DNA of 64,000 nucleotides from Tistrella mobilis. GTDB lineage: Bacteria > Pseudomonadota > Alphaproteobacteria > Tistrellales > Tistrellaceae. A program made the position numbers and the translations under genes. Under the pieces are notes generated by a model. That model saw only the letters and a list, made by a program, of their open reading frames with translations, was not told where the DNA came from and did no database searches. How positions within the stretch are numbered: position 1 is the stretch's first letter; each line of letters opens with the position of its first letter. The stretch spans positions 4,313,501 through 4,377,500 of the forward strand of contig NZ_CP121017.1 of the NCBI RefSeq assembly GCF_041468085.1, read 5' to 3'. Shown one piece after another: positions 1-64,000 of the stretch.

Positions 1-47
1 GAACCAAGCCCCCCTCCGCAGATCAAACATGCTGCAAAGCAACTATG

Positions 48-182
48 TCAGGAAAGATATTCCGGCACTTCATCACTAGGCGCCCCACCACCTTGCGTCT
101 CCTTAGACGCATGTTCTATAAGCAACAGTGGCTTACTCCACTCCTTGGCCACCTTCTGCGATTCGTTCGTCTGATCTGCCAT
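48..182 (-). CDS. candidate lasso-peptide (benenodin-like) precursor, 44 aa
   Basis: This small ORF reads as a RiPP precursor rather than an enzyme. The chosen ATG at 182 has GGAGG five bases upstream; in-frame starts at 194 and 233 lack such a site. The first 30 residues would be a leader with a W-x-x-P-x-L-like stretch (EWSKPLL) and an ASKETQ end. Threonine then sits at the -2 position, as is general for lasso leaders, and A-S-x-E-T is what I remember of benenodin-type leaders. The predicted core is GGGAPSDEVPEYLS, with Gly1 and Asp7 or Glu8 able to form the macrolactam ring; the six- or seven-residue tail is short for the class. A TTGACA box lies at 248-253, though no good -10 follows. No B, C or isopeptidase gene is visible; they would have to lie left of the window. 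It could also be an ordinary small protein. Confidence 0.5.
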   Translation of the reverse strand: MADQTNESQKVAKEWSKPLLLIEHASKETQGGGAPSDEVPEYLS

Positions 183-511
183 TGCCCCCTCCATATGGTT
201 AAAGCAGATAAAATCCTTTAAAATTTGTTGCACGCATGAAGAGATTTTGTCAATACCTATTCGATTCGAAGCGGCCCTCGCTTATATATTCTATCGTGAA
301 ATTATACGATGTGTCACTCATGAGAGATATCATCTGATGATCATCACTTCCTTCAGCACAAAATAAAGACAACCGTCTCCGCCTTAATGCTCTCACACAC
401 ATGAGCCAGCCTTGAAACTTCCGTGAGCAATACCCCCCGATTGAGATAGCCTCGATACCTAATTATATGGCATTTTCTGTTTTTCCGCACCACGTCAGGA
501 GATCATCTATA
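183..511. other. AT-rich divergent intergenic region
   Basis: This 329-base stretch is clearly richer in A and T than the rest of the window and separates the minus-strand precursor candidate from the plus-strand DUF6916-like gene. It holds a probable promoter for the latter and a TTGACA box facing the precursor. A perfect short palindrome, ATCATC-T-GATGAT, lies at 329-341. No gene or RNA was recognised in it. Confidence 0.5.
441..468 (+). promoter_or_regulatory. predicted sigma-70 promoter for the DUF6916-like gene
   Basis: TTGAGA (441-446) and TTATAT (463-468) are 16 bases apart. The predicted transcript starts near 475, leaving a leader of about 37 bases before the ATG at 512, with AGGAG at 497-501 inside it. 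Confidence 0.4.
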
Positions 512-832
512 ATGCCTGTTCTCCGGAATCTCTCCGAACTCACAGCCACCGATTTTGAAGCAGCAATCGGCACGGCTTTCGTTGTACCAGGTGAAACATC
601 CGACACCCCGATCGAGATCCTCACCCTGCGGCGGGTTGAACGGCGCAAGCCATCGCCGCCGGCCTTCGCAGAGCATTACAGCCTCATGCTCCGCGGCAGC
701 CGGACCGACGTCTCCATCGATCCGCAGATGGTGCTGCTTGAGCACGAGACGCTGGGCGTCCTGCATCTGTTCATGAGCCCCTTCGGTCTGACCCCCGAAG
801 GCCTGGTGCGCTATCAGATCGTCTTCGCCTGA
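512..832 (+). CDS. DUF6916-like small protein
   Basis: A 106-residue soluble protein with no signal peptide or membrane segment. Its pattern is an F-x-x-x-x-GT-x-F opening, a central H-Y-S-L-M-L-R-G strand, H-E-T-L-G, then L-F-M-S-P and a closing Y-Q-I-V-F. This matches my memory of the DUF6916 family, which often sits near phage-tail-like MdpB proteins and peptide-modification genes. The ATG at 512 is preferred over 467 because AGGAG at 497-501 precedes it and the extra 15 residues look unlike the family. The function is unknown. It converges with the GNAT gene, with six bases between the stops. Confidence 0.6.
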   Translation: MPVLRNLSELTATDFEAAIGTAFVVPGETSDTPIEILTLRRVERRKPSPPAFAEHYSLMLRGSRTDVSIDPQMVLLEHETLGVLHLFMSPFGLTPEGLVRYQIVFA

Positions 833-838
833 CGGCGA

Positions 839-1402
839 TCAGCCGCCTTCAAACGGCAGATCGTCGTCCGGATGACCGGCGCCCCAGGTCATGAACATGT
901 AGGGCCCCTGGGGCTTGCGGTCGACGAAGCCGAGCCGCTGATACAGCCGCCGGGCCGGGTTGTAGCTTTCCACATGCAGCCCGACATAGCGGCCGGTGCG
1001 CGCGGCTTCGTCGAGCAGAACCCGGATGATGGCCGAGCCGATGCCTTGCCCGGTGAGCATCGGCACCAGGATGATATCCACCAGCCGGATTTCGTGCACG
1101 CCGCCCCGGTCGATATACAGCCGCCCCACCGGCGCGCCGTTCTGCGTGATGATCAGAAAGGCGGTGGTGGTGTAATGGGTGGTGTAGTGATTGTCCTGCA
1201 GCCGGAACTGATCGGCCAGGAAGCTGCGTCGCACGGCATCGGGCCAGCCCGCGGCTTCAAGTTCCGCCCAACGGAACGAGATATACAGCTCGCGCAGGAA
1301 GTCGGTGTCCTGGGGCGTGCGCGGCCGGACGGCGAAGCCTTGGGTTGCAAGCGCCGGCGGCATCTCGAAACTGAGATCGGGGGCGGGCGTGGTTTCGGAC
1401 AT
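839..1402 (-). CDS. GNAT-family N-acetyltransferase
   Basis: A 187-residue cytoplasmic protein with the acetyl-CoA-binding motif A of GNAT enzymes, Q-G-I-G-S-A, following a beta strand (LVDIILVPML). The usual late motif (NPARRLYQRLGF) is also present. The substrate cannot be read from the sequence. The start at 1402 (MSETTPAPD) gives a length normal for the family; upstream in-frame codons look non-coding. The preceding Shine-Dalgarno is weak. It lies between the DUF6916-like gene and the PqqD-like gene, so it may modify a peptide or protein of the locus, but that is inferred only from position. Confidence 0.75.
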   Translation of the reverse strand: MSETTPAPDLSFEMPPALATQGFAVRPRTPQDTDFLRELYISFRWAELEAAGWPDAVRRSFLADQFRLQDNHYTTHYTTTAFLIITQNGAPVGRLYIDRGGVHEIRLVDIILVPMLTGQGIGSAIIRVLLDEAARTGRYVGLHVESYNPARRLYQRLGFVDRKPQGPYMFMTWGAGHPDDDLPFEGG

Positions 1403-1528
1403 GAGGCACTGCCTGGCGACGGAGTGAGGGGGAAGCCACAGATCATGGCTGCACCCCCAAACCATCCCACGCAGCGGTCGTCCGCGTCCAGGCGAAGTTG
1501 CGCCGGCGGCGGGCCGGGCTATGACGGA

Positions 1529-1810
1529 TCAGGCGGCGACGCGCACCAGGTCGTGCTCGGCCATCCGTTCCAGAAGCTCCATCAGATCGGCGCGGATCTC
1601 TTCGGCATCGCCCTCGTAATCGGCGACCAGCGCGGCATGCAGATCGGCCACCGAAACCGGAGCGGCCATCCGCTCCCAGATATCGGAGCCGATCTGGTCC
1701 AGGCCGTAATAATTGCCCTTGTCGACATGCATCAGCACCACCTCGCCATCGATCTCGGCGATCATCAGATCGTCATTGCGGGTGACGGTGGTCTCGGGCG
1801 TGATCGGCAT
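1529..1810 (-). CDS. PqqD-family peptide-binding (RRE) protein
   Basis: A 93-residue stand-alone PqqD-like protein. The fold signature is visible: an N-terminal strand (VTRNDDLMIAEIDGEVVLM), the Y-Y-x-L-x-x-x-G-x-x-I-W turn near residues 34-45, then a helical half with repeated acidic positions. PqqD proteins and the related RiPP recognition elements bind the leader of a precursor peptide and hand it to a modifying enzyme; lasso systems use this as B1. The ATG at 1810 follows AGAGG. No pqqA, pqqC or pqqE gene is nearby, so a role in pyrroloquinoline quinone synthesis is unlikely. Together with the candidate precursor at 48-182 it suggests a peptide-modification locus extending left. Confidence 0.75.
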   Translation of the reverse strand: MPITPETTVTRNDDLMIAEIDGEVVLMHVDKGNYYGLDQIGSDIWERMAAPVSVADLHAALVADYEGDAEEIRADLMELLERMAEHDLVRVAA

Positions 1811-2067
1811 CGGACAGGTCCTCTGGTGCGTCTGCTGCGGCGGGCCGGCCGGTGAACGATCGGCGACCTCTGTCGGTGAAATATATCGAGCACGGCGCCT
1901 GAAAGCGCCATGATCAAGTGCATCGGCCGCCGGAAAAATATGTGGGACATACCCTGGCCGTGCTCCGCTTTCCGTTTCATGCAACCAGAACAGAGCACAG
2001 GCGCGACGCTGATGCCGCCGCCACATGTCATCGAACCGTGATGGCGGATCCGCCTCATCGCGATCAT

Positions 2068-2089
2068 TATCTCAATAACTCATGAGATA
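2068..2089. promoter_or_regulatory. palindrome over the arsR start, probable ArsR operator
   Basis: TATCTCA (2068-2074) and TGAGATA (2083-2089) form a perfect 7-base inverted repeat around an 8-base centre, ending at the arsR start codon. ArsR-family repressors usually bind such AT-rich dyads and repress their own gene. The position would block both arsR and the coupled transporter. Confidence 0.55.
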
Positions 2090-2427
2090 TGGAGATAATG
2101 GTGGACGAGGCGCAGGCACTGGCCGCCTTCGCGGCACTTTCCCAGGAAACCCGTCTGCGCATCGTGCGCCTTCTGGTGACCGCAGGTCCGGACGGGCTCG
2201 CCGCCGGTACCATAGGCGAAGCGATGGGGGGCGCATCCTCGTCGCGCATGTCCTTTCATCTCGGGCAGCTTCAGCAGGCGGGCCTGGTCACGGCGCGGCG
2301 CGAGGGTCGCTTCATCCTCTACAGCGCCGCCTACCCCGCACTCGCGGCGCTTGTCGACTTCCTGATGCGCGACTGCTGCCAGGGCCATCCCGCCGTCTGT
2401 ACGCCGACCGGCGCGGAAGGTTGCTGA
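2089..2427 (+). CDS. arsR: ArsR-family metalloregulator with C-terminal cysteine site
   Basis: A 112-residue winged-helix repressor. The opening AFAALSQETRLRIVRLLV and the recognition region SSSRMSFHLGQLQQAGLV are typical of ArsR. It lacks the E. coli-type CxC in the recognition helix. Instead cysteines lie at about 96, 97, 104 and 112 in the tail (DCCQGHPAVC), close to the arrangement known for the As(III) site of Acidithiobacillus ferrooxidans ArsR (95, 96, 102). The likely ligand is therefore arsenite or antimonite, which displaces it from DNA. ATG codons at 2089 and 2098 and a GTG at 2101 are all possible starts. The stop overlaps the start of the MFS gene by one base. Confidence 0.85.
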   Translation: MEIMVDEAQALAAFAALSQETRLRIVRLLVTAGPDGLAAGTIGEAMGGASSSRMSFHLGQLQQAGLVTARREGRFILYSAAYPALAALVDFLMRDCCQGHPAVCTPTGAEGC

Positions 2428-3689
2428 TGTCGATCATGACGATGCGGCCGGATCGCGGCGCCTGGCCGGATATCGCGGCGCTCGGCCTTACGCAGATCAT
2501 CGGTTACGGCACGCTGTACTACAGCTTCGGCATTCTTGCCCCCGCCATGGCCCACGATCTCGGCTGGCCGGATGAGTGGGTGTTCGGCGCCCTGTCGGTG
2601 GCGCTGCTCGCCGGTGGCCTGGTCGCCCCCTGGTCAGGGCGTTGGATCGACCGCTTCGGTGCCGGCCGGATGATGACCGCCGGCTCTGTCGCAGCATCTC
2701 TGGCTCTGATCGGCTGCGCACTGGCACCCGACGGCTTCGCCTTCGTGCCGGCCCTGATCGCCATCGAGATCGCCTCCACCCTGGTGCAATACGGCGCGGC
2801 CTTTCCGTTGCTTGTCCAGCGCCACCCGCATGTGGCGCAACGCAGCATCGTCTGGCTGACCCTGATCGCAGGCTTTGCCTCGACGCTGTTCTGGCCGCTC
2901 ACCTCGTGGCTGCATGGCTTCCTGAGCTGGCGCGAGGTCTATCTGGTCTTCGCGGCCATCAATCTTGCCCTGTGCGTCCCGCTTCATGCCTGGTTGAGCC
3001 GGCCATCGACACCCTGTGCACCCACCAACCTGCCCGGGGAACCAGCAGCCATGTCCCGGCCCGGTACGCCCCCGCCCGGTACACTCCAGGGCAGCGTGCC
3101 ACCCGCCAGCCGCAGAGCGGCGTTTCTGCTGATGACCGCAGCCTTCGCCTTCCAAAGCTTCGTCAGCTCTGCGGTGCTGGTTCACATGCTGCCCATGCTG
3201 GGCAGCCTGGGCCTTGGGGTCATCGGGGTGACGGTCGGCGCGCTGTTCGGGCCGTCCCAGGTGGCGAGCCGCTTCATCAACATGATCTTCGGGCGCAACC
3301 TGTCGCAGCTCGTCCTGGCGGCGATGGCCGCCGCCCTGCTGCCGGGCGCGCTTATGCTGCTCGCCCTGACGGCCCCGTCGATTGCCGGCGCGATGGTCTT
3401 CGCCATTCTGTTCGGGATGGGCAACGGTCTTTACAGCATCGTGGGCGGCACCCTGCCGCTGGCCCTGTTCGGCGCGGAAGGCTATGGCAGACGCCAGGGA
3501 CAGATCATGTCGGTGCGGCTGATCGTGGGGGCCGCGGCACCATTCGCCTTCGCCCTGTCCATGCACCGGCTGGGCGTCGAAACTGCGCTCTGGATATCGG
3601 CTGTACTGGGCTTCTGCGCGGTTGCAGCCCTGGCGATGATCGCCCGGCTGCTGCGGCGGGCCGCGCTTCGTCAGCCGGCTGCGACATGA
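2427..3689 (+). CDS. MFS exporter coupled to arsR, ArsK-like candidate
   Basis: A 420-residue major facilitator with about 12 hydrophobic segments in two halves, separated by a Pro-rich loop near residues 195-225. The start shares one base with the arsR stop (TGATG), so the two are translationally coupled. A pairing of this kind with a cysteine-type ArsR points to efflux of trivalent arsenic or antimony, as reported for ArsK in Agrobacterium; the N-terminal LGLTQIIGYGTLYYSF fits my memory of those proteins. It is less likely to be ArsJ, since no GAPDH gene accompanies it. The general class is secure, the substrate is inferred. Confidence 0.7.
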   Translation: MSIMTMRPDRGAWPDIAALGLTQIIGYGTLYYSFGILAPAMAHDLGWPDEWVFGALSVALLAGGLVAPWSGRWIDRFGAGRMMTAGSVAASLALIGCALAPDGFAFVPALIAIEIASTLVQYGAAFPLLVQRHPHVAQRSIVWLTLIAGFASTLFWPLTSWLHGFLSWREVYLVFAAINLALCVPLHAWLSRPSTPCAPTNLPGEPAAMSRPGTPPPGTLQGSVPPASRRAAFLLMTAAFAFQSFVSSAVLVHMLPMLGSLGLGVIGVTVGALFGPSQVASRFINMIFGRNLSQLVLAAMAAALLPGALMLLALTAPSIAGAMVFAILFGMGNGLYSIVGGTLPLALFGAEGYGRRQGQIMSVRLIVGAAAPFAFALSMHRLGVETALWISAVLGFCAVAALAMIARLLRRAALRQPAAT

Positions 3690-3700
3690 GACGGCTGAGA

Positions 3701-3790
3701 TGGCGGAGGGAGTGGGATTCGAACCCACGATACGTGTTACCGTATACACACTTTCCAGGCGTGCGCCTTCGACCGCTCGGCCATCCCTCC
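3701..3790 (-). tRNA. tRNA-Ser (anticodon GGA)
   Basis: Read on the minus strand, the gene opens with the acceptor GGAGGGA, has a D-arm with GCCGAGCGGT, the anticodon loop CTGGAAA (GGA, reading UCC/UCU), a long variable arm typical of class II tRNAs, and the T-arm GGTTCGAATCC. The acceptor closes as TCCCTCC followed by G and an encoded CCA at 3703-3701. Confidence 0.95.
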
Positions 3791-4052
3791 GGCCTTGTGC
3801 CCGATCGACTGTCTGTTCCGGATGCGCTGCGGCGTGTGCATCCCGGTCGACCGGCGGCGCGCATTATAGCCGGACGACGGTCAGACGCAACCATCGATCT
3901 GGGGGTCGCAACGGGATAGTGACGGAAGCATACCAGAGCATATGCCAGAGCCGCATGGCGGATGATGTACGGCGGCGGTTGCCAAGACGGGTTGATGGTC
4001 TAAGCTTGTCGTCGCTGGTCCTCGCACCCGCAGAACGGAGATCATCTGCCGC

Positions 4053-4376
4053 ATGTCGGTTCGCCGGAGCCTTGCCTTGCTGCTGCTCATCGCCGCCCTG
4101 GTGCTTGTCGGCCTCGAAGCCGTCGGGGCCTGGTATCAGGGCATATGGGAGATCATTCCCTTGTCCAGCCTGTGGGCCGCCATCGACCGCAACAGCCTGA
4201 TCGGCCTGCAGGCCGGGATCGAGAACAATCTGTGGCCCGGTCTGTGGCCGCCGGTGCGGACGGTTCTGGAACTCCCGGTCTGGGCTGTGGCTGCCATTCT
4301 GGGCGTGCTGCTGCTGGTCACCGGCAGCAGCCGTGCAGAGAGTGACAGACGCCGGCGGTTCAGCCGGCGACGCTGA
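4053..4376 (+). CDS. small membrane protein of unknown function
   Basis: A 107-residue protein with a hydrophobic N-terminal helix (residues about 6-25), a middle part with several tryptophans, and a second hydrophobic helix near residues 73-92 followed by a very basic tail (RRRRFSRRR). The layout suggests a two-pass inner-membrane protein with its C-terminus in the cytoplasm. A GGAG lies at 4037-4040, somewhat far from the ATG. I do not recognise the family. It stands alone between tRNA-Ser and lepA, converging with lepA. Confidence 0.6.
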   Translation: MSVRRSLALLLLIAALVLVGLEAVGAWYQGIWEIIPLSSLWAAIDRNSLIGLQAGIENNLWPGLWPPVRTVLELPVWAVAAILGVLLLVTGSSRAESDRRRRFSRRR

Positions 4377-4410
4377 CGAAAAATGCCCGGGGTGCATCAA
4401 CCCCGGGCAT
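4377..4410 (-). terminator. Rho-independent terminator of lepA
   Basis: ATGCCCGGGG (4383-4392) and CCCCGGGCAT (4401-4410) form a perfect 10-bp stem with an 8-base loop. On the minus strand the stem is followed by a run of T, which places it as the lepA terminator. Confidence 0.85.
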
Positions 4411-4442
4411 CAACCTTGCACCACAGACTGTCGATCGGCCGG

Positions 4443-6242
<1,800 letters not shown>

Positions 6243-6400
6243 GGACATCCCCGAAGGGCCGGGCCCCGTCAGCCGGATGGGCACAAGGGGCCGGGCAGGC
6301 ACAAGCGTTTGAGTTGCCGGGGAACATAAGGCCCACAAGGGGCGCTGGCAACCGGGATCGGCGTCAGGCGGCCCCATGGCCACAGCGGGCGGGGCAGGCG

Positions 6401-7798
6401 TCAGGCCGCACCGCGCACCAGCCCGTTGGCCGCTTCCGGCGCGTCGTCCTCTACCTGAACGACGCGCGGTGCCGCAGACAGGCCGGGCAGGATCACGTCT
6501 TCGTCCTGATCGGCGCCCCCGTGCCCCAGCACCGCATAGAGCTGGATCGGGTCGGTCTTGCCGGCGAGCACGGTGGGCGCCAGCCGTTCAAGCAGGAAGC
6601 CTCCGCCGGCCTTGGCGATCACCGCCTCGGACACCAGCAGATCGCGGCCATGCTGTTTGCACGCCGCCTCGATCCGGCTTGCCGTGTTCACCGTATCGCC
6701 GATGACCGTATGCTCCAGGCGCTCCGGCGTGCCGACATTGCCGACCAGGGCCGGGCCGACATGCACCCCCACATCCTGTGCGAGCGGCGGCTCGCCGGCA
6801 GCGATCCGCCGCCGGTTCAGCCGCTCCAGCGCCTCGCGCATGGCAAGTGCCGTTTCCAGCGCGCGGCGCGCCGGGTTGGGATCGGGTTCGGCCGATCCGA
6901 AGGTCACCATGATCGCATCGCCGATGAACTTGTCGAGCGTACCGCCGTGGGCAAAGACGGTGGCGACCATCTCGGCATGATAGCTGCGCAGCAGGTCCAG
7001 CACATGGGCGGGCGGCATCTGGGCGGACAGCCGGGTGAAGCCGCGGATATCGGCGAACAGAACCGCCACCTCGCGCACCACGCCACCGGGGCGGAAGAAA
7101 TCGTCTCCACCTTCAGCGATGCGGGCGGCCACGGCCGGGGAGAAATAGCGGCGGAGCTGATCCGAAGCATGCTGCTGACGCACCGCCTGAACCGCCATGT
7201 GGCGGGCGACCCTGGTCATGAAGGCGAGCAGCAGCCCCACCACCATCACGATCACCATGTCAGCAACCACCAGTCTGGGCGCCACGCCCATGCCGGTCAT
7301 GGCAGCGAGCGGATCGGTGGTGATCGCCGTTCGGGGATCGTTCAGGATCATACCCGAGAAGCCGCCATAGATCGCCACGAAGCCGACCGCGATCACCAGC
7401 GGATAGGCCGGGCGGAAGGCGAGGGCATTCACCACCATCACCATCAGCACGCCGACCGTCATGCGGGTCTGCAGGAAGAATTGCGGCCCGACCACCTGAT
7501 CCGCTCCGGAGCCGACATACCAGATCACCGGCAGCCCGCTCAGCACCATCACATCCAGCAGAGTCGCCAGATAGCCGGTGAGTTTGGGGCAGCCCTGGCG
7601 ATCCAGATGCATCAACAGGGCCGCCGTGCCGATCGCCGCCCCACCGCAGAGCAGGCCGACCAGAGCCAGCTCTCCGATGGTCTGATACAGCAAGACATGC
7701 AACCCGAAGACAATGCCGAGCATGCCGAGCCGGGCAATCAGCGCAAAGCGCACGCCCTTCTTTTCCCGGGCAAGCAGCAGTTGATCGACTTCGGACAT
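6401..7798 (-). CDS. membrane-bound class III adenylate cyclase
   Basis: A 465-residue protein with about six N-terminal membrane helices (residues roughly 15-210) and a C-terminal class III cyclase domain. The metal-binding aspartates are in FADIRGFT and GDAIMVTFG. The purine-selecting positions are Lys (LDKFIGD) and Asp ([10 protein letters not shown]), which favours ATP over GTP. The NTASR motif supplies the transition-state residues. It would make cAMP at the inner face of the membrane in response to an unknown signal. The start at 7798 is preceded by AGAGG. It is transcribed alone between lepA and pheT. Confidence 0.9.
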
Positions 7799-7974
7799 GC
7801 GCCGGCAGCCTCTGACGGACAGGTATGGCACGACTGGTCATCTGGCGGAATCCGGCGGGGAAACTGCCGGAGAACCGCATATGGGCGTGTTTCCGGGCGC
7901 CATCAATGCCACAGCCGATCCGAATGACACCCGGATGACAATCATACGGCGGCGCAGCAAAAATGGATCGTGTC

Positions 7975-8030
7975 AAAAACGCAGGGGCGGCACGGTCTGC
8001 GACGCATGTCACACCCCGTACCGCCCCTGG
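7975..8030 (-). terminator. Rho-independent terminator of the pheS-pheT unit
   Basis: On the minus strand CAGGGGCGGTACGG pairs with CCGTGCCGCCCCTG (one G-T wobble) across a loop of about 20 bases, then CG and five T. It lies 30 bases beyond the pheT stop. Confidence 0.8.
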
Positions 8031-8061
8031 CGCTTTTGATCAGAACGCGGCTGGCTGCGTG

Positions 8062-10470
8062 TCAGCCCCGCAGCACGGCCCCGGTGGCCTTGGTCACCGC
8101 TGCCACGATCCGGTCAGACACCGCCTGGATCTCGGCATCGGTCAGCGTGCGCTCCACCGGCTGAAGGGTGACCGATACCGCGAGCGAAACCTTGCCGGCG
8201 CCCAGCCGCTCACCCTCGTAACGGTCGAAGACCGAGACGTCGGTGATCAGCTTCTTCTCGGCACCGCGAACCGCCTTGACCAGCGCCTCGGCTGCAACCC
8301 CGGCGTCGACGACGAAGGCGAAATCGCGCTCGACCGGCTGCAGGTCGTGCAGCACCAGCGCCGGACGGGTCCGGTCCGCCTTGCGCTTCGGCTCGGGCAA
8401 AGCGTCGAGATCCAGTTCGAAGCCGACCGCCGGCCCCTTCACATCATGGGCTTCGACCACCAACGGATGCAGCTCACCGAAGAAGCCGAGAGTCAGCTTC
8501 GGCCCCAGCTTCACCGCCGCCGACCGGCCGGGGTGGTAATGCGCCGGCGCTTCGCCAGGGACGATCTGCACCTTGTCGGCATCCATGCCCGCCGCGGCGA
8601 GCGCCGCCAGGATGTCGGCCTTGGCATCGAAGACGTCGACCGGCCGCGGCTGGCCGGCCCAGTTGCGCGGCCCCGTGCGACCGGTACGCAGACCGGTCGC
8701 CAGATTGCGCTGATCTTCAGGCGCAACGCCGCGCCAGCCGGGTCCGACCTCGAACCACCGGCCGTCCGGTTCGCCACGCGCAGCAGCACGGCCGGCAATC
8801 ATGACCAGAGAGGCGAGCGGGGTCGGCCGCATCACTTCCAGATCCGCCGAGATCGGATTCAGCAGATGCAACTCGTCCGCTCCGCCGCCGAAACGCCTGG
8901 CAGCAGCGGCGGTCAGGAAGGAGTAGTTCACCGTCTCGACCAGGCCGCGGGCGGCCAGGTCACGGCGAACCCAGCCCGCCCGGCGACGGCGGTCGTTGGT
9001 CGCCGTGCGGGTGACGACATCCACCCTCGGCAGCGGCACCGGCGGCACGGCGTCATAGCCGTTGATGCGCAGCACCTCCTCGACCAGATCCGCCTCGCCC
9101 TCGACATCCTGGCGCCAGCTGGGCACGCGGACCTGCCAGAGGACGTCGCTCTCCTGCACCACATCGAAGCCGAGGCGGGTGAGGATCGTGGCCTGCGCGG
9201 CCGGATCGACGACGATGCCGCCCAGACTTTCCACCCGCGCCGGGCGGAAGCCGATGACCCGGTCGAAGCCCGGCACCTCGCCCGCAACCGTGACCTCGGA
9301 CGCCTCGCCACCGGCAAGCTTCAGGATCAGTGCGGTCGCAATTTCGGTGCCCGGCAGCACCGTTTCGGGATCGACGGTGCGCTCGAAGCGATAGCGGGCA
9401 TCGCTCAGGATCGAGAGGGCCCGGCCGCTTTCGGCGATCCGCTTGGGATCGAACCAGGCGCATTCCAGCACCACCTCGGTGGTGGTCTCGTCGACGCCGG
9501 TCGCCTCGCCACCCATGATGCCGCCCAGGCTCTGCACCCCGGCATCGTCGGCGATCACCACGTCGCGGCCGGCACCCAGCGCATAGGTCCGCTCGTCCAG
9601 CGCCTTCAGGCTTTCGCCCTCGGCGGCGGTGCGGATGGTCAGACCGCCGGTCAGCTTCTTTGCATCGAAGACATGCAGCGGCCGGCCCAGATCCAGCGAC
9701 ACATAGTTGGTGATGTCGACCAGCACCGAAATCGGCCGCAGGCCGACCGCGGTCAGCCGGCGCAACATCCACTCGGGCGCCGCACCATTGGTCACGCCGC
9801 GGATGGTGCGGCCGGCAAAAACCGGGCAACCGGCCTTTGCATCGTCGGTGATCCGGATCGCGATCGGGTTCGGGAAGCTGCCCGCGACCGGGGTCGCATC
9901 CAGCGGCTTCAGCGTACCAAGGCCGGCAGCGGCCAGATCGCGGGCGATACCGCGCACGCCCAGGCAGTCACCCCGGTTGGGGGTGATCGCAATCTCGATA
10001 ACCGGATCGTCGACACCCAGCACCGGCGCGAAAGGCTGGCCGAGCGGCGCGTCCTCGGGCATCTCGATGATGCCGTCATGCTCGTCCGACAGGCCCATCT
10101 CGCGCATCGAGACCAGCATGCCGTTGCTTTCGACGCCGCGGATCTTCGAGGGCTTGAGCGTGAGCCCGGTGCCGGGCACGGTGAGGCCCGACCGCGCGAA
10201 GACGGCCTTCAGGCCGGTGCGGGCATTGGGCGCGCCGCAGACGACCTGGACCTCGCCATCACCGGTATCCACGCGGCAGACCCGGAGCTTGTCTGCATCC
10301 GGATGCTGCTCGGCCGAGATGACATGGGCGATGGTGAACGGGGCAAGCGCCGCGCGCCGGTCGGTGATCTCCTCCACCTCGAGCCCGACCGCGGTCAGCG
10401 CAAGCGCGATCCGATCCAGATCGGCATCGGTGTCGAGATGGTCCTTCAACCAGGACAGGGTGAACTTCAT
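8062..10470 (-). CDS. pheT: phenylalanine-tRNA ligase beta subunit
   Basis: An 802-residue protein of the usual length. It opens with MKFTLSWLKDHLDTDADLDRI, has the tRNA-binding EMAP-like domain (residues about 40-150, with VVCGAPNAR), the B3/B4 editing domain, the B5 domain and a C-terminal ferredoxin-fold anticodon-binding domain (YEGERLGAGKVSLAVSVTLQ). It pairs with PheS as an alpha2-beta2 enzyme that charges tRNA-Phe and hydrolyses mischarged Tyr-tRNA. The start lies 16 bases after the pheS stop, so the two are co-transcribed. A terminator follows. Confidence 0.97.
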   Translation of the reverse strand: MKFTLSWLKDHLDTDADLDRIALALTAVGLEVEEITDRRAALAPFTIAHVISAEQHPDADKLRVCRVDTGDGEVQVVCGAPNARTGLKAVFARSGLTVPGTGLTLKPSKIRGVESNGMLVSMREMGLSDEHDGIIEMPEDAPLGQPFAPVLGVDDPVIEIAITPNRGDCLGVRGIARDLAAAGLGTLKPLDATPVAGSFPNPIAIRITDDAKAGCPVFAGRTIRGVTNGAAPEWMLRRLTAVGLRPISVLVDITNYVSLDLGRPLHVFDAKKLTGGLTIRTAAEGESLKALDERTYALGAGRDVVIADDAGVQSLGGIMGGEATGVDETTTEVVLECAWFDPKRIAESGRALSILSDARYRFERTVDPETVLPGTEIATALILKLAGGEASEVTVAGEVPGFDRVIGFRPARVESLGGIVVDPAAQATILTRLGFDVVQESDVLWQVRVPSWRQDVEGEADLVEEVLRINGYDAVPPVPLPRVDVVTRTATNDRRRRAGWVRRDLAARGLVETVNYSFLTAAAARRFGGGADELHLLNPISADLEVMRPTPLASLVMIAGRAAARGEPDGRWFEVGPGWRGVAPEDQRNLATGLRTGRTGPRNWAGQPRPVDVFDAKADILAALAAAGMDADKVQIVPGEAPAHYHPGRSAAVKLGPKLTLGFFGELHPLVVEAHDVKGPAVGFELDLDALPEPKRKADRTRPALVLHDLQPVERDFAFVVDAGVAAEALVKAVRGAEKKLITDVSVFDRYEGERLGAGKVSLAVSVTLQPVERTLTDAEIQAVSDRIVAAVTKATGAVLRG

Positions 10471-10486
10471 CGCGAGTGATCTCCGT

Positions 10487-11566
10487 TCAGCGCGTCAGAC
10501 CGCCGGCGAGCGTCGGCAGATCGGCCGCCGCGAAGCCGTAATGCTTCAGCCAGCGCGGATCGCCCTCGAAGAAGGTGCGCAGATCCGGCACGCCGTACTT
10601 CAGCATGGCAATCCGTTCGATGCCCATGCCGAAGGCGAAGCCCTGATACTCGTTGGGGTCGATGCCGGCCATGGCCAGCACCTTGGGGTGGACCATGCCA
10701 CAGCCCAGGATCTCCAGCCAGTCGCCGTAATTGCCGATCTTGAGTTCACCGCCGCCGCGCTGGCAGCCGATATCCATCTCGGCCGACGGCTCCGTGAACG
10801 GGAAATAGCTTGGCCGGAAGCGTACGGGAAGATCATCCACCTCGAAGAAGGCCTTGGCGAACTCGATCAGGCAGCCCTTCAGATGCGCCATGGTGATGTC
10901 GCGATCGATCACCAGCCCCTCCACCTGATGGAACATCGGGGTGTGGGTCATGTCGCTGTCGCTGCGATAGGTCCGCCCCGGCGCAATGATCCGGTAGGGC
11001 GGCTTGCCCGCCTCCATGGTGCGGATCTGCACCGGCGAGGTGTGGGTGCGCAGCACCAGGTTGGCACCGTCTTCGGCCTTGCCGCGGACATAGAAGGTGT
11101 CGTGCATCTGCCGGGCAGGATGCTCCGGCGGGATGTTGAGCGCAGTGAAGTTGTAATAGTCGGTCTCGATCTGCGGACCTTCGGCCACCTGGAAGCCCAT
11201 ATCGGCGAAGATGGCGGTCAGCTCGTCGATCACCTGCGAGATCGGGTGAATCCGGCCCTGGGGCTCGGGGCGCACCGGCAGGGTGACGTCGATCCGCTCG
11301 GCCGCGAGGCGGGCATCAAGCGCCGCCGCCTTCAGCACCTCGCGGCGAGCCTCCAGTGCCGTCTGCAGCTGGTCACGGACCTGGTTCAGCGCCTGCCCGG
11401 TCGCCTTGCGCGCCTCGGGATCCAGGGCGCCCAGGCCCTTCAGCATCTCGGTGATGCGGCCCTTGCGGCCAAAGGCCTGAACGCGCACCTCTTCGAGCGC
11501 GTCGAGATCGGCGGCAGCGGCGATGCGCCCCTCGATCTCCTCCTTCAGGCTGTCGATGTCGGTCAT
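10487..11566 (-). CDS. pheS: phenylalanine-tRNA ligase alpha subunit
   Basis: A 359-residue class II synthetase subunit. An N-terminal coiled coil (residues about 1-95) precedes the catalytic core, with motif 2 in [21 protein letters not shown]-type sequence and motif 3 in [13 protein letters not shown]. It forms Phe-AMP and transfers Phe to its tRNA. The ATG at 11566 ([10 protein letters not shown]) was chosen by the usual family start; in-frame sequence upstream crosses the intergenic region. It is followed closely by pheT. A terminator after rplT separates it from the ribosomal-protein genes, so it probably has its own promoter in 11567-11721. Confidence 0.97.
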
Positions 11567-11721
11567 GGAGGCCTCGGGATCAGTTTGGCTCGACGGTCTT
11601 ATGCGTATCGGACGTCTGAGATTCGCCGGAGTCCGGGATTCCGACGGAGGGGCAGAATGCGCGTTCACCAGTGACGGTTCGATGACACCGCGCCCTTCCG
11701 GATAAACCTGGCTCAGAACGC

Positions 11722-11755
11722 AAAACGAGGGGTCCCGCAGGCGCGGGCCCCCTCG
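11722..11755 (-). terminator. Rho-independent terminator after rplT
   Basis: On the minus strand CGAGGGGGCCCG and CGGGACCCCTCG form a 12-bp stem with one mismatch and a 6-base loop, followed by TTTT. It ends the rpmI-rplT transcript. Confidence 0.8.
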
Positions 11756-11821
11756 CTTCGATCGGCGTCCTTCTGTGCCGGATCCGGGTCACCGGGCGTC
11801 ACCGCCCGATATCCGCGTCTC

Positions 11822-12190
11822 TCAGGCACCGGCCTTGGCGAGAGCGCTCTGCGCCTGCTCGACAAGGCTCTTAAAGGCTGCGGGCTCGTGCACGGCCAGA
11901 TCCGACAGAACCTTGCGGTCCATCTCGATGGCCGCGGCCTTCAGGCCGGCCATGAACTGGCTGTAGGTCATGCCCAGCTCGCGCGTACCAGCGTTGATGC
12001 GCTGAATCCACAGCGCGCGGAACTGGCGCTTGCGGACGCGACGGTCGCGGTAGGCATACTGCAGGTTCTTGTCGACGCGCTGCTTGGCTGCGCGGATCGT
12101 CTTGGACGAGCGGCCACGGGCGCCCTCGGCCAGCTTCAGAACCTTCTTGTGGCGCGCATGGGACGTCACGCCGCGCTTCACACGGGCCAT
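11822..12190 (-). CDS. rplT: large ribosomal subunit protein bL20
   Basis: A 122-residue basic protein starting [20 protein letters not shown], the hallmark N-terminus of L20, followed by the conserved [11 protein letters not shown] and [11 protein letters not shown] segments. L20 is an early 50S assembly protein and in enterobacteria also represses the rpmI-rplT mRNA. The order infC-rpmI-rplT is the classic one. The spacer to rpmI is 86 bases. Length and sequence are normal. Confidence 0.98.
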
Positions 12191-12276
12191 CGTCTGTACT
12201 CCCGATGGAAATCATTGGAGCCGGCCGTTCAATCGGCCGGACACTGCATCTTCAGTCGTCGTCCGCCGGGAGCCGG

Positions 12277-12474
12277 TCAGGCGTAGGGCAGGAACTGCTT
12301 GACGATCTTGGCGTCGGCAGCCGTCAGGATCTGGGTCTTGCGGCTGTTGCGCTTCTGCTTCTGCGTCTTGGACGACATGCAGTGACGATGGAAGGCGCTG
12401 GCGCGGCGGACCTTGCCGCTCGCAGTCAGGCGGAACCGCTTCTTGGCGCCGCTCTTGCTCTTCAGCTTTGGCAT
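12277..12474 (-). CDS. rpmI: large ribosomal subunit protein bL35
   Basis: A 65-residue very basic protein beginning MPKLKSKSGAKKRFRLTASG and carrying the usual RHCMSSKTQKQKR centre. The ATG at 12474 has GGAG eight bases upstream. It lies between infC and rplT as in most bacteria. A hairpin with a short T-run sits in the 268-base gap between infC and this gene, so its expression relative to infC may be set by partial termination. Confidence 0.97.
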   Translation of the reverse strand: MPKLKSKSGAKKRFRLTASGKVRRASAFHRHCMSSKTQKQKRNSRKTQILTAADAKIVKQFLPYA

Positions 12475-12674
12475 TTTGCTCTCCGTCTGTTCAGGTCGCA
12501 CCACCAGTCGCCGCCAGCGGCAGCACAGGACGATGCGGAGCATCCACGGCGGACGGGCATGCCAGAGGCCACGGCCACCATGTCGCGCGGAGCGGTCACC
12601 CGTTCCGGCGTTTCGAAGCCGGCTTTATAGCGATGCTGCCTGCACTTGGCAAGTGCAGGACGCACGCCATCACT

Positions 12675-12706
12675 CAAAAGGCAGCCGGGATCCTGCGGGT
12701 CCCGGC
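12675..12706 (-). terminator. hairpin between infC and rpmI, weak terminator or attenuator
   Basis: On the minus strand GCCGGGA and TCCCGGC form a 7-bp stem with a 9-base loop, then TGCC and TTTT. The stem is short and the T-run is displaced by four bases, so partial read-through is expected. Confidence 0.5.
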
Positions 12707-12742
12707 GCCCATCGCGAGCCGGCAGGCACGAGACCGGTCAGC

Positions 12743-13336
12743 TCATGCCTTTTCGGCGGCCTTGTCCGCACCTTCGGCCTTCTCGCCCGGCTGGACGAGC
12801 GGTGCAAGCACCATGGTCATCTGACGACCTTCCAGAGTCGGGCGCTGCTCGACCTTGCCCAGTTCGGCAAGATCACCCGAAACCCGCATCAGGACGCGCA
12901 TGCCCAGATCCTGGTGCGTCACTTCACGACCGCGGAAGCGCATGGTGATCTTCACCTTGTCGCCTTCGGTCAGGAACTTGACGGCATGCTTCATCTTGAC
13001 GTTGTAGTCGTTGTCGTCGATGTTCGGCCGGAACTTGAGTTCCTTGATCTCGATCGTCTTGTGCTTCTTCCGGGCCTCCTGGGCCTTCTTCTGCGACTCG
13101 TACTTGAACTTGCCGTAGTCGAGAAGCTTGCACACCGGCGGCTCGGCCTGAGCCGCGACTTCAACCAGGTCGAGCCCGGCATCGGCAGCGCGGTTCAGGG
13201 CGTCGTCCCGGGAGACGATACCGATCATGTTGCCGTCGGCGTCGATCAGACGCACCTGCGGCACGCGGATGGCTTCATTGATGCGATGGGCGTCGCGATT
13301 CGCGTTCGGCGCCACCGGCATTGGTCTTCTAGCGAT
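12743..13336 (-). CDS. infC: translation initiation factor IF-3, probable AUC start
   Basis: A 197-residue IF-3 with the N-domain (RINEAIRVPQVRLID, GIVSRDDAL, PPVCKLLDYGK) and the C-domain (IKELKFRPNIDDNDY, KVKITMRFRGRE, EGRQMTMVLAP). IF-3 binds the 30S subunit and rejects non-canonical start codons. I place the start at an ATC (13336-13334) because AAAGGGGA ends six bases upstream of it. The first ATG (13321) lies five codons later and is 21 bases from that site. AUU/AUC-type starts on infC are known and let IF-3 limit its own synthesis. The next upstream reading-frame sequence looks non-coding. Confidence 0.93.
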   Translation of the reverse strand: MARRPMPVAPNANRDAHRINEAIRVPQVRLIDADGNMIGIVSRDDALNRAADAGLDLVEVAAQAEPPVCKLLDYGKFKYESQKKAQEARKKHKTIEIKELKFRPNIDDNDYNVKMKHAVKFLTEGDKVKITMRFRGREVTHQDLGMRVLMRVSGDLAELGKVEQRPTLEGRQMTMVLAPLVQPGEKAEGADKAAEKA

Positions 13337-13485
13337 GGTCAGTCCCCTTTCGATTGCCGACCGGAAACCCGCACCCTGCGGGCCGGGCCAGGAAACCCGC
13401 CACGGGCCACGATACCGGCGGGAAAAACCGGATATGGTGACGACAGGCTGATTCTTGAACCGGGCGACAGGGCATGAAGCGGGGT

Positions 13486-13505
13486 CGACGCGCACATGCG
13501 CGTCG
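13486..13505. repeat. 20-base palindrome in the infC leader
   Basis: CGACGCGCA and TGCGCGTCG are perfect inverted arms with a two-base centre (CA). The element lies just downstream of the predicted infC promoter and about 150 bases before the start codon. It could be a protein-binding dyad or an RNA hairpin with a four-base loop. Confidence 0.5.
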
Positions 13506-13518
13506 CCGATATGACAGA

Positions 13519-13546
13519 AGGATAGTCACGGTCCGGAGCCGCGCAA
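13519..13546 (-). promoter_or_regulatory. predicted sigma-70 promoter of infC
   Basis: On the minus strand TTGCGC (13546-13541) and TATCCT (13524-13519) are 16 bases apart. A transcript from here would have a leader of about 175 bases before infC. Confidence 0.35.
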
Positions 13547-13575
13547 GTCTTTCTTGAACGGCGACTTAGCCGCGG

Positions 13576-14547
13576 TCACGTCTCCAGCAGCCGGCGGATC
13601 GCGGTCGCGACCTCTCCGACCGACAGATCGGCCAGCCGATCCGACCGCAGCCAGGACGCGCGCGGCCCGCGGGGCCGGGTCAGTTGCGGATCGCTCTCCT
13701 TCGAGAAGAGGCTGAGCGACGGGCAGCCGACCGCGGCGATCAGGTGCATCGGCCCGGTGTCATTGCCCACCGCAATCGCCGCGCGCCGGGCCAGGCTTGC
13801 GATATCGGCAAAACTGGTGCGCCCCTGCAAAGACACGGCTCGCGGCTCGGCGGCGACCACCGCACCGATCGCTTCGGCTTCGGCATTCGTGCCGATCAGG
13901 ATCGGCCTGATGCCCTGATCGGCGAGCAGACCTGCCGTCTCGGCATACTTCTCAGCGGGCCAGCGTTTGCCGGGGCGATGCACTGCACCGCCCGGCACCA
14001 GAAGGCCGAACCGCGCCGGCAGGTCGAAGCCGGACAGATCGGCCTTCAGAAAGCTGAGGTCGGGCGCCGGTACCCGCTTGATCCCGGCCATGACCAGCTG
14101 TTCGGCCTGGCGCTCCAGCGTGTGCATGTGGTCGCGCTGCGGGTTGGCATGCGGCAGCGCGCATCCGGGGGCAATACCGGACCAGAGCGGCCGCGGCCGG
14201 TCGAAGAGCCTGAAATAGCTGCTGCTGCGATCGCTGGTCTGGAGATCGTAAACCCGCTCGAAGCCTTCCGCGTTCAGTCGGCGGCGCATGTCTCGGACTT
14301 TGCCGAACTGCCAGGCCTTGGGTCGCTCGTCGATCCAGATCTCGTCGAACAGCCCGCTCTGTTCCAGCAGCCCGGCATAGGGCTTCGTGGTCAACAGGGT
14401 GATACGGCCCTCCGGATGGGCCAGGCGGATCGCCTTCATCGGCCCGAGCGCCAGGATTACGTCGCCGAACGCAGAATGCTTGATCACCAGCACGCGGGCC
14501 CGTGGATCGGGCACCGGCGGCACGATGATTTTCTGTACCGTCTTCAT
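13576..14547 (-). CDS. glycosyltransferase family 9 (heptosyltransferase-like)
   Basis: A 323-residue GT9 protein with a GT-B fold. The N-terminal Rossmann half has VLVIKHSAFGDVILALGPM, the signature for ADP-heptose:LPS heptosyltransferases, and the C-terminal half has GNDTGPMHLIAAVGCPSL for the sugar nucleotide. It should add a heptose or related sugar to the lipopolysaccharide core on the cytoplasmic face of the inner membrane. Its ATG overlaps the stop of the upstream glycosyltransferase by four bases (ATGA), so the pair is an operon. The exact acceptor cannot be told from sequence. Confidence 0.9.
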   Translation of the reverse strand: MKTVQKIIVPPVPDPRARVLVIKHSAFGDVILALGPMKAIRLAHPEGRITLLTTKPYAGLLEQSGLFDEIWIDERPKAWQFGKVRDMRRRLNAEGFERVYDLQTSDRSSSYFRLFDRPRPLWSGIAPGCALPHANPQRDHMHTLERQAEQLVMAGIKRVPAPDLSFLKADLSGFDLPARFGLLVPGGAVHRPGKRWPAEKYAETAGLLADQGIRPILIGTNAEAEAIGAVVAAEPRAVSLQGRTSFADIASLARRAAIAVGNDTGPMHLIAAVGCPSLSLFSKESDPQLTRPRGPRASWLRSDRLADLSVGEVATAIRRLLET

Positions 14548-15710
14548 GCCGGCCGTCTCCGGGCCAGCGCCTCTTCGTAGACCGCAAGCGTCGACGCCTG
14601 CATCCGGGCAAGGGTGAAGCGGCCGTCGACCTGGGCAATCATCGCCCGTGCCGCCGCGGCCCGCGTCTTCGGATCCATGCCGAGCGCCAGCCCCAGCGCC
14701 CGCGCCAGCGCGCCGGCATCCCCCGGCGGCACCAGCATGCCACCGACATTCGTGTCCACGGTCTCACGCGCCCCGCCATGGTCCGTGGCGATGATCCAGC
14801 GACCCATCGCCTGGGCCTCCACCGGCACCCGGCCGAAGGCCTCGGGCTCCGTCGCCGGTGACACCACCACATCGGCAAGCATGTAGGCAGCCGGCATGTC
14901 GCGCTCGGCTTCGGCGATACCCGCCACATCCTCCAGCCCGCGATCGCGGATCGCCTGCTCGATTTCCGATCGGTAGCTTTCGGTGCCGGGAGCAGCCCCG
15001 ACCATCACGCATTGCAGATCGCGCCGCCCCAGTTCTGCCAGCGCATCGAGCAGCACCATATGCCCTTTCCAGCGGCTGAGCCGGCCGGGCATCAGGATCA
15101 GCGCCCGGCTTTCATCCAGCCGCCAGCGGCGGGCGAGTGCGATGATCCGGTCGGCCGAGACCGCTGCCGGATGGAATTTCGAGACATCCACCCCGCGCGG
15201 GATGGTCCGGATCACGGCCGGATCGACGCCATAGACCGTCTGCAGATGGTCGGCGATGAAGTCCGAGATGGCGATCAGCGGTCGGCCGCGGGTCATTACC
15301 GCGTTGTAGCGGCGCTTCAGCCAGCTGCCGTGACCATAGGTGCCGTGAAAGGTCGTCACGAAGGGAGTGCCGGTGCGCTCCGCCGCCATGAAGGCGCTCC
15401 AGGCCGGTGCGCGAGAGCGGGCGTGGACCAGATCGACCCCCTCCTCCCGGATCAGATCGGCGAGCCGCCCGGCATTGGCGCGGATCGCCCAGGGGCGCTT
15501 CGTCGCCAGCGGCAGGGTGACATGCCGCCCGCCCAGCCGCTCCAGCTCCACCGCCAGCGGCCCCCCTTCGGAGGCGACGATTGCCCGCCAGCCGGCCGCG
15601 ATCAGGCCGGCCGCGATATCGACGGTCCCGCGCTCGACACCGCCCGGCCCCAGCGCCGGGAGCACCTGGAGGACGGTGCGCGGCCGGGTGGTCGAAGCGG
15701 GGAGCGTCAC
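14544..15710 (-). CDS. glycosyltransferase family 4
   Basis: A GT-B glycosyltransferase of about 388 residues. The N-terminal part has VLQVLPALGPGGVERGTVDIA (acceptor side). The C-terminal part has PGRLSRWKGH and the E-x7-E donor motif in TEPEAFGRVPVEAQAMG. It probably transfers a sugar during lipopolysaccharide or polysaccharide assembly together with the overlapping GT9 gene. The start is uncertain: I use the GTG at 15710, just before the conserved region, but the frame is open to 15827 and no convincing Shine-Dalgarno supports either site. Confidence 0.88.
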   Translation of the reverse strand: MTLPASTTRPRTVLQVLPALGPGGVERGTVDIAAGLIAAGWRAIVASEGGPLAVELERLGGRHVTLPLATKRPWAIRANAGRLADLIREEGVDLVHARSRAPAWSAFMAAERTGTPFVTTFHGTYGHGSWLKRRYNAVMTRGRPLIAISDFIADHLQTVYGVDPAVIRTIPRGVDVSKFHPAAVSADRIIALARRWRLDESRALILMPGRLSRWKGHMVLLDALAELGRRDLQCVMVGAAPGTESYRSEIEQAIRDRGLEDVAGIAEAERDMPAAYMLADVVVSPATEPEAFGRVPVEAQAMGRWIIATDHGGARETVDTNVGGMLVPPGDAGALARALGLALGMDPKTRAAAARAMIAQVDGRFTLARMQASTLAVYEEALARRRPA

Positions 15711-15964
15711 AGGACCGTCGTTTGGGTCATGGGCGGGCTTGCTGCTAATATCGTCCGATTGCACCGGGTTCAGGGCTCCATGCGGGCGAGGACACGGCTG
15801 GCCCGGCCCCCGGCCGGATCCGCCCACAGACTACACGAGCGACCTTTCGGGCAGAAGTCCGGGCTGCCAGGCCCCGAAATGGTCACCGGTCTGGCTGTCA
15901 TGCATCCGGCCCGTCACCCCGGTTTCGTCCACATCCAACCCCCATCCCCCAAATGGAGGATCGC

Positions 15965-16783
15965 GTGTCCACCCCCACCTCTTCCGCCGATGCCGCCCAT
16001 CCCGCCGGTTCCGATACCGGTCGCATCGACCGCGGCGACGGCGTGTATCTGGCCTATCATCGCCACCTGCCCAAGCTCTGGGCACCGGGGCCAGGCGTCG
16101 TGTTCCTGGGCGGTTTCCGATCGGACATGACCGGCACCAAAGCCATGGCGCTCGACGGGTTCTGCGCCCGCACCGGCCGGCCCTATCTGCGCTTCGACTA
16201 TTCCGGTCACGGCGCCTCGGACGGCGCCTTCGAAGACGGCTGCATCGGTCGCTGGGTCGAGGACGCGCTGGTGATGATCGACCGGCTGACCGACGGGCCG
16301 CTGGTTCTGGTCGGCTCCAGCATGGGCGGCTGGATCATGCTGCGCGTTGCCCTGGCCCGCCCGGATCGGGTGAAGGGCATGATCGGCATCGCCGCAGCTC
16401 CGGATTTCACTGAAAAGCTGATGTGGCCCGACATGACGGCCAGCCAGCAGGAGACGCTGCTCCGTGACGGTCGCCTGGAGATCCCGTCGGAATACGACCC
16501 GGAACCTACGGTGATCACCCGTCGGCTGATCGAAGAAGGGCGCGACAATCTGGTACTCGACGGCCCGATCCCCTTCGACGGGCCGGTACGCCTGCTTCAT
16601 GGTCTGGAAGACCCCGACGTGCCCTGGCGGCTGTCGCTGGAAACCGCCGCGGCACTGACCACCACCGATCTCCGGATCGAACTGGTCAAGGGCGGTGATC
16701 ACCGGCTCTCGACGCCGTCCGACATCGCCATGCTGACCCGCACCCTCGACGAGGTGTGCCGGCTGGTGGTCGAAGCGGATTGA
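15965..16783 (+). CDS. alpha/beta hydrolase (ABHD10-like esterase/thioesterase)
   Basis: A 272-residue alpha/beta hydrolase. The nucleophile elbow is GSSMGG. The likely acid is in LEDPDVPW and the histidine in GGDHRLS. RFDYSGHGASDG precedes the elbow as in the ABHD10 group, whose members cleave acyl-glucuronide or thioester bonds. I choose a GTG at 15965 because GGAGG lies five bases upstream; the ATG at 15953 overlaps that site. The gene stands alone on the plus strand between the glycosyltransferases and the ABC-F gene. The substrate is unknown. Confidence 0.85.
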   Translation: MSTPTSSADAAHPAGSDTGRIDRGDGVYLAYHRHLPKLWAPGPGVVFLGGFRSDMTGTKAMALDGFCARTGRPYLRFDYSGHGASDGAFEDGCIGRWVEDALVMIDRLTDGPLVLVGSSMGGWIMLRVALARPDRVKGMIGIAAAPDFTEKLMWPDMTASQQETLLRDGRLEIPSEYDPEPTVITRRLIEEGRDNLVLDGPIPFDGPVRLLHGLEDPDVPWRLSLETAAALTTTDLRIELVKGGDHRLSTPSDIAMLTRTLDEVCRLVVEAD

Positions 16784-16856
16784 TCCGGGGCCACGGCTCC
16801 CTACATATCAAGAACCTTCAACCCGCCGCAGCTTTCGGGAGTGCCCTGCCGATGAT

Positions 16857-16897
16857 CGGAACGACGACCGACCGCCTCACCCCGTGTCGTCGTTCCG
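16857..16897 (+). promoter_or_regulatory. 12-bp hairpin in the ABC-F leader
   Basis: CGGAACGACGAC (16857-16868) and GTCGTCGTTCCG (16886-16897) are perfect inverted arms with a 17-base loop. The stem ends four bases before the GAAGG ribosome site of the ABC-F gene. No T-run follows, so it is unlikely to be a terminator. A possible 41-codon upstream ORF (ATG at 16852) runs through it. Confidence 0.5.
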
Positions 16898-16912
16898 TTC
16901 CGAAGGCTCTCC

Positions 16913-18493
16913 ATGCCATCCACCTCCGTGCTCCTCAGCCTCCGCGGCATTGCCGCGATCGATCCGCTGGGGCGTGAGCTTTTTTCAGGGCTCGATCTCG
17001 ATCTGGGCCAGGAAACCCTTGGTCTCGTCGGTCGCAACGGCAGTGGCAAATCGACCCTGCTCCGGATCATCAGAGGCGATGCCTCTCCCGCAGCCGGTCG
17101 GATCGTCCGACCGGCCGACTGCCTGCTGCTCGACCAGACGGCAGGCACGCCGACAGATCGGACCGTTGCCGATCTGATCGGCCAGAGAGCCGCACTCGAC
17201 CTCATCGACCGGGCCCTGGCGGGGCACGTTGACGCCCGCGATGCAGCCCGCGTCGACTGGGGCCTTGAAGCCCGGATCGCCGCAGTGCTGAGCCGGATGG
17301 GCCTCGCAGGCCTGGACCTCCGCCGGCCCGCCGCCACCCTCAGCGGTGGCGAACGCGCCCGGCTGCGGCTTGCAGGCGCAATCCTGGCCGAACCGGATCT
17401 GCTGCTGCTGGACGAACCGACCAACCATCTGGACGAGAGCGGGCGACAGGCGGTCGTCTCTCTCATCGCAGACTGGACGCGCGGGCTGATCATCGCGTCT
17501 CATGACCGGGACCTGTTGCGCGGCCTGCCGCGCATTCTGGAACTGGCGCCCGGCCGGGTCTTCCACCACACAGGCGGCGGCGAGGCCTGGCTTGCCGCGC
17601 GCGCGGCCCGGGAAGCCGCGGCCCTTGCCGCCATGGCTGCCGCCCGGGATCAGATGAGCCGGACCAAGCGCGAGGCCTCTGCAGCGACCGCGCGCCAGGA
17701 TCGCCGCGATGCCACCGGCCGCCGGCATCGCGGCCGCGGGGACATGCCGAAGATCCTGCTCGATGCCCGACAGGATCGGGCGGAGCGCAGCCGGGGCCGC
17801 GGGAACCGGCTTGCAGCCAGGCGTCTGGAGACGGCAGCAGGCGAGCTGACGGCCGCCCGCGCCGCGCTCGACCTGACCGGCCGGCCGGCTTTCTCCCTGC
17901 CCGCAACAGGTCTCGCCCGTGGGCGGGAGCTGCTCGATATGCGCGATGTCGTGACGGCGGCCGGTATTTCCCTGCCCGATCTCAACGTCACGGGGCCGGA
18001 GCGGATCGCGATCACGGGGCCGAACGGCGCCGGCAAGACGTCGCTGCTCAGGATCGCCGCCGGGCTGGACCTGCCCCGCAGCGGTTCGGTCCGGCGCCCC
18101 GGCCGGATCGCCCTGCTCGACCAGCATGCGGACCTGCTCGACCCGGCGCTCAGCCTGCTCGACAATCTGCGGCGCCATGCGCCTGATGCCGGAGAGGAAG
18201 CCTTGCGCGCAATCCTTGCACGCTTCCTGTTCCGCGGTGACGCCGCATTGCGGCAGACGGCCATGCTGAGCGGCGGCGAGCGGGTGCGGGTCGCTCTCGC
18301 CTGCCTGCTCGGCCAGGCGGAACCGCCAGAGCTGCTGCTGCTCGACGAGCCCACCAATCACCTGGACCTGGAGGCGACCGAGACGGTGGAGACCGCACTT
18401 GCCGCCTGGGACGGCGCCCTGGTCCTGGTCAGCCACGACCCGATACTGCTCGCCCGTCTGGGCATCGGGCGGCATCTGCGGCTTCCCGCCTGA
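16913..18493 (+). CDS. ABC-F family ATPase (ribosome-associated)
   Basis: A 526-residue protein with two ABC domains and no membrane segment. Domain 1 has GRNGSGKST, LSGGERARLRLA and LLLLDEPTNHLD. Domain 2 has [21 protein letters not shown] and LLLLDEPTNHLD. The linker between them (residues about 220-340) is Arg/Ala-rich and helical, as expected for the P-site tRNA interaction motif. ABC-F proteins act on the ribosome, either rescuing stalls (Uup/EttA/YheS type) or protecting against antibiotics. Which applies is not clear. GAAGG lies six bases before the ATG, and a strong hairpin lies just upstream of that. Confidence 0.9.
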   Translation: MPSTSVLLSLRGIAAIDPLGRELFSGLDLDLGQETLGLVGRNGSGKSTLLRIIRGDASPAAGRIVRPADCLLLDQTAGTPTDRTVADLIGQRAALDLIDRALAGHVDARDAARVDWGLEARIAAVLSRMGLAGLDLRRPAATLSGGERARLRLAGAILAEPDLLLLDEPTNHLDESGRQAVVSLIADWTRGLIIASHDRDLLRGLPRILELAPGRVFHHTGGGEAWLAARAAREAAALAAMAAARDQMSRTKREASAATARQDRRDATGRRHRGRGDMPKILLDARQDRAERSRGRGNRLAARRLETAAGELTAARAALDLTGRPAFSLPATGLARGRELLDMRDVVTAAGISLPDLNVTGPERIAITGPNGAGKTSLLRIAAGLDLPRSGSVRRPGRIALLDQHADLLDPALSLLDNLRRHAPDAGEEALRAILARFLFRGDAALRQTAMLSGGERVRVALACLLGQAEPPELLLLDEPTNHLDLEATETVETALAAWDGALVLVSHDPILLARLGIGRHLRLPA

Positions 18494-18499
18494 CCGCCG

Positions 18500-19465
18500 C
18501 TACCGGCTCGCCGCTTCCGCCGCAAGCTGGGCCGCCAGCCCGTCCCGGTAGGTGCGGTATTTCAGCCGCACGCCCAGCTCGTCACGGATCCGGTTGTTGC
18601 GCACCCGCTTGTTGTCGGCATAGAAGCTGCGCGCCATCGGGCTGAGATCGGCCTCCTCGAACGGCACTTCCGGCGGCGGCGCCACCCCCAGCAGCTCGCA
18701 GGCATGCAGGATCACGTCCTGGGGTGGGGCGGCTTCGTCGTCGCAGAGGTTGTAGGCGCGCCCCGGCGCGGGGTGGGCAAGGGAGGCGGCCAGCACGGCT
18801 GCAATATCGTCGACATGTATGCGCGAGAAGACCTGACCCGGCTTCACCACGCGGTGCGCCCGCCCGGCACGGACCGTATCGAGCGCCGAACGGCCAGGGC
18901 CGTAGATGCCCGCCAGCCGAAAGAGATGGGCAGGTGCCTCGGGCGCCAGCGCCGACCAGGCCTGCTCCGCCGCGACCCGGCGGCCGCCCCGGCCGGTGGC
19001 AGCAATGGTGGGCGTGGTCTCGTCGACCCAGCCGCCGCCGTGATCGCCATAGACCCCGGTCGTCGACAGATAACCGATCCAGGGCGCCCGCCCTCGTGCG
19101 GCACCTGCTGCTGCCGCGGCGGCGATATCCGCCCCGTGAACGCGGATCACCACATCCCCTTCGGCGTCGGGCCCGACCGAGGACAGGATCGCCACCGCCC
19201 GTCCCAGATCCGCGAGACCTGCGGCGCCCATGGGGCCGCTGCCGTCGAACAGATATGCGGCGATCCCCTCGGCCGCCAGCTGGTCGCGCTTTCCGGCACT
19301 CCGGCAGGTACCGGCAACCCGGCCCCCCGCGGCCATCCAGGCCTGCGCCAGCGCCCGGGCCGAAAAGCCGAGGCCGAAGCAGAACAGCAGGCGCCCGTCG
19401 CCCGCCACGGGGCGAAGCAGGGCAACGGGATCCGTCGGCCCCTGATCAGTCGACTGGTCGGTCAT
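18500..19465 (-). CDS. NAD(P)-dependent SDR/epimerase-like protein
   Basis: A 321-residue extended-SDR-like protein with a Rossmann start FCFGLGFSARALAQAW. This replaces the usual GxxGxxG with GLGFSA, as in the YeeZ group. YLSTTGVYGDHGG holds the active-site region, and FSRIHVDDIAAVL follows. The substrate is unknown. Its ATG overlaps the queG stop by four bases, so it is the last gene of a gst-queG-SDR operon, an arrangement I recall from other alphaproteobacteria. No link to queuosine synthesis has to be assumed. Confidence 0.85.
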   Translation of the reverse strand: MTDQSTDQGPTDPVALLRPVAGDGRLLFCFGLGFSARALAQAWMAAGGRVAGTCRSAGKRDQLAAEGIAAYLFDGSGPMGAAGLADLGRAVAILSSVGPDAEGDVVIRVHGADIAAAAAAGAARGRAPWIGYLSTTGVYGDHGGGWVDETTPTIAATGRGGRRVAAEQAWSALAPEAPAHLFRLAGIYGPGRSALDTVRAGRAHRVVKPGQVFSRIHVDDIAAVLAASLAHPAPGRAYNLCDDEAAPPQDVILHACELLGVAPPPEVPFEEADLSPMARSFYADNKRVRNNRIRDELGVRLKYRTYRDGLAAQLAAEAASR

Positions 19466-20676
19466 GGCCTCTCCTCGGACAGGACACCGGCAGCCCGCCA
19501 TTCGGCCAGCACCGCCGGATCGGTTTCGCCCGACAGCCGCTCGGCCGCCGCGCGTGCAAATTCGGGCGGCGACATCAGGCGCGATGCCGCCCAGACCGCC
19601 ATCGCCCGCACCTGTGCCGCCCCATCCGCCAGCAGCGGCCGGAGTGCGGGGACCAGATCGGGCCGCCCCGAATTGCCGATCGCGATCGCGACGTTGCGGA
19701 CGAAGCGATCGCGGCCGATCCGCTTGACGGCGGTCCTGGCGAACATGGTGCGGAATGCGGCATCGTCCAGCCCGGCAAGCCCGGCAAGCCCCGGTGCCGT
19801 CAACGCCTCCCGGCCGGCCAGTTTCGTCTCGGCCGCCCCTCTCGCGAACTTGTTCCAGGGGCAGACCGCGAGACAGTCGTCACAGCCATAGATCCGGTTG
19901 CCCATCGCCGCCCGGAATTCCACAGGCACCGGCCCGTCGAGTTCGATGGTGAGGTAAGAGATGCAGCGTCGCGCATCCAGTTCATAGGGCGCCGGGAAAG
20001 CATCGGTCGGGCAAGCATCCAGACAGGCATGGCAGCTGCCGCAGCGATCGCCATGAGGGCGGTCATAGACAAGATCCAGCCCGGTCAGCATCACCGCCAG
20101 GAAGGTCCAGGAACCGAAATCACGCGAGACCAGATTGGTATGCCGCCCCTGCCAGCCCAGCCCGGCCAGCGCAGCCAGGGGCTTTTCCATCACCGGCGCG
20201 GTGTCGACGAAGAACTTCAGCTCCACCGCGCTTTCGTCCCACAGCCAGCGGGCCAGACGGCGCAGCTTGGCCTTGATCACCTCGTGATAATCGTCGCCAC
20301 GGGCATAGACCGACAGGCTGCCGGTTTCAGGGCAGGAGAGATTGGCCAGAGGGTCGGTGGCCGGTCCGTAATTCTGGGCAAGGACAATGGCGCTGCGTGC
20401 CCCGGGCCAGAGCGCATCCGGGCTGCGGCGCCAGTCGATCCGGTCCTCGATCCAATGCATGTCGCCATGGCGGCCGAGTTCGACGAAACGGTCGAGCGCC
20501 TCGCCTGTCGCAGGGGGCAGGCGGGCCGGGGCGAAGCCCACGGCATCGAAGCCGATCTCCCGCGCCCTGGCGCGGATCGCGGCCGTCCAGCCGGCAGGAT
20601 CGAGGTCGAGCGGCGGCCCCTTGCGCCTGGGCGGCGGTGGCGCGGGTGGGCGCCGGTCAGAAATCGAGGTCGCCAT
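19462..20676 (-). CDS. queG: epoxyqueuosine reductase
   Basis: A 404-residue cobalamin-dependent reductase that makes queuosine from epoxyqueuosine in the wobble base of GUN tRNAs. Two 4Fe-4S motifs are visible: CGSCHACLDACPTDAF and CDDCLAVCPWNKFA. The N-terminal cobalamin-binding core and a C-terminal HEAT-like stretch (VPALRPLLADGAAQVRAMA) that grips tRNA are in the right order. The start at 20676 lies inside the end of the gst gene, a 20-base overlap. Residues 1-25 are Pro/Arg-rich and probably disordered. Confidence 0.95.
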   Translation of the reverse strand: MATSISDRRPPAPPPPRRKGPPLDLDPAGWTAAIRARAREIGFDAVGFAPARLPPATGEALDRFVELGRHGDMHWIEDRIDWRRSPDALWPGARSAIVLAQNYGPATDPLANLSCPETGSLSVYARGDDYHEVIKAKLRRLARWLWDESAVELKFFVDTAPVMEKPLAALAGLGWQGRHTNLVSRDFGSWTFLAVMLTGLDLVYDRPHGDRCGSCHACLDACPTDAFPAPYELDARRCISYLTIELDGPVPVEFRAAMGNRIYGCDDCLAVCPWNKFARGAAETKLAGREALTAPGLAGLAGLDDAAFRTMFARTAVKRIGRDRFVRNVAIAIGNSGRPDLVPALRPLLADGAAQVRAMAVWAASRLMSPPEFARAAAERLSGETDPAVLAEWRAAGVLSEERP

Positions 20677-21325
20677 AATGCGCCGCGGGCGCGATGCCGA
20701 TGATCCGGTCCTTGAGCATCGGCCGGAAGCTTGGCCGGGACTTGATCCGGACATACCATTCCTTGGCCACCGGATGGCGGACCCAGGGCACATCGCCCAG
20801 ATAGTCGATGGCCGAGAAATGGGCGGCGGCCGCAAGATCGGCAAGCGAGAGCTGATCACCGGCCAGCCATTTGCGCCGCTCGGTCAGGAAGGCCACGTAT
20901 TCCAGGTGGTAGTTGATGTTGGCAAGGCCGGCGCGGATGGCAGCCGAGGTCGGCTGGCCCAGCCCCGCCAGGCGCTTGTCCACCTTCTCCCCAACCAGGT
21001 TGCGGGTGACCTCGTCGGAGAATTTATGGTCGAACCAGTCGATCAGGCGGCGAACCTCGGCCCTGTCACCCGGCCGGCGCGGCAGCAGGGGATGTTCCGG
21101 ATAGGCCTCTTCCAGATATTCGAGCACGGTGCGGTGGCCGGCGACCACGGTGTCGTCGGCTTCAACCAGAACCGGAAGCACGCCAGCGGGGTTGAGCCTC
21201 AGGAATTCGGTACGGCGTTCCCACGCCTTCTCGAGCTGCAGATCGTGATCGAGCTGCTTCTCGCCGAGGGCCAGTCGGACCACGCGGCAACCAGGGTTCA
21301 GCCAGTGATGATAAAGCGTGCGCAT
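20657..21325 (-). CDS. glutathione S-transferase family protein
   Basis: A 222-residue GST with an N-terminal thioredoxin-like domain (MRTLYHHWLNPGCRVVRLAL, then PAGVLPVL with the cis-proline) and an all-helical C-terminal domain containing LSLADLAAAAHFSAIDYL. The class is not clear; the catalytic residue might be the Ser/Cys-equivalent region near NPGCR. It is first in the operon with queG and the SDR gene. The substrate is unknown. Confidence 0.88.
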   Translation of the reverse strand: MRTLYHHWLNPGCRVVRLALGEKQLDHDLQLEKAWERRTEFLRLNPAGVLPVLVEADDTVVAGHRTVLEYLEEAYPEHPLLPRRPGDRAEVRRLIDWFDHKFSDEVTRNLVGEKVDKRLAGLGQPTSAAIRAGLANINYHLEYVAFLTERRKWLAGDQLSLADLAAAAHFSAIDYLGDVPWVRHPVAKEWYVRIKSRPSFRPMLKDRIIGIAPAAHYGDLDF

Positions 21326-21336
21326 GGCCGAGGACT

Positions 21337-22269
21337 TTAGCGCAGAGAACGGCGTCGGGCCACTACCGCATCACCGGTATAGAGCGCGAGCGCGATCCAG
21401 ATGAGAACGAAGGCCACACCTTGCGCCTCCGACACGGTTTCGCCCAGCAGAAACACGGCGACGGCGAGCTGACAGGTGGGATTGACGTATTGCAGAAAGC
21501 CCAACAGGCCAAGGGGCAGGCGCGGTGCCGCGAAACCGAACATCAGCAGCGGCACCACCGTGACGGCACCGGCAGCCAGCAACAACAGCACCTGCAGCGA
21601 CCCGGCCGAGGGGATGGCGAGAACACCATCGGCCGCAGCGTAGATCGTCCAGCCGAGCGCTATGGGCGCCAGAACCGCGGTTTCAACCGCAAGCCCCGCG
21701 ACGGCACCGACCGCAGCGAGCTTGCGCAACAGACCGTAGGTGCCGAAGCTCAGGGCCAGCGCGATCGCGATCCAGGGCAGGCCGCCGCCTTCTCGGGCAA
21801 TCCAGGCGACGCCACCGATGGCCAGGAAGAAGGCCAGGATCTGCATCGCCCGCGGCCGTTCGCGGAGGAACACGACCCCCAGCACCACCGAGACCAGCGG
21901 ATTGACGTAGTAGCCGAGGCTGGCATCGACCGCGCGGCCGGTCTGGACCGCGTAGATGTAGACGCCCCAATTGGCAGCGATGGCGAAGGCACTGAGGCAG
22001 AGCAGCCCCAGAACCCGGGGACGGGCGATCAGGGCGCGGATCTCGGTCCGATGGCGGTGGCCCGCAGCGATGAAGATCAGCACGACCAGCGAGCCCAGGA
22101 TCCGGTCGGCCAGAACCTCCAGCGACGGCACCGCAGCCAGAGCCGAGAAATAGAGCGGGAACAGGCCCCAGATGACATAGGCACCGAAGGCCGCTGCAGC
22201 CGGCCGGCCAAGCCCGGGGGGCGCGCCGGCAGGCAGCGCCGGCGAGGGACTGCGCGGGGTGGAGGGCAT
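21337..22269 (-). CDS. rarD: EamA-family transporter RarD
   Basis: A 310-residue membrane protein with ten hydrophobic helices in two EamA repeats. GAYVIWGLFPLYFSAL at the start, LLCLSAFAIAANWGVYIYAV and SLGYYVNPL are typical of RarD, a drug/metabolite-type exporter or permease whose substrate is undefined. The start at 22269 (MPSTPRS) puts about 30 residues before the first helix. A GTG at 22365 in the same frame is a less likely alternative. It lies 11 bases upstream of gst and may share its transcript. Confidence 0.9.
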   Translation of the reverse strand: MPSTPRSPSPALPAGAPPGLGRPAAAAFGAYVIWGLFPLYFSALAAVPSLEVLADRILGSLVVLIFIAAGHRHRTEIRALIARPRVLGLLCLSAFAIAANWGVYIYAVQTGRAVDASLGYYVNPLVSVVLGVVFLRERPRAMQILAFFLAIGGVAWIAREGGGLPWIAIALALSFGTYGLLRKLAAVGAVAGLAVETAVLAPIALGWTIYAAADGVLAIPSAGSLQVLLLLAAGAVTVVPLLMFGFAAPRLPLGLLGFLQYVNPTCQLAVAVFLLGETVSEAQGVAFVLIWIALALYTGDAVVARRRSLR

Positions 22270-22418
22270 CTGGGTGCGGGTCCGGAAGCGGGGGGATAGG
22301 AACGCCTGGGCGATCCTATCCCCCCACCCGCCATCCCGCCAGGGGGTGCGGACCAAAAGCTCCACACCTCTTGCATGAGCCGGATTGAACCAGAGGCCTG
22401 CTTCAGCCTGGAACGGCT

Positions 22419-23699
22419 TCAGCCCCGGAAGTCGGTCTGGGTACCATGGGCGGCAATGGCATCGGCCAGCCGTGCCAGACCGTGAACATAAGCCGCCGTC
22501 CGCCAGTCGATGCCGAGAGCCGCGACACGGTCGCCGATTGCATCGCCTTCCCGCTCAATGGCCGCTTTCAGCCGCTCATGCACCTCGGCTTCACCCCAGT
22601 ACCAGCCCTGCCGGTTCTGGACCCACTCGAAGTACGAGACGGTGACACCGCCGGCATTGGCCAGAATGTCGGGCAGGACGGTGATGCCGCGGGCGGTCAG
22701 CACCTCGTCGGCCTCGGGCGTCACCGGACCATTGGCCAGCTCCAGGACCACGGGCGCGGTGATCAGATGCACATTACCGGCATGGATCATCTCTTCCAGA
22801 GCGGCCGGCACCAGCAGTTCGGCATCAAGGGCCAGGATCTCGTCCGGATCGACCCGGCGCACGCCCGGCCCCTCCAGAAGACCGACCCCACCCCGGGCCT
22901 TGGCGGCATCCAGCGCATCGAGATCAATGCCGTCGGGCGCCGCCACCGCGCCCCGGCTGTCGGAAACGCCGACGATCTTCCAGCCATCCGATGCCAGCAG
23001 CCGCGCCATGTGCCGGCCGGCATTGCCATAGCCCTGGACGATCGCACGCCGCACCCGACCCGGCCGGTCCTCGACACCCAGCCGGGCAGCCAGGTGGCGC
23101 AGCAGATACCAGCCGCCGCGGGCCGTGGCGTCACCGCGGCCGAGCGATCCGCCCAGCGCCACCGGCTTGCCGGTGACCACCGCCGGCGCCGGTGCACCGG
23201 TCAGCGAGCCGTATTCATCGGCCATCCAGCCCATGACCATGGCGTCGGTGTAGACATCGGGCGCCGGAATGTCGCGCTCCGGCCCGATCACGCCGGCAAA
23301 GGCCTGGACATAAGCGCGTGACAGCCGCTCCAGCTCGGCCCGCGACAGGCCACGCGGATCCACCCGGATCGCGCCCTTGCCGCCGCCATAGGGCAGGTTC
23401 ATCACCGCGCATTTGAAGGTCATCCAGAAGGCCAGCGCCTCCACCTCGTCCATGGTCGAGGCGGGGTGATAGCGGATGCCGCCCTTGGTGGGGCCGCGGG
23501 TGTCGTCATAGCGGCAGCGCCAGGCGGTGAAGGCCCGCCGGCTGCCGTCGTCCATCCGGATCAGCAGTCGCGCCTTCAGGGTCTCGCGGGGGGCACCCAG
23601 CTTCTCTGCCACGTCCGGATCGAGGTCGAGATACGCGGCCGCCGTATCGAGACGAGAGAGTGCCTGCCGAAGCAGCGGACCGCGTTCATCATCCAACAT
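22419..23699 (-). CDS. Glu/Leu/Phe/Val-type dehydrogenase (glutamate dehydrogenase)
   Basis: A 426-residue hexameric-type amino-acid dehydrogenase. KGGIRYHP and LPYGGGKGAI carry the substrate and catalytic lysines, and VQGYGNAGRH is the dinucleotide-binding loop. The size and the neighbouring glutamate synthase genes favour glutamate dehydrogenase, linking 2-oxoglutarate plus ammonium to glutamate. Leucine dehydrogenase cannot be strictly excluded. A terminator between gltB and this gene shows separate transcription. Confidence 0.9.
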   Translation of the reverse strand: MLDDERGPLLRQALSRLDTAAAYLDLDPDVAEKLGAPRETLKARLLIRMDDGSRRAFTAWRCRYDDTRGPTKGGIRYHPASTMDEVEALAFWMTFKCAVMNLPYGGGKGAIRVDPRGLSRAELERLSRAYVQAFAGVIGPERDIPAPDVYTDAMVMGWMADEYGSLTGAPAPAVVTGKPVALGGSLGRGDATARGGWYLLRHLAARLGVEDRPGRVRRAIVQGYGNAGRHMARLLASDGWKIVGVSDSRGAVAAPDGIDLDALDAAKARGGVGLLEGPGVRRVDPDEILALDAELLVPAALEEMIHAGNVHLITAPVVLELANGPVTPEADEVLTARGITVLPDILANAGGVTVSYFEWVQNRQGWYWGEAEVHERLKAAIEREGDAIGDRVAALGIDWRTAAYVHGLARLADAIAAHGTQTDFRG

Positions 23700-23856
23700 G
23701 TCATGTCACCAGTCTTTTGCGGGGGTTACGAGAGAGAACCGGCCCCGCCCGTCGCAGGACCGATCCTTGCGCGGTTTAACCGCCCGGCGACCGGACTGAA
23801 AGGAAATGTCGTTCCGGAACTCTGCGGCCGGATAGCGACGAGGCCTGTGCCTGAAC

Positions 23857-23889
23857 GAAAACGGCGGGCCCCCTTCCGGATGCCCGCCG
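23857..23889 (-). terminator. Rho-independent terminator of gltD-gltB
   Basis: On the minus strand CGGCGGGC and GCCCGCCG form an 8-bp stem with a 12-base loop followed by TTTT, about 75 bases beyond the gltB stop. Confidence 0.75.
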
Positions 23890-23965
23890 CTTCCCGTCTT
23901 CGTCGTCCGGCCCGTCCTCAGTTCGGGGTCCGAAGGCCCCGGGGCCGCCCCCGCGAGGGTCCGCC

Positions 23966-26900
23966 TCAGGCGGTGACCGCCGCGACCTCTTCCGGGTTCA
24001 GGGGGTGTTCGAGGCGCGAGACCATCTCCTTCGGCACCACCTGCCAGATGCGATCGAGCGTACGATCCCAATCGTCGAGCAGGTTCTGGGCGAAGGCAGA
24101 TTTGGTCTCGTCCACGTGGCGCTCGATCAGGCCGCGCAGCATCGCTTCCCAATGCGGGGTGGCGATGCGCTGCCAGACCAGCGTTTCCGGATTCACCCGG
24201 CGCTCGAACGAGCCGTCGCTGTCCAGGATGAAGGCCATGCCGCCGGTCATGCCGGCACCGAAATTGTGGCCGACCTTGCCCAGGATCACGACGGTGCCGC
24301 CGGTCATGTACTCGCAGCCATTGGCCCCGCAGCCTTCGACCACCGCCTGGGCGCCGGAGTTGCGGACGCAGAAGCGCTCACCCGCCTGGCCGGCCGCGAA
24401 CAGCTCGCCCGAGGTCGCACCATAGAGCACGGTGTTGCCGATGATGACGTTCTCGTTGCTCTTGCGCGTGGTCACGAAGGGCGGACGCACCACGATGCTG
24501 CCACCCGACAGGCCTTTGCCGACATAGTCGTTCGAGTCGCCGATGACCTCCAGCTTCAGGCCCTGCACCGCAAAGGCGCCGAGCGACTGGCCGGCCGAAC
24601 CACGCAGGCGCACGGTGATGTGCCCCGGCTGCAGCCCGTCCATGCCGAAGCGGCGGACGATCTTGGACGACAGGCGCGTGCCCACAGACCGGTGCGTGTT
24701 GCGCACATTGTAGGTCAGCTGCATCTTCTCGCCCTCGTTGAGGGCCGGCGCCGCGTCGACGATCATCTGCGCGTCGAGGGTGTCGGGCACCGGGTTGCGG
24801 GCCGACAGCGAGAAGTAGCGGGGCAGATCGCCCGGATCGGCCTGGGCCAGGATCGGGTTCAGGTCCAGATCGTCCAGATGCGCGCTGCCGCGGCTGACCT
24901 GCGACAGCAGGTCCGACCGGCCGATGATCTCGTTCAGCGACCGGGCGCCGAGCTGGGCCAGGATCTCGCGCACCTCTTCCGAGATGAAGGTGAAGAGGTT
25001 CACCACCTTCTCGGGCGTGCCGTCGAACTTGGCACGCAGCGCCGGATCCTGGGTGCACACGCCCACCGGGCAGGTGTTGCTGTGGCACTGGCGGACCATG
25101 ATGCAGCCCATCGCCACCAGCGAAGTGGTGCCGATGCCGAATTCCTCGGCACCGAGCATGGCGGCGATGACGACGTCGCGGCCGGTCTTCAGGCCGCCGT
25201 CGGTGCGCAGCCGCACCCGATGGCGCAGACGGTTGAGCGTCAGCACCTGGTTGGCTTCGGACAGACCCATCTCCCAGGGCACGCCGGCATATTTGATCGA
25301 GGTCTGCGGGCTGGCGCCGGTGCCACCATTGTGGCCCGAGATCACGATCACGTCGGCATTGGCCTTGGCAACGCCGGCCGCGATGGTGCCGATGCCCGAG
25401 CGGGCGACCAGCTTCACCGAGACCTCGGCATCGGGATTGACCTGCTTCAGGTCGTAGATCAACTGCGCCAGATCTTCGATCGAATAGATGTCGTGGTGCG
25501 GCGGGGGCGAGATCAGCATCACACCCGGCGTCGAATGCCGAAGCTTCGCGATCTCGACCGTCACCTTGAAGCCGGGCAGCTGCCCGCCTTCGCCGGGCTT
25601 GGCGCCCTGCGCCACCTTGATCTGGATCTCGCGGCAGTTGTTCAGGTACTCGGTCGTCACGCCGAAGCGGCCCGAGGCGACCTGCTTGGTGCCGGAGTTG
25701 GCGTTGTCGCCGTTCGGACGCGGCTGGAAGCGATCGCGGCTCTCGCCGCCCTCGCCCGAGTTCGAATGCGCACCGATCCGATTCATCGCGATGGTCAGCG
25801 TCTCGTGCGCTTCCGCACTCAGCGCGCCCAGCGACATGGCCGGGGTCTCGAACCGCTTGCGGATCGAGGTGATGCTCTCGACCTCGTCGACCGGCACCGG
25901 CTTGCGGTTGGTCTTGAAGTCCAGCAGATCGCGCAGATGGATCGGGGGCAGCGCCCGCACACCCTCGGCATACTTCTTGTAGAGGGTGTAGCTGTCGCTG
26001 GCGACGGCCGTCTGAAGCATGTGGATCAGCCGGCCGTCATGGCCATGCGCCTCACCCTTCGCCCGGTAGCGGTAGAAACCGCCGATCGGCAGGATCGAGG
26101 CGCCGCCCTGGAAGCCGCGCTCGTGCTGGCGGATGGTCTTGCGCTCGATACCGGCCAGGCCGATGCCCGAGACGCGCGACGACATGCCGGGGAAGAACTC
26201 CGCCACCAGCGACCGCGACAGGCCCACCGCCTCGAAGTTGTAGGCGCCGCGATAGCTGCTGATCACCGAGATGCCCATCTTCGAGAGCACCTTGAGCAGG
26301 CCCAGATCGGCGGCGTGCTTGAAGTTCGACACCGCCTCGTCGACCGTCAGATCGCCGAACAGGCCGCGGCGATGACGATCATAGATCGTCTCCTCGGCCA
26401 GATAGGCATTGATCGTGGTCGCGCCGACACCGACCAGCACCGCCATATACTGCACATCAAGGCATTCGGCCGACCGCACGTTGACGGAGCAGAAGGTCCG
26501 CAGCTTCTGCTTCACCAGATGCGTGTGCACACCGCCTGCGGCCAGGATCATCGGCACGGCGACGTTCGACTCGTCCAGCCGCTCGTCGGTCAGGATGATG
26601 TGCTCGGCACCGCCGCGCACCGCATCCTCCGCCTCCCGACGGATCCGCTCCAGCGCCTTCTTCAGCACGCCCTCGCCCGCACCCGCCGGCATGGTGCAGT
26701 CGATCTCGACCGCACGATCCTTCATGTAGCGGCGCATGGCCGCATAGGCGCGGTTGGTCACGACCGGGCTGTCGAGCAGCAGGATCTTCATCTGGCTTTC
26801 GTCATGGGCAAAGACGTTGCCCAGATTGCCGAGGCGCGTGTCCAGCGTCATGACCATCTCCTCGCGGAGCGGGTCGATCGGCGGGTTGGTCACCTGGCTG

Positions 26901-28516
26901 AATTCCTGCCGGAAGAAGTTGTGCAGGCCGCGATAGTGGCTGGAGAGCACGGCGATCGGCGCATCATCGCCCATCGAGCCCACGGCTTCCTTGCCCTCTT
27001 CCACCATGGGATGAAGGATGAGCTCCAGATCCTCGATGGTCAGGCCGACCGCCAGCTGGCGCCGGCGAAGCTCGTCGGCATTGAAGCGCGGCTGGGGTGC
27101 GGGGACCTGATCGATCAGCGAGCCGAGCCGGGTGGTCTTGCCCGCCCAGGAGGCATAGTCATGCTCTGCCGCGAGCAGATCCTTGAGCGCGCGGTCGTGG
27201 TAGAGCTTGCCCTCCTGAAGGTCGACCCCCAGGATCTCGCCCGGGCCGACCCGGCCCTTCTCGATCACGTCCTGATCGGTCAGCGGCACCATCCCAGCTT
27301 CCGAGCCGACCACCAACAGGCCGTCGGCGGTGATGGCATAGCGCATCGGGCGCAGACCGTTGCGGTCCATGCCCGCCGCAATCCAGCGGCCGTCATAGAC
27401 CGCCAGCGCCGCCGGGCCGTCCCAGGGCTCCATGACCGTGTTCAGATAGGCATAGAGCGAGCGATGCGCCTCCGGCACATCCGGCACCTTCGACCACGCC
27501 GGCGGCACCAGCATCAGCTTCACCAGCGGCGCCGAACGGCCGGCATGGCAGAGCGCCTCGAACACGGCGTCAAGCGCGCCCGAGTCGGAACTCCCCTGCG
27601 GGATCAGCGGCTTGATGTCCTCGCCGGCCGGGCCGAAGACCTCGGAGACCATCAGGGTCTCGTGGCTCTTCATCCAGTTGCTGTTGCCGCGCACGGTGTT
27701 GATCTCGCCGTTATGGGCGAGCATCCGGAAGGGCTGGGCCAGCGACCAGGTCGGGAAGGTGTTGGTCGAATAGCGCTGATGGTAGATGACGAAGTTCGAC
27801 ACGAACCGCTCGTCGAGCAGATCCGGATAGAACACCGTCAGCTGCTCGCCCAGGAACATGCCCTTATAGATGATCGAGCGGCTGGACAGCGAGCACATGT
27901 AGAAGTCGGCAACGCTCGCCTCGCGGACCTTCTTCTCGATCCGGCGACGGATGAGATACAGGTCGCGCTCGAAGGCGACGGTCCCGTTGCCCTTGTCGTT
28001 GGCGATCATGATCTGCTCGATCTCGGGCCGCGTCGCCGCGGCCTTCTCGCCGATCGCCCGGGTGTTCACCGGCACCTGGCGCCAGCCGTAGATCGTGTAA
28101 CCGAGTTCCAGGATCTCGCTCTCGACGATCGTGCGGCACAGCTCCTGGGCGCCGAAATCATTGCGCGGCAGGAAGACCTGGCCCACGGCCAGCACGCTGC
28201 CCTCGGCCATGCGATGGCCGGTGCGCTCGATATGCTCCTGAAAGAAATCCTTCGGGATCTGCAGGTGGATGCCGGCGCCGTCGCCGGTCTTGCCGTCGGC
28301 ATCGACCGCACCGCGATGCATCAGGTTGGAGAGCGCGGTGATGCCGGCCTCGACGACCCGCCGCTGGGGCGTGCCGTCGATCGAGGCAACGAGGCCGACG
28401 CCGCAGGCATCGTGCTCGTCGGCCGGGTTATAGGCGTGGGCGGCTTCCAGCTTGGCCTTGTTGGCAGCCCAGGCGGCAACGAAGGTCTCGGCCGTCTCGC
28501 GGATGATCTCGGACAT
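23966..28516 (-). CDS. gltB: glutamate synthase (NADPH) large subunit
   Basis: A 1516-residue glutamate synthase alpha subunit. The class II amidotransferase domain begins after a propeptide of about 37 residues: ADEHDACGVGLVAS exposes the Cys nucleophile, as in Azospirillum. The FMN-binding synthase domain has ISGHNGGTGASPQTSIKYAG, and the 3Fe-4S cluster cysteines are in CIMVRQCHSNTCPVGVC. The C-terminal GXGXG beta-helix is rich in GG-T-V-V-I-L-G. It transfers the glutamine amide to 2-oxoglutarate, using electrons from GltD. GGGAG precedes the ATG. gltD lies 23 bases upstream in the same unit. Confidence 0.98.
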   Translation of the reverse strand: MSEIIRETAETFVAAWAANKAKLEAAHAYNPADEHDACGVGLVASIDGTPQRRVVEAGITALSNLMHRGAVDADGKTGDGAGIHLQIPKDFFQEHIERTGHRMAEGSVLAVGQVFLPRNDFGAQELCRTIVESEILELGYTIYGWRQVPVNTRAIGEKAAATRPEIEQIMIANDKGNGTVAFERDLYLIRRRIEKKVREASVADFYMCSLSSRSIIYKGMFLGEQLTVFYPDLLDERFVSNFVIYHQRYSTNTFPTWSLAQPFRMLAHNGEINTVRGNSNWMKSHETLMVSEVFGPAGEDIKPLIPQGSSDSGALDAVFEALCHAGRSAPLVKLMLVPPAWSKVPDVPEAHRSLYAYLNTVMEPWDGPAALAVYDGRWIAAGMDRNGLRPMRYAITADGLLVVGSEAGMVPLTDQDVIEKGRVGPGEILGVDLQEGKLYHDRALKDLLAAEHDYASWAGKTTRLGSLIDQVPAPQPRFNADELRRRQLAVGLTIEDLELILHPMVEEGKEAVGSMGDDAPIAVLSSHYRGLHNFFRQEFSQVTNPPIDPLREEMVMTLDTRLGNLGNVFAHDESQMKILLLDSPVVTNRAYAAMRRYMKDRAVEIDCTMPAGAGEGVLKKALERIRREAEDAVRGGAEHIILTDERLDESNVAVPMILAAGGVHTHLVKQKLRTFCSVNVRSAECLDVQYMAVLVGVGATTINAYLAEETIYDRHRRGLFGDLTVDEAVSNFKHAADLGLLKVLSKMGISVISSYRGAYNFEAVGLSRSLVAEFFPGMSSRVSGIGLAGIERKTIRQHERGFQGGASILPIGGFYRYRAKGEAHGHDGRLIHMLQTAVASDSYTLYKKYAEGVRALPPIHLRDLLDFKTNRKPVPVDEVESITSIRKRFETPAMSLGALSAEAHETLTIAMNRIGAHSNSGEGGESRDRFQPRPNGDNANSGTKQVASGRFGVTTEYLNNCREIQIKVAQGAKPGEGGQLPGFKVTVEIAKLRHSTPGVMLISPPPHHDIYSIEDLAQLIYDLKQVNPDAEVSVKLVARSGIGTIAAGVAKANADVIVISGHNGGTGASPQTSIKYAGVPWEMGLSEANQVLTLNRLRHRVRLRTDGGLKTGRDVVIAAMLGAEEFGIGTTSLVAMGCIMVRQCHSNTCPVGVCTQDPALRAKFDGTPEKVVNLFTFISEEVREILAQLGARSLNEIIGRSDLLSQVSRGSAHLDDLDLNPILAQADPGDLPRYFSLSARNPVPDTLDAQMIVDAAPALNEGEKMQLTYNVRNTHRSVGTRLSSKIVRRFGMDGLQPGHITVRLRGSAGQSLGAFAVQGLKLEVIGDSNDYVGKGLSGGSIVVRPPFVTTRKSNENVIIGNTVLYGATSGELFAAGQAGERFCVRNSGAQAVVEGCGANGCEYMTGGTVVILGKVGHNFGAGMTGGMAFILDSDGSFERRVNPETLVWQRIATPHWEAMLRGLIERHVDETKSAFAQNLLDDWDRTLDRIWQVVPKEMVSRLEHPLNPEEVAAVTA

Positions 28517-28539
28517 GGCTTTGTCTCCCGTCCAGGCGT

Positions 28540-29985
28540 TCAGCTGGCAGCCGCCGACTGCTCGGCAGCGGTGATGCGGTTGCGGACATAGCGGTCGATC
28601 TGCTCGGCGGCATCGCGGCCGTCACGGATCGCCCAGACGACCAGCGAGGCACCGCGAACGATGTCACCGGCGGCGAAGACGCCGTCGACGCTGGTCATGA
28701 AGGTACGGATATCGGTCTTGAGCGTGCCCCAGCGGGTGGTCACCAGCTCGGGGCAGTCGAACAGCACCGGCAGATCCTCAGGGTCGAAGCCCAGGGCCTT
28801 GATCACCAGATCGGCCTTGAGAATGAACTGGCTGCCGTCGACCACCACAGGTGACTGACGGCCCGACGGGTCGGGTGCCCCCAGACGCATACGCACGGCC
28901 CGCACCGCCTCGACCTTCTCGTTGCCGAGGAAGGCTTCGGGGTTGGACAGCCATTCGAAGGTGACGCCCTCTTCCGTGGCATTCGCGACTTCGCGCTGCG
29001 AGCCGGGCATGTTCTGCCGGTTACGCCGATAGAGGCAGGTCACCGAGGCGGCACCCTGCCGGATCGAGGTACGCACGCAGTCCATGGCCGTATCGCCGCC
29101 GCCGACCACGACAACGTTCTTGCCCTTGGCCGAGAACCGCGCCTGCATCTCCGCCGACAGCTCGTCGCCCAGATTGAGCCGATCGGACGCGGTCAGGAAG
29201 TCGAGCGCCTTCTCGACGCCCTGAAGGCCGACACCCGGCACCTTGATCTCACGCGACTGATAGACGCCGGTCGCGATCAGCACTGCCTCGTGGCGCTGAC
29301 GCAGCTCCTCGATCGTAACATCGCGCCCGATGTCGACGCCCAGATGGAATCTGATCCCGCCTTCTTCAAGCAGCTTCCAGCGGCGCAGCACGACCTGCTT
29401 GTCGAGCTTGAAGTTGGGGATGCCATAGATCAGCAGGCCGCCGACGCGGTCGTAGCGGTCATACACATGAATCTCGTAGCCACGGCGGCGCAGCATCTCT
29501 GCGGCAGCAAGACCGGCCGGCCCGGCGCCGACGATGCCGATCGACAGGCCCAGCTCACGCTCGGGCCTGGGCGCCTTGACCCAGCCGTTCTCGAAGGCGG
29601 TCTCGGTGATGTACTTCTCCACCGATCCGATAGTCACCGAGTTGAAACCCTTCTCGATGACGCAATTACCTTCGCACAGGCGATCCTGCGGGCAGATGCG
29701 GCCACAGATCTCGGGGAAGGTATTGGTCGCCGACGAGATTGCATAGGCCTCTTCCAGCCGGCCTTCCGCGGTCAGCTTCAGCCAGTCGGGTATGTTGTTC
29801 TGCAGCGGGCAATGCACCTGGCAGAACGGGATGCCGCACTGGGAGCACCGCGAGGCCTGGGTGGCCGCCTGTTCCGGCGCAAACCCGGCATAGATCTCGC
29901 CGAAATCTTTGGCGCGGGTTTGAGCGGTTCGCTTCTCGGGCATCTTCTGCTCGATACGGGTGAACTGCATCAGCTTGCGCGCCAT
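28540..29985 (-). CDS. gltD: glutamate synthase small subunit
   Basis: A 481-residue flavoprotein that passes NADPH electrons to GltB. The N-terminal cysteine clusters CSQCGIPFCQVHCPLQN and CGRICPQDRLCEGNCV bind two 4Fe-4S centres. GAGPAGLAAAEML (FAD) and VVVVGGGDTAMDC (NADPH) are the nucleotide sites. The ATG at 29985 (MARKLMQFTR) has AGGA/GAGG upstream. The gene leads the gltD-gltB unit and is preceded by a long non-coding stretch, which probably holds its promoter and regulatory sites. Confidence 0.97.
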   Translation of the reverse strand: MARKLMQFTRIEQKMPEKRTAQTRAKDFGEIYAGFAPEQAATQASRCSQCGIPFCQVHCPLQNNIPDWLKLTAEGRLEEAYAISSATNTFPEICGRICPQDRLCEGNCVIEKGFNSVTIGSVEKYITETAFENGWVKAPRPERELGLSIGIVGAGPAGLAAAEMLRRRGYEIHVYDRYDRVGGLLIYGIPNFKLDKQVVLRRWKLLEEGGIRFHLGVDIGRDVTIEELRQRHEAVLIATGVYQSREIKVPGVGLQGVEKALDFLTASDRLNLGDELSAEMQARFSAKGKNVVVVGGGDTAMDCVRTSIRQGAASVTCLYRRNRQNMPGSQREVANATEEGVTFEWLSNPEAFLGNEKVEAVRAVRMRLGAPDPSGRQSPVVVDGSQFILKADLVIKALGFDPEDLPVLFDCPELVTTRWGTLKTDIRTFMTSVDGVFAAGDIVRGASLVVWAIRDGRDAAEQIDRYVRNRITAAEQSAAAS

Positions 29986-30420
29986 GGTCCTCGTCCTTCG
30001 ACCGTGGGCCGGGCATGTCCTGCCCGGCAGGGGTTGGGTGTCCGCGAGCTTCGGCAAGGGCCGCGCCGCGGATCGGTTCATTGCCACCCGGGACCGGCAG
30101 GGTCGCGGGCAACGTCTTTGTCAGGGTGACGTCCGTGCCGGCAGGGTTCTGCTTCGGCAACCCGCCTGATCGGCGGGCCGGGGCTGTTCCTGGCTGCGGG
30201 CATGTCATCTGCGGTCGCGTCAGGGTCCGCCTCGGGCGGGCGGAAGACGACGCGAACGCCGGGGAGGTTTGCAGAGGGCCTGCCCCGTCAGATCCCGGTC
30301 ATTTCACCGGCGGATCGACGCAGCCTGACCCCGCCCCTTGCGCGCACGGAGGCCTTCGAAGGTCATATACGCCTTTGCAGGCCGTCTGGCGAGTAAAAAG
30401 ATGATGAAAGGTCCGATCTA

Positions 30421-30498
30421 AGACCATTTTTCGTCAGACAGAGAGAAATTGCGAGCGATTCGCAGGGCTGCGCCCGACGACTGACGCGATAATGGTCT
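30421..30498. repeat. two-part long inverted repeat upstream of gltD
   Basis: AGACCATT (30421-30428) pairs with AATGGTCT (30491-30498). Inside it CGTCAG (30432-30437) pairs with CTGACG (30481-30486). The arms are nested in register with 3- and 4-base internal bulges and a 43-base centre containing a smaller GCGA/TCGC dyad. It would fold as an extended RNA hairpin on either strand. Confidence 0.55.
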
Positions 30499-30595
30499 CA
30501 TATTCTGACCTATATCCATCCAGCCCATTGTTTCATAAGAAGTATGGGGCCGAGCAGAGCCTCAACCACCCCAGGGCGGGCGGTCATCGAAGATG

Positions 30596-30633
30596 CACGA
30601 AAGAAAGCGGCCGGCCCCACCGGGGCCGGCCGC
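30596..30633 (-). terminator. Rho-independent terminator of the NDUFA9-like gene
   Basis: GCGGCCGGCCCC (30607-30618) and GGGGCCGGCCGC (30622-30633) form a perfect 12-bp stem with a 3-base loop. The minus strand then reads TTTCTTTC. Confidence 0.8.
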
Positions 30634-30661
30634 ACGTCAGGCGTCCCGACATTAAAGTCGG

Positions 30662-31624
30662 TCAGTTTCCGGTCCGACCATCCCGCGGCCGATGGATCCA
30701 GGCGCGATAGCGGGCCAGATAATCCGGCACCACCGCCTCGACCGGGGTCGGACGGATCCCGAAAGCTGCGAGCCCTTCGGCCCCTTCGGCCACCACATTG
30801 TCGCGCTTCAGCATCCGCAGCTGATCGGTGGTCAGCGGCGCCATGCCACCGGGCAGGAGGTCGCCGAACCGGGCCACGACGCCGGCGAGCGCCCATGGCA
30901 TGGGCACCAGGCCGCGATGCTTGCGCACGGTCACGAGGATGTATTCCAGGATTTGGGCGAAGCTGTACACCTTCGGGCCACCCAGTTCGAACGTCCGGCC
31001 GGCAAATTCCGGCTCTTCGAGCGACCGGACCACAGCCTCGGCGACATCGACCACCCAGACCGGCTGAAAGCGGGTCTGGCCACCGCCGATCAGCGGCAGG
31101 GCCGGCGAGATGCGGGTCATCCCGGCGAAACGGTTGAAGAAATCGTCCTCGGGGCCGAACAGGATGCTGGGGCGCAGGATCACGGCCGCCGGGAAGGCCT
31201 CGCGCACCGCCGCCTCACCGGCAGCCTTGGTCCGGCCATAGGCCGAACTGCTGGCGGGATCGGCACCGATCGCCGAAACATGGACCAGCGCGTCGAGCCC
31301 GGCATCCGCCGCAGCCCTGGCGATATTGCCGGCACCCTGGACATGGACTCCGTCGAAGGTGGCGCCCCAGCCCTCGGCCAGGATACCGGTCAGATTGACC
31401 GCCGCCGAGGCGTCGACGAGCGCCGCCCGCACCTGAGCCGCGTCCGTCACATCGCAGGACATGATCGCGATCTGGCCGACATCACCCGCAGGCTTCAGGA
31501 ACAGGGCCCGGTCCGCATCGCGCACCGCCACCCTGATCCGCACGCCGGTGCGGGCGAGCCGCGCGACGACATAGCGGCCGAGGAAGCCCGAGCCGCCGAA
31601 TACCGTGACGAGCCGATCCTTCAT
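30662..31624 (-). CDS. complex I NDUFA9-like NAD(P)H-binding protein
   Basis: A 320-residue atypical SDR. The N-terminal VTVFGGSGFLGRYVVARLAR binds the dinucleotide, and SAYGRTKAAGEAAVREAFPAA and ILRPSILFGPEDDFFNRFA follow. These segments are typical of the NDUFA9 group, which in mitochondria and some alphaproteobacteria associates with respiratory complex I. The bacterial role is unclear; quinone-related or assembly functions have been proposed. The ATG at 31624 is used; an earlier in-frame start at 31657 is possible. It is transcribed alone and closed by a strong hairpin. Confidence 0.88.
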   Translation of the reverse strand: MKDRLVTVFGGSGFLGRYVVARLARTGVRIRVAVRDADRALFLKPAGDVGQIAIMSCDVTDAAQVRAALVDASAAVNLTGILAEGWGATFDGVHVQGAGNIARAAADAGLDALVHVSAIGADPASSSAYGRTKAAGEAAVREAFPAAVILRPSILFGPEDDFFNRFAGMTRISPALPLIGGGQTRFQPVWVVDVAEAVVRSLEEPEFAGRTFELGGPKVYSFAQILEYILVTVRKHRGLVPMPWALAGVVARFGDLLPGGMAPLTTDQLRMLKRDNVVAEGAEGLAAFGIRPTPVEAVVPDYLARYRAWIHRPRDGRTGN

Positions 31625-31879
31625 GGCGATCAAAGTCTCCCTCTCCTGGTCCGGCACCGCCGGTCGCGCAAACCTGGGCTACACATAATCCGGCGGGTGC
31701 CACGACGCAACGCCGGAGCCGCCCCATGCGACGGAAAGTCATGATCCGGCCGCAGCTTGATGACCGGCAGATGACGGCCGGCAGAAGCCATCCGCACTTG
31801 GCGGCAAGGATCAGCTTGCGCTAAAACCTTGCCTCGGCAGGCAGCGGGTCTGCCGTGACGACAGCGGAGGCGCGGCCGG

Positions 31880-32491
31880 ATGACCATTCACCTGCACGAA
31901 GGCGACCTGCCCGAGGATTTCGGCCGGCCGACATCGATCGCCATCGATACCGAAACCATGGGACTGAAGCCGCATCGCGACCGGCTGTGCCTGGTGCAGA
32001 TTTCCACCGGCGACGGCGATGCCCATCTGGTGCGGATCGCCCGTGGCCAGACCACGGCGCCGCGGCTGGCGGCCCTGCTGGAAGATCCGGACGTCCTTAA
32101 GATCTTCCACTTCGCCCGGTTCGATCTCGCCGTGCTCCACGAGCGGCTTGGGATCGACTGCCGGCCGGTCTATTGCACCAAGATCGCATCGAAGCTGATC
32201 CGGACCTATACCGACCGCCACGGCCTGCGCGATCTGCTGCGCGAGACGATCGGCGTCGAAATCTCGAAGCAGCAGCAGTCATCTGACTGGGGGGCAGACC
32301 AGCTGACGCCGGAACAGCAGACCTATGCCGCCGGCGACGTGCTGCATCTGCACGCCGTGAAGGTCGTGCTTGATGATATGCTCGCGCGCGAGGGCCGCAC
32401 CGATCTGGCCCGTGCCTGCTTTGATTTCCTTCCCGCCCGTGCCCGGCTTGATCTGCTGGGTTGGGAAGAGCCGGACATCTTTGCCCACTAA
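31880..32491 (+). CDS. short ribonuclease D (DEDDy 3'-5' exonuclease)
   Basis: A 203-residue protein with only the DEDD exonuclease domain of RNase D. Exo I is SIAIDTETMGL, Exo II includes IFHFARFDLAVL, and Exo III is YAAGDVLHLHAV with the tyrosine of the DEDDy class. The HRDC domains of E. coli RNase D (375 residues) are absent, which is usual for the small alphaproteobacterial form. It should trim 3' ends of structured RNAs such as tRNA precursors. The gene precedes kdsD on the same strand by about 150 bases. Confidence 0.9.
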   Translation: MTIHLHEGDLPEDFGRPTSIAIDTETMGLKPHRDRLCLVQISTGDGDAHLVRIARGQTTAPRLAALLEDPDVLKIFHFARFDLAVLHERLGIDCRPVYCTKIASKLIRTYTDRHGLRDLLRETIGVEISKQQQSSDWGADQLTPEQQTYAAGDVLHLHAVKVVLDDMLAREGRTDLARACFDFLPARARLDLLGWEEPDIFAH

Positions 32492-32647
32492 CCTCCAAGG
32501 CTCCCCACAGGCAGGCCCCCATATTCCGCCCCGCGGAACATACTGCCGCAGACACCCTTTCACGGGGCAGGGGGGCCGACCATATAGAACGGCATGTGCC
32601 ATCTTTCCTGCACATGCCTTCGCACATGACCACGGGACACCGTGCCG

Positions 32648-33640
32648 ATGACCGCCGAGACGCTCCCCCACACTGCCGCCGATGACGGCCGCGCCCTTGC
32701 CGCGGCCGAACAGGCGCTTGCCCTGGAAATCGCCGGGCTCGAAGCCCTGCGCGCCGGGCTGGGGCCCGATTTCGCGCACGCGGTGAACCTGCTCTACGCC
32801 ACAAAGGGCCGGGTGATCGTCACCGGCATGGGCAAGAGCGGCCATGTCGGTGCCAAGATCGCAGCGACACTCGCCTCCACCGGCACGCCGGCACAATTTG
32901 TCCACCCCGCCGAAGCGAGCCATGGCGACCTCGGCATGATCACCCGCCAGGATGCGGTTCTGGCCCTCTCCAATTCCGGAGCGACGCCCGAGCTGTCGGA
33001 TATTCTGGCCCACAGCCGCCGCTTCAGCATCCCGCTGGTCGGCATTACCGCCCGCAGGGCCAGCCCGCTGGCTGAAGCAGCGGACGTGGCACTGATCCTG
33101 CCGCCGGCGCCCGAAGCCTGCCCACTGCAGCTTGCCCCCACCACCTCCACCACCATGACGCTGGCGCTGGGGGATGCGATCGCAATGGCGCTGCTCGACC
33201 GGCGCGGCTTCACCGCCGAGGATTTCCGGATATTCCACCCCGGTGGCAAACTCGGGGCGCGGCTGGTGAAAGTGGCCGACATCATGCACGGCCCCGAAGA
33301 CCTGCCCCTGATCACTCCCGACCGCCCCATGGCCGAGGCCCTGATCGAGATCAGCGCCAGAAGCTTCGGCTGCGTCGGCGTGACCGACGATGCCGGCCGG
33401 CTTGCCGGTATCGTGACGGATGGCGATCTGCGCCGCCATATGGGGCCGGATCTTGCCGCCCGCAAAGTGTCGGACGTCATGACGGCCACGCCCAAGACCA
33501 TCCGCGCCCGGGCACTGGCGGCCGAGGCACTGGCCATCATGAACGCCTACAAGATCACCGCCCTGTTTGCGGTGGATGACGACGGTCGGCCCGTAGGTAT
33601 CCTGCACGTCCACGATTGCCTGAGGGCCGGCGTGGCCTGA
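32648..33640 (+). CDS. kdsD: D-arabinose 5-phosphate isomerase
   Basis: A 330-residue KpsF/GutQ-type enzyme: a SIS sugar-isomerase domain (VIVTGMGKSGHVGAKIAATL; ALSNSGATPELSD) followed by two CBS domains (residues about 210-325). It converts ribulose 5-phosphate to arabinose 5-phosphate, the first step to Kdo for lipopolysaccharide. The ATG at 32648 is chosen over a GTG at 32642 because GGGA lies at a better distance. It is followed by lptC, lptA and lptB, so Kdo supply and LPS export are encoded together. Confidence 0.95.
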   Translation: MTAETLPHTAADDGRALAAAEQALALEIAGLEALRAGLGPDFAHAVNLLYATKGRVIVTGMGKSGHVGAKIAATLASTGTPAQFVHPAEASHGDLGMITRQDAVLALSNSGATPELSDILAHSRRFSIPLVGITARRASPLAEAADVALILPPAPEACPLQLAPTTSTTMTLALGDAIAMALLDRRGFTAEDFRIFHPGGKLGARLVKVADIMHGPEDLPLITPDRPMAEALIEISARSFGCVGVTDDAGRLAGIVTDGDLRRHMGPDLAARKVSDVMTATPKTIRARALAAEALAIMNAYKITALFAVDDDGRPVGILHVHDCLRAGVA

Positions 33641-33696
33641 ACGCGCCGTCTCCTCCTTATCCCAGCCTGTCCCGCCCGGAGCACGACGAGCAGATC

Positions 33697-34344
33697 ATGG
33701 CCGAGACGCCGAAGATGCCCCCCCTGCCGACGGGCCCGCAGGCACCGCGCCGACGCAGCCGTTACAGCCGTTTCGTCCGGCTGGCGCGGATCCTGCTGCC
33801 TGCGATCGGCGCCGGGCTGATCGTGCTGGTGCTCGTGTGGTCGCAATTGTCGGGCATCGGCGGCGATGCACGTATAGGATACTCGAAGATCGTCCGGGAC
33901 GATGTGGATGCGCTCCGGATGCTGGAACCCAGATTCACCGGTGTGGATGCGGAGGGCCGGCCGTTCCGGGTAGAAGCCGACGAGGCGACCCAGCCGGCGG
34001 TCGACAGTTCGCAGATCACGCTCAAGACCATCCGGGCCGACATGACCGCGTCGGACGGAACCTGGCTCGCCATCCGGGCAAAGACGGGCGCCTTCGATCG
34101 TGAAGCCGAACGGCTGAAGCTTGAGGGCGATGTCGAGGTGATTGCCGAAACCGGCTACGCCATGTCGACCGAGCGGGTGGACGCCGAGCTTGGCAGCGGA
34201 ACCATCCGAAGCGACAGCCCGGTGGTGGCGCATGGTCCGGTGGGAAGCATCGACGCCGCCGGCTTCACCGCCCGGCGGGAAAGTGACACCATCACCTTCG
34301 ATGGGCCCGTCCGTGTGACCGGCTATCCGGGTGTTGAGAGATGA
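33697..34344 (+). CDS. lptC: LPS export protein LptC
   Basis: A 215-residue bitopic protein. One membrane helix (LARILLPAIGAGLIVLVLVW, residues about 27-48) follows a basic N-terminus, and the rest is a periplasmic beta-jellyroll. LptC receives lipopolysaccharide from LptBFG and passes it to LptA. The start at 33697 gives the family layout. Its stop overlaps the lptA start (ATGA). Confidence 0.9.
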   Translation: MAETPKMPPLPTGPQAPRRRSRYSRFVRLARILLPAIGAGLIVLVLVWSQLSGIGGDARIGYSKIVRDDVDALRMLEPRFTGVDAEGRPFRVEADEATQPAVDSSQITLKTIRADMTASDGTWLAIRAKTGAFDREAERLKLEGDVEVIAETGYAMSTERVDAELGSGTIRSDSPVVAHGPVGSIDAAGFTARRESDTITFDGPVRVTGYPGVER

Positions 34345-35000
34345 CGTCAGGAGCGCGCATGCCCTTCAGCCTTTCCACGGGCCGCCGTCACGGTGCGGCC
34401 CTCGCCCTGCTGGTGACGGCCTTTGGATCGGCGGCCGCCGTGATCCCGGTGCTCGCCCCCGTTCCGGCTGCGGCGCAGAGCGCCATCCGTACCTCCAGCA
34501 TCGACACGTCGCAGCCGATCGAGATCACCGCCCAGGATTCGCTTGAATGGGCGGATGTCGAACGGGTGGCAACCTTTCGCGGCGAGGTGAAGGCCGTCCA
34601 GGGGACGATGACCCTCTATGCCGACACGCTGAAGGTCCATGTCGCCCAGCCCGGCGCGAAGGGGGCGAAGCAGGCCCCGCCGCAGGCGGGCCAGAGTGAG
34701 GGGCAGGAGGGTGAAGGGCAGCAGGGCGGCGGTCTTGCCGATGCCGCCGGCGAGATCTCGAAGATCGAAGCCGACGGCCATGTGCAGATCATCACCCCGA
34801 ATGAGAGCGCCCGCGGCGATGTCGGCGTCTATGATGTCAACAAGGGCATGATCACGCTGACCGGCGCGGTAAAGCTCACCCAGGGCCGCAGCCAGCTTGA
34901 AGGCGAGCGGCTGGTGCTCGACCTGAACAAGGGCCGCAGCACGCTGGAAAGCGGTCGCAAGGGCCCGGTGCGCGGCCTGTTCGTGCCTGAAAAGAAGTGA
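34341..35000 (+). CDS. lptA: LPS transport periplasmic protein LptA
   Basis: A 219-residue OstA/LptA protein with a signal peptide ending near AAA-QS (residues about 44-47) and a beta-jellyroll that bridges LptC to the outer-membrane LptD. A low-complexity insert rich in Gly, Gln and Glu (residues about 105-138) interrupts the domain; inserts of this kind are unusual in enterobacterial LptA. It starts within the lptC stop codon, so it is translationally coupled. Confidence 0.9.
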
Positions 35001-35067
35001 TGACCGACAAGATGTGACGCGGCGGCCCGCCGACAGGGCCGCATCATCGACGAGGAACACCGAGCCC

Positions 35068-35868
35068 TTGACCTCTGGCCATCAGGACATACCCGGCAGG
35101 CTTGCCGCCGACGCGCCCGAGCGCGCGGATGCGGGCGGCGATGTGCCGGCGGGGCTGGTCGCCCAGTCGCTGGGCAAGCACTACCGCAAGCGCCCGGTGC
35201 TGCGCGACGTGTCGCTCAACGTCGCCCGTGGAGAAGCAGTGGGGCTGCTTGGCCCCAACGGCGCCGGCAAGACCACCTGCTTCTACATCATCACCGGGCT
35301 GATCTCGGCCGATTACGGCCGGATCCTGCTCGACGGCGACGACGTGACCACCCTGCCCATGTACCGGCGCGCCCGCCTGGGCATCGGCTATCTGCCGCAG
35401 GAGGCTTCGATCTTTCGCGGGCTGACGGTGGAAGACAATATCCGGGCGACCCTGGAAGTGGCGGAGCCGGTGCGCGACAAGCGCGAGACCATGCTGGACG
35501 AACTGCTTGCCGAGTTCTCGATCAGCCATCTGCGCCGCACGCCAGCGATAGCGCTCTCTGGCGGTGAACGGCGACGGGTGGAGATCGCCCGCGCCCTTGC
35601 CACCAGTCCCGCCTTCGTGCTGCTCGACGAACCGCTGGCCGGCATCGACCCGATCGCGGTTGCCGATATCCGCGACCTGGTCTCGCATCTGAAGCATCGC
35701 GGCATCGGCGTGCTGATCACCGATCACAATGTCCGCGAGACCCTCGACATCATCGATCGCGCCTACATCCTGCACGACGGCACCGTGCTGATGGAAGGTG
35801 CCCCCGAAGACATCGTCGCCAATGACGACGTGCGCCGCGTCTATCTCGGCGACCGGTTCAGCCTCTAG
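35068..35868 (+). CDS. lptB: LPS export ABC transporter ATPase LptB
   Basis: An ABC ATPase of about 266 residues that powers LPS extraction by LptFG. Walker A is GPNGAGKTT, the signature [16 protein letters not shown] and Walker [23 protein letters not shown] at the end is typical of LptB. The start is uncertain. I use TTG at 35068 with GAGG 12 bases upstream; a GTG at 35014 in frame is possible. Either leaves an N-terminal extension of about 30 residues or more before the ABC core. lptF and lptG are not in the window. Confidence 0.93.
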
Positions 35869-35878
35869 GAGCCCGCGC

Positions 35879-37453
35879 ATGGCGCTCAGCCAGAGACTGG
35901 ACATCAAGCTCTCGCAGGCGCTGGTCATGACGCCCCAGCTGCAGCAGGCCATCAAGCTGCTGCAGCTGAACAACATCGAACTTGGCGCCTTCGTGGACGA
36001 AGAGCTGCTGCAGAACCCGCTGCTGGTCCGGGCAGAGGAGCGCGACGAACCGCTGACGGCGCTGACGACCGGCGATGCCGGTGACGATCCGAGAGGCCAG
36101 GAGCCCGCTTTCGAGCCCGGGGCGCGTACAGAACTGACCGAACTGGTCGGCAGCGGCGTCATGCCCGATTCCGAGCACGCTCCCCTTGATGCCGACATCG
36201 CCGGCATGTTCGAGAGCGACGGTCCCGCACCTTCCCAGGAGACCCCTGCCCAGCGGGAGATGGATCTGGATCCGGGTCTCGGCTTCGATGCCGGAGGGCC
36301 GGTCGGCCGCGGCGGCGACATGAATTTCGACGGCGACGACGAAGGTTTCGAAGCCCGCACCAGCGAGGCCACCACTCTTGCCCGCCATCTTGAGGAACAG
36401 ATCGCCATCGAGATCCCGGAGGGGATTGAGCGGGCGATCGCAATCGTGCTTGCCGGCCTGCTGGACGAGAACGGCTATCTGACCATGAGCACGGCCGATG
36501 CTGCCCAGCTGATCGGGATCGACGTCCCGCGGGTGGAGGCAGTGCTGACCAGGCTGAAGGGGCTGGACCCGACCGGCGTCTTCGCCCGGGATCTGGCCGA
36601 ATGCCTTGGCTTGCAGCTGGCCGAGCGTGATCGCCTGGACCCGGCGATGCAGGCGCTGCTCGCCAATCTGGACCTGCTGGCCCAGGGCGACCGGGCACGG
36701 TTGAAACGGGTGACCGGGGTCGACGACGAAGATCTCGACGACATGATCCGCGAGCTGCGGGCCCTGGATCCGCGCCCCGGCCTGCGCTTCGGCACGGATC
36801 CGCTACAGACCGTGGTGCCCGACATCCTGCTTCGCCCCCGCCCCGATGGCGGCTGGCAGATCGAACTCAATCCTGAGACGCTGCCCCGGGTTCTGGTCGA
36901 TCACGCCTATGCCACGACCATCACCGCCCAGGCGAAGTCCAAGGCCGAGCGCGAATACATCTCTGAGCGGATGCAGACGGCAAGCTGGCTGGTGAAGGCA
37001 CTGGACCAGCGTGCCCGCACGATCCTGAAGGTGGGCAGCGAGCTGGTCCGCCAGCAGGACGGCTTCTTCGCCCACGGTATCCGCCATCTGCGGCCCCTGA
37101 CCTTGCGCGACATCGCCGATGCCATCGGCATGCATGAGAGCACGGTCAGCCGGGTCACGGCCAACAAGTACATGGCCACCCCCCGCGGCCTGTTCGAACT
37201 CAAGTTCTTCTTCACCGCCGCCATCGCCACAGCCGACGGATCCGGATCCGTCTCGGCCGAGGCGGTCAGGCACCGGATCAAGGAACTGATCGACGGCGAA
37301 AGCGCCGATGCGATCCTGTCCGACGACAAGCTGGTCGAGCTGCTGGCTGCGGATGGCATCGACATCGCGCGCCGAACTGTCGCAAAGTATCGGGAGGGGA
37401 TGGGGATCGGATCCTCGGTCCAGCGCCGCCGGGCCAAAATGGCCAGGCGCTGA
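35879..37453 (+). CDS. rpoN: RNA polymerase sigma-54 factor
   Basis: A 524-residue sigma-54. Region I is the Gln/Leu-rich activator-interacting part (LSQALVMTPQLQQAIKLLQL). Region II (residues about 55-155) is acidic and variable. Region III holds the core-binding and helix-turn-helix parts, and the RpoN box ARRTVAKYRE is near the C-terminus. It directs transcription at -24/-12 promoters with AAA+ activators such as NtrC. AGGAG precedes the ATG. The place between lptB and hpf is conserved across proteobacteria. Confidence 0.97.
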   Translation: MALSQRLDIKLSQALVMTPQLQQAIKLLQLNNIELGAFVDEELLQNPLLVRAEERDEPLTALTTGDAGDDPRGQEPAFEPGARTELTELVGSGVMPDSEHAPLDADIAGMFESDGPAPSQETPAQREMDLDPGLGFDAGGPVGRGGDMNFDGDDEGFEARTSEATTLARHLEEQIAIEIPEGIERAIAIVLAGLLDENGYLTMSTADAAQLIGIDVPRVEAVLTRLKGLDPTGVFARDLAECLGLQLAERDRLDPAMQALLANLDLLAQGDRARLKRVTGVDDEDLDDMIRELRALDPRPGLRFGTDPLQTVVPDILLRPRPDGGWQIELNPETLPRVLVDHAYATTITAQAKSKAEREYISERMQTASWLVKALDQRARTILKVGSELVRQQDGFFAHGIRHLRPLTLRDIADAIGMHESTVSRVTANKYMATPRGLFELKFFFTAAIATADGSGSVSAEAVRHRIKELIDGESADAILSDDKLVELLAADGIDIARRTVAKYREGMGIGSSVQRRRAKMARR

Positions 37454-37620
37454 CATCGGGGTCCGGCTCCACTGCGGACCTGCCGGAAGGGAGGCCGGCC
37501 GGCCCGACGGCCCCGTCAACGATCCGCCCCCGGCAATGCGCCGGTGCGGGGCGCGCGGCAGTCTGTCGCGCCCTGCCCCATCGCAGACGCCGGATGCGGA
37601 CAAGCGACAGGCGAGGGAAC

Positions 37621-38220
37621 ATGCAGCTTACCGTTACGGGCAAGCAGATCAACGTCGGCGACGCCCTGCGCGACCACGTCTTCGAGGAACTGGACCGCGG
37701 CGTCAGCAAGTATTTCGACGATGCCATCGACGCCCATGTGGCCTTCGGCCGGGATGCCCACCTGTTCCGCTGCGATATTTCGGTTCATGCCCGCCGCGGT
37801 GTCATGATGAAGGCCAGCGGCGCCTCCGACGAGATCTATGTCGCCTTCGATCAGGCACTCTCACGCGCAGAAAAGCAGCTCCGGCGCTATAAGCGGCGCC
37901 TGCGGGATCATCACCGCACTGACGGGCGGGCTGATGCTGCACAGAATTCATTTGCATCCATCCCGGCCCGCGCCTACGTTCTCGCCGCCGAGGAGGACGA
38001 GACGGTCGAGCGTGAGGACGCGGCCGACGGCCACCCGGTGGTGATTGCGGAAACCGACACCGCCATCCTGTCCCTGACCGTGGGAGAGGCGGTGATGCGC
38101 ATGGATCTGGCGGATCAGGCCGCGCTGCTGTTCCGCAACAAGGCACATGGCGGGCTCAATCTGGTCTACCGTCGTGAGGACGGGAATATCGGCTGGGTTG
38201 ATCCGCGCCAGCCGGCCTGA
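37621..38220 (+). CDS. hpf: ribosome hibernation-promoting factor, long form
   Basis: A 199-residue long HPF. The N-terminal YfiA-like domain (MQLTVTGKQINVGDALRDHV) blocks the mRNA and tRNA sites of the 30S subunit. The C-terminal domain (TLSVGEAVMRMD-like segment through FRNKAHGGLNLVYRREDGNIGW) drives 100S dimer formation. GAGGG precedes the ATG at 37621. It follows rpoN and precedes ptsN as in many proteobacteria. Confidence 0.95.
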   Translation: MQLTVTGKQINVGDALRDHVFEELDRGVSKYFDDAIDAHVAFGRDAHLFRCDISVHARRGVMMKASGASDEIYVAFDQALSRAEKQLRRYKRRLRDHHRTDGRADAAQNSFASIPARAYVLAAEEDETVEREDAADGHPVVIAETDTAILSLTVGEAVMRMDLADQAALLFRNKAHGGLNLVYRREDGNIGWVDPRQPA

Positions 38221-38337
38221 GGGTCGACGTCGAACGGCGGAGACGCCGGAACGTCGGTACCGGGTCGGTCGCGGCGACCGGCCCCGACGGCCACCGGCTC
38301 GCCGCTCCCGGTCCCGGAGGGGGCCATCCGACGTGTA

Positions 38338-38367
38338 AGCCGGGGCCGCACGGGCGCCCCGGCTTTC
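38338..38367 (+). terminator. hairpin between hpf and ptsN
   Basis: AGCCGGGG (38338-38345) and CCCCGGCT (38357-38364) form an 8-bp stem with an 11-base loop followed by TTTCCC. It lies only 21 bases before the ptsN start, so it would act as a weak terminator or attenuator in this spacer. Confidence 0.5.
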
Positions 38368-38388
38368 CCACAAGAGGTTTCGATCGTC

Positions 38389-38853
38389 ATGGAGATCGCG
38401 GATCTGCTGCGTCCGGAGGGGGTATTTGCATCCCTGAAGTCCAGCAGCAAGAAGCAGGTTCTTCAGGATCTGTCGCAACGAGCGGCCGATCTGACAGGCA
38501 TCGACGAACGCACCATCTTCGAAACGCTGCTCGAGCGCGAGCGCCTGGGGACCACCGGCGTCGGCAACGGCGTCGCCATTCCCCATGGCCGGCTGGGCGG
38601 GTTGGACCGGGTCCAGGGCCTGTTCGCCCGGCTGGAGCGCCCGATCGATTTCGACGCCGTGGACGACCAGCCGGTCGATCTGATCTTCCTGCTGCTGGCG
38701 CCGGAGTCTGCCGGGGCGGATCATCTGAAGGCGCTGGCGCGTGTGTCACGGCTGCTGCGGGATGAACGGGTCTGCGACAAGCTCCGCGGCTCGGACACTG
38801 CCGAAGCGCTCTATGCACTGCTCACCGACGACGCATCGAGCAAAGCCGCCTGA
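38389..38853 (+). CDS. ptsN: nitrogen PTS EIIA (PtsN)
   Basis: A 154-residue EIIA-Ntr with the phospho-acceptor His66 in GVAIPHGRL. It receives phosphate from NPr/HPr and acts as a regulator of potassium, carbon and nitrogen metabolism rather than in sugar uptake. hprK, rapZ, an EIIA-Man-like gene and HPr follow, giving the alphaproteobacterial PTS-Ntr output set. EI-Ntr (ptsP) is not in the window. Confidence 0.95.
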   Translation: MEIADLLRPEGVFASLKSSSKKQVLQDLSQRAADLTGIDERTIFETLLERERLGTTGVGNGVAIPHGRLGGLDRVQGLFARLERPIDFDAVDDQPVDLIFLLLAPESAGADHLKALARVSRLLRDERVCDKLRGSDTAEALYALLTDDASSKAA

Positions 38854-38888
38854 GCCCGGGCGGTCATGCCGAGGGGCGGGGCCTTGAC

Positions 38889-39347
38889 ATGGCGACGGAC
38901 CCGCAGACCATCCACGCCACCTGCATCCGCATCGGTCCGGCCGGCATTCTGCTGACCGGGCCGAGCGGCGTGGGCAAATCCGATCTGGCTTTGCGGCTGA
39001 TCGATACCGGTGCCCGGCTGGTTGCTGACGATCGTGTGGTGCTCCAGACCGGGACACCGGATGCGCCATGGCCGGTCGCCTCCGCCCCTGAGATGCTTTG
39101 TGGCTTGATCGAGGTGCGCGGCGTCGGCATCCTTCGCACCGAGGTCTCGGCACCGGCGGCGGTACGTCTGGCCGTCCGGCTCCATCCGCCGGGCTCCAGG
39201 ATTGAGCGCCTGCCCGAGCCCGATTTCATCACGCTTGCGGGTATCGCCGTTCCGGTGATCGATCTGGTGGCGGTGGAGGCCTCAGCGCCGGCCAAGTTGC
39301 GCGCAGCCCTGGCTGCCGTGCTCGATCCGCTTCAGAGGCATGCATGA
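38889..39347 (+). CDS. hprK: short HPr kinase/phosphorylase
   Basis: A 152-residue protein equivalent to the C-terminal catalytic domain of Gram-positive HprK (about 310 residues), the usual alphaproteobacterial form. Walker A is GPSGVGKS at residues 24-31, and IEVRGVGILR is the family signature. It should phosphorylate HPr on serine, tuning the PTS. The stop overlaps the rapZ start by four bases. Confidence 0.92.
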   Translation: MATDPQTIHATCIRIGPAGILLTGPSGVGKSDLALRLIDTGARLVADDRVVLQTGTPDAPWPVASAPEMLCGLIEVRGVGILRTEVSAPAAVRLAVRLHPPGSRIERLPEPDFITLAGIAVPVIDLVAVEASAPAKLRAALAAVLDPLQRHA

Positions 39348-40288
39348 CCCCGATCGCCCGACCCGCTCCGACTCGATCTGATGCAAGCGGGCCGGCCCGC
39401 CTGCTGGTGATCACCGGCCTGTCGGGGGCCGGCCGGACCTCGCTGCTCAAGGCGCTGGAGGATCTGGGCTACGAGACGATCGACAACATGCCCGTCCGGC
39501 TGATGGCACCCGCGGTGGAAGCCATGGCGCCGGGCGAGGCGCTGGCCGTGGGCATCGACGTGCGCACCCGCGGCTTTGATGCGGCCGCGGTAGATCAGGC
39601 GCTCAGCCAGATCGCTGCCCTGCCCGGACTCGCCGCCACAGTCGTCTTTCTGGATTGCGACGACGAGGTGCTCTACCGCCGCTATACCGAGACCAGGCGC
39701 CGGCATCCGCTCGCCAGCTCGACCGATCGCCCGGTCGAAGACGGAATCCGCGACGAGCGGGCACTGATCGCACCCTTGCGCGATCGCGCCGATGTGGTGC
39801 TCGACACCAGCGAGTTCAGCCTGACGGACCTCAGGCGCAAGGCGTCGGAACTGTTCGCCTTCGGCGGCTCGCCGGGGCTTCAGCTCTCGGTCACCTCGTT
39901 CGGGTTCCGCAATGGCCTGCCGCGCGATGCCGATCTGGTCTTCGACGTACGCTTCCTGGCCAATCCGCATTACGATCCGCTGCTGCGGCCGCTCACTGGT
40001 CGGGATCCGGCGGTGGGTACCCATATCGCCGCCGATCCGCTCTTCGCCCCCTTCTTCGACCGGATGCTGGACCTCATCCGCCTGCTGCTGCCGGCCTACG
40101 CCCGCGAGGGCAAATCCTATCTCACCGTGGCGGTAGGCTGCACCGGTGGCAAACACCGCTCGGTCTTCGTCACTGAACGTCTCGCAGAGGAATTGAGGCA
40201 GGACGGGTGGCGGGTTACAGTACGCCATCGCGACATGCCCGACGCGGATCTGGCGCGAACGGGATCCCCGGCTGCAAAACCGGTCTGA
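39344..40288 (+). CDS. rapZ: RapZ-type nucleotide-binding protein
   Basis: A 314-residue protein. The N-terminal P-loop is GLSGAGRTS, with Arg31 where most NTPases have Lys, followed by ALEDLGYETIDNMPVRL. The C-terminal part has SFGFRNGLPRDADLVFDVRFLANPHYDPLLRPLTG-type sequence and GCTGGKHRSVFVTE, the conserved RapZ RNA-binding and metabolite site. In E. coli RapZ guides RNase E to the sRNA GlmZ and controls glucosamine-6-phosphate synthase; the alphaproteobacterial role is less known. It is translationally coupled to hprK. Confidence 0.93.
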   Translation: MTPIARPAPTRSDASGPARLLVITGLSGAGRTSLLKALEDLGYETIDNMPVRLMAPAVEAMAPGEALAVGIDVRTRGFDAAAVDQALSQIAALPGLAATVVFLDCDDEVLYRRYTETRRRHPLASSTDRPVEDGIRDERALIAPLRDRADVVLDTSEFSLTDLRRKASELFAFGGSPGLQLSVTSFGFRNGLPRDADLVFDVRFLANPHYDPLLRPLTGRDPAVGTHIAADPLFAPFFDRMLDLIRLLLPAYAREGKSYLTVAVGCTGGKHRSVFVTERLAEELRQDGWRVTVRHRDMPDADLARTGSPAAKPV

Positions 40289-40404
40289 GGCGTCAGAACG
40301 CGCCTCCGCCGGCAGGTGGCTGCCCATGAACGGAGGGGCCCCGGCGCGCTGCCGCAATGGCGGACGATGCCGGAGCCTCCGCAACCAAGGTGACGACGGA
40401 ACCG

Positions 40405-40812
40405 ATGATCGGTCTGGTACTGGTGACGCACGGCCGGCTCGCCGACGAATTCGTGGCAGCAACCGAACATGTCGTCGGCCCTCAGAAGGCCATGAAGGCG
40501 ATCTGCATCGGCCCCGATGACGACATGGAAAAGCGGCGCCAGGACATCATCGACGCGGTGGCCGCCGTCGACGGCGGCGATGGCGTGATCGTGCTGACCG
40601 ACATGTTCGGCGGCACCCCGTCCAATCTGGCGATCTCGATCCTGGATCGGGCCCATGTCGAGGTCATCGCCGGCGTGAATCTGCCGATGCTGATCAAGCT
40701 TGCCAGCGTGCGTGAGACGGAGCCACTCGCCAAAGCCGTGGTCAGCGCCCAGGATGCCGGGCGCAAATACATCAACGTCGCGAGCACCCTGCTCGCCGGC
40801 GACGGCCGCTGA
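40405..40812 (+). CDS. PTS EIIA of the mannose type
   Basis: A protein of 135 residues (MIGLVLVTHGRLADEF) with the phospho-acceptor His9 and GGTPSNLAI, both typical of EIIA-Man. No IIB, IIC or IID gene is present, so it likely has a regulatory role in the PTS-Ntr network as proposed in other alphaproteobacteria. An in-frame ATG at 40357 would add 16 residues that look non-homologous; neither start has a strong ribosome site. HPr follows 20 bases later. Confidence 0.9.
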   Translation: MIGLVLVTHGRLADEFVAATEHVVGPQKAMKAICIGPDDDMEKRRQDIIDAVAAVDGGDGVIVLTDMFGGTPSNLAISILDRAHVEVIAGVNLPMLIKLASVRETEPLAKAVVSAQDAGRKYINVASTLLAGDGR

Positions 40813-40832
40813 CGCAAGGGAGCCCCCGCCCG

Positions 40833-41132
40833 ATGAGCCAGTCCGCCGCCCCGTCAGGCGAACGCCTGAAGCGCACCGTCGAGATCATCAACCGACGCGG
40901 CCTCCACGCACGCGCCGCAGCGAAATTCGTCAAGACAGCCGACAGCTTCTCGGCCGAGATCGAGGTCACCCGCTGCGGCCAGACCGTGTCGGGCCGGTCG
41001 ATCATGGGGCTTATGATGCTGGCCGCGAGCCCCGGCTGCACCATCGATATAGAGGCTGCGGGCGCGGACGCCCCCCAGGCCATGGATGCCCTGGTCAAAC
41101 TGATCGGCAACCGTTTCGACGAGGATGAATAG
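40833..41132 (+). CDS. HPr-family phosphocarrier (NPr-like)
   Basis: A 99-residue HPr with His25 in RRGLHARAA (phosphorylated by EI) and Ser56 in GRSIMGLMML, the equivalent of Gram-positive Ser46 and the target of HprK. It carries phosphate to PtsN and the EIIA-Man protein. The gene closes the ptsN-hprK-rapZ-EIIA-HPr string and is followed by a strong terminator. Confidence 0.95.
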   Translation: MSQSAAPSGERLKRTVEIINRRGLHARAAAKFVKTADSFSAEIEVTRCGQTVSGRSIMGLMMLAASPGCTIDIEAAGADAPQAMDALVKLIGNRFDEDE

Positions 41133-41161
41133 ACGTTTGGCCGTCTGCCCGACCCGTGCCG

Positions 41162-41185
41162 ACCCGCCGTCCCGGCGGGTTTTTT
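41162..41185 (+). terminator. Rho-independent terminator after HPr
   Basis: ACCCGCC (41162-41168) and GGCGGGT (41174-41180) form a 7-bp stem with loop GTCCC, followed by six T (41180-41185). It separates the PTS string from ahcY. Confidence 0.9.
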
Positions 41186-41218
41186 CATGGCCTCCACCGC
41201 ATGCGGCGGCATATTACC

Positions 41219-41238
41219 ATATAAAGATAGCTTTATAT
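41219..41238. promoter_or_regulatory. palindromic operator upstream of ahcY, SahR-like candidate
   Basis: ATATAAAG (41219-41226) and CTTTATAT (41231-41238) form a perfect 8-base inverted repeat with a 4-base centre. It lies just upstream of the predicted ahcY promoter. The form fits AT-rich dyads bound by ArsR-family regulators of methionine-cycle genes, of which SahR (ligand S-adenosylhomocysteine) is the best match I recall. Confidence 0.6.
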
Positions 41239-41242
41239 TCCC

Positions 41243-41272
41243 TTGCCCGATCAGGGCGGCCAGGGCTATAAC
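41243..41272 (+). promoter_or_regulatory. predicted sigma-70 promoter of ahcY
   Basis: TTGCCC (41243-41248) and TATAAC (41267-41272) are 18 bases apart. Transcription would begin near 41279, giving a leader of about 55 bases. Confidence 0.45.
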
Positions 41273-41286
41273 CAGAGGGAGAGACG

Positions 41287-41306
41287 TTTGCCGGTTCCCC
41301 GGCAAA
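41287..41306 (+). promoter_or_regulatory. hairpin in the ahcY leader
   Basis: TTTGCCGG (41287-41294) and CCGGCAAA (41299-41306) form a perfect 8-bp stem with a TTCC loop. It lies near the predicted 5' end of the ahcY mRNA, 15 bases before the AGGAG ribosome site. It might stabilise the transcript. I could not match it to a known SAM or SAH riboswitch. Confidence 0.4.
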
Positions 41307-41334
41307 GCCGCCATGCCCATCAGGAGCGCCCTCG

Positions 41335-42630
41335 ATGACCACGTTCACGGACTACAAGGTCAAGGACATCGCCCTCGCCGAGTGGGGCCGCAAGGAGATC
41401 TCGCTGGCCGAGACCGAGATGCCGGGGCTGATGGCGCTGCGCGACGAATATGGCGCGTCGAAGCCGCTGGCGGGTGCGCGGATCGCCGGCTGCCTGCACA
41501 TGACCATTCAGACCGCCGTGCTGATCGAGACCCTGATCGCGCTGGGCGCCGAGGTCCGCTGGTCGTCGTGCAACATCTTCTCGACCCAGGATCAGGCAGC
41601 GGCCGGTATCGCCGCCGCCGGCATCCCGGTCTTCGCCTGGAAGGGGGAGACCGAAGAGGAATATGAGTGGTGCGTCGAACAGACCATCAAGGGGCCCGAT
41701 GGCTGGACCCCGAACATGATCCTGGATGACGGCGGCGACCTGACCCTCATCATGCACCAGAAGTATCCGGAGCTGATGAACGAGGTCCGCGGCATCTCGG
41801 AAGAGACGACCACCGGTGTGCTGCGTCTCTACGAGATGGCAAAGACCGGCAAGCTGGCCTGCCCGGCGATCAACGTGAACGACAGCGTCACCAAGTCGAA
41901 ATTCGACAACCTCTACGGCTGCCGCGAAAGCCTGATCGACGGCATCAAGCGCGCGACCGACGTGATGCTCGCCGGTAAGGTCGCCGTGGTTGCAGGCTAT
42001 GGCGATGTCGGCAAGGGCTCGGCCGAGGCGCTGCGCGGCCAGGGCGCCCGGGTTCTGGTCACCGAGATCGACCCGATCTGTGCCCTGCAGGCCGCCATGG
42101 ACGGCTATCAGGTCACGACCATGGACGAGGCGGCACCGCAGGGCGACATCTTTGTCACCGCCACCGGCAATGTCGACATCATCACGCTCGACCACATGCG
42201 CGAGATGAAGGACCGGGCGATCGTCTGCAATATCGGCCACTTCGACAGCGAGATTCAGGTCTCGGCCCTGCACAATTACGAGTGGAACGAGATCAAGCCG
42301 CAAGTCGACGAGATCACGCTGCCCGGTGGCAAGCGTCTGATCCTGCTCGCCAAGGGCCGCTTGGTGAACCTCGGCTGCGCCACCGGCCATCCGAGCTTCG
42401 TGATGAGCGCCTCGTTCACCAATCAGGTCCTGGCCCAGATCGAACTCTGGAACAACGCCCAGGCCTATGAGCGCAAGGTCTACACCCTGCCCAAGCATCT
42501 GGATGAGAAGGTGGCGGCGCTGCATCTCGACAAGCTGGGCGTGAAGCTGACGAAGCTCAGCGACAAGCAGGCCCAGTATATCGGCGTGCCGGCGGAAGGC
42601 CCGTTCAAGCCGGAATACTACCGCTACTGA
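41335..42630 (+). CDS. ahcY: adenosylhomocysteinase
   Basis: A 431-residue NAD-dependent enzyme that splits S-adenosylhomocysteine into adenosine and homocysteine, removing the product inhibitor of methyltransferases. Visible motifs are [20 protein letters not shown], the NAD loop [18 protein letters not shown], and the ending [14 protein letters not shown] lies eight bases before the ATG. It has its own promoter, a palindromic operator and an 18-bp terminator, so it is a monocistronic unit. Confidence 0.98.
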
Positions 42631-42659
42631 GCGACGCCTCCCGTCAGGGATCGTATCGC

Positions 42660-42702
42660 CGCACCGCCGCCGCCGGGGTTACCCGGCGGCGGCGGTGCGT
42701 TT
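42660..42702 (+). terminator. strong Rho-independent terminator of ahcY
   Basis: An 18-base arm (42660-42677, CGCACCGCCGCCGCCGGG) pairs perfectly with 42682-42699 around the loop GTTA, followed by TTT. The arm contains a GCC triplet repeat. Confidence 0.85.
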
Positions 42703-42770
42703 CGGGGCCAATGGCACGATCCATGCGGTGTCGTGATTGCGGCTCCGGCCATGACTGCTACACTCACGCC

Positions 42771-44849
42771 ATGGACCCGATCGTCGTCGCCGCAGTCATG
42801 ACGGCCCTTTCGGCCGGCCTTGCCGTGTACGCAATCAGGCTGCGTGCGCGTGGGCGAGCCGTTGCCGATCGCCTGCAGTCGGCCGAGCGTGCGCTGGCCG
42901 CCGAACGACGGGCCCGTGAAGCGGCTGCCGTCGCAGCAGAGACCGCCTCGGCCCGGGCGGATGCCGCCACGGCCCTGCTCGATGCCCTGCCTTTGCCGGT
43001 CTGGTGGCGCGACATCAGTGGTGCAATCGATGGCCACAACGCCGCCTTCGATGCTTTCCAACTGGGCGATGATGGGCATGAACGTCCGGAATTCGCCAAC
43101 CGCGCCCTGATCGCCCAGGCCCGCGCCCTTGCCCGCACTGCCCGCGATCGCGGCCTGCCGATGCGCGAACGCCGCGCCGTGGTGACCGACGGCGTGCGCC
43201 GGGTGTACGAGATCCTGGAGATTCCGCCCGGAACCGACCGACCTGCCGTGGGTCTCGCTCTCGACGCCACGGCGCTCGCCGAGGCGGAAGCAGCGATGGA
43301 GCGGGTGGAAGCCGGCTATATCGAAGCCTTCGAAAGCGTCACCAGCGGCATTGCGGTCTTCGGCGCCGACATGCGCCTGACCTTCTGGAATGGGGCCTTC
43401 GCCCGGCTGTGGCATCTGGATGCCGCCTTCCTGGACCAGCGCCCGCGGGAAGGAGAGCTGCTAGAGCGCCTCCGCGAAAGCCGGCGCCTGCCCGAAGTGG
43501 TGAACTTCCCGGCCTGGAAGCGCGACCGGCTGGCGCTCTACACCAGCCTGTTCGCGCCGATGGAGGAACTGGTTCATCTGCCCGACGGCCGCACGCTCCA
43601 TGTCATCATCGCCCCGCACCGCCAGGGCGGGCTGGTCCACATCTATGAGGATGTCAGCGACCGGCTGGCGTTGGAGCGGTCTTACAACACACTGATCGCC
43701 GTGCAGCGTGCGACCATCGATGCCCTGGCCGAAGGGCTGGCGGTGTTCCGCTCCGATGGCCGGCTCGGCCTCGCCAACCAGACTTTCGCCCGATTGCTGG
43801 AGACGCGGCCTGATCAGGTCTCGATCGAGACGCCGCTCGGCCAGCTGCTGAATGCCGCGCGACCGCTCGCCGCCCGTGCCGACGATCTGGAACTCGTCCG
43901 GCAGGTGGTGGACGAGGCCCTGGTCGAACGCCGCCGCGGCGAGATGACGCTCGAACTCGCCGGCGACCGCTTCTTCTCCATCGCAGCCACCCCGCTTCCG
44001 GACGGCGCTGCCCTGGTGTCGCTTGCCGACGTCACTGACACCATCCGGGTGGAACGTGCCCTGCGTGACAAGGCCGCGGCACTTGCCGAAGCCGATCGCC
44101 TCAAATCCGAATTCGTGGCCCATGTGTCCTACGAGCTGCGCACACCGCTGAATTCGGTGATCGGCTTCGCGCAGCTTCTGGCCAGCGAAATGGCCGGGCC
44201 GCTGAACCTGCGCCAGCGGGGCTATGCCGAAGACATCGTGCATGCCTCGGAACATCTGCTGGTACTGATCAACGACATGATCGACCTTGCCTCGATCGAT
44301 GCCGGCGACGTTACCCTCAATCGCCGGCCGGTCGATGTCTGCCAGCTTCTGAGGTCGGTGGCAGATCTCGCCCGCCAGCGCGCCAAGGCCGCCTCGGTGT
44401 CGATCGATCTGGACTGCCCGCCCGACTGCGGCACCATCGATGCCGACGGCCTGCGCCTGCGTCAGGCCCTCTACAACCTGCTCGGCAATGCGTTGCGCTT
44501 CACTCCTGTCGATACCCGTGTCCGCATGGCGGCCGAAGCCCGACCCGCAGATCCGGCAGAAGGTCTTCCGCCTGTGGTGGCGGTCACCATCTCTGACCAG
44601 GGTCCCGGCATCCCCGAGGAAGAGCGCGAACAGGTCTTCGAGCGCTTCTGGCGCCGGCGCCGCGGCGAACGCAAGGCCGGGGTGGGCCTTGGCCTGCCGC
44701 TTGCCCGCAGCCTGATCGAATTGCATGGTGGCCGGATCCGGATCGACGACGCCCCGGGCGGAGGCGCGCGGATCACCTGCCTGCTGCCGGTGCATGCACC
44801 GGCCACGATATTGCCTGCAGCCGACCAAGAGTCTGAAATTCCGGCCTGA
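42771..44849 (+). CDS. divL: DivL-like PAS pseudokinase with Tyr in place of the phospho-acceptor His
   Basis: A 692-residue membrane-anchored protein: one N-terminal helix (residues about 4-21), a coiled coil (30-65), PAS-like domains (about 66-170, 180-300 and 310-425), a HisKA domain (440-510) and a HATPase (525-675). The H-box reads HVSYELRTPL: Tyr454 (TAC at 44130-44132) occupies the position of the phosphorylated histidine. The N-box (QALYNLLGNALRF), G1 (DQGPGIP) and G2 (GVGLGLPL) are intact. Caulobacter DivL has the same replacement and works as a non-canonical sensor controlling the CckA-ChpT-CtrA cell-cycle relay. The start ATG has no clear Shine-Dalgarno. Confidence 0.85.
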   Translation: MDPIVVAAVMTALSAGLAVYAIRLRARGRAVADRLQSAERALAAERRAREAAAVAAETASARADAATALLDALPLPVWWRDISGAIDGHNAAFDAFQLGDDGHERPEFANRALIAQARALARTARDRGLPMRERRAVVTDGVRRVYEILEIPPGTDRPAVGLALDATALAEAEAAMERVEAGYIEAFESVTSGIAVFGADMRLTFWNGAFARLWHLDAAFLDQRPREGELLERLRESRRLPEVVNFPAWKRDRLALYTSLFAPMEELVHLPDGRTLHVIIAPHRQGGLVHIYEDVSDRLALERSYNTLIAVQRATIDALAEGLAVFRSDGRLGLANQTFARLLETRPDQVSIETPLGQLLNAARPLAARADDLELVRQVVDEALVERRRGEMTLELAGDRFFSIAATPLPDGAALVSLADVTDTIRVERALRDKAAALAEADRLKSEFVAHVSYELRTPLNSVIGFAQLLASEMAGPLNLRQRGYAEDIVHASEHLLVLINDMIDLASIDAGDVTLNRRPVDVCQLLRSVADLARQRAKAASVSIDLDCPPDCGTIDADGLRLRQALYNLLGNALRFTPVDTRVRMAAEARPADPAEGLPPVVAVTISDQGPGIPEEEREQVFERFWRRRRGERKAGVGLGLPLARSLIELHGGRIRIDDAPGGGARITCLLPVHAPATILPAADQESEIPA

Positions 44850-44887
44850 TCGCCCCCTGCAACCCTGCCTTCACGGCCGCGAATTGA

Positions 44888-44917
44888 TTGGACGGCAGCC
44901 GGGCCGGAGCCTATAAG
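44888..44917 (+). promoter_or_regulatory. predicted dapF promoter, near-leaderless transcript
   Basis: TTGGAC (44888-44893) and TATAAG (44912-44917) are 18 bases apart. The expected start of transcription near 44924 is about three bases before the dapF ATG (44927), and no Shine-Dalgarno is seen. Confidence 0.45.
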
Positions 44918-44926
44918 ATCGAAGCT

Positions 44927-45799
44927 ATGATCAGGATCCCGTTCCTCAAAATGCACGGGCTCGGCAACGACTTCGTCGTCATCGACCGACGGAGCGGCCC
45001 GGCTCGGGGCCTCGTCCTCGACGACGCGACCATCCGCCGGATCTCGGACCGGCGGCATGGTGTCGGTTGTGACCAGTTCATTCTGATCGATCCGACCGAT
45101 GGCGACCCGATCGCCGCCGGCAGTGCCGATGCGGTAATGCGCATCCACAATGCCGATGGCGGTGAAGTGGGCGCCTGCGGCAACGCCACCCGCTGCGTCG
45201 GCGCCCTGCTGATGGATGAAAGCGGTCTCGGTCGCACGACCATCGCGACGGTTTCGGGCCTGCTGCAGGCCAGCCGCGATCCGGCACAGCATGAAGCCGG
45301 GATGGTGACCGTCGACATGGGCCCGGCCCGTCTCGACTGGCAGCAGATCCCGCTCGCCGGCCCAGCCGATACGCTCGCGGTCGAGGGCGTGGAGGCCGGT
45401 CCCTTGCAGCGGCCCGTGGCAGTCAATGTCGGCAATCCGCACGCGGTCTATTTCGTCGAGGATGCCGAGGCGATCGATCTCACCCGCTGGGGGCCGATGA
45501 TCGAACATCACCCGGTCTTCCCCGAACGCACCAATGTCGAGGTTGCCCATCGTCTCGGCCCCGACCGGTTGCGCATGCGGGTGTGGGAACGCGGTGTGGG
45601 CATCACCGCAGCCTGCGGCACCGGCGCCTGTGCAACGGCCGTCGCGGCCATCCGGCGCGGCCTCACCGGCCGCACGGTGGAGATCGTCCTTGACGGTGGC
45701 CCGCTGGTCATTACCTGGACCGAAGACGATCGCGTCTTGATGTCGGGCCCGGTCGCGACCAGCTTCGAGGGGACGCTCGATCCGTCCCTGCTCGCCTGA
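44927..45799 (+). CDS. dapF: diaminopimelate epimerase
   Basis: A 290-residue enzyme interconverting LL- and meso-diaminopimelate for lysine and peptidoglycan synthesis. The two catalytic cysteines are Cys84 (EVGACGNATR) and Cys230 (ITAACGTGAC). The start MIRIPFLKMHGLGNDF is the family consensus. It heads a dapF-mtaB-ftsY-yciB run on the plus strand that is common in alphaproteobacteria. Confidence 0.97.
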   Translation: MIRIPFLKMHGLGNDFVVIDRRSGPARGLVLDDATIRRISDRRHGVGCDQFILIDPTDGDPIAAGSADAVMRIHNADGGEVGACGNATRCVGALLMDESGLGRTTIATVSGLLQASRDPAQHEAGMVTVDMGPARLDWQQIPLAGPADTLAVEGVEAGPLQRPVAVNVGNPHAVYFVEDAEAIDLTRWGPMIEHHPVFPERTNVEVAHRLGPDRLRMRVWERGVGITAACGTGACATAVAAIRRGLTGRTVEIVLDGGPLVITWTEDDRVLMSGPVATSFEGTLDPSLLA

Positions 45800-45831
45800 C
45801 CTTCGGTTCCTCATCCGGTCCACAATCCCCC

Positions 45832-47244
45832 ATGTCCGACCAGACTGACGATCCTCTGCGGATCATCACCTTCGGCTGTCGCCTCAATGCCTATGAGAGC
45901 GAGGTGATGCGCGGCCACGCCCGCGACGGAGCAGCCGGCGGGCGGACGATCGTGTTCAACACCTGTGCAGTGACGGCAGAGGCGGAGCGTCAGGCCCGTC
46001 AGGCCATCCGCCGGGCCCGGCGCGAGGATCCCGACGCCCGGATCGTCGTGACCGGCTGTGCGGCGCAGATCCGGCCCGAAGCCTGGGCGGATATGCCCGA
46101 GGTCGACGCCGTTCTCGGCAACGAGGACAAGCTGAAGGCCGACCGCTTTGCTGCCGCGCTCGCCGCCACACCCAACCGGGTATCCCTGCCGAAGGATGAC
46201 GCGCCATCCGCTCCGGATTTCGTTGGGGCGACCGAACCTGCCCGGATCTTCGTCGACGATATCATGGCGGTTCGCGAAACCGCCGGCCATCTGGTCGAAG
46301 GGCTGGACGGCCGTGCACGTGCTTTCGTACAGGTGCAGAACGGCTGCGACCACCGCTGCACTTTCTGCATCATCCCCTATGGCCGCGGCAACAGCCGCTC
46401 GGTACCACTCGGCGAAGTGGTGGCGCAGGTGCGCGAACTGACCGCCCGCGGCTATGCCGAAGTCGTGCTGACCGGGGTGGACATCACCTCCTACGGCGCC
46501 GATCTGCCCGGACGTCCGAGTCTGGGCAATCTGGTGCGCCGGGTGCTGAAGCTGGTGCCCGACCTGCCGCGGCTCCGGCTGTCCTCGATCGATTCGGCCG
46601 AGATCGACCCCGATCTGATGCAGGCGCTGGCGGAAGAGCCGCGGCTGATGCCGCATCTGCATCTCTCGCTTCAGGCCGGCGACGACATGGTGCTGAAGCG
46701 GATGAAGCGCCGGCATAACCGGGCCCAGGCGATCGCCTTCGCCGAGGCCGTGCGCCGCATCCGCCCCGATGTCGTCTTCGGGGCCGATCTGATCGCCGGC
46801 TTCCCGACCGAGACCGACGAGATGTTCGCCAACAGCCTGAAGCTGGTGGAGGAGATGGGGCTGGTGCATCTGCACGTCTTCCCCTATTCCGCCCGCACCG
46901 GTACGCCGGCAGCCCGCATGCCCCAGGTGCCGGTAGCCGTGCGCCGCGACCGGGCCCGGGCCCTGCGCGAAGCCGGCGCTGTCGGGCTGCGCCGCTGGCT
47001 GGAGAGCCATATCGGCGCCGATCTGCCGATTCTGCTTGAAGCCCCGGATACCGGCCGCAGCGAGGGCTTCGCCCTGGTGCGTCTGGCGGAACCGGCCGAT
47101 CCGGCACTGGTCGGTGGGATCGTGACCGCCCGGGTCACCGCAGCCGATGACGAGACCCTGGCGGGTGCGATCCTGCCGCATCATGCGGCCGACCACCTCC
47201 GGGGCCACCCCCATATCGACGCCGAAGGGAGGGCGACCGCTTGA
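45832..47244 (+). CDS. mtaB: tRNA ms2t6A methylthiotransferase MtaB
   Basis: A 470-residue radical-SAM methylthiotransferase. The N-terminal UPF0004 domain has cysteines at 16, 45 and 76 for the auxiliary cluster. The radical-SAM motif is GCDHRCTFCIIPYGRG (Cys172, 176, 179), and a C-terminal TRAM-like region follows. It converts t6A37 to ms2t6A37 in tRNAs reading ANN codons. The length agrees with MtaB rather than MiaB or RimO. The stop overlaps the TTG start of ftsY. Confidence 0.93.
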   Translation: MSDQTDDPLRIITFGCRLNAYESEVMRGHARDGAAGGRTIVFNTCAVTAEAERQARQAIRRARREDPDARIVVTGCAAQIRPEAWADMPEVDAVLGNEDKLKADRFAAALAATPNRVSLPKDDAPSAPDFVGATEPARIFVDDIMAVRETAGHLVEGLDGRARAFVQVQNGCDHRCTFCIIPYGRGNSRSVPLGEVVAQVRELTARGYAEVVLTGVDITSYGADLPGRPSLGNLVRRVLKLVPDLPRLRLSSIDSAEIDPDLMQALAEEPRLMPHLHLSLQAGDDMVLKRMKRRHNRAQAIAFAEAVRRIRPDVVFGADLIAGFPTETDEMFANSLKLVEEMGLVHLHVFPYSARTGTPAARMPQVPVAVRRDRARALREAGAVGLRRWLESHIGADLPILLEAPDTGRSEGFALVRLAEPADPALVGGIVTARVTAADDETLAGAILPHHAADHLRGHPHIDAEGRATA

Positions 47245-48185
47245 GCGAGGAGCAGACGAGCAAGGGCGGCTGGCTGTCCCGCCTTCGGGCCGGGCTGAAG
47301 AAGACCAGCAGCCGGATCGGCGATGGTCTGGTCGGCATCTTCACCAAGCGCAAGCTCGACGCCGAAACGCTGGAAGAGCTGGAAGAGCTGCTGATCCAGG
47401 CCGATCTGGGCCCGGCAACCGCCGCGAAGGTCACTGCCGGCCTCGCCAAGGGTCGCTATGGCCAGGATCTGGGACTGGACGAGATCAAGGGTCTGCTGGC
47501 CGACGAGATCGCGAAGATCCTGGAGCCGGTGGCACAGCCGCTGAACTTCGCCCCAACCGCCTCGGGCCCGAGGGTCGTGGTGATGGTGGGGGTCAACGGC
47601 ACAGGCAAGACCACGACGCTCGGCAAGCTCTCTTCCGCTGCCGTCGGCCAGCGCCGCAAGGTGCTGCTCGCCGCCGGCGACACCTTCCGCGCGGCTGCCG
47701 TGGAACAGCTGGAAGTCTGGGGCCAGCGCGCCGGCGTGCCGGTGCTGAAGCGCGAGACCGGTGCCGATGCGGCGGGACTGGCCTTTGATGCGGTGGAGCG
47801 CGGCCGCCGCGATGGCGTGGACCTGGTGTTCATCGACACGGCCGGCCGGTTGCACAACAAGGCCGGGCTGATGGCCGAGCTGCAGAAGATCGTCCGCGTG
47901 GTCGGCAAGGTCGACGCCGAGGCCCCCCACGAAATCGTGCTGGCGCTGGACGCCACCACCGGCCAGAACGCCATCAATCAGGTTGAAACCTTCAAATCGA
48001 TGGTGCCCCTGACCGGTCTGGTGCTGACCAAGCTGGATGGCACCGCCAAGGGCGGTGTGCTGGTGGCGCTGGCCGATCGCTTCGGCCTGCCGGTCTATGC
48101 GGTAGGTGTCGGCGAAGGGATCGACGACCTGAAGCCCTTCGAGGCCCGGGCCTTCGCCCGCGCCCTGGTCGGGCTGGAGACCTGA
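47241..48185 (+). CDS. ftsY: signal recognition particle receptor FtsY
   Basis: A 314-residue SRP-GTPase with a short N-terminal region and the NG domain: G1 [10 protein letters not shown] (residues 117-126), [20 protein letters not shown] and [10 protein letters not shown]. It receives ribosome-SRP complexes at the membrane for co-translational insertion. The start is TTG at 47241, overlapping the mtaB stop, with GGAGGG upstream. The acidic A-domain of E. coli FtsY is absent, as in most alphaproteobacteria. Confidence 0.96.
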
Positions 48186-48189
48186 TCCG

Positions 48190-48816
48190 ATGACCGACAA
48201 GCCGAACGAAGGCGTCGAAGCCCGCCCGACGGAGCAACGCCCGGCCGATGCCGGCACCGGCTTGATGCGCCTGGCGCTTGAGGCCGGGCCGCTGGTCGTG
48301 TTCTTTGTGCTGAACGCGAAATTCGGCCTGATGACCGGCACCGCCGGCTGGATGGCGGCCACCGCCATTGCACTCGCCGTCTCGTGGGTGCGGGAGCGAC
48401 GCATCCCGATCCTGCCGCTGGTCTCAGGTGTGTTTGTGCTGGGTTTCGGCGGGCTGGCGCTGATCTTCGATGACGAGTTGTTCATCAAGATCAAACCGAC
48501 GGTGGTCAACACACTCTTCGGTGTGATCCTGCTGGCCGGTCTCGCCTTCGGCCGACCGCTGCTCAAGCCGCTGGTCGGCTGGGCCTTTCTGCTGGACCAT
48601 CAGGGCTGGCTGAAGATCACCCGCAACTGGGGCCTGTTCTTCCTGCTACTGGCGGTGATCAACGAGGTGGTCTGGCGGAACTTCTCCACCGATTTCTGGG
48701 TCGGCTTCAAGCTGTTCGGCATCATGCCGCTGACGCTTCTGTTCAGCATCTCGCAGGTGCCACTGATCCAGCGACACACCCTGGCCACCGGCAGCAATAC
48801 CGGCGACCAGGGGTAG
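48190..48816 (+). CDS. yciB: inner-membrane septation protein A (YciB/IspZ)
   Basis: A 208-residue protein with five or six hydrophobic helices. GPLVVFFVLNAKFGL opens the first, and IKPTVVNTLFGVILL and FLLLAVINEVVWRNFSTDFWVGFKLFG-type segments mark the family. YciB is needed for normal cell division in Shigella and interacts with division and elongation proteins. The N-terminal 25 residues are polar. It follows ftsY by four bases and converges with the beta-propeller gene, with 11 bases between stops. Confidence 0.9.
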   Translation: MTDKPNEGVEARPTEQRPADAGTGLMRLALEAGPLVVFFVLNAKFGLMTGTAGWMAATAIALAVSWVRERRIPILPLVSGVFVLGFGGLALIFDDELFIKIKPTVVNTLFGVILLAGLAFGRPLLKPLVGWAFLLDHQGWLKITRNWGLFFLLLAVINEVVWRNFSTDFWVGFKLFGIMPLTLLFSISQVPLIQRHTLATGSNTGDQG

Positions 48817-48827
48817 ATCTCTGTCGA

Positions 48828-50504
48828 TCAGCGCGGGCTGAGACGCACCAGGCTGCCGTCGCGGTCGCCCGCCACCCAGATGCGGCCGGCATCATCCACC
48901 GCGATGCCGGTCGGGATATAGGCCGGCGGCATGCCTGCGGTGCCTTCCAGCCCGACCCGGCCCTTGAGGCCGGTGGAGATCAGTTCGCCCTTCGCCGTTT
49001 CGGGATCGAAGGCCAGCACCTGCCCCGTGCCGGTTTCCACCGTCACCAGCCGGCCATCGGGCAGGCGGGCAAGGCCCTCGGGGGCCTTGAGATCGCCCAC
49101 GACGACCCGAAGCGCCTGACCGTCGACCGGGACCTCGACGATCCGGCCGGCACCGGTTTCCGTTACATAGACCGATCTGTGATCGGGGCCCGACCAGATC
49201 ATCCGGGTCGGCATAACCAGATGTTCCACCACCGGCTTCTGATCAGCCGGCGCCGCACTGCCGTCCAGCGCGGCCTTGTGGATGGTGCCGCCGGCAGTCA
49301 GGACCAGCAGATGGCCGTCATCCGCCATCAGCGCATCCATGGGCGCGGCCAGCTTGTTGACATGGCCAAGCTCGGCGCCGGTCGCGGGATCGAACATCTG
49401 AACCCCACCCGCGAACCAGCTCGTCAGCAGGATCCGGCCGCCGTCGTAATTGGCGTTCATCGGATTTTCGAGATTGCTCGCATAGGCCCGCGCGACATCG
49501 GTCACCTTGCCCGTCGCCCCGTCGATAGTGCGATAGGCGAAGAGGTCGGCCAGGTGCAGCGTGGAACCGCCTCCGGCTTTCGGGACGGCCACCAGACCGC
49601 CCGGCACCGCCAGATCACCCTTGATGATCGTATGGGTGCTGCCGGTCTTGGGGTCGACCTGGAAGATCGCCCCTTCGGCCATGTTCGAGACGTAGATCGT
49701 GCCGTCCTCGCCGATGGCGAGATTGTCCAGCGCCGGGTTGAGCTTCGCGATCACCGTGACGGCGCCAGTCGTCGGATCGACGCGCTTGACCTCGCCGGTG
49801 ACGGTATCGAGTGCCACCACCTTGCCGTCGACTTCCTGGTTGACCGCAGCCGGTACCCTGAACCCTTCGGCAAACGTCTCGATCTTAGGATCGTCCAGGT
49901 TCACCCGAGCGAGCTTGCCCTTGAACCAGAGCGGGCCGGTGAGCGTACGGCCGCGGATCTCGAAGCCGTTGAGCCCCCCCATGCCCTCCAGAAGCTGCTT
50001 CGCCGGGGTCGCGCCGGTCGGGTCGATCTCGTAGAGCGCATCGCCCAGGAACACCCGGGTCGCGTACAACCGGCCATTGTCGTCGAAATCGAGCGAGTTG
50101 ATACCGGGCAGGCCCGTGGCCAGCACCTGCACCGGTGCCGCCTTGCCCTGAAGCGCATCGCCAGAAATCGCGCGCACCTCGCCCGACAGAAAGGCTGTCC
50201 AAACGATGCGGCCATCGGGTGCAATCACCAGATCGTCGGCCTGGCCGGCCGGCCGGTCGACCACGATGCGGGCCTTGCCGCTGACCGGATCGACACCGAT
50301 GATCTGCTGGCCGACGACGCTGCCACCGAGCACCTCGCCATCAGGGGCCACCGCCAGGCCATGCACGCCGCGAAACGGCGATGGCTGAATGATCGTGTCG
50401 AGCTGCCATTCGGCAACCGGCGCACTCTGCGCCGCCGCCAGGCCCGGCACCAGCGCGGCCGCGGCCACCCCGGCGGCGAGCCACCGCTTGAAGCTGAGAG
50501 ACAT
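48828..50504 (-). CDS. periplasmic beta-propeller (SMP-30/NHL-like) protein
   Basis: A 558-residue exported protein. A signal peptide (residues 1-25, ending AAA-QS) is followed by repeated blades of about 40 residues carrying PDG-x-V/I/L and D-P-x-T/S-G-x-x patterns, such as VAPDGEVLGGSVVG, EDGTIYVSNMAEGAIFQVDP and DDAGRIWVAGDRDGSLV. The fold is that of gluconolactonase or NHL propellers, probably two propellers given the length. The ligand or substrate is unknown. GAGGA precedes the ATG. It is transcribed alone. Confidence 0.75.
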   Translation of the reverse strand: MSLSFKRWLAAGVAAAALVPGLAAAQSAPVAEWQLDTIIQPSPFRGVHGLAVAPDGEVLGGSVVGQQIIGVDPVSGKARIVVDRPAGQADDLVIAPDGRIVWTAFLSGEVRAISGDALQGKAAPVQVLATGLPGINSLDFDDNGRLYATRVFLGDALYEIDPTGATPAKQLLEGMGGLNGFEIRGRTLTGPLWFKGKLARVNLDDPKIETFAEGFRVPAAVNQEVDGKVVALDTVTGEVKRVDPTTGAVTVIAKLNPALDNLAIGEDGTIYVSNMAEGAIFQVDPKTGSTHTIIKGDLAVPGGLVAVPKAGGGSTLHLADLFAYRTIDGATGKVTDVARAYASNLENPMNANYDGGRILLTSWFAGGVQMFDPATGAELGHVNKLAAPMDALMADDGHLLVLTAGGTIHKAALDGSAAPADQKPVVEHLVMPTRMIWSGPDHRSVYVTETGAGRIVEVPVDGQALRVVVGDLKAPEGLARLPDGRLVTVETGTGQVLAFDPETAKGELISTGLKGRVGLEGTAGMPPAYIPTGIAVDDAGRIWVAGDRDGSLVRLSPR

Positions 50505-50687
50505 TGGGACGTTTCCTCTGCGGATGATCCGGGGCATCCGGTCTTTGCCGGACGCTTCTCCGATATGGATCATGCGCGGGATTTGTCTCACCGGCCAGAG
50601 CCGAAGGCGCCCCGCCACGGATTTGATATGACGTTCGCTTCAGACAATGTCGGAAGTGGCGTTGGCTCGCATGATGCTGGACGAGGC

Positions 50688-51281
50688 TCATGCCTGCGCC
50701 GGGGGCGACTCCGTCTCGGGCACCAGTTCGGGTTTCCGCTCAGGCTCCGGCGGCTTCGGGCGCCAGAAGTCGCGGCGCGAAACGGCATCGCCCTGATGCA
50801 GGCGTTGCCAGTCCTTCAGGATCGCCTTGACCGTGGGGAAGGCGAGCTCTCCCCAGGGGATCTCGTCCCAGGTGAACAGGCCGACCTCCAGGCTCTCGAT
50901 GCCGGCCGAAATCTCCGGTCGCGTCATGCGGGCCAGATAGAAGATCTGGACCTGATGGATCTCGGGGATGTCGTAGACCGCGAGCAGACGCTCGATCTCG
51001 GCGCGGGCGCCGGCTTCCTCGAAGACTTCACGCAGTGCGCCGTCGGCCGTGCTTTCGCCGTTTTCGAGGAACCCGGCCGGTATGGTCCAGAAGCCCTCAC
51101 GCGGCGCGATCGCCCGGCGGGCGAGCAGGATGCGGTCTTCCCACACGCAGACTGCCCCGACCACCATGTTGGGGTTCTGGTAGTGGATCATGCCGCACTG
51201 GGTGCAGACGTGGCGCGGCCGGCTGTCGCCCTGGGGGATGCGCAGGGTGACGCGGCCGCCGCAGGACGAGCAATAGTCCAA
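50688..51281 (-). CDS. zinc-ribbon Nudix hydrolase
   Basis: A 197-residue protein with an N-terminal zinc ribbon (Cys4, 7, 26, 29) and a Nudix domain. The Nudix box runs from Gly70 (G-x5-E-x7-REVFEEAG). The combination resembles NADH pyrophosphatase-like hydrolases acting on NAD(H), FAD or ADP-ribose. The start is a TTG at 51281 because GGAGG lies nine bases upstream and the zinc ribbon begins immediately (MDYCSSCGG). Upstream in-frame sequence is not conserved-looking. The last 25 residues are Pro/Glu-rich. Confidence 0.88.
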   Translation of the reverse strand: MDYCSSCGGRVTLRIPQGDSRPRHVCTQCGMIHYQNPNMVVGAVCVWEDRILLARRAIAPREGFWTIPAGFLENGESTADGALREVFEEAGARAEIERLLAVYDIPEIHQVQIFYLARMTRPEISAGIESLEVGLFTWDEIPWGELAFPTVKAILKDWQRLHQGDAVSRRDFWRPKPPEPERKPELVPETESPPAQA

Positions 51282-51339
51282 GACCGGGAACCTCCGGGCG
51301 GATGGCGGATGCGATCGGGTCCGATCAGAGTGACAGCCG

Positions 51340-51364
51340 TGGCGGGGCCGGGCAAGCCCCGCCA
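51340..51364 (-). terminator. perfect hairpin after the ABC ATPase gene
   Basis: TGGCGGGGC (51340-51348) and GCCCCGCCA (51356-51364) form a 9-bp stem with a 7-base loop, 23 bases past the ATPase stop. No T-run follows on the minus strand, so termination is less certain. Confidence 0.45.
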
Positions 51365-51387
51365 CCGATCATCTTCCGGCCCCTTGA

Positions 51388-52182
51388 TCAGCCGAGCAGG
51401 AGGGCGTCGTCGGCCAGTTCCTCGCCGCGCACGCGCTTGAACATGGCGAGCAGATCCTCGACCTGAAGACCCTTGCGCTGCTCACCCGAGACGTCGAACA
51501 CCACCCGGCCCTCATGCAGCATCACCGTGCGGGTGCCGAAATCCAGCGCCTGCTTCATGCTGTGGGTGACCATCAGCGTGGTCAGCCGGCCCTCGTCGAC
51601 GATGTCACGGGTCAGCTGCAGCACGAAATCCGCCGTGCGCGGGTCCAGTGCCGCGGTGTGCTCGTCCAGCAGCAGGATCTTCATCGGCTGAAGCGTCGCC
51701 ATCAGCAGGCTGACGGCCTGACGCTGGCCGCCCGAGAGCAGGCCCATGCGATCGCCAAGCCGCTTGTCGAGGCCGAGGTCGAGCCGCTTCAGCGCTTCGC
51801 GGAAACGATCGCGGCGGTCGGCGCGCACGGCAGCACCCAGCCCGCGATTTGCCCCGCGAGAGAAGGCCAGCGCCATGTTCTCTTCGATCGACAGCTTCTC
51901 GCAAGTGCCGGCCATCGGATCCTGAAACACGCGCGCCATCAACCCGGCGCGGCGGCGTGCCGGCCAGCGGGTGACGTCGGTGCCGTCGATCACGATCCGG
52001 CCGTCATCCACCCCGATTTCACCCGACAGGGCATTCAGGAAAGTTGATTTGCCGGCACCGTTGGAGCCGATCACACAGACGAATTCGCCCTCGCCGATAG
52101 TGAGGTCGAGCCCGCGCAGCGCCCGCGTCTCAAGCGGTGTGCCCGGGTTGAAGGTGACCTGGAGGCTCTTGGCTTCGATCAT
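51388..52182 (-). CDS. ABC transporter ATP-binding protein
   Basis: A 264-residue ABC ATPase: Walker A GSNGAGKST, signature LSGGQRQAVSLLMA, Walker B ILLLDEHTAAL. It is the energy subunit of an importer with the permease and binding protein encoded just upstream (18 bases to the permease). The set resembles the TrpXYZ-like family (ABC_sub_bind plus BPD_transp_2 permease). The substrate cannot be assigned from sequence. Confidence 0.92.
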   Translation of the reverse strand: MIEAKSLQVTFNPGTPLETRALRGLDLTIGEGEFVCVIGSNGAGKSTFLNALSGEIGVDDGRIVIDGTDVTRWPARRRAGLMARVFQDPMAGTCEKLSIEENMALAFSRGANRGLGAAVRADRRDRFREALKRLDLGLDKRLGDRMGLLSGGQRQAVSLLMATLQPMKILLLDEHTAALDPRTADFVLQLTRDIVDEGRLTTLMVTHSMKQALDFGTRTVMLHEGRVVFDVSGEQRKGLQVEDLLAMFKRVRGEELADDALLLG

Positions 52183-52200
52183 CGGATCATTCCTCCCGGC

Positions 52201-53088
52201 TCAGGCGGCCTTGCGCCGCCGCTGGGCAAGAACCCGCGGCAGCACCATGGCGGCGGCGACCAGCACGGCGGTCACCAGGTTGAGGTCCGAGGCGGTGAGG
52301 CCAAGGAAGCCGGCATTCAAGGCCAGCGCTACCGCGACGCGGTAGAGAATGGCGCCGATCAGGCAGGCAATGATCGCCCGGGCGATGGTGCGGGTCGACA
52401 TTACCGCTTCGCCGCCGATCACCGAGGCCAGGCCTACCACGATGGTGCCGACACCCATGGTGACGTCGGCACTGCCCTGGGACTGGGCGAAGAGCGCGCC
52501 ACCGATCGCGACCAGGCCGTTGGACAGGGCCATGCCGAGCAAGGTCATGGCGGCAGTGTTGATGCCCTGGGCGCGGGCCATGCGCGCATTGGCGCCGGTC
52601 GCCCGCATGGCAAGGCCCATCTCGCTGTTCAGGAAGCGGATCAGCAGGATCATCGCCGCGATCACCACCACGGCGAAAACCAGCGGGGTGAGCAGATAGA
52701 AGGGCAGGCCCAGCCCTTCGAACGGGGTCAGCACCGTCCGCTCGCCCAGCAGCGCCACGTTGGGGCGCCCCATGATCCTGAGATTGATCGAGTAGAGCGC
52801 GATCATCATCAAAATCGAGGCGAGCAGGTTCAGGATCTTGAGCCGGACATTCAGCCAGGCCGTGATGCTGCCCGCGATACAACCCGCAACGAAGGCAAGG
52901 GCCGTCGACAGGAAGGGATCCCAGCCGCCGACGATGGCGGTGGCGGCGACGGCGGCCCCCAGCGGGAAGCTGCCATCGACGGTCAGATCCGGAAAATCGA
53001 GGATGCGGAAGGAGAGGAAGACCCCGAGCGCCACCAGGGCGTAGACGAAGCCGGTCTCGATTGCACCCATCCAGGCGATCAGGCTCAT
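52201..53088 (-). CDS. ABC transporter permease (BPD_transp_2 family)
   Basis: A 295-residue membrane protein with eight to ten helices. MSLIAWMGAIETGFVYALVALGV opens it, and FRILDFPDLTVDGSFPLGAA is the signature I associate with the permease partner of ABC_sub_bind proteins. The ATG at 53088 has GGAGGGG six bases upstream; longer in-frame reading to 53364 is GC-rich and non-coding in appearance. It is separated from the binding-protein gene by 409 bases including a strong terminator. Confidence 0.92.
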   Translation of the reverse strand: MSLIAWMGAIETGFVYALVALGVFLSFRILDFPDLTVDGSFPLGAAVAATAIVGGWDPFLSTALAFVAGCIAGSITAWLNVRLKILNLLASILMMIALYSINLRIMGRPNVALLGERTVLTPFEGLGLPFYLLTPLVFAVVVIAAMILLIRFLNSEMGLAMRATGANARMARAQGINTAAMTLLGMALSNGLVAIGGALFAQSQGSADVTMGVGTIVVGLASVIGGEAVMSTRTIARAIIACLIGAILYRVAVALALNAGFLGLTASDLNLVTAVLVAAAMVLPRVLAQRRRKAA

Positions 53089-53435
53089 CGCGCCCCTCCC
53101 CCGAGGCGCCCGGCGCAGCCCTGCGCCGGAAGGCATGCGTGCAGCATGTCGGTTGCGTTCCCGTCTGCCGCGTCCGCCGGGCCTGTCTCCGAAGCCCGGG
53201 CCGCGTGTGATCCCCACAGGTCCGAAGGGCCCGTTGCGGCCGTGCCGCGGGCCTCTGATGCCGCCGGCCGCCGTCTCCCCCGACGGCTCGGCAGTCGTGC
53301 CGCCCGGGTGACGGGGCAGTGGTAGCGGATCCCCCCCCGTGCCGCAAGCGGATCGCAAGTCCATATCAGAAGTGTAGAACGAATGAAACTATTTCGCGAA
53401 GACCGGACAGGCCGGGACAATGCGCACGAGCCAAG
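53089..53435. other. gene-free spacer before the ABC permease
   Basis: About 350 bases with no supported gene. Most is very GC-rich; a short AT-richer part at 53355-53400 could hold a promoter for the permease on the minus strand, but no clear -35/-10 pair was found. Confidence 0.45.
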
Positions 53436-53466
53436 AAAAATGCCGCCCGGCGGGCCGGGCGGCATT
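53436..53466 (-). terminator. strong terminator between binding-protein and permease genes
   Basis: AATGCCGCCCGG (53439-53450) and CCGGGCGGCATT (53455-53466) form a perfect 12-bp stem with loop CGGG. On the minus strand a run of five T follows. It lies 31 bases past the binding-protein stop, so the permease and ATPase depend on read-through or on a separate promoter in 53089-53435. Confidence 0.85.
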
Positions 53467-53497
53467 CTCTCGCCTGCAGCCGGAACCGGCCGTCAGA

Positions 53498-54487
53498 TCA
53501 CTTCACCACTTCCTTGGCGTCGGCGATCACGGCCTCGGGGATGGTAACGCCCATCTCCTTGGCCGAGCCCGGGTTCAGATGGAGTTCCAACTTGGAGACG
53601 GTCGAGGCCGGAATGTCGGCAGGCTTCGCACCGGCCAGGATCTTGGCAACCATCTCGCCGGTCTGGACGCCGACGTCGTAGTAGTTGAAGCCGACGGCGG
53701 CGATGGCGCCGCGGCCAACCGAGTTGGTATCACCGGCATAGACCGGGATATCGGCATCCTGGCCAACTTTCACCACGCTCTCGATCGCCGAGACCACGGT
53801 GTTGTCTGTCGGAACGTAGATCGCGTCGACCTTGCCGACCAGCGACCGGGCGGCGGTGAGCACGTCGCTCGACTTGGGCGAGGCGGCCTTCTCGACCGTC
53901 ATGCCGAACTGGCCGGCGGTCTTCTCGACCAGATCGACCAGGGCCACGGCATTCGCCTCACCCGGGTTGTAGATGACGCCCAGCCGTTTGGCATTCGGGG
54001 TGATCCGGGTGATCAGCTTCAGATGCTCGTCCATCGGCGACAGATCGGAGACACCGGTAACGTTGCCGCCCGGCTTCTCCATGCTGCTCACCAGCTTGGC
54101 GCCGACAGGATCGGTCACGGCCGAGAACACGACCGGGATATCACGGGTCGCCGCCGCCACGGCCTGGGCCGACGGCGTCGCAATCGCCACGATCGCATCG
54201 GGCTGCTCACCCACGAATTTCCGGGCGATCTGGGCCGCGGTCGCGACGTTGCCCTGCGCGTTCTGATAGTCCCACGTCAGGTTCTTGCCGACCTCCCAGC
54301 CGGCCGCCTTCAGCGCATCCTGCACACCCTGGCGGGTGGCATCCAGCGCCGGATGCTCGACGATCTGGGTGATCGCCACGGATTTCTCCTCGGCCGCAAG
54401 GCTGGTGCCGGCGGCAAGGCCCGCGATGGCAAGCCCGGCAAGAGATGCCGCGATCCGCGTGGTCCGGCGGCGGGTGATCATGGTCAT
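53498..54487 (-). CDS. ABC transporter substrate-binding protein (ABC_sub_bind, TrpX-like)
   Basis: A 329-residue periplasmic protein. The signal sequence has an RRRTTR start and ends near AAGTSLAAEE. The mature part follows the two-lobe pattern of ABC_sub_bind proteins: VAITQIVEHPALDATRQGV, VVFSAVTDPVGAKLV, LGVIYNPGEANAVAL and GAIAAVGFNYYDVGVQTGEM. Some members bind tryptophan or other aromatic ligands, but the ligand here is unknown. GAAGGG lies nine bases before the ATG. A terminator directly follows, allowing more binding protein than membrane parts. Confidence 0.9.
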   Translation of the reverse strand: MTMITRRRTTRIAASLAGLAIAGLAAGTSLAAEEKSVAITQIVEHPALDATRQGVQDALKAAGWEVGKNLTWDYQNAQGNVATAAQIARKFVGEQPDAIVAIATPSAQAVAAATRDIPVVFSAVTDPVGAKLVSSMEKPGGNVTGVSDLSPMDEHLKLITRITPNAKRLGVIYNPGEANAVALVDLVEKTAGQFGMTVEKAASPKSSDVLTAARSLVGKVDAIYVPTDNTVVSAIESVVKVGQDADIPVYAGDTNSVGRGAIAAVGFNYYDVGVQTGEMVAKILAGAKPADIPASTVSKLELHLNPGSAKEMGVTIPEAVIADAKEVVK

Positions 54488-54820
54488 CGAAAGACGCCCT
54501 TCCCTGGTGTCGTTGTGGCGCGGCAGCGTCCCCGCGCCGCGGTCCCTCGTCTTTTTCGCGTGCGGCCGACACGGGGGCAACCGCCGTCTCCCGCGGCGAC
54601 TGACCGGCCGTATGCGCGCTGGCACAAGGATGCCCATGGCCCGCGCGGCGGGTCAAGCGCACCCGGCGATCGATCGGCGTCCGATGCACGCACACCGGGC
54701 ATCGGCATGGTCACCCGCCCGAAAACAGGGATGCACGCCATGAAAACACCGCCGGCCCCCTGCGGAACCGGCGGTGTCAGGACAACTCGACGGAGCGATG
54801 TTTCGGAGAGGAATCGCGTG
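54488..54820. other. gene-free region upstream of the binding-protein gene
   Basis: This 333-base region carries the terminator of the 66-residue gene at 54742-54777 and should contain the promoter of the binding-protein gene. No further element could be supported. Confidence 0.5.
54742..54777 (-). terminator. Rho-independent terminator of the 66-residue gene
   Basis: ACACCGCCGG (54746-54755) and CCGGCGGTGT (54768-54777) form a perfect 10-bp stem with a 12-base loop, followed on the minus strand by TTTT. Confidence 0.8.
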
Positions 54821-55021
54821 TCAGACCGTAATGTCCAGCACGCTGCCACGACCGCTGGCCGGGGGCGGGGGTGGCGGCTGACGGTCGACGCTGCTGTCCA
54901 CCTTGCCGGCGGCCGGCACCGCCTCCACGGTCTGCGTGCCGCGCGGGTCGGCATAGCCTGCGACCTGGGTCGGCGCCACGGTCTGCGCGTTCAGGAAGGC
55001 GGCGGTGGGTGGGATCTGCAT
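54821..55021 (-). CDS. small hypothetical protein, 66 aa
   Basis: A 66-residue protein starting MQIPPTAAFLNAQTVAPTQ, with a proline run (six Pro) and the ending GRGSVLDITV. It has no membrane segment or cysteine and looks disordered. I recall small alphaproteobacterial proteins with a similar MQI start and a G-x-x-LDI-x-V end, but no function. GGAG precedes the ATG, and a clear terminator follows, both of which support a real gene. It stands alone on the minus strand, divergent from the hybrid kinase. Confidence 0.6.
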   Translation of the reverse strand: MQIPPTAAFLNAQTVAPTQVAGYADPRGTQTVEAVPAAGKVDSSVDRQPPPPPPASGRGSVLDITV

Positions 55022-55273
55022 GGCCGTGCTCCGTAACCTCGGGACGGGCGACATGGGTCACCCGTGCTCGCCACAGATATCGTGATGAAGCGCGCACGGG
55101 TCAAGCCCCTGTTTGCACAGGTCTTCCGGTACCTTCAACGACTCTGGTGCCCGATCGCTCATCGGATGCGGTTTGACGGAAGCCGTCCCAGCGCGCGATG
55201 ATCCTGCAAGTGGCGCGCCCTCTACGTGCGCCTCGACCATTTTCCACCTGCAAGCTCAACCGCCCAGGGGTTC

Positions 55274-58200
55274 ATGCGCCAGGACCGACCCGCCGCTCTT
55301 GCCCGATCACTCACCATCGCCGCCCTGGCCCTGGGCGCGCTGCTGACGATGGTTACGGCAGGCCTGGCCTGGCGATCCTACGAGGCGGCGAAGATCGAGG
55401 CCGGTCGCCGTGCCACCGGGCTTGCGCTGCTCCTGGCCGAACATGCGGCTCGGGCCATGGATGCCGTCGACATCGAGGTCGCCCGCATCGCCGATCAGAT
55501 CCGCAACGAAAACCGCCTGCCCGATCGCCAGGACAAGCTCTGGTTCGACCGGCTGCGTCACATTGCCGACGAGACGCCCCAGATCCGGGCACTCTGGTTG
55601 ATCGACCCGGCCGGCCGGATCGTGCAGGTCACTCATGACTGGCCCGCACCGGAACTGACCGCCACCGACCGCACCTATTTCGCCCGCGCCGCCGCCGGTG
55701 CCGAAGGGCTGATCATCGACCCGCCCGTCGAGGGGGTTTTGACCGGCAAATGGTATGTTCCGGCCGCCCGCGCGATCAGGACCATCGACAACAGGCTTCT
55801 GGGTGTCGTGGCCGCCGCGGTCGACCCGGCCTATTTCATTCAGGTCTACCGCTCGGTGGATGTCGGCCCCGGCGGCCGTCTGCTACTGCTGGATACGGAC
55901 GGCCGAAAGCTCGGCAGCGTCCCCGACGGTGAAGACGGGATCGGAAACGCCAGCGGCGCCGTTGAAAGCCCGCGCAATCCTGCAGGCCTCGGCAGAGCCT
56001 GGAGCGACCCGACCCGCATCACCCCCGACAGGGAAATGGTCGATCCGGATGACGGTGTTACCCGCCTCTATGGCCTTGCCGATGTTCCCGGGCGGCCGCT
56101 GGCGGTGGCGGCCGGCCTGTCGCTGGCCGATGTCCGGGCGGCCTGGGCGGAAGCCCGTATAGCCGATCTTGTCCTGCTTGTGGTGATGGCGGCAGTTCTG
56201 GCCGCCATGCTCTTTCTGATCCGCCGGCACATCGTGGTTCCGATCGCCCGGCTACATGCCATCGTGGCAGAGCTGGGTGGTGGCGATACGGCCCGGCCGG
56301 TACCTGCAGTTGGCGGCGCACGAGAGATCGTCGAACTGGCAGAGGGGATCGAACGCATGCGCGCGGCACTCGATGGTCACACCCGTGATCTTGAGGGGGA
56401 GGTGGCCGCTCGTACCGCCGAAGCTGCCGATCGCGGCAGGCTGCTGGATGGCGCTTTCGCCGCCCTTGGTCATGGCATCGCGATCTTCAATCGGGATCTG
56501 GTGCTGGTGGCCTGCAATCGACGCTATGCCGGGCTGATGGGGGTTCCCGAAGACCTGACACAGCCAGGCACACCGCTTGTCAGGATCGCAGAGCAGGCGC
56601 TCTATGAAGTGGCCGAGACGACACGCCCCGAGCGGATCGAAAAACGGGTGGCCCTTGCCCGGATGCGCGAAACAGCCACTTTGACCGAAACCTCTGCCCA
56701 GGGGCGGGTGATCCGCATCACCCACAATCCCATGGCCGATGGCGGCTCGGTCGCGATTTACGAAGACGTCACCGAGGCACGCAAGATCGACGCGGCGCTG
56801 CGCGACAGTGAATGGCGCTACCGGCTGCTGGCCGAGAATGCCGGCGACCTGATCCTGCGTCAGGATCCGGAAGGCACCATCCTTTATGCCTCTCCGGCAT
56901 CACAGACCCTTCTGGGACTGGAGCCCGACCGCCTGATCGGCCGGCGACTTGCCGATCTGATCGTGACTGAAGATGCAGGCGTGCTCACGGCTCATATGTC
57001 CGCCCTCATCGAGAATGGTCGTGACCGTGCGACCCTGCGGATGCGTCACGCGACCGGACGTCCGGTCTGGGTGGAAGCTGGCGCCCGCATGCTTCGCGAC
57101 CCGCGCACGGGCGCACCTGCCGAGTTCCATGCCAGCCTGCGCGATGTGGGTGAACGGATTGCCGCCGACCGGGCCGCCACAGAGAATTCCCGCCTGCTCT
57201 CCACCACGCTGGACAGCATGCGTCAGGGGCTCTGCCTGCTCGATGCCGGGTTTCGTGTGGTGCTCCACAACCGGCGCTTCCTGGAAATGAACGGCCTGAC
57301 AGCCGACGACTGCCCGCCTCTGGCCGATTTCGAGCAGTTGATGCACCTGATGGCCCGCCGCGGTGAATTCGGCGTCGGGCCGGCCTTCGCCGAGGTCACC
57401 CGCCGGCTGTCGGCGCTCCGCCGCCCCTGGCCGCAAAGCTGGGAACGCCGCCGGCCGGACGGGACGGTGCTGGAGATGGCGAGCGCCCCCTTCCCGGGGG
57501 GCGGCCTGGTGATGACGTTCACCGATGTCACCACCAGACGCGCGGCCGAACGTGAGCTGGCCCGCCAGACCGAAGTGTTGCGCCTGACCATCGATGCAAT
57601 GGAACAAGGCCTGATGCTGGTGGACCGCGCGCTCGACATCGTGGTGGTCAACCGCCGCTTCCAGGAACTGCTGGAAATCCCGAGCGGCATCGCCCGGCCC
57701 GGCAATCCGATGACTGAACTGGTCCGCTTCGTCGCCCGTCGCGGCGAATTCGGCCCCGGTGATCCGGAACGGCTGGCAGAAGCCTGGCTCACCCGGATGC
57801 GCGATCCGGCCCTGCTCGGACAGCCGGTGGAGCATGTCCGGCCCGACGGCCGTCGGCTGGAATTGATCCGCCTGCCGGTCGACGATGGCGGCACACTGAC
57901 CATCTACACCGACGTCACAGACCGGCGCCGGATGCAGGATGCGCTGGAAGATGCCCGGGAACGTGCGCTCGGCGCCGCGGAGGCGCGGTCGCGCTTCCTG
58001 GCGACGGTATCACATGAAATCCGCAACCCGCTGAACGCGATCATCAACGCCCTGCATTTTCTGGACGAAACCGACCTCGACCCGGAACAGGCCGGACTGG
58101 CCCAGATCATGCGCCGGGCGTCAGAGCTGCTGCTCGATCTGCTCGATGACGTGCTTGATCTGTCGCGAATCGAAGCAGGAAAACTTGCGATCGACCCGAA

Positions 58201-59245
58201 GCCGTTCGACCCGGTCGCCCTCGCCCGCGACGTGAAGGCGATGTACGACCCGCAGGCACGCCGCAAGGGGCTAGACATCACCATCGAAGCAACACCATCG
58301 GTACCGCCCCGGCTGATGGGCGACCAGAGGCGGCTCCGTCAGATTCTGGTGAACCTCACCGGCAATGCCGTGAAGTTCACGGATACCGGGCGGGTCACGC
58401 TCTCTCTCGATCTGGTCGCGACCACGCCAGGGGGCCCCCCGGCCCTGCGGATGGAGGTGATCGACACCGGTGTCGGCATTCCACCCGAACAGACCCGGCG
58501 ACTGTTCGAGGAATACTACCAGGCCGGTGCCGACCAGGCTGCCGCCATGACCCGCGGCACCGGCCTTGGTCTCGCGATCGTTCGCCGCCTGACGGACCTC
58601 CTGGGCGGGCGCATCGGTTGCGACAGTATCGCCGGAGAGGGCAGTCGCTTCTGGTTTGAGCTGCCGGCCGTTCTGCCTTCCCCACGCAGCCTTGCCAATG
58701 CCCACGCCCTGTTGGCTTCCGAGCCTTCGAGGATCCCGACCCGACGACATCCAGGACCGGAGACCATGCCCCGACACGCCGAAACGGATGCGACACCACC
58801 CGGGACACCCATTCGCATCCTGCTTGCCGAGGACAACGCCATGAACCAGATGCTGACCGCCCGCGCCTTGCAGCGGGCCGGTTATACGGTCGACAGCGTG
58901 AGTGAAGGCAATGCCGCCGTCGAGGCAGCAACGACGTGTGACTACGATCTGATCCTGATGGACGTCCAGATGCCGGGCCTGAGCGGGCTGGAGGCGACCC
59001 GCCGCATCCGATCCGTCGATGGCCCGCGAGGGCGCACCCCTATCCTGGCGCTCACCGCCAATGCCGGACGGGAAGCGGCAGAGATCTGCCGTGCCGCAGG
59101 CATGGACGATCATCTCTCGAAGCCCTTCCGGCGCGATGATCTGGTTGCGGCCGTGCGCCGCTGGCTGCCAGGCGGCGCAGAACGGCCGGGCGGACAGGAT
59201 GAAGACACGACATCGCCTGATCAGGCACAGGGAGAAGATGGCTGA
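55274..59245 (+). CDS. hybrid sensor histidine kinase with periplasmic sensor and multiple PAS domains
   Basis: A 1323-residue sensor. A membrane helix (residues about 13-33), a periplasmic Cache-like sensing domain (about 34-285) and a second helix (about 295-315) are followed by a HAMP-like segment, a chain of PAS domains (about 380-890), HisKA with His914 ([16 protein letters not shown]), a HATPase (G1 [11 protein letters not shown]2 GTGLGLAIV) and a C-terminal receiver with Asp1230 ([11 protein letters not shown]). Phosphate would pass His to Asp and on to a phosphotransfer protein. AGGGG precedes the ATG at 55274. No partner regulator is adjacent, so it is an orphan kinase with unknown signal. 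Confidence 0.93.
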
Positions 59246-59272
59246 TCCGGAAACGCTCTGCCGGTTGTTCCA

Positions 59273-59325
59273 ATTGCGCGCATAACGCAATAATTGTTTG
59301 AAACAATAGCGCGTATTGGTAGGAT
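59273..59325 (+). promoter_or_regulatory. promoter with two palindromes before the PEBP-like gene
   Basis: ATTGCG-N7-CGCAAT (59273-59291) and ATTGTTT-G-AAACAAT (59293-59307) are adjacent perfect dyads. TTGAAA (59298-59303) inside the second and TAGGAT (59320-59325) make a promoter with 16-base spacing, so a repressor on the second dyad would cover the -35 box. Confidence 0.5.
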
Positions 59326-59390
59326 ACCACAGAAGCGGGGGCACCTCTCAAGATCCCCGCAACCAGGCACATACGGGAACGGGGCAAACC

Positions 59391-60122
59391 ATGGCCCAGA
59401 TCGACGATGGTATCGCAGATACCACGTCCGGCGGAGCTGTGACCGGCACAGGCGCCGGCCCGGCAGCCAGGGACGTGTCCGGAGATATGCTGCGGGCAAC
59501 CGCAAAGACCGATCTGTCCGATAGCGGCAACAAATGGGCCTTCACCATTCTGGCGATCGCCTTCGGCGCTTTCGCCGCCGGCCTGCTGGTTGCCGGCAGC
59601 CTGCTGGCAGGCGTCGGGCACGGCACATCTGCCGGCATGCAGCCGGGGCTTGATGTGCGCTTTGCCGATCCATCCTGGGACGGCGTTTCCATTCCCACTC
59701 ATGCCCGCTGCAGCCGTTATGGCCCTGCGGGTGCATCGCCTCCACTGATCGTCACCGGCCTGCCCGAAGGCACCCGGATGGTCGCCGTCGCCTTCAACGA
59801 CGACAGTTACCGCCCACTCTCCACGGATGGTGGCCATGGCACGATCGCCGTCGCCGCCGATGGCGGCGTCGGCTGGGTCCTGGTCCCCTCCATTCCGGGC
59901 GAGACGGCGGCCCTGCCGGACGGCGTGATGATGCTTGCCCCCCATCGCGGCCGCCTCGCGCCGGGCACCGCCTATCTCGGCCCCTGTTCTGGAGGCACGG
60001 GCAATCACTATTCCGCGGAGATCGTGGCCCTGCGCATACCCTTGCCGCCACAGGGCATACGCCCTGCCCTGGCCGGTGACGACGTCCTCGCCCGCTCCAC
60101 GATCAGCCTTGGCCGCTACTAA
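59391..60122 (+). CDS. membrane-anchored PEBP-like protein
   Basis: A 243-residue protein. The first 45 residues are polar, then one hydrophobic helix (WAFTILAIAFGAFAAGLLVA, about 49-73) anchors an extracytoplasmic domain. That domain has SPPLIVTGLPEGTRMVAVAF, which resembles the SPPLSWSGVPEGTKSFALV-type motif of phosphatidylethanolamine-binding proteins, and YLGPCSGGTGNHYSAEIVAL, which resembles their G-x-x-GPCPP-x-G-x-HRY segment. The PEBP active-site DPD is replaced by NDDSY, so ligand binding may differ. The ATG at 59391 starts near GGGGC. Assignment by motif memory only. Confidence 0.5.
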   Translation: MAQIDDGIADTTSGGAVTGTGAGPAARDVSGDMLRATAKTDLSDSGNKWAFTILAIAFGAFAAGLLVAGSLLAGVGHGTSAGMQPGLDVRFADPSWDGVSIPTHARCSRYGPAGASPPLIVTGLPEGTRMVAVAFNDDSYRPLSTDGGHGTIAVAADGGVGWVLVPSIPGETAALPDGVMMLAPHRGRLAPGTAYLGPCSGGTGNHYSAEIVALRIPLPPQGIRPALAGDDVLARSTISLGRY

Positions 60123-60156
60123 GGCGTCCTTGCCCGCCAGCACGCAGGCCTGACAT

Positions 60157-60193
60157 GAAAACGCCGCCTCTCAGGCTTGCGATGAGAGACGGC
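60157..60193 (-). terminator. Rho-independent terminator of phaR
   Basis: On the minus strand GCCGTCTCTCA and TGAGAGGCGGC form an 11-bp stem with one wobble and a 9-base loop, followed by G and TTTT. Confidence 0.75.
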
Positions 60194-60237
60194 ATCATGT
60201 TGGTCCAACGGCTTGGCGCCTTATAAAGACGGGCGAC

Positions 60238-60858
60238 CTATTTGTCACGATCGCGCGTAAGCGCCTCAATCTGCTTCTGCAGATCATTCAGCCTGTCGGC
60301 CAGCTGCCGGATGTCCTCACCCGCCGCAGGTGCCGCAGGCGGGACTGCCGGCCGTTCCTCGGTCTCCTCGGTGCGGGGCGTCTCTGGCATGCGCAGGCCG
60401 CCTGCGAACATGCGCATGGCCTGCTCCATCATCTGCATATTCTGCTTGCTCATCTCCTCAATCGAGGGGAAGGGAAACAGATTACCGAAGGTCCGGCGCA
60501 CCTGCTCCTGATTCCGGGCAAGCGATTCCATCGACATTTCCAGATAGCGCGGCACGAATGCCTGCAGACTGTCACCGTAAAAGGAGATGAGTTGACGCAG
60601 AAAGCTGGTCGGCAACAGATTGCGCCCCTTGCCTTCTTCCTCGACGATGATCTGGGTCAGCACCTGATGGGTGATGTCCTCGCCCGTCTTCGCATCATTG
60701 ACGATGAAGTCGATATCATCCTTCACCATCTGCGACAGATGATCGAGCGTGACGTAGCTGCTGGTCGCGGTGTTGTAAAGTCGCCGATTGGCGTACTTCT
60801 TGATCTTGACCTTTACCTTTTCGGTCCGCCCGGCGGTCGCTTCAGACTTCTCGGTCAT
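60238..60858 (-). CDS. phaR: polyhydroxyalkanoate synthesis repressor PhaR
   Basis: A 206-residue PhaR. The N-terminal DNA-binding domain reads IKKYANRRLYNTATSSYVTL and is followed by PHB_acc segments (LLPTSFLRQLISFYGDSLQ and the Met-rich region near residue 140). A Pro/Glu-rich linker and a C-terminal coiled coil (LADRLNDLQKQIEAL) end it. PhaR senses PHA granules and represses phasin and its own gene. The start at 60858 has GGGGAGA immediately upstream. It is divergent from the PhaC-like gene and thiolase. Confidence 0.95.
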   Translation of the reverse strand: MTEKSEATAGRTEKVKVKIKKYANRRLYNTATSSYVTLDHLSQMVKDDIDFIVNDAKTGEDITHQVLTQIIVEEEGKGRNLLPTSFLRQLISFYGDSLQAFVPRYLEMSMESLARNQEQVRRTFGNLFPFPSIEEMSKQNMQMMEQAMRMFAGGLRMPETPRTEETEERPAVPPAAPAAGEDIRQLADRLNDLQKQIEALTRDRDK

Positions 60859-61175
60859 TCTCTCCCCGCGCATTCATAGGGCCATGTCCGCGGGACACGG
60901 ATCCCGCGCCTCATGGATCCCGTATCGTTATCGGCCCGTATCGGTATCGGGCAATGTCGCCGCATCCGCCATGGGCGTCTCCCTGCGCATCTGCGACCGG
61001 AGCCTTGCTGCACGGCAAAACCGACAGGAAACGCAGCATGGGTGATTAAATCACAGGGTTGATCCGCACCGCAACAAGAGGGACCGCAGCGCGGGGGAAA
61101 GAGAGCGTCGGCCATCGCATGACCGGACACCTCCGGTGCTTTCGCGCGGGCTCCCGGATCGGTATACTCTGCCCC
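60859..61175. other. divergent regulatory region of the pha locus
   Basis: A 317-base stretch between phaR and the plus-strand genes. A TATACT box at 61163-61168 lies eight bases before the ATG at 61176, with a poor -35. No dyad strong enough to call a PhaR site was found. Nothing else was recognised. Confidence 0.4.
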
Positions 61176-61679
61176 ATGTCGACACCATCTGGCATACCGG
61201 CAACCGCCGCTGCTTTTCTCGACCTCTGGGAGCGCCAGACGTCGGCGATGGTGACCGACATCAATCTCGCCAAGGCGATCGATGCCGCAGCGGTCGCCGC
61301 CGCCCGTTCGGGCGGCAACAGCGCGCCTGATCCGTCGAGGACCCCCTCTCCCGATGAGCCGAGCCGCAATCCGCCACGAGCCGGAAGAGACGCTTCAGAC
61401 CACGGCAGAGGCGGAAACGCCGCCCCCGCCGCGGAGCCGGTCGCGGAAGCGGCAGTCCGAGGCCCGGCCGGCGCCGGAGCCTCAACCTCTGCCACCGCCC
61501 GCCGAGACGCTGTTCCCCCGCAAGGGGCCGCGGCCGATGCCTTATCATCTGGGGATGACCAGCGCCTTGCTGACCAGCTCCGTCGCGGCCTTGCCGATGC
61601 TGCGCGACGGCTCTCTGCCCTGGGCCCCGCATCTGGCGGCACGGGGGGCGCATCTGACCCAGGTGCTGCAGGGGCTTGA
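61176..61679 (+). CDS. ORF overlapping the PhaC-like gene out of frame
   Basis: A 167-residue frame. The first 45 residues (MSTPSGIPATAAAFLDLWER, then QTSAMVTDINLAKAIDAA) look like a genuine amphipathic helical protein, with W and M placed as in small PHA-associated or phasin-like proteins. The remainder is low-complexity Ala/Gly/Pro and overlaps the PhaC-like reading frame for over 300 bases. Either a short gene really overlaps, or a frameshift joins this N-terminus to the PhaC-like ORF. A TATACT box eight bases upstream would give a leaderless mRNA. Confidence 0.35.
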   Translation: MSTPSGIPATAAAFLDLWERQTSAMVTDINLAKAIDAAAVAAARSGGNSAPDPSRTPSPDEPSRNPPRAGRDASDHGRGGNAAPAAEPVAEAAVRGPAGAGASTSATARRDAVPPQGAAADALSSGDDQRLADQLRRGLADAARRLSALGPASGGTGGASDPGAAGA

Positions 61680-62802
61680 TCCCGCGATCATCGGCGCCGA
61701 GGTTGCGGCGGAGGCCAAACGCCGGCTAGAGGCGCTGCTTGCCGGCGTCAGCCGCTATCGTGATCATCCATATGTGCGCGACCTCCCCGATCCGCCCGTC
61801 ATCTGGCAGGAAGGGGCCACCCGCCTGCTCGATTATGGTGCCGCAGATCCGCTGGGCTTCACCCCAGGGGAAGACGGGCTCAGGGGTGACGGTCGCATCG
61901 CACTCTTCGTGCCCTCGCTGGTCAACCGCCACTATGTGATGGATCTGTCTCGCCGGCGCAGCCTGATGCGCTGGCTGATGGTCCGCGGCTTCCGCCCCCT
62001 GCTGGTGGATTGGGGCGTGCCGACCGGCACCGAACTCAGCCTGTCCATCGAAGACTACGTCGCCCGCCGGCTGGGTGCGATGATTGCCCACGCCTCGGAA
62101 CTTGCCGGCGGCCCCGTGCCGGTCGTCGGCTATTGCATGGGCGGGCTGTTGACCATCGCGGGCGTTCAGCTGGCACGCGAACGTGTCGCCCGCATGGCAC
62201 TGATGGCGACACCCTGGGATTTCGCGGCCGGCGATACCGCCGAGCGCCGCCTGATCCGGGTGTTGGGTCGTTCCATCCTGAAGACGGTGGAGCAGACCGG
62301 AAGCATGCCGGTCGACATGCTGCAGATTCTGTTCGTCGCCACCGACCCCGCTATGGTTCCACGCAAGTTCCGCGATTTCGCGGCGCTGGATCCCGCAAGC
62401 GATGCCGCCCGGGATTTCGTCGCGCTGGAAGACTGGCTGAACGACGGTGTACCGCTGGCAGGACCGGTCGCCCGCACGGTGGTTCACGACTGGTACGGGA
62501 CCAACAAACCGGCGGAAGGCTGCTGGGAGGTGGCGGGTGAGATCATCGACCCCGGTGTTCTGGCGCCGATGCCGGTGCTGGTGGCGGTTCCGGAACGTGA
62601 CCGGATCGTGCCGCCCCCGACTGCGGCCGCCCTGGCGGCTGTTCTGCCCGATGCCCGGCTGATCCGTCCCGCCGCCGGACATATCGGGATGATGGTGGGC
62701 AGCCGATCGGCGAAAGAACTCTGGGAGCCGCTCGCGCACTGGCTGTGCGAAGAGCCGGCCCCGGCAGCGCGGCGACGACGGCGCAGCCCCCCTCGAAAGT
62801 AG
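61354..62802 (+). CDS. PhaC-like alpha/beta hydrolase (PHA synthase family)
   Basis: A protein of up to 482 residues. After a Pro/Arg-rich N-terminal region, RPMPYHLGMTSALLT begins the conserved part. The nucleophile elbow is GYCMGG with cysteine (TGC at 62134-62136), the hallmark of PHA synthases, and the histidine is in AAGHIGMMVGS. FVPSLVNRHYVMDLS and LVDWGVP are typical PhaC segments. It lacks the long PhaC_N domain of class I enzymes, so it may be a short synthase or an acyl-transferring relative. The start is unclear: 61354, 61282, or 61537 with AAGGGG upstream. phaR and a thiolase flank it. Confidence 0.8.
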   Translation: MSRAAIRHEPEETLQTTAEAETPPPPRSRSRKRQSEARPAPEPQPLPPPAETLFPRKGPRPMPYHLGMTSALLTSSVAALPMLRDGSLPWAPHLAARGAHLTQVLQGLDPAIIGAEVAAEAKRRLEALLAGVSRYRDHPYVRDLPDPPVIWQEGATRLLDYGAADPLGFTPGEDGLRGDGRIALFVPSLVNRHYVMDLSRRRSLMRWLMVRGFRPLLVDWGVPTGTELSLSIEDYVARRLGAMIAHASELAGGPVPVVGYCMGGLLTIAGVQLARERVARMALMATPWDFAAGDTAERRLIRVLGRSILKTVEQTGSMPVDMLQILFVATDPAMVPRKFRDFAALDPASDAARDFVALEDWLNDGVPLAGPVARTVVHDWYGTNKPAEGCWEVAGEIIDPGVLAPMPVLVAVPERDRIVPPPTAAALAAVLPDARLIRPAAGHIGMMVGSRSAKELWEPLAHWLCEEPAPAARRRRRSPPRK

Positions 62803-62944
62803 GGTGCCGCGACCACCCGCCACGCTTTTCCGGCGAGAAAACGCCGGTATAGTAGGAACCGAAATAACGATCTGCGGCCCGGGGAGATAAGCCTCGTACC
62901 CGCAGCCTGCGCGCCCCGCGCGACAGAACAGGAGACAGTCTCCC

Positions 62945-64000
62945 ATGACCGACGCCGTCATCGTTGCCGCCGCCCGCACGCCGGTCGGTGCCTTCAACGG
63001 CGCGCTCGCGCCGCTTTCCGCCGCCGAGTTGGGCACCATCGCCATCCGCGAGGCCATCGCCCGCGCCGGCGTCGATGCCGCCGACGTGTCCGAAGTGATC
63101 ATGGGCCAGGTTCTGACCGCCGCTGCCGGCCAGAACCCCGCCCGTCAGGCCTCGCTGCATGCAGGCGTCCCGCAGGAAGTTCCGGCCTGGGTCGTGAACC
63201 ATGTCTGCGGTTCGGGCCTGAAGACCGTGGCGCTGGCCGCCCAGGCCATCAAGTCGGGCGAGGCAAAGATCGTGGTCGCCGGTGGCCAGGAGAGCATGTC
63301 GAACGCGCCGCACGCGGCCCCGCTGCGCCAGGGCAAGAAGATGGGCGACCTGTCGCTGGTCGACACCATGATCAAGGATGGCCTGTGGTGCGCCTTCAAC
63401 GGCTATCACATGGGCAACACCGCCGAGAACGTGGCGCGCCAGTGGCAGATCACCCGCGAAGAACAGGACGAATTCGCCCTGGCCTCGCAGACCAAGGCCG
63501 AAGCCGCCCAGAAGGCCGGCCGATTCGCCGACGAGATCGTGCCCGTCACCATCGCCGGACGTAAAGGCGATGTGGTGATCGACACCGACGAGTATCCGCG
63601 CCACGGCACCACGCTCGACATGCTGACCAAGCTGAAACCCGCCTTCGACAAGGCCGGCAGCGTCACCGCCGGCTCGGCCTCGGGCATCAATGACGGCGCC
63701 GCGGCGACCATCGTGATGTCGGCCGAGGAAGCGGAGCGTCGCGGGCTCGAACCGCTGGGCCGCATCGTGGCCTGGGCGCAGGCGGGCGTCGATCCGGCGA
63801 TCATGGGCTCGGGCCCGATCCCGGCTACCCGCGCAGCACTGGCCAAGGCCGGCTGGACCATCGACGATCTGGACCTGATCGAGGCCAACGAAGCCTTCGC
63901 CGCCCAGGCGCTGGCGGTCGGCAAGGATCTGGGTTTCGATCCCGCGAAGCTCAACGTCAATGGCGGCGCCATCGCCATCGGCCACCCCATCGGCGCCAGC
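62945..64000 (+). CDS. phaA: acetyl-CoA C-acetyltransferase (thiolase), cut by the right edge
   Basis: The first 352 residues of a biosynthetic thiolase. It starts [20 protein letters not shown], has the acyl-accepting Cys88 in [19 protein letters not shown], and the GHPIGAS motif with its catalytic histidine at the edge. The last 40 or so residues, with the second catalytic cysteine, are beyond the window. It condenses two acetyl-CoA to acetoacetyl-CoA, the first step of PHB synthesis. AGGAGA precedes the ATG. phaB may follow outside. Confidence 0.95.

Follow-up and report, generated by a model that had tools for sequence, protein, structure and literature searches.

At the left edge of the window, i.e. 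the whole stretch of 64,000 nucleotides that was analyzed (positions 4313501-4377500 of contig C4 in the 6.3-Mb, four-contig Tistrella mobilis genome, hereafter G000), the minus strand carries an open reading frame (48-182) encoding a peptide of 44 residues, MADQTNESQKVAKEWSKPLLLIEHASKETQGGGAPSDEVPEYLS, a translation that agrees with the sequence-only reading of this DNA. This is a real open reading frame: it begins with ATG, is preceded just 5' of the start by a ribosome-binding site judged strong (GGAGGGGG; 185-192, minus strand) and is followed directly 3' of its stop codon by a terminator-like hairpin of 13 pairs with a T-rich tail (L002 19517-19489), the right half of which lies at 1-17 (minus strand) and which extends leftward out of the window (17 to -11). 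A sigma-70 promoter search for the gene returned one weak site, a number equal to chance. The intergenic stretch in which the peptide is located (window 1-480) has a G+C content of 45% versus 67% across the window.

The segments WSKPLL, ASKETQ and GGGAPSDEVPEYLS, to which the sequence-only reading drew attention, are all present in the product. Using the roles given for Thr-2 and YxxPxL in the available part of PMC10368454 to set the register, residues 1-30 (93-182, minus strand) are predicted to form a leader in which WSKPLL (123-140) occupies positions -16 to -11, with W replacing the Y of the YxxPxL-type motif, and Thr-2 is residue 29. The predicted core, GGGAPSDEVPEYLS (51-92, minus strand), would begin at the junction TQ|GGGAPSDE and comprise a ring from Gly1 to Glu8 and a tail, VPEYLS, with terminal Ser; we infer this cleavage site and ring closure from the register of related precursors. 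Asp7 and Glu8 had both been offered as ring-forming residues; Glu8 suits the family better and Asp7 less so. The peptide carries a YxxPxL-type leader motif (W for Y), Thr-2 together with a core residue 1 and an acidic residue at 7-9, as lasso precursors do, and the C-terminal Ser of paeninodin-type phosphorylated lasso peptides. WSKPLL, Thr-2, Gly1, Glu8 and the terminal Ser together make it very probable that the peptide is a lasso-type RiPP precursor. Curated lasso models all scored the window peptide below cut-off, the highest being benenodin at 12.9 bits (cut-off 33) and Subterisin at 13.6 bits (cut-off 27). VPEY resembles part of microcin J25; given that in the present register it lies past the predicted ring, this likeness was given zero weight.

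The divergent neighbor of the peptide gene encodes a DUF6916 protein (512-832, plus strand; PF21880, E 5.4e-18), followed by a GNAT acetyltransferase of the collar module, which recurs beside collar genes (839-1402, minus strand; PF00583, E 4.3e-10), and by a stand-alone PqqD-like protein (1529-1810, minus strand; PF05402, E 6.7e-18, above cut-off), a candidate RiPP recognition element (B1). The lasso PqqD model NF033536 matched the latter with E 1e-19 and 70.4 bits (cut-off 80). The PqqD-like gene lies, as the sequence-only reading had noticed, about 1.35 kb from the peptide, so that a PqqD-type B1 is found alongside the precursor as in lasso pathways. Left of the terminator and on the peptide's strand are genes for three Phage Tail Collar proteins (L002 18631-19200, 18027-18584 and 17462 to about 18013; PF07484, E 7.5e-23 to 1.1e-26), and beyond them lie cytochrome b561, cytochrome c' and ordinary genes. 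The same reading suggested that the peptide may mark the edge of a RiPP locus, with maturation genes to be looked for left of position 1. The lasso-type precursor with a nearby PqqD protein, likely its B1, is supported, the maturation locus is not: in the left flank and among the window genes examined the peptide has no cyclase, B2 protease or kinase close by, and on its contig one has to go 0.94 Mb to reach an Asn-synthase homologue, far outside the roughly 10 kb within which the reading itself had expected a maturase. HPr-type kinases are likewise absent from the peptide neighborhood and sit at other loci, e.g. L018 and L021. Structure models of the DUF6916 protein (best pLDDT 86.8, the other four 70-77) gave no PDB or viral match at E 0.001, and the open-licence literature yielded no paper on DUF6916; a described role for collar-GNAT-DUF6916 modules was not found.

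A search with the 44-mer in 59 genomes returned the peptide itself and three weak matches (E 0.0076-0.28) within frames of 315-536 aa; given that no close homologues emerged by sequence, we sought the family by position. The order PqqD, GNAT, DUF6916, peptide, three collars recurs in two further Tistrella genomes (G001 and G002), and the order GNAT, DUF6916, peptide, three collars in a genome of another family (G096), where no PqqD gene lies beside the peptide in the 12-kb stretch examined. In all three a W-x-x-P-x-L peptide occupies the corresponding site in the same orientation, and this raises above chance a frame of 44 aa that by itself would be within it. The same-site peptides, 20-34% identical among the four genomes, share one layout, in which eight residues separate W-x-x-P-x-L from Thr, a single residue intervenes between Thr and Gly1, and Asp stands at ring position 8 or 9; their predicted cores read TL|GADTYLSD GVDGVVS (G001), TL|GNFYVTNTD GDYSNS (G002) and TL|GSDSYTSD GLDGS (G096). 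Thr-2, Gly1 and Asp8 or Asp9 are thus kept, and the lasso-type assignment withstood this comparison of homologues.

The sequences flanking the peptide differ in their conservation. Between G000 and G001/G002, identity is 97% for cytochrome b561, 98-99% for LepA, 99-100% for PqqD and 87-91% for GNAT, versus 51% for DUF6916, 67-69, 64-66 and 56-57% for the three collars and 20-25% for the peptide; no blastn similarity spans DUF6916 to the first collar gene. Measured against the conserved flanks, DUF6916 and the collars have diverged jointly in G000 and the peptide faster still. Between G001 and G002, DUF6916 and the collars are 90-95% identical and the peptides merely 25%. At the level of sequence, the joint divergence of DUF6916, collars and peptide suggests a functional tie. 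Tistrella PqqD differs by at most one of 93 residues among the three genomes, an identity that is no proof of selection given that the G000 and G001 genes differ by just 3 of 282 nucleotides.

To characterize the precursors, we compared 39 sequences picked by eye, some of them paralogues or orthologues, 21 from collar loci (the window's own included) and 18 from other lasso-type loci of G000, G001, G002 and G096; the L016-precursor orthologues L244 (G001) and L248 (G002) were left out as near-copies. Thr-2 with Asp/Glu at ring position 8 occurs in 20/39 (2000 tail shuffles: mean 7.2, maximum 16), and at position 8 or 9 in 28/39 (2000 shuffles: mean 11.9, maximum 21), leaving 11 precursors without this combination. 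When A, S, V or P is allowed for Thr, 38/39 fit a ring of 8 or 9, a fit that involves free choices and has no control of its own. In 27 of these 38 fitted precursors Gly follows the ring, and across all 38 the predicted tails have 4-11 residues; the six residues of the window peptide, which the sequence-only reading had considered unusually few, are typical of this collar-associated family. Fitted cores are rich in Gly/Ser/Thr with few bulky plug residues. The leader motif has W, not Y, in 34 of the 39, the C-terminal residue is Ser in 37, and a ring-opening residue other than Gly is predicted for several relatives. According to the available parts of the sources, Thr-2, Gly1-Asp8 and YxxPxL have been described for lasso precursors together with Ile/Val-2 variants (PMC10368454), and Asn1 rings have been reported (PMC12670498). 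Of ten related precursors compared with NCBIfam, a single one, G002_L245, passed a lasso leader model (24.6 bits, cut-off 19).

Besides AsnB-like proteins, G000 encodes six lasso-type cyclase homologues (NF033535, E 1.4e-26 to 4.5e-84, all below cut-off), five of which have a precursor beside them (L016 10826-10978; L019 9162-9317; L020 11674-11823; L021 6321-6488; and, for L018, L015 590-739); the L018 precursor is not fitted by the ring pattern. The junctions TQ|GGGDQSSD (L019) and TQ|GVSGPNYD (L020) are closely like that of the window peptide, and further cyclase-paired junctions of the same genome read TE|GSGSQVSE and TT|GTGTSGIE. A sulfotransferase is encoded at three of these five precursor loci and a 2OG-Fe(II) oxygenase at two. 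The sixth cyclase, L017, has no precursor, PqqD, kinase or sulfotransferase gene in the scanned stretch, nor have its counterparts L258 and L260; each of the three Tistrella genomes carries one stand-alone cyclase of this type (93-95% identical). This status is cleanest in G001 and G002, given that in G000 another lasso-type cluster, that of L018, lies no more than about 10 kb from L017, beginning about 6 kb off. A quick tree placed L017, L258 and L260 among lasso-type cyclases, nearest to L259 and to L076 from the collar cluster of Oleisolibacter; the motif [ST]-x-G-x-D-[SA] is kept in all 37 tree members and reads SSGLDS in the stand-alone cyclase. L254 of G096 was ruled out as an orthologue of the latter, as it groups with AsnB. 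The L021 cluster, considered as the missing half of the window locus, was demoted: it has its own precursor and is not in G002, where the best match to its cyclase reaches only 33% identity. The only PF13471 (B2-type) protein of G000 is encoded on contig C1 (L257 9838-10494) beside genes that by eye are parA/parB-like; each of the three Tistrella genomes has one such protein (93-96% identical), always on a contig of its own apart from the peptide, in syntenic surroundings and beside the same parA/parB-like neighbors.

To place the locus in a wider family, we collected a DUF6916 class set (15 loci, from 15 of 385 genomes with a match; neither the two weakest of these genomes nor certain second matches were included), a collar set (79 loci from the best 80 among the matches listed) and a DUF6916 phylum set (40 loci from 39 of 44 matching genomes, 398 having been scanned; of the other five, three were already taken or the window's own and two were left out). 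Locus lengths of 3-20 kb make all gene counts lower bounds. Profiles built from these clusters detected a lasso-cyclase homologue in 15/134 loci, of which 11 also have PqqD, 12 an HPr-type kinase, 13 a sulfotransferase and 7 a B2 protease. Carriers of the full type include Acidovorax (L072), Xanthomonas arboricola (L075), Oleisolibacter albus (L076), Paracidovorax cattleyae (L095), Sediminibacterium ginsengisoli (L117) and Pseudomonas defluvii (L142). All 15 cyclase loci encode a W/Y-x-x-P peptide ending in Ser; the motif pattern was drawn from the first loci, which is a bias, and the phylum set, taken later, gave 4/4. The main motif scan demanded the final Ser, three other scans did not, and another allowed seven residues. 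The remaining 119 loci contain a convincing precursor in L057 and L058 (both Tistrella) and in L063, which has kinase, sulfotransferase and PqqD genes; the 115 loci that have neither cyclase nor kinase and lie outside Tistrella gave 6 chance-like motif matches only. Chance-like matches (L065, L079, L094, L145, L208 and L209) were dropped from the precursor list, as were further matches in the wrong place or inside genes. The motif alone is weak, given that reversed sequence gave 13 matches versus 29 real ones in 2.25 Mb before gene masking. Collar triplets and GNAT recur across many phyla (L072-L150), with at least three collar genes in 70/79 and GNAT in 55/79 of the best matches listed; most of these loci are devoid of lasso-type genes and their role was not found. 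A second DUF6916 locus of G000 (L070, G000:C4:3517000-3530000) has three collar genes, and no lasso-type peptide was found in it.

From the frame, its motifs, its conserved place, its neighbors and the cyclase linkage in other genomes we infer a collar-associated lasso-type precursor that is bound by PqqD, matured in trans and works with the collars and DUF6916, a joint reading that we consider fairly probable. The stand-alone PqqD protein would bind the leader through WSKPLL, and the stand-alone B2 protease, encoded on another replicon, would cut after Thr-2/Gln-1 and before Gly1; B1 is described as binding leaders and passing them on to B2 (PMC5067487, available part). A lasso-type cyclase encoded about 0.95 Mb off, most likely of the L017 type, would join the Gly1 amine to the Glu8 side chain, leaving a tail of six residues whose terminal Ser may be a target of an HPr-type kinase from another locus; lasso HPr-type kinases use the C-terminal Ser as substrate (PMC8498205, available part). 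The functional partners of the product would be DUF6916 and the three tail-collar proteins. For maturation in trans by the stand-alone cyclase and B2 pair we see an even chance. A further proposal, that collar fibers bind the trans-made macrolactam, or are joined to it, and present or deliver it, that DUF6916 is its assembly or protection partner and that the peptide tip is the fast-changing specificity piece of a collar-GNAT module, is a long shot.

Whether the ring is threaded is a separate matter, and the predicted tails of 4-11 residues make threading doubtful; we put a threaded product somewhat below even. The same enzyme set might equally yield an unthreaded macrolactam of ring and short tail, as the tails and the Gly/Ser/Thr-rich cores poor in bulky plugs would suggest, although lasso cyclases and B1/B2 proteins are known for threaded products and some short lasso peptides exist; this too we consider somewhat short of even. 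As to the acting enzyme, in G096 about 4.4 kb separate the collar peptide from an L021-type cyclase, which has its own precursor, and this points away from the L017 type as the cognate cyclase. That a cyclase of another cluster, e.g. of the L021 type, matures the peptide would also be consistent with the six lasso-type cyclases of G000, but is on balance unlikely: G002 has the collar peptide with no L021-type cyclase, and L017-type genes are present in all three Tistrella genomes.

The absence of a maturase beside the peptide, together with cores that differ wholly among three species, would also be expected if the peptide were an orphan whose processing ended with the loss of its cyclase. The intact frame, ribosome-binding site and terminator in G000, the open frames of G001 and G002, which show the expected junction, and the retention of PqqD, cyclase and B2 make this improbable. 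Slightly less probable still is that the lasso layout is superficial and PqqD serves a different modifying enzyme: PqqD domains do serve many RiPP classes (PMC13381572 and PMC5067487, available parts), but the lasso-cyclase linkage in 15 loci and the Thr-2/ring statistics argue against another class, and no radical-SAM or ATP-grasp gene was found beside the peptide among the genes domain-searched there. A chance reading frame, for which the yield of the reversed control could be invoked, is hardly credible given the same-site homologues in three genomes, the ribosome-binding site, the terminator and the matching junction.

Compared with known systems, so far as the available parts of the sources describe them, the putative pathway resembles paeninodin and its proteobacterial split-B1/B2 relatives (PMC8498205, PMC5067487) in having a PqqD-type B1, a C-terminal Ser in the precursor and, as candidates, a transglutaminase-type B2, an HPr-type kinase and an Asn-synthase-type cyclase; a sulfotransferase gene is seen in some clusters of Firmicutes (same sources). 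It differs from that group in the W for Y of most precursors, the short tails, the tail-collar/GNAT/DUF6916 neighbors and the separation of window precursor and B1 from the other enzymes. With Bradymonas BsfA and the Ile/Val(-2) relatives (PMC10368454) the family shares B1, B2, kinase, a Gly1-Asp8 ring and a position -2 that is not restricted to Thr; the leader motif of BsfA is at -17 to -12 versus -16 to -11 here, BsfA is phosphorylated on Ser3, and the window peptide, unlike this group, has Thr-2. Metanodin (PMC12670498) opens its ring with Asn, as non-Gly openers are predicted for several relatives here, whereas the window peptide starts with Gly, and the available part of that source does not report metanodin with collar genes. 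PF07484 collar triplets of many phyla likewise combine three collar genes with GNAT and often DUF6916, but most of the loci sampled (119/134 without cyclase) lack lasso-type genes. A search of the open-licence literature, a scope that gives no proof of novelty, found no paper joining 'tail collar' and 'lasso peptide'.

On the sequence evidence, the new element is a candidate subfamily of lasso-type precursors that is linked to tail-collar modules and whose pathway is split. If this is true, a group of such peptides has escaped notice because curated models miss nearly all precursors tried and because the Tistrella precursor is far from its enzymes. The collar link, if true, would provide a partner testable both ways, pointing to a possible role for the peptides and opening a first way into the collar-GNAT-DUF6916 modules, and a genome that combines one B2 with several precursors would offer a natural example of lasso-type maturation in trans. 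Two other loci of G000, L030 (G000:C2:361895) and L032 (G000:C4:1581821), have a PqqD gene next to an HprK-like gene with no cyclase in the 3-kb stretch, and are perhaps more split RiPP loci.
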